From the NCBI GenBank assembly GCA_005881995.1, contig VBHV01000569.1, positions 1 to 10,001 of the forward strand: 10,001 nucleotides of DNA, given 5' to 3'. Shown here piece after piece: positions 1 to 10,001 of the stretch. Every line of letters begins with the position of its first letter. Positions within the stretch are counted from its first letter, which is position 1. The notes under the pieces are model-generated. The model did not search any database and was not told the DNA's origin. It saw only the letters and a program-made list of their open reading frames with translations. The DNA is from Chloroflexota bacterium. Its GTDB lineage: Bacteria; Chloroflexota; Ktedonobacteria; Ktedonobacterales; Ktedonobacteraceae. The position numbers and the translations under genes were made by a program.

Positions 1-1
1 C

Positions 2-298
2 TGGTTGCTCTTCCTCTACAAGGTGCCGCATGAGCCAAGTTCTCGCCGCGTCTACGTTTGGAGGAAACTGAAGCGATTAGGGGCCGTAATGCTGCAAGAT
101 GCTGCCTGGGCATTACCAATGATGCCTTATAACCTTGAACAGTTGAAGAAACTGGCAGGGGAAGTAACAGAACTTGGCGGAGATTCACTGCTGTGGGAAG
201 GACACCTCGCCATCGGAGAACAGGACAAAGCGCTTGTACTCGCTCTCCTGACCGAGGTTGAAGCAATTCGCAGCGAAGCTCCGGCAAAAGTTGAGTAA
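2..298 (+). CDS. ChrB N-terminal-domain-like protein, 5' end outside window
   Basis: The frame is open from the first bases (W-L-L-F-L-Y-K-V-P) and ends with TAA at 296-298, giving 98 visible residues. The pattern LLFLYKVP, then S-RRVYVWRKLKRLGA, then LP, then GGDSLL resembles the N-terminal domain of ChrB, the regulator/accessory protein of chromate resistance. Such proteins normally begin a few residues before the W-L-L motif, so the true start is probably just upstream of the window; the TTG at position 5 is unlikely to be the start. Full ChrB proteins carry a further C-terminal domain, and related shorter forms I recall are about 170-190 aa. This one stops right after the first domain, so it is a compact stand-alone version or a truncation. 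It lies 65 nt before an importer of the sulfonate/oxyanion class. Chromate enters cells through sulfate-type uptake, so a link is possible but only inferred. Confidence 0.7.
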   Translation, partial: WLLFLYKVPHEPSSRRVYVWRKLKRLGAVMLQDAAWALPMMPYNLEQLKKLAGEVTELGGDSLLWEGHLAIGEQDKALVLALLTEVEAIRSEAPAKVE

Positions 299-324
299 GC
301 GCAGCAATCGAACATTGCGTTCCC

Positions 325-340
325 ATGGTTGTGTTTACCA
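325..340 (+). repeat. Dispersed 16-bp motif, copy 1
   Basis: ATGGTTGTGTTTACCA lies between the ChrB-like gene and the ABC operon. An exact reverse complement is at 3524-3539, and a 14/15 match to its first 15 bases is at 3133-3147. Extending to 20 bp (324-343 against 3521-3540) gives 18/20 matches by hand. The ATG here is in frame with the binding-protein gene and would add 13 residues, but it has no good ribosome-binding site and is better read as part of the repeat. Confidence 0.65.
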
Positions 341-349
341 AGCACAAAA

Positions 350-354
350 AGGAG
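350..354 (+). promoter_or_regulatory. Ribosome-binding site that fixes the binding-protein start
   Basis: AGGAG, within AAAGGAG (348-354), sits 9 nt before the ATG at 364. Starting there puts the lipoprotein signal peptide exactly at the N-terminus. This argues against the in-frame ATG at 325. Confidence 0.8.
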
Positions 355-363
355 AATGATCTG

Positions 364-1422
364 ATGCAGACACGATTGGCTTCTTGTTCTCGAGTCCTTG
401 CGCTCGCGGTGATGCTGGCTCTTGCCCTGGTGGGCTGCGGCTCGCAGTCATCATCGAACAGCAATGGACAGATCACTGTCCACCTCGGGTATTTCCCCAA
501 CCTGACCCACGCGGCAGCGATTGTAGGCGTGGAGCGTGGGACATTTCAGACTGCCCTCGGTTCAAACGTGAAGCTTGAGACGAAAAACTTCAACGCTGGC
601 CCCGCACTGATCGAAGCGCTCTTTGCCGGTTCTATCGATATTGGCTACGTGGGCCCCAATCCGGCAATCAACGGCTACGTGAAAAGCCACGGTACGGCAC
701 TCCGCATCATCGCTGGCGCATCCAGTGGCGGCGCGCTGTTTGTCGTGCAATCGAATGAGCGCATTCAATCCCCGAAAGACCTGGCCAACAAGACATTCGC
801 CACGCCGCAGCTTGGCGGAACACAGGATGTTGCACTGCGCTACTATCTCCAGCAGAACAATCTTGCCCCCGTTGACAAGGGCGGCAACGTGAAGATCGAG
901 CCTACTGATAACGCTACCATTTTGTCGCTGTTCAAACAGGGCAAGATTGATGGCGCATGGGTACCCGAACCCTGGGCAACACGCATGGTGGTCGAAGGAA
1001 AGGGGAAAGTGTTCGTTGATGAACGCACACTATGGCCCAATGGACAGTTTGTGACCACCGATATCGTGGTACGCAAAGCATTCCTGGATCAGCACTCCGA
1101 CCTGGTCAACAAGTTCCTCCAGGCCCATGTCGATACCGTGCAGTGGATTCTCAGCAATCCTGACAGCGCCAAGAGTATCATCAACAGCGAAATTAAGCGC
1201 ATCACCGGTAAAGGGATGCTGACCAATGAGCTTGATATTGCCTTCAACAACCTTACCATCACCTACGATCCCTTGACCACCACGCTGACGCAGTCGGCAG
1301 ATAGGGCATACTCCCTGGGATTTCTGGGCAGCAGTAAGCCTGACTTGAGCGGCATTTACAACCTTGGGTTGCTTAACCAGGTACTCGCGTCCAAAGGGCT
1401 GGCTATAGTACAGGGTCCGTAA
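364..1422 (+). CDS. ABC importer substrate-binding lipoprotein, sulfonate/nitrate/taurine type
   Basis: The 352-aa protein begins with a lipoprotein signal peptide: R4, a hydrophobic run at about 11-23, and lipobox L-V-G-C with the acylated Cys at 25. A Ser/Asn-rich linker follows. The mature part has the SsuA/TauA/NrtA-like pattern: GYFPNLTHAA at about 42-51 (ligand pocket entry), a GSIDIGYVGPNP stretch at about 89-100, and WVPEPW at about 199-204 before the second lobe. These type II periplasmic-binding folds deliver alkanesulfonates, taurine, nitrate/cyanate or thiamine precursors to their permease. The sequence does not settle which. The protein should be anchored to the outer face of the membrane. 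It is the first gene of a three-gene operon, with the ATPase 30 nt downstream. It is complete and of usual length. Sulfonate is my preferred substrate, at moderate confidence only. Confidence 0.88.
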   Translation: MQTRLASCSRVLALAVMLALALVGCGSQSSSNSNGQITVHLGYFPNLTHAAAIVGVERGTFQTALGSNVKLETKNFNAGPALIEALFAGSIDIGYVGPNPAINGYVKSHGTALRIIAGASSGGALFVVQSNERIQSPKDLANKTFATPQLGGTQDVALRYYLQQNNLAPVDKGGNVKIEPTDNATILSLFKQGKIDGAWVPEPWATRMVVEGKGKVFVDERTLWPNGQFVTTDIVVRKAFLDQHSDLVNKFLQAHVDTVQWILSNPDSAKSIINSEIKRITGKGMLTNELDIAFNNLTITYDPLTTTLTQSADRAYSLGFLGSSKPDLSGIYNLGLLNQVLASKGLAIVQGP

Positions 1423-1452
1423 CGCAATCAGTGAGTAGAGAGGATACAGTAC

Positions 1453-2316
1453 ATGTTTCGCCAGTTAACGTTGAGTAACGAGCAGCGTATTGAGCAAACC
1501 GCGGGCAATGACCAACCGGCGCCCGGTGGTATCCCCCTCAAGATCGAGGGCGTAAGTAAGACCTTCGCTGGCCGCACAGGGAGCGTCGAAGCCCTGCGCC
1601 CGGTGGAACTGGACATAGCCGCCGGTGAGTTCATCTGCCTGCTCGGCCCAAGTGGCTGCGGCAAGTCAACCCTGCTGAGTATCATCGCAGGGCTAGAAGC
1701 TGCTAGCAGCGGCACAATCATAGCCAATGGCAAAGAAGTGCGCGGGCCAGGTACCGACCGGGTTCTCCTGTTTCAGGAAGCCGCGCTCTTCCCCTGGCTC
1801 GATGTTCAGCGCAATGTCGAGTTCGGGCTGCGTCAGGCAGGGAAGCACGCAAAGGAGCGGGCAGCCCTGGCCAGGCACTTCATAGAGCTAGTGCATCTCA
1901 AGGGGTTCGAGCGCAGCTTCGTGCACCAACTTTCTGGCGGGATGCGCCAGCGCGTCGCCATCGCGCGAGCGCTGGCCATCGACCCGGCCATATTGCTCAT
2001 GGACGAACCATTCGGCGCCCTGGATGCGCTAACCCGCGATCGCTTGCATACTGAACTGGAATCCATCTGGGCGGCAACACGCAAAACGATCGTGTTTGTG
2101 ACGCATAACGTACGCGAGGCCGTGGCGCTCGGTGACCGCGTCATAGTCTTCTCACCGAGGCCAGGGCGCATTGTGCGCGAGTTTTCTATCGACCTGCCCC
2201 GCCCGCGCTCGTTGGAGAATCATCTACTAGTTGATCAGGCGGCCCAGATCATGACTGTCCTACATGAGGCGATGGGCGAACATGAACAGGAGATAGCCAA
2301 TGGCACAAGCAATTAG
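1453..2316 (+). CDS. ABC importer ATPase, SsuB/TauB/NrtD family
   Basis: This 287-aa nucleotide-binding subunit powers uptake through the adjacent permease from the cytoplasmic face. All motifs are intact: Walker A GPSGCGKST (65-73), Q-loop Q108 in LLFQEAALFPW, signature LSGGMRQR (160-167), Walker B ILLMDEP (180-186), D-loop GALD (188-191) and switch His218 in VTHN. The FQEAALFPW stretch and the PRPGRI segment at about 235-240 are typical of the nitrate/sulfonate/taurine ATPases. The first 28 residues are an extra hydrophilic extension before the usual start of the fold. The ATG at 1453 has AGAGAGGA at 1437-1444, so I keep it. The 3' end overlaps the permease start by 17 nt, which suggests translational coupling. 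Confidence 0.93.
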   Translation: MFRQLTLSNEQRIEQTAGNDQPAPGGIPLKIEGVSKTFAGRTGSVEALRPVELDIAAGEFICLLGPSGCGKSTLLSIIAGLEAASSGTIIANGKEVRGPGTDRVLLFQEAALFPWLDVQRNVEFGLRQAGKHAKERAALARHFIELVHLKGFERSFVHQLSGGMRQRVAIARALAIDPAILLMDEPFGALDALTRDRLHTELESIWAATRKTIVFVTHNVREAVALGDRVIVFSPRPGRIVREFSIDLPRPRSLENHLLVDQAAQIMTVLHEAMGEHEQEIANGTSN

Positions 2317-3112
2317 CGCGTCCACAAAACGCTTGAGTATAAACTCTTCAGTGCTGACAAAGTGGGCACGGCGCACAGTATTCTATATCCTTTTGCTGGC
2401 TTTCTGGCAAGTACTTGCCAGCCTCGCCATCTGGCCAGATTACCTGTTCCCAGGTCCGCTCGCGGTATTCAACTCGCTGGTTAACGGTTTCCAAAACGGC
2501 CTCTACCTCCAATCTACGTTCGCGAGCCTGCAGCGACTGGCGGTTGGATATATCATCGCCCTCGTGGTCGGCATGGTGCTTGGTTTACTGATCGGAAGCT
2601 ATCCCATCTTCGAAGAGACCGTCGGTTCGCTGGTCCTCGGTCTACAGGCCCTGCCCAGCGTCTGTTGGTTACCTCTGGCCATCCTCTGGTTTGGCCTGGA
2701 CGACCAGGCGATCATCTTCGTGGTCGTCATGGGCGCGCTTTTCTCAATCACGCTCGGAGTAGATGCCGGTATCAAGAATACACCCCCGGTCTATCTCAAA
2801 GCAGCTCGCAACCTGGGCGCTCGCGGAGTAGCGCTTGCCGCACAGGTGGTGCTGCCAGCAGCCATGCCAGCTATCATCAACGGCTTGAAGCAGGGCTGGA
2901 CATTCGCCTGGCGCTCGCTCATGGCTGGTGAATTAATCTACTTCACGGTAAGCCTGGGTAATCTGCTCAATACCGGGCGCGACCTCAACGACGCATCGCA
3001 AGTGGTTTCAGTGATGGTCTTGATTGTCGTGGTTGGCGTCGCCATCGACAGCCTGATCTTTGCTCCGCTTGAGCGCCGCGTGCGCTATCGCTGGGGCTTA
3101 ACCAGACCGTAA
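2300..3112 (+). CDS. ABC importer permease, SsuC/TauC/NrtB family
   Basis: This 270-aa inner-membrane subunit has about six hydrophobic helices: around 26-45, 80-100, 108-130, 136-155, 200-218 and 235-255. The cytoplasmic EAA-type coupling loop is clear: K-A-A-R-N-L-G-A at 167-174 and V-V-L-P-A-A at 183-188. The FAWRSLMAGELI segment (202-213) is characteristic of the sulfonate/nitrate permease family. The start ATG lies inside the ATPase gene, preceded by ACAGGAGA at 2286-2293, so the two subunits are probably made in step. The operon thus contains one of each subunit; the permease presumably acts as a homodimer, as is known for the family. No convincing terminator follows, so transcription may run into the small downstream gene. 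Confidence 0.93.
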   Translation: MAQAISASTKRLSINSSVLTKWARRTVFYILLLAFWQVLASLAIWPDYLFPGPLAVFNSLVNGFQNGLYLQSTFASLQRLAVGYIIALVVGMVLGLLIGSYPIFEETVGSLVLGLQALPSVCWLPLAILWFGLDDQAIIFVVVMGALFSITLGVDAGIKNTPPVYLKAARNLGARGVALAAQVVLPAAMPAIINGLKQGWTFAWRSLMAGELIYFTVSLGNLLNTGRDLNDASQVVSVMVLIVVVGVAIDSLIFAPLERRVRYRWGLTRP

Positions 3113-3132
3113 CCTTATACCGTCAAGGAGTA

Positions 3133-3198
3133 ATGGTTGGGTTTACCGTAGGGACAATGGGCGGTGTGGCGGATAGGCGGGGGCCTTGTGCTTGTCCT
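3133..3198 (+). repeat. Dispersed motif copy 2 with an attached imperfect hairpin
   Basis: ATGGTTGGGTTTACC (3133-3147) differs at one base from the motif at 325. It is followed directly by GGACAA (3152-3157), which pairs with TTGTCC (3192-3197) across a G-rich, imperfectly structured interior. The arrangement resembles the short REP/MITE-like palindromic elements scattered in Chloroflexota genomes. That identification is inference, because only this window can be compared. Confidence 0.45.
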
Positions 3199-3218
3199 GG
3201 TTGAGGAATTGAGCAAGC

Positions 3219-3374
3219 ATGAAGCTTTCAATAGCGCTACTCGGCATACTCTTTCTCACATTCGTCCTCTGGCTCACAGGGAGAGTATCGGATGACCTTG
3301 CGCTCTGGACTATGGGTGTAATAGTCGGCTTGCTCATGTTTCTCACCGAACGAGCAGGGAAAAAAATGCCATAA
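3219..3374 (+). CDS. Small two-helix membrane protein, 51 aa
   Basis: I do not recognise a family. The frame starts with ATG at 3219 and ends with TAA at 3372-3374. It encodes two clean hydrophobic helices (about 3-20 and 29-43) joined by a short polar turn (GRVSDD, 21-26), and ends in a basic tail (ERAGKK, 44-49). This helix-turn-helix with charged tail is what small integral membrane proteins look like and is unlikely in random sequence. The ribosome-binding site is weak: GAGG at 3203-3206 is 12 nt away, with a GAG closer. It follows the ABC permease by 106 nt on the same strand, with a repeat remnant between, and could be the last gene of that transcript or an independent gene. The antisense frame over the same bases has no protein-like features. 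Confidence 0.5.
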   Translation: MKLSIALLGILFLTFVLWLTGRVSDDLALWTMGVIVGLLMFLTERAGKKMP

Positions 3375-3523
3375 TCTCCTGCATTTTCTCCACCCAGCTA
3401 TCCTTTATAGAGCCATGCTCGCCTTCTGCTCGTTCACCCCCCTCTACCAGAAAGGAACCTTTCTATGAACAGCTACACACACCCTGACCCCGTTTCTAAC
3501 TCTCCTACCTCCTCACGGTTGCA

Positions 3524-3539
3524 TGGTAAACACAACCAT
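3524..3539 (-). repeat. Dispersed 16-bp motif, copy 3 (inverted)
   Basis: TGGTAAACACAACCAT is the exact reverse complement of 325-340. The copies at 325 and 3524 therefore form a 16-bp perfect inverted repeat around the ABC operon and the small membrane gene. It lies just past the terminator of the WD40 gene. Confidence 0.65.
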
Positions 3540-3540
3540 T

Positions 3541-3571
3541 TAAAAAATACCGCGCAAAATGAGCGGTATTT
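3541..3571 (-). terminator. Rho-independent terminator of the WD40 gene
   Basis: Bases 3545-3553 pair with 3563-3571 (core AATACCGC/GCGGTATT) as a perfect 9-bp stem with a 9-base loop. Read on the minus strand, the stem is followed by a run of T. It begins 6 nt after the WD40 stop codon. Confidence 0.85.
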
Positions 3572-3576
3572 GCACA

Positions 3577-5088
3577 CTATTGCAACCCCCAGATGGTGAC
3601 CGTATTGCCTGAAGCCGTCGCAATCTGCTTGCCACCCGGCGACCACGCCAGCGCGAGTACGGGAGCATCCTGGTTCACTTTAAAAAGAGGCGTCTGGCTC
3701 TGCGCGGGATACCAGATGGCCAGCACGCCATCATCGCCTGCCGTCGCCAGAAAACGGCCATCGGGCGACCATGCCAGCGCGCGTACAATCTTTGTATGCC
3801 CATGCATTTGCATGGGCATATCCATGCACTGGCCATTGCTCGCTACCTGGCAGGTGAGGCCATTCCAGATGCGCACAATGCCATCATCGCCGCCAACCGC
3901 GAGCTGGCTACCCGTTGGGGCAAAGGCCAATGCGCGCATCGGCAACTGCGCGTCCAGAAAGAAGTTATGCACCTCTTGCCCTGTGCTGGCATTCCAGACA
4001 CGTACCGCACCGCCCTGTGATGAGGTCGCGACAGTCGAATTATCCGAAGCCCAGGAAGCGGCTTCTATCGGAGTAGAATGGCGAGTGAAGACGGTTTGCG
4101 GTGTAAACGTAGCTGCGTCCCACACGATAGCATGCATATCGGCTGATCCAGAGACCAGGCGCGCTGGCTGCTGCGGCGACCAGGCCAGGGAGGTAACAGT
4201 TTTGGTATGATCCTGCGTAGACTGTCCTAGAACCGCGCCCGTCTGGGCATTCAACCATGTGATCTGGTTAGCTGCTCCTGCGGCCAGCAGCATGCCATCA
4301 GGCGACCAGGCGACAACATGCACGGAGGCAGGCTGCTGAAGACGTAGTTGCACCGTACCATTTACATCCCAGGTCAAGAGCTGTTTATCGTTCGCACCGC
4401 TGCCGAGCATTTTGCCATCGGGAGACCATGTGACCGAACGGACAATCTGCTGGTGCTGCATGAAGACCAGCCCGGCCCTTGCACCGGTAGGAATGGTAAG
4501 CGGCGCGGTTGTTGGTTTGCTCTGAGCAGGGGTGATATTCTGCGCGAGTCTGGTTGTCATACCGCCTGTTGTGGCGCCTGACAAGAACGAATGGTAGGCT
4601 GCATATCCCAATCCCGCGGTACCAACACCTAAGACGGCACCTCCCAGCAAGAGGAAGGCCCGGCGTGACCATTGCCCCTTTTTTCTTTGGTACACTCTCG
4701 GCAATGATCCAGAAGTCTGGACGCCGAGGGCAGGAAAGAGGGAAGAGTCGGCCATCGTCTCAGAAGTATAGAATGAGGGTTGGCGTGACTGCTGGCTTTT
4801 ATGCATCAACGTTGCCACCGACCCATCCATCACATACGAATCTAGAGCAAGTTTCGCGCCGGAATTGATACCTGCCGCCGCCAGGCTTTTATCATCGGAC
4901 AAGATCGAGCCATCCTCGGCGCAGCGCAAAAGATAGACCAGCCGGTTACCAAAAAGATCGGTTTGTGGCAATTTTAATTCATCAACAATAGCGGGCACAA
5001 GCGCGGAAACCGGTGCATGCGCAGCTACTGCCATCGGACGTACGGCCCCCAGCGCATTTTGCTCAATCAATATTTCAAACGTTCGCAC
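3577..5088 (-). CDS. YukD/EsaB-like domain - twin-arginine membrane segment - WD40 β-propeller protein
   Basis: This 503-aa protein has three parts. Residues 1-86 resemble the ubiquitin-fold YukD/EsaB family, known from type VII (WXG100) secretion loci: FGNRLVYLLR at 46-55, then SILSDDKSLAAAGINSGAKLAL at 61-82. Residues about 131-168 hold basic residues, S-R-R-A-F-L at 141-146 and a hydrophobic helix, which looks like an internal twin-arginine (Tat) signal anchor. Seven WD40 repeats follow, ending near W240, W278, W323, W365, W408, W459 and W500, enough for one seven-bladed propeller. By the positive-inside rule the propeller would face outward. The start is GTG at 5088-5086 with AGGGAG at 5100-5095. 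Between blades 5 and 6 there is a Cys/Met/His-rich insert (413-431). No secretion genes are adjacent. The molecular role is unknown; scaffold or sensor is an inference. Confidence 0.85.
   Translation of the reverse strand: MRTFEILIEQNALGAVRPMAVAAHAPVSALVPAIVDELKLPQTDLFGNRLVYLLRCAEDGSILSDDKSLAAAGINSGAKLALDSYVMDGSVATLMHKSQQSRQPSFYTSETMADSSLFPALGVQTSGSLPRVYQRKKGQWSRRAFLLLGGAVLGVGTAGLGYAAYHSFLSGATTGGMTTRLAQNITPAQSKPTTAPLTIPTGARAGLVFMQHQQIVRSVTWSPDGKMLGSGANDKQLLTWDVNGTVQLRLQQPASVHVVAWSPDGMLLAAGAANQITWLNAQTGAVLGQSTQDHTKTVTSLAWSPQQPARLVSGSADMHAIVWDAATFTPQTVFTRHSTPIEAASWASDNSTVATSSQGGAVRVWNASTGQEVHNFFLDAQLPMRALAFAPTGSQLAVGGDDGIVRIWNGLTCQVASNGQCMDMPMQMHGHTKIVRALAWSPDGRFLATAGDDGVLAIWYPAQSQTPLFKVNQDAPVLALAWSPGGKQIATASGNTVTIWGLQ
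3795..3820. repeat. Perfect 12-bp-arm palindrome inside the WD40 gene
   Basis: TATGCCCATGCA (3795-3806) is followed by TT and its exact reverse complement (3809-3820). On the minus strand it encodes most of the Met/His-rich insert M-P-M-Q-M-H-G-H. It may be a by-product of the repetitive ATG/CAT codons. Confidence 0.6.
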
Positions 5089-5094
5089 AATATT

Positions 5095-5100
5095 CTCCCT
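5095..5100 (-). promoter_or_regulatory. Ribosome-binding site that supports the GTG start of the WD40 gene
   Basis: AGGGAG on the minus strand lies 6 nt before GTG at 5088-5086. The YukD-like fold begins at once after this start, so a shorter form would cut the domain. Confidence 0.75.
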
Positions 5101-5215
5101 TACTCTTCGACTTCCTCGACGTAGTGTACCATGTTGTTTTATTTTTATTCATTGATCTGGGGCAAATTGGCTAGTCTGACGAAAGGTAGCAATACTTTTC
5201 TTAACCAATAAATAC

Positions 5216-5244
5216 TTGTCAGAGAACAAACACTATGTTACACT
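5216..5244 (+). promoter_or_regulatory. Possible sigma70-type promoter for hppA
   Basis: TTGTCA (5216-5221) and TACACT (5239-5244) are 17 nt apart, matching the -35/-10 consensus at 5/6 and 4/6 positions. It would give a leader of roughly 155-160 nt before hppA. In AT-rich DNA such a match can be chance. Confidence 0.35.
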
Positions 5245-5259
5245 TAGTTGCGGTTGATT

Positions 5260-5300
5260 GCCTCAAGTGCGAGGAATACAGGCGGTCATAAAGGTCGCCT
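5260..5300 (+). promoter_or_regulatory. Two tandem small hairpins in the hppA leader
   Basis: CCTC (5261-5264) can pair with GAGG (5271-5274), and AGGCG (5280-5284) with CGCCT (5296-5300). They fall between the possible promoter and the start codon. I do not recognise a known riboswitch, and the stems are short. Confidence 0.25.
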
Positions 5301-5391
5301 ACTCTAGATGTTTTTGGGCTAATTCAGGATGAATATATTTCCTGGGATCAAAGCTAGCATACTGACCTGCTGATACCTTTATCATTTGCCT

Positions 5392-5398
5392 AAGGAGG
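5392..5398 (+). promoter_or_regulatory. Ribosome-binding site for the hppA GTG start
   Basis: AAGGAGG ends 12 nt before GTG at 5411, a strong anti-Shine-Dalgarno match with slightly long spacing. No ATG lies nearby in frame, and the first transmembrane helix starts at residue 4, as expected for this family. Confidence 0.7.
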
Positions 5399-5410
5399 GC
5401 GCAATCTAAC

Positions 5411-6256
5411 GTGACAAACTATATTTTCGTTCCTATTGTGGTAGGACTGGCTGCGGTGCTGTTTGCCGCATACCTTGCAAGCTATGTCCTGCGCAAAGAC
5501 ACTGGCACGCCTGCCATGCAGAAGGTCGCCGACGCTATATTCAAGGGCGCATTGGCCTTCCTCTATCGACAGTATCGTACAATCGCCTTTCTCGCTATTT
5601 TTGCCGCCGCCATCGTCGCGCTCGTTCTCGGATTGATCGGACAGGGTGATAGGGTTAGCCTGGCCTGGCATACAGCCGTAGCGTTCTTGATCGGCGCGCT
5701 GTGTTCTGGTATTTCCGGTTACATCGGCATGTACGTCGCGGTAAAGTCCAACAGCCGCACAGCAAGCGCTGCCACCCGCAGCCTGGGCGAGGCGTTGATG
5801 GTCTCCCTGCGCGGCGGCGCGGTCTCCGGCTTCCTGGTGGTCGCACTCTCACTGCTGGGCGTGTCGATTGTCTTCACCGCTTACGGCGGCTTGACCGACC
5901 CGGCGACCGCCCCATCCCTGATCGTGGGCTTTGGTTTCGGCGCAAGCTTCGTCGCGCTGTTCGCCCAACTCGTCGGCGGTATCTACACCAAAGCTGCTGA
6001 CGTTGGCGCCGACCTGGTCGGTAAAATCGAAGCCGGCATCCCTGAAGACGACCCTCGCAACCCCGCCGTCATCGCTGACCTCGTAGGTGACAACGTCGGC
6101 GACTGTGCAGGCCGTGGCGCCGACCTCTTTGAGTCCACCGCCGCTGAAAATATCGGCGCGATGATCCTGGGAGTGGCGTTGTATACAGCGACGCTGAATA
6201 TCGGCTGGATTCTCTTCCCGCTGGTTGCGGCAAAGACCCTGGTGAAATCGCCATGA
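5411..6256 (+). CDS. hppA: Membrane-bound proton-pumping pyrophosphatase, N-terminal part
   Basis: M-PPases hydrolyse cytosolic pyrophosphate and pump H+ (or Na+) across the membrane, normally as a single chain of about 650-770 residues. This 281-aa frame covers the N-terminal two fifths. Helices lie around 5-26, 57-77, 85-110, 137-159, 171-192 and 247-264. The first active-site block is present: GGIYTKAADVGADLVGKIE (189-207), then IPEDDPRNPAVIADLVGDNVGD (210-231) and CAGRGADLFES (232-242), with the Mg-PPi-binding Asp and Lys residues. The seventh helix starts at about 264 (IGWILFPLVAA), but the frame ends 10 residues later in KTLVKSP and TGA. The next frame starts at the overlapping ATG. The family's IADNVGD is IADLVGD here and AGM is AGR; I believe some related enzymes share this, so I do not treat it as damage. 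Confidence 0.88.
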   Translation: MTNYIFVPIVVGLAAVLFAAYLASYVLRKDTGTPAMQKVADAIFKGALAFLYRQYRTIAFLAIFAAAIVALVLGLIGQGDRVSLAWHTAVAFLIGALCSGISGYIGMYVAVKSNSRTASAATRSLGEALMVSLRGGAVSGFLVVALSLLGVSIVFTAYGGLTDPATAPSLIVGFGFGASFVALFAQLVGGIYTKAADVGADLVGKIEAGIPEDDPRNPAVIADLVGDNVGDCAGRGADLFESTAAENIGAMILGVALYTATLNIGWILFPLVAAKTLVKSP

Positions 6257-7584
6257 ATCAACTCAATATCGGCTATTTCATCACCTGTTTCTTCTCTATC
6301 ATCGGTGTCTTCCTGGGCAGCTTCCTGCTCCTCAATGTTGACAAGCTCACAAATGGTCAGCCACTTCCAACAGGTGCTCTCCCAGGCTGGGTCTGGTTTG
6401 GCCTTGCCGGTACTACCGGCATTCTTCTTAGCGTCGCCTTTGTGTACATCACGCAGTACTACACCGCAGGCACGTGGCGTCCCGTGCGTGAAATTGCCGC
6501 CGCAACGCTGACAGGTCCCGCCACAACCATTATTACAGGTGTGGCAGTGGGATTTGAATGTGTCGCTCTTCCCGTACTCGCTATTAGCGCCGCGCTGGGT
6601 CTCTCCTACTTCCTGGGCAGCCAGGTGAATTTGGGGTTTCACGGGGTCATTAGCACAGGGGGTATCTTTGGTACCGCGGTTGCCACCATGGGCATGCTCA
6701 TGAGTACTGCCTATATTCTCGCTATGGATACATTTGGTCCGATCACCGATAATGCTGGCGGCATCACCGAGATGAGTGGTCAGGCAGAGTCGATACGTGA
6801 CATCACCGACGCACTGGATGGCGTCGCTAATACCACCAAGGCCTTGACAAAGGGCTACGGTATTGGCTCGGCAGCGCTTGCAGCATTCCTGCTCTTTAGC
6901 GCGTACCTGGATGTGCTGTTCACCTACAAACCCGTTGCAAGCGTCTATACTGTAGACCTGGCCGATATCACGGTCTTCATCGCAGCCTTAATTGGCATCG
7001 CGCTCATCTTCTTCTTCAGCGCGCTGGCAATTCGCGCCGTAGGCGCTGCCGCCAAGCGTATGATTGAAGAAGTACGCCGCCAGTTCCGCGCCGATCCGAA
7101 GATCATGGCGGAAGACCCGGCGGAACGCCACGATCCCGACTACGCTCGCTGTGTAGACATCAGCACACGTGGTGCACTTCGCGCCATGGTTCTGCCTGGC
7201 CTGGTCGCCGTCTTCACTCCCATCGCGGTTGGTACCATCCTGGGCCCACATGCAGAGGCCGGAATGCTAATGGTTGGTACCATGGGCGGTGTCGTCCTGG
7301 CCCTCTTCCTCAACAACGGTGGCGGCGCGTGGGACAACGCGAAAAAGTATATCGAAGCCGGATACCTGCGCGTGAATGCTGAAGGTGAGATGGTAGATCG
7401 CCTCGATCCAAACGGCACCGTTCTGGGCAAGAAGAGCGAACCCCACAAGGCCAGCGTCGTCGGTGACACCGTTGGTGACCCGTTTAAGGATACGGCAGGC
7501 CCATCGCTCCACGTCTTGATCAAGCTGCTCAGCACCATCACTCTGGTACTGGCGCCCCTGTACGTGGCCCTGCATCCACTGTAA
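6253..7584 (+). CDS. hppA: Membrane-bound proton-pumping pyrophosphatase, C-terminal part
   Basis: This 443-aa frame continues the M-PPase in another reading frame; its ATG overlaps the previous stop as ATGA. It carries the remaining active-site blocks: DTFGPITDNAGGITEM (159-174), NTTKALTKG (193-201), NNGGGAWDNAKKYIEAG (354-370) and GDTVGDPFKDTAGPS (404-418). Lys196 in NTTK, where K+-dependent enzymes have Ala, points to the K+-independent H+-pumping subclass. It ends normally after the last helix (L-A-P-L-Y-V-A-L). No Shine-Dalgarno box is seen at 6253, so translation would depend on coupling to the upstream frame. Against single-chain enzymes recalled from memory, about 20 residues are absent between FPLV in the first frame and N-Q-L-N-I-G-Y here. 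Both halves are otherwise well conserved, so the break is recent, tolerated, or a sequence error. Confidence 0.88.
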   Translation: MNQLNIGYFITCFFSIIGVFLGSFLLLNVDKLTNGQPLPTGALPGWVWFGLAGTTGILLSVAFVYITQYYTAGTWRPVREIAAATLTGPATTIITGVAVGFECVALPVLAISAALGLSYFLGSQVNLGFHGVISTGGIFGTAVATMGMLMSTAYILAMDTFGPITDNAGGITEMSGQAESIRDITDALDGVANTTKALTKGYGIGSAALAAFLLFSAYLDVLFTYKPVASVYTVDLADITVFIAALIGIALIFFFSALAIRAVGAAAKRMIEEVRRQFRADPKIMAEDPAERHDPDYARCVDISTRGALRAMVLPGLVAVFTPIAVGTILGPHAEAGMLMVGTMGGVVLALFLNNGGGAWDNAKKYIEAGYLRVNAEGEMVDRLDPNGTVLGKKSEPHKASVVGDTVGDPFKDTAGPSLHVLIKLLSTITLVLAPLYVALHPL

Positions 7585-7615
7585 GATTACCGCCAGGTGA
7601 ATTCATTCAGCGAAT

Positions 7616-7654
7616 GCGCTCAGTCTTACACATGTAGGGCTGAGCGTGTTCTTT
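7616..7654 (+). terminator. Rho-independent terminator after hppA
   Basis: CGCTCAG (7617-7623) pairs with CTGAGCG (7640-7646). The stem continues inward through 7624-7629 with 7634-7639, with some G-U pairs and a 4-base ACAT loop. A T-rich tail (TGTTCTTT) follows. It lies 32 nt after the stop codon. Confidence 0.8.
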
Positions 7655-7749
7655 GTACACGACCACCAGATTGTACAAAACACTGTTGCGTGCTAACACG
7701 TATGGACAAGCTTCCGCGTCATGAAACGTATTTATACGAGGAAACGTGA

Positions 7750-7828
7750 ATGATAGAGAAGAGAAAATCTCTGCTACATCATATACTTACAACGCAGGCC
7801 GTAAAACACCTTACGTGAGGCAGGAGCT
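7750..7828 (+). promoter_or_regulatory. Promoter and leader of the HNH-lipoprotein gene (cassette copy 1)
   Basis: TATACT (7782-7787) is a good -10, 41 nt before the start codon. The dyad AGAGA/TCTCT (7760-7764 and 7768-7772) lies in the -35/spacer zone and could be an operator. No clear -35 is seen. Bases 7762-7820 match 8905-8963 at 51/59 positions without gaps; the first 29 bases match at 28/29. Such conservation in noncoding DNA argues for function. GAGG at 7817-7820 (8 nt before ATG) is the likely ribosome-binding site. Confidence 0.65.
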
Positions 7829-8386
7829 ATGAAGAAATACCTCGCTGTACTGGCACTACTAGCCGTTTTATCGTTGGTATTGGGCGGGTGTGAGATAAAG
7901 ATTTCAGGCAATGGCTTACCTAGTCCAGCAAATACAGCTATTCCATCGAGTGGCTCTGCTCACTTCGGTAAGCAAACGAAAACATCAGGGTGCGCAGCTC
8001 ATGGAGGGCTACCCGACTCTGCGTGTACTCCAGGTGCTATCTTCCCCAACGCGACAGTACAGCAGATTTGTACGTCAGGGTATGCAAGTTCAGTGCGAAA
8101 TGTACCCTCAAGTGAAAAGGATCAGGTCTACGCTGAGTACGGTATACGCTCTCACTATGCAGGTCAGTATGAAGTCGATCACCTCGTCTCCTTAGAGCTA
8201 GGTGGCTCTAACGACATCGCCAATCTTTGGCCCGAGGCCGCCTCTCCCAAACCTGGTTTTCACGAAAAGGATCAAGTTGAAAACTACCTGCACGACCAGG
8301 TCTGTTCGGGGGCTATGTCGCTGAAAGATGCACAAACGCAGATTGCAACGAATTGGCTAGCTGTTTATAATCGTATGCCGAAATAA
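7829..8386 (+). CDS. Lipoprotein with HNH-like nuclease domain
   Basis: The 185-aa protein starts with a lipoprotein signal peptide (K2-K3, hydrophobic 5-18, lipobox L-G-G-C with Cys21), so it should be anchored outside the cytoplasmic membrane. A Ser/Pro-rich linker (about 26-48) leads to a domain with Cys55, Cys66, Cys81 and Cys159, which could form disulfides. Its core is YEVDHLVSLELGGSND (114-129) then NLWPE (132-136), followed by KDQVENYLHDQVCSG (147-161) and an AQ--IA-NW helix (169-176). Secreted bacterial proteins with this D-H-L-x-x-L-E-L-G-G / N-L-W-P pattern are annotated as HNH-type endonucleases; Asp117 and His118 would be in the metal-binding site. Activity and target are inferred. 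The promoter, leader and signal peptide are nearly duplicated before the PLD gene at 8974. Confidence 0.8.
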   Translation: MKKYLAVLALLAVLSLVLGGCEIKISGNGLPSPANTAIPSSGSAHFGKQTKTSGCAAHGGLPDSACTPGAIFPNATVQQICTSGYASSVRNVPSSEKDQVYAEYGIRSHYAGQYEVDHLVSLELGGSNDIANLWPEAASPKPGFHEKDQVENYLHDQVCSGAMSLKDAQTQIATNWLAVYNRMPK

Positions 8387-8405
8387 TACGGAGCACGGCT
8401 TTTTT
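8377..8405 (+). terminator. Weak possible terminator after the HNH lipoprotein
   Basis: GCCG (8377-8380) can pair with CGGC (8396-8399), followed by six T (8400-8405). The stem is only 4 bp with a long loop and overlaps the end of the gene, so this is tentative. Confidence 0.3.
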
Positions 8406-8459
8406 CACACGCACGTCCATCATTGAATATATTTAGGGCCTGATAAGGAGGATTATTTC

Positions 8460-8843
8460 ATGACACAGCAAAGTGATCTGGCTACCATGTTCCTACTTAC
8501 CGGCGGAGACTTGAAGATTTCTTACTACATCAATGAAGATAATTCGTCTGAGCTTGATTACCAGGATGCGCAGGGAAGTCTCACCTTTCCCAGTGACAAA
8601 CTGCGCATACAGCCAGGTGCGATTGGCACTCTTATTACGGCCCCTCTCAAAAATAGTGCTGACGCCGGAGCAACGACGTTCACCCTGGTGTTACCAAACG
8701 TGAAGTTGGGAGGACAGACAAAACAGCCCATAGAAACGTTCGCGATTATTACGCAGGACTATAGCACGTTACAAAAGGTAGGCGCTCAATTCACCTATAA
8801 AGTGGTGCCCCTTCAGGGCACCGGTCAGTATACGGATTATTAG
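8460..8843 (+). CDS. Hypothetical protein, 127 aa, β-rich, unrecognised
   Basis: I do not recognise a family. The start is firm: AAGGAGGA at 8445-8452 is 7 nt before the ATG, the strongest ribosome-binding site in this block. The protein has no signal peptide or membrane helix and no cysteines, and so should stay in the cytoplasm. It is rich in short alternating hydrophobic stretches typical of β-strands (LKISYYI at 18-24, GSLTFP at 39-44, TTFTLVLPNVKL at 72-83, ETFAIIT at 91-97, FTYKVVPL at 111-118) and acidic near the N-terminus (EDNSSELDYQDAQ, 26-38). It lies 73 nt after one surface hydrolase and before a second. A cytoplasmic partner or inhibitor of the upstream nuclease is conceivable, but nothing in the sequence proves it. 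Confidence 0.75.
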   Translation: MTQQSDLATMFLLTGGDLKISYYINEDNSSELDYQDAQGSLTFPSDKLRIQPGAIGTLITAPLKNSADAGATTFTLVLPNVKLGGQTKQPIETFAIITQDYSTLQKVGAQFTYKVVPLQGTGQYTDY

Positions 8844-8890
8844 GCGCTCGTATCCCGATTATTTCCATTTGAAGCACCCACAGAAATAGG

Positions 8891-8973
8891 ATGATAGAGC
8901 ATGCAGAAAATCTCTGCTATATCATATACTTACCACATAGGTCGTAAAAAACAGTACGTGAGGTAGGGGTTTT
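8891..8973 (+). promoter_or_regulatory. Promoter and leader of the PLD-lipoprotein gene (cassette copy 2)
   Basis: TATACT (8925-8930) lies 43 nt before the ATG. Upstream is the dyad GCAGA/TCTGC (8903-8907 and 8913-8917) at the same place as the dyad in copy 1. The block shares ATGATAGAG and 51/59 bases of 8905-8963 with copy 1. GAGG (8960-8963) or AGGGG (8965-8969) can serve as the ribosome-binding site. Confidence 0.65.
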
Positions 8974-10001
8974 ATGAAGAAATACCTATCTATGCTGCCA
9001 ATACTTGCTACTTTATCGTTGGTATTGGGTGGATGCATAATTAATATTTCAACCGGTGGGAGCAATACACCTCAGTGTACGAGCAATTGCGCGGCTGGTT
9101 CCGGCGCCCAGGGAGCGCGAGTCTACGTTGAGCCGGACGACGGGGAGCAGATAATAACAGGAGCAATCAAGGGAGCGAGAAAATCGGTGTGGTTAGAGAT
9201 ATATATCCTGTCGGACCGCAACGTTATCCGTGCGTTGGAAGACGCGGCCAATAATGGCATAGATGTACGCGTCATGCTGGAACCACATCCATTCGGAGGT
9301 GGGTCTTCCCCCTCAAAAACCATCGACCAACTCAAGGCGACTGGTGCCCGGGCGCAGTACACCAGTCCCGATTTTACATTGACTCATGAGAAAGGCCTGA
9401 TCATCGATGGTTCCACCGCCTATATCATGACCTCCAATTTCTCACGCTCCGCGCTGGGCGGCTCAAGCGGTAGCAGCGGCTTCAGGAACCGCGAATACGG
9501 TATCATTGATACGAACGCGCAAGATGTGCAGGCCGTCATCAGCATCTTTAACGCCGATTGGAACCACACGACGGCGCAGTTCAACGATCCCAATCTCGTA
9601 GTCAGCCCGGTCAATTCACGCAGCGACATCAACGCTCTGAGTGGCAGTGCCAGCCGGACATTGCGCATCGAAGCGGAAGAGATGAATGATAGTTCCATCG
9701 AACAGGCACTCACCAGCGCAGCGCAACACGGTGTGCATGTCGAGGTAATCTTACCTGCCCCAAGTGGTTCATCCGGGGATAGCAATAGCCAGGGCATAGC
9801 GACCATCAAACCGGGAGGCGTACAGGTACGGGAGGACAGCCAGTTGTACATGCATGCCAAAATCATCGTTGTGGATGGCGTCAAAGCTTTCGTCGGGTCG
9901 GAAAACATCTCCAGCCAATCGCTGGACCAAAACCGTGAACTGGGCATCATCGTTTCTGATGCCACTGTGCTGAACAGGCTCCAGAGCACTTTCCAGACGG
10001 A
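8974..10001 (+). CDS. Phospholipase D-superfamily lipoprotein, 3' end outside window
   Basis: The frame is open from ATG 8974 to the window end (342 codons). The signal peptide is a near copy of that at 7829 (16 of 21 residues identical, lipobox L-G-G-C, Cys21), so the enzyme should sit outside the membrane. Both catalytic HKD motifs are intact: H138-E-K140 with D145, followed by TSNFS (153-157), and H294-A-K296 with D301, followed by GSENIS (308-313). The acidic residues after each are in NREYGII (172-178) and NRELGII (320-326). FNADW (192-196) closes the first repeat. The visible end, LQSTFQT, resembles the matching end of the second repeat, so only a few residues are probably missing. The superfamily includes phospholipases, cardiolipin synthases and Nuc-type nucleases; I cannot tell which this is. 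The extracytoplasmic site and the nearby HNH protein favour nuclease or lipase. Confidence 0.87.
   Translation, partial: MKKYLSMLPILATLSLVLGGCIINISTGGSNTPQCTSNCAAGSGAQGARVYVEPDDGEQIITGAIKGARKSVWLEIYILSDRNVIRALEDAANNGIDVRVMLEPHPFGGGSSPSKTIDQLKATGARAQYTSPDFTLTHEKGLIIDGSTAYIMTSNFSRSALGGSSGSSGFRNREYGIIDTNAQDVQAVISIFNADWNHTTAQFNDPNLVVSPVNSRSDINALSGSASRTLRIEAEEMNDSSIEQALTSAAQHGVHVEVILPAPSGSSGDSNSQGIATIKPGGVQVREDSQLYMHAKIIVVDGVKAFVGSENISSQSLDQNRELGIIVSDATVLNRLQSTFQT

Follow-up and report, generated by a model that had tools for sequence, protein, structure and literature searches.

Organization of the locus

The window, by which we mean the whole stretch of 10,001 nucleotides analyzed here, belongs to a Ktedonobacter-related soil bacterium; the relatives of its genes place it in the Ktedonobacteraceae (Chloroflexota). 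On one strand it carries, in this order, genes for a membrane pyrophosphatase, an HNH-like lipoprotein, a small protein of 127 amino acids (aa), and a phospholipase D (PLD)-like lipoprotein, with the following features.

5411..7584, plus strand: membrane pyrophosphatase (H_PPase), Pfam PF03030 on both of two overlapping ORFs, 5411-6256 and 6253-7584
7750..7828, plus strand: leader copy 1, ahead of the HNH-like gene, identified as a repeat; starts with an imperfect dyad, 7750-7782
7829..7891, plus strand: lipoprotein signal peptide 1, MKKYLAVLALLAVLSLVLGGC, identified by its sequence and by comparison with the signal peptides of the family
7829..8386, plus strand: HNH-like surface lipoprotein, 185 aa, identified by homologues, a weak Pfam HNH match, and invariant residues
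8460..8843, plus strand: ORF of 127 aa without a family match, between the HNH-like gene and the PLD gene
8891..8973, plus strand: leader copy 2, ahead of the PLD gene, identified as a repeat; starts with the same dyad, 8891-8925
8974..9036, plus strand: lipoprotein signal peptide 2, MKKYLSMLPILATLSLVLGGC, of the HNH type rather than the PLD type
8974..10001, plus strand: PLD-like surface lipoprotein with two HKD motifs, identified by Pfam PLDc_2 and PLDc and by homologues; the reading frame leaves the window at its end

The sequence-based identity of the PLD protein is solid. It matches Pfam PLDc_2 with an E value of 8.5e-42 (142.6 bits against a cut-off of 27) and PLDc with an E value of 2.1e-9, and its translation contains both HxKxxxxD motifs, HEKGLIID and HAKIIVVD, which we take to be the hallmark of the PLD superfamily. 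Homologues are publicly named "cardiolipin synthase A/B" or "phospholipase D-like." Many PADLOC profiles for DrmC also match (best E value, 3e-28), which we read as general PLD similarity; DrmC of the DISARM system was rejected as an assignment, the NCBIfam score of 87 bits being below the curated cut-off of 133 bits, and no DISARM partner was found among the window ORFs scanned with Pfam and NCBIfam.

A preliminary description of this DNA had named a double-HKD PLD enzyme and an HNH-like nuclease. While the former is borne out, the latter is the weaker identification. The protein has 5,947 homologues at an E value of ≤0.001, some of them publicly named "HNH endonuclease" (Ktedonobacteraceae), and a PDB profile search returned two weak matches, neither of them a nuclease. 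Pfam HNH scores 13.7 bits, below its curated cut-off of 21.4 (E value, 0.074), but D117, H118, N128, and N132 are invariant in all 33 aligned sequences, that is, the window protein and 32 chosen by hand from the best 120 of the 5,947 homologues. These D-H...N residues fit what is presumably the DH...N core of HNH endonucleases. Given a profile match below cut-off on the one hand and invariant D-H...N residues on the other, we use only the label "HNH-like."

Both proteins have the features of lipoproteins. In the HNH-like protein LGGC ends at residue 21, after a hydrophobic signal peptide, as in a lipoprotein processed by signal peptidase II, and the same is found in the PLD protein. By a loose pattern that sometimes matches another Cys, a lipobox-like motif occurs in 119 of the best 120 HNH homologues and in 117 of the 120 PLD homologues listed, the latter being the best of 1,737 scored among the 7,992 candidates sharing the most words.

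The 127-aa ORF (8460-8843), absent from the preliminary description, gave no match in Pfam, NCBIfam, PADLOC, or PHROG at an E value of ≤0.001. Its counterpart in the closest genome (G028) is 72% identical and starts 45 bases after the HNH match, and P0116 is a fused variant of the HNH-like protein and the small ORF. Membership of a defence system was dismissed for both the HNH-like protein and the 127-aa ORF, neither of which has a PADLOC match. In another genome (G009), an HNH gene is followed, some 1.2 kb further downstream, by a C-terminal HNH remnant, which suggests that this gene family is capable of local duplication.

A repeat that spans noncoding DNA and signal peptide

The 5' regions of the HNH-like and PLD genes are copies of each other. 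By local alignment, with small gaps, the repeat comprises 7750-7906 and 8891-9051, with a score of 147 against at most 38 in 300 shuffle pairs, and it corresponds to families D1 and D2 in the repeat listing of the window, with a spacing between the copies of 1143-1145. Within it, 7762-7820 and 8905-8963 are identical at 51/59 positions without gaps (28/29 over the first part), the two leader copies thus differing at 8 of the 59; the leader core occurs only twice in the window. The signal peptides that follow, both of the form MKKYL...GC, share 16 of 21 residues, and their DNA is identical at 50/63 nucleotides (nt), with 10 codons unchanged, 6 differing silently, and 5 with a residue change.

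Past the lipobox Cys, the likeness fades within about five codons (C-E-I-K-I-S against C-I-I-N-I-S), and the next 120 nt are identical at only 45 positions when aligned without gaps. Beyond this C-x-I-x-I-S stretch the two proteins are unrelated. At the other side, the bases 5' of 7750 and 5' of 8891 do not align (score, 12). As 10 of the 16 shared signal-peptide residues lie in unchanged codons, any upstream similarity that the repeat had included would probably still be visible, and the repeat seems to have real edges near 7750/8891 and near the lipobox. In its central observation, a noncoding leader and signal peptide reused ahead of two unrelated enzymes that diverge after the lipobox Cys, the preliminary description was accurate.

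Properties of the leader

Neither leader copy contains a plus-strand sigma-70-like site, and each holds the same minus-strand sigma-70-like match (9/12). A known RNA element was discarded, as nothing in the window matched Rfam at gathering scores. The predicted leader RNA of copy 1 folds no better than shuffled sequences (41/200 fold as well), and that of copy 2 moderately better (12/200). Both copies of the repeat begin exactly at the imperfect dyad, which scores 12/15 in copy 1 (reached by 1/500 shuffles) and 11/15 in copy 2 (reached by 24/500). The dyad could be a candidate operator, but it is only a lead, since 21 of 221 tiles of the window also reach 11/15. Co-regulation of the HNH-like and PLD genes is a plausible prediction.

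Signal peptide and leader are of the HNH type

We compared both signal peptides with those of the two families. The HNH-like signal peptide shares on average 12.8 of 21 residues with 98 HNH-family peptides and 4.6 with 114 PLD-family peptides. The signal peptide of the PLD protein gives nearly the same picture, with means of 11.8/21 (best, 16) to the HNH family and 4.6/21 (best, 8) to its own. The HNH-family means omit 22 of 120 sequences, P0001 by choice and the others because they have no lipobox or fewer than 21 residues before the Cys; the PLD-family means omit 6 of 120, P0121 and P0236 by choice and 4 for the latter reasons, and P0241 was omitted as well. Of the listed full-length PLD homologues that do not belong to the near-identical group, the closest (P0122; 85% identical) has an unrelated signal peptide.

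For the leader, the relevant evidence comes from N-terminal extensions that precede the signal peptide in 9 of the HNH homologues among the 120 listed. Seven of the 13 best homologues (P0002-P0006, P0008, and P0013) have an extension that matches a translation of the leader, none of 200 shuffles being as good in any of them; P0037 (1/200 shuffles) and P0099 (12/200) match less well. This suggests that leader-like DNA lies upstream of these seven close homologues and is read through by over-extended gene models. The extension of P0002 corresponds to one reading frame of the leader and the other six to another; since relatives read it in two different frames, the leader is most likely noncoding, and a conserved upstream peptide was ruled out for the same reason. 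Six of the seven extensions favor copy 1 over copy 2 (58 to 60 against 49), and P0002 is about equally close to both (66 against 65). Among the 120 listed PLD homologues, none scores above 33 with either copy over its first 45 residues, which is roughly what P0037 reaches (35).

In the class genomes, no match to the leader turned up ahead of HNH genes: none of the 23 loci scored exceeded its shuffle maximum. Of 29 HNH loci, 6 lacked a usable start, and among the 23 that were scored, 4 (L012, L014, L017, and L025) have a start that is clearly in the wrong place. The fragments L021 and L022 were omitted. The link between leader and HNH-like family thus comes from the closest public protein homologues only. 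Taken together, these comparisons argue that signal peptide and leader belong to the HNH-like family, with the PLD gene as the borrower.

Gene order in relatives

A relative of the PLD protein was found in 42 of 47 genomes of the class at an E value of ≤1e-40, and one locus from each of 30 of these 42 genomes was inspected. A membrane pyrophosphatase gene lies upstream on the same strand in 18 of these 30, among them the six loci with the highest scores, at a distance of about 131 to 296 bases in 17 loci and of about 1,127 in one. The other 12 have no pyrophosphatase gene within the 1.4 to 1.6 kb of upstream sequence covered. Neither the HNH gene nor the small ORF occurs in any of the 30 within the stretches covered, and, conversely, none of the 29 HNH loci includes a PLD or pyrophosphatase gene in flanks of up to 1.5 kb. 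In G028, the only one of these 29 loci where the small ORF adjoins the HNH gene, the two lie together on one contig (C7), with identities of 79% (HNH) and 72% (small ORF), and another contig (C41) carries a single-ORF pyrophosphatase gene followed by the PLD gene.

Only this record showed the order pyrophosphatase-HNH-ORF-PLD, the host's own genome not being among the 47. Given the usual gene orders in relatives, that of the window is most likely derived. The pyrophosphatase gene of the window is also 82 nt short relative to that of G028, which shifts the frame; it is a single frame in six relatives. The idea that traces of the old PLD leader persist ahead of the HNH-like gene was considered and set aside, with only a weak match and no clear remnant: the best two of 16 relatives aligned, G028 and L001, were equalled by 8 and 7 of 500 shuffles, respectively, which is weak for two from 16.

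Variation among close PLD sequences

The HNH-type signal peptide of the window PLD is not confined to this record: P0121 (17 member sequences) and P0241 are the same PLD and have it as well. P0236 (18 member sequences) is identical to the window PLD over mature residues 22-122 (101 residues), whereas its signal peptide is identical at only 12 of 21 positions and reaches at best 14/21 with HNH-type and 9/21 with PLD-type peptides. The natural reading of these sequences is an exchange near the lipobox, perhaps a second capture or one with a different HNH donor. Given P0236, there may have been more than one signal-peptide exchange on this PLD, which counts against a single event.

DISCUSSION

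In this study, we find that a PLD-like lipoprotein gene carries the leader and signal peptide of an unrelated family, that of its HNH-like neighbor. We consider it likely that a lineage-specific rearrangement is responsible, in which the HNH-like gene and the 127-aa ORF moved in and the 5' end of the PLD gene was replaced by a copy of the HNH leader and signal peptide. Ancestrally, the PLD-like gene would have stood directly behind the membrane pyrophosphatase gene, with a leader and signal peptide of its own, the state that is common in Ktedonobacteraceae. A segment with the HNH-like gene and the 127-aa ORF would have entered the gap between the two in the lineage of the window, and a second copy of the HNH leader and signal peptide would have taken the place of the PLD's own, with an in-frame join at or just after the lipobox Cys. 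The C-x-I-x-I-S stretch, similar in both proteins, could have served as microhomology for this join. Conceivably, the HNH segment had been duplicated in tandem, or it was integrated through recombination. The PLD protein is predicted to be exported as a lipoprotein still, and is probably expressed under the 5' control of the HNH gene. The sequences themselves show the repeat and where it ends, which family the signal peptide belongs to, and which gene orders are usual; the single event, its route, and its regulatory effect we infer.

Possibly, the same end state was reached in two steps, the HNH-like gene and small ORF being inserted first and the 5' end of the PLD gene being overwritten later by gene conversion from the neighboring HNH 5' end, a donor about 1.1 kb away. 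However, PLD-family signal peptides share little with those of the HNH family, and the G028 DNA upstream of its PLD gene does not align with leader copy 2 (score, 15), so there would have been little homology to start conversion upstream of C-x-I-x-I-S. We consider this order of events rather unlikely. We are similarly doubtful of a broader proposal, in which signal-peptide exchange at the lipobox is recurrent in the lineage, with C-x-I-x-I-S as the recombination joint, surface enzymes repeatedly swapping leader and export signal, and P0236 representing a second, independent exchange.

The preliminary description had favored a mobile expression-and-export cassette, in which leader and signal peptide move across the genome and capture different enzymes. 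Such a cassette would fit a shared unit that covers noncoding DNA and signal peptide, stops near the lipobox, and starts in both copies exactly at the dyad, as well as the sibling PLD P0236 with its identical mature start and different HNH-type signal peptide. Our searches did not support it, however. The further copies of leader or signal peptide that the preliminary description had proposed to seek did not emerge beyond this same PLD, within the reach of the searches: allowing up to 3 mismatches, the leader core occurs in 0/47 class genomes (the host's own genome not among them), exact matches to it in viral contigs number zero, and the signal peptides matched just two proteins at an E value of ≤10, P0121 and P0241, both of them this PLD, among 2,094 candidates of about 241 to 768 aa. 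The last search sees near-identical peptides only, near-exact matches scoring 31 to 32 bits (E values of 0.04 to 0.05), and would miss diverged copies. In addition, the ten window ORFs scanned with Pfam include no mobility gene. Within the limits of these searches no third gene appears to use the module, the host possibly holding further copies, and we regard a mobile cassette as very unlikely.

Still less probable is that the repeat is a chimera made by the assembler. The window may be a metagenome record, and the adjoining pyrophosphatase gene has its 82-nt deficit against G028 and its shifted frame. Against this, P0121 (17 member sequences) and P0241 show this PLD with the HNH-type signal peptide too, G028 likewise has the small ORF next to the HNH gene, a pair that P0116 carries in fused form, and the 8/59 differences between the leader copies are unlike a copy error. 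A plain tandem duplication of one whole gene with later domain replacement, the alternative offered in the preliminary description, was rejected: the PLD gene normally occupies a place of its own behind the pyrophosphatase gene and has its own signal-peptide family, and HNH and pyrophosphatase-PLD form separate loci in the genomes that we examined. A plasmid origin was likewise rejected, 7700-9080 being unmatched in the plasmid collection.

Shared 5' modules and promoter capture are both known kinds of event. The Erp lipoproteins of Borrelia are reported to derive in evolution from a single promoter/leader/localization sequence and a wide range of external parts (PMC10016077). This 5' module of promoter, leader, and signal peptide ahead of diverse mature lipoproteins resembles the leader and signal peptide shared by the pair described here. 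The Erp proteins form a large family with an allelic location on cp32 prophages (PMC10016077). The window, in contrast, has two genes for unrelated enzymes at one locus, with no phage genes among the ORFs scanned and no further copies found. Erp has the architecture that the preliminary description had imagined, but with many members. A second counterpart is citT in the Lenski experiment, where duplication led to promoter capture by setting a copy of other 5' control DNA ahead of a gene (PMC4718724). At the present locus, what was duplicated extends into the codons of the signal peptide as well and makes an in-frame protein fusion. We found no paper on a comparable case in Ktedonobacter among the open-licence papers listed.

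Compared with the PLD-like lipoproteins of Ktedonobacteraceae, the window PLD has the same mature domain, the lipobox, and the pyrophosphatase that is their usual neighbor (18/30 loci), whereas its native leader and signal peptide have apparently been replaced and the HNH-like gene and small ORF stand between. We read it as a real, well-polarized, lineage-specific 5'-end replacement.

In summary, the locus offers a natural example of a gene acquiring the 5' region and export signal of another, and relatives supply both the customary gene arrangements and the signal peptides of each family for comparison. It illustrates how a single leader can come to serve unrelated surface enzymes with no evidence for a mobile cassette. 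Likewise, it serves as a warning that a conserved leader and signal peptide need not imply common ancestry of the enzymes that follow them.

Reading frame of the membrane pyrophosphatase and neighboring genes

Ahead of the gene for the HNH-like lipoprotein, the window carries the following features:

325-3112, ABC transporter set (NMT1-like binding protein, ATPase, and permease)
3577-5088, minus strand, WD40-repeat protein, upstream of the pyrophosphatase and on the opposite strand
5411-7584, membrane pyrophosphatase, as two overlapping ORFs
7652-7679, inverted repeat with perfect 8-base arms, TTTGTACA-N12-TGTACAAA, in the interval separating the pyrophosphatase gene from the HNH-like gene

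Sequence comparison with the closest genome, G028, revealed that 82 bases are missing from the window pyrophosphatase between positions 6227 and 6228, and its reading frame is consequently shifted. Both parts lie in one frame in all six relatives checked. Either the pyrophosphatase gene is disrupted or the sequence contains an error here.

The NMT1-like binding protein has a lipobox-like start, and one part of the WD40-repeat gene also matches DNA near the pyrophosphatase on contig C41 of G028.

Variant homologues and a related HNH locus

In the homologue P0116, the N-terminal part of the HNH-like protein is fused in frame with a C-terminal part derived from the 127-amino-acid ORF. P0241 is the same phospholipase D-like protein as that of the window, except that approximately 94 residues are absent between its two HKD motifs. 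These proteins are either deletion variants or sequencing artefacts. Another genome, G009, contains the following arrangement:

L021, 1492-2457, HNH-like gene, then a C-terminal HNH remnant approximately 1.2 kb downstream

A 273-amino-acid ORF separates the two, and its end presumably resembles a Vsr/DUF559-type nuclease.

Inverted repeats near the lipoprotein genes

An imperfect dyad (7750-7782 and 8891-8925) with an A-rich center between its arms is located exactly at the start of both copies of the leader-signal peptide repeat. As for the perfect inverted repeat at 7652-7679, an equal was found in none of 200 shuffles, the pattern having been picked post hoc, once seen. It is possibly an operator.
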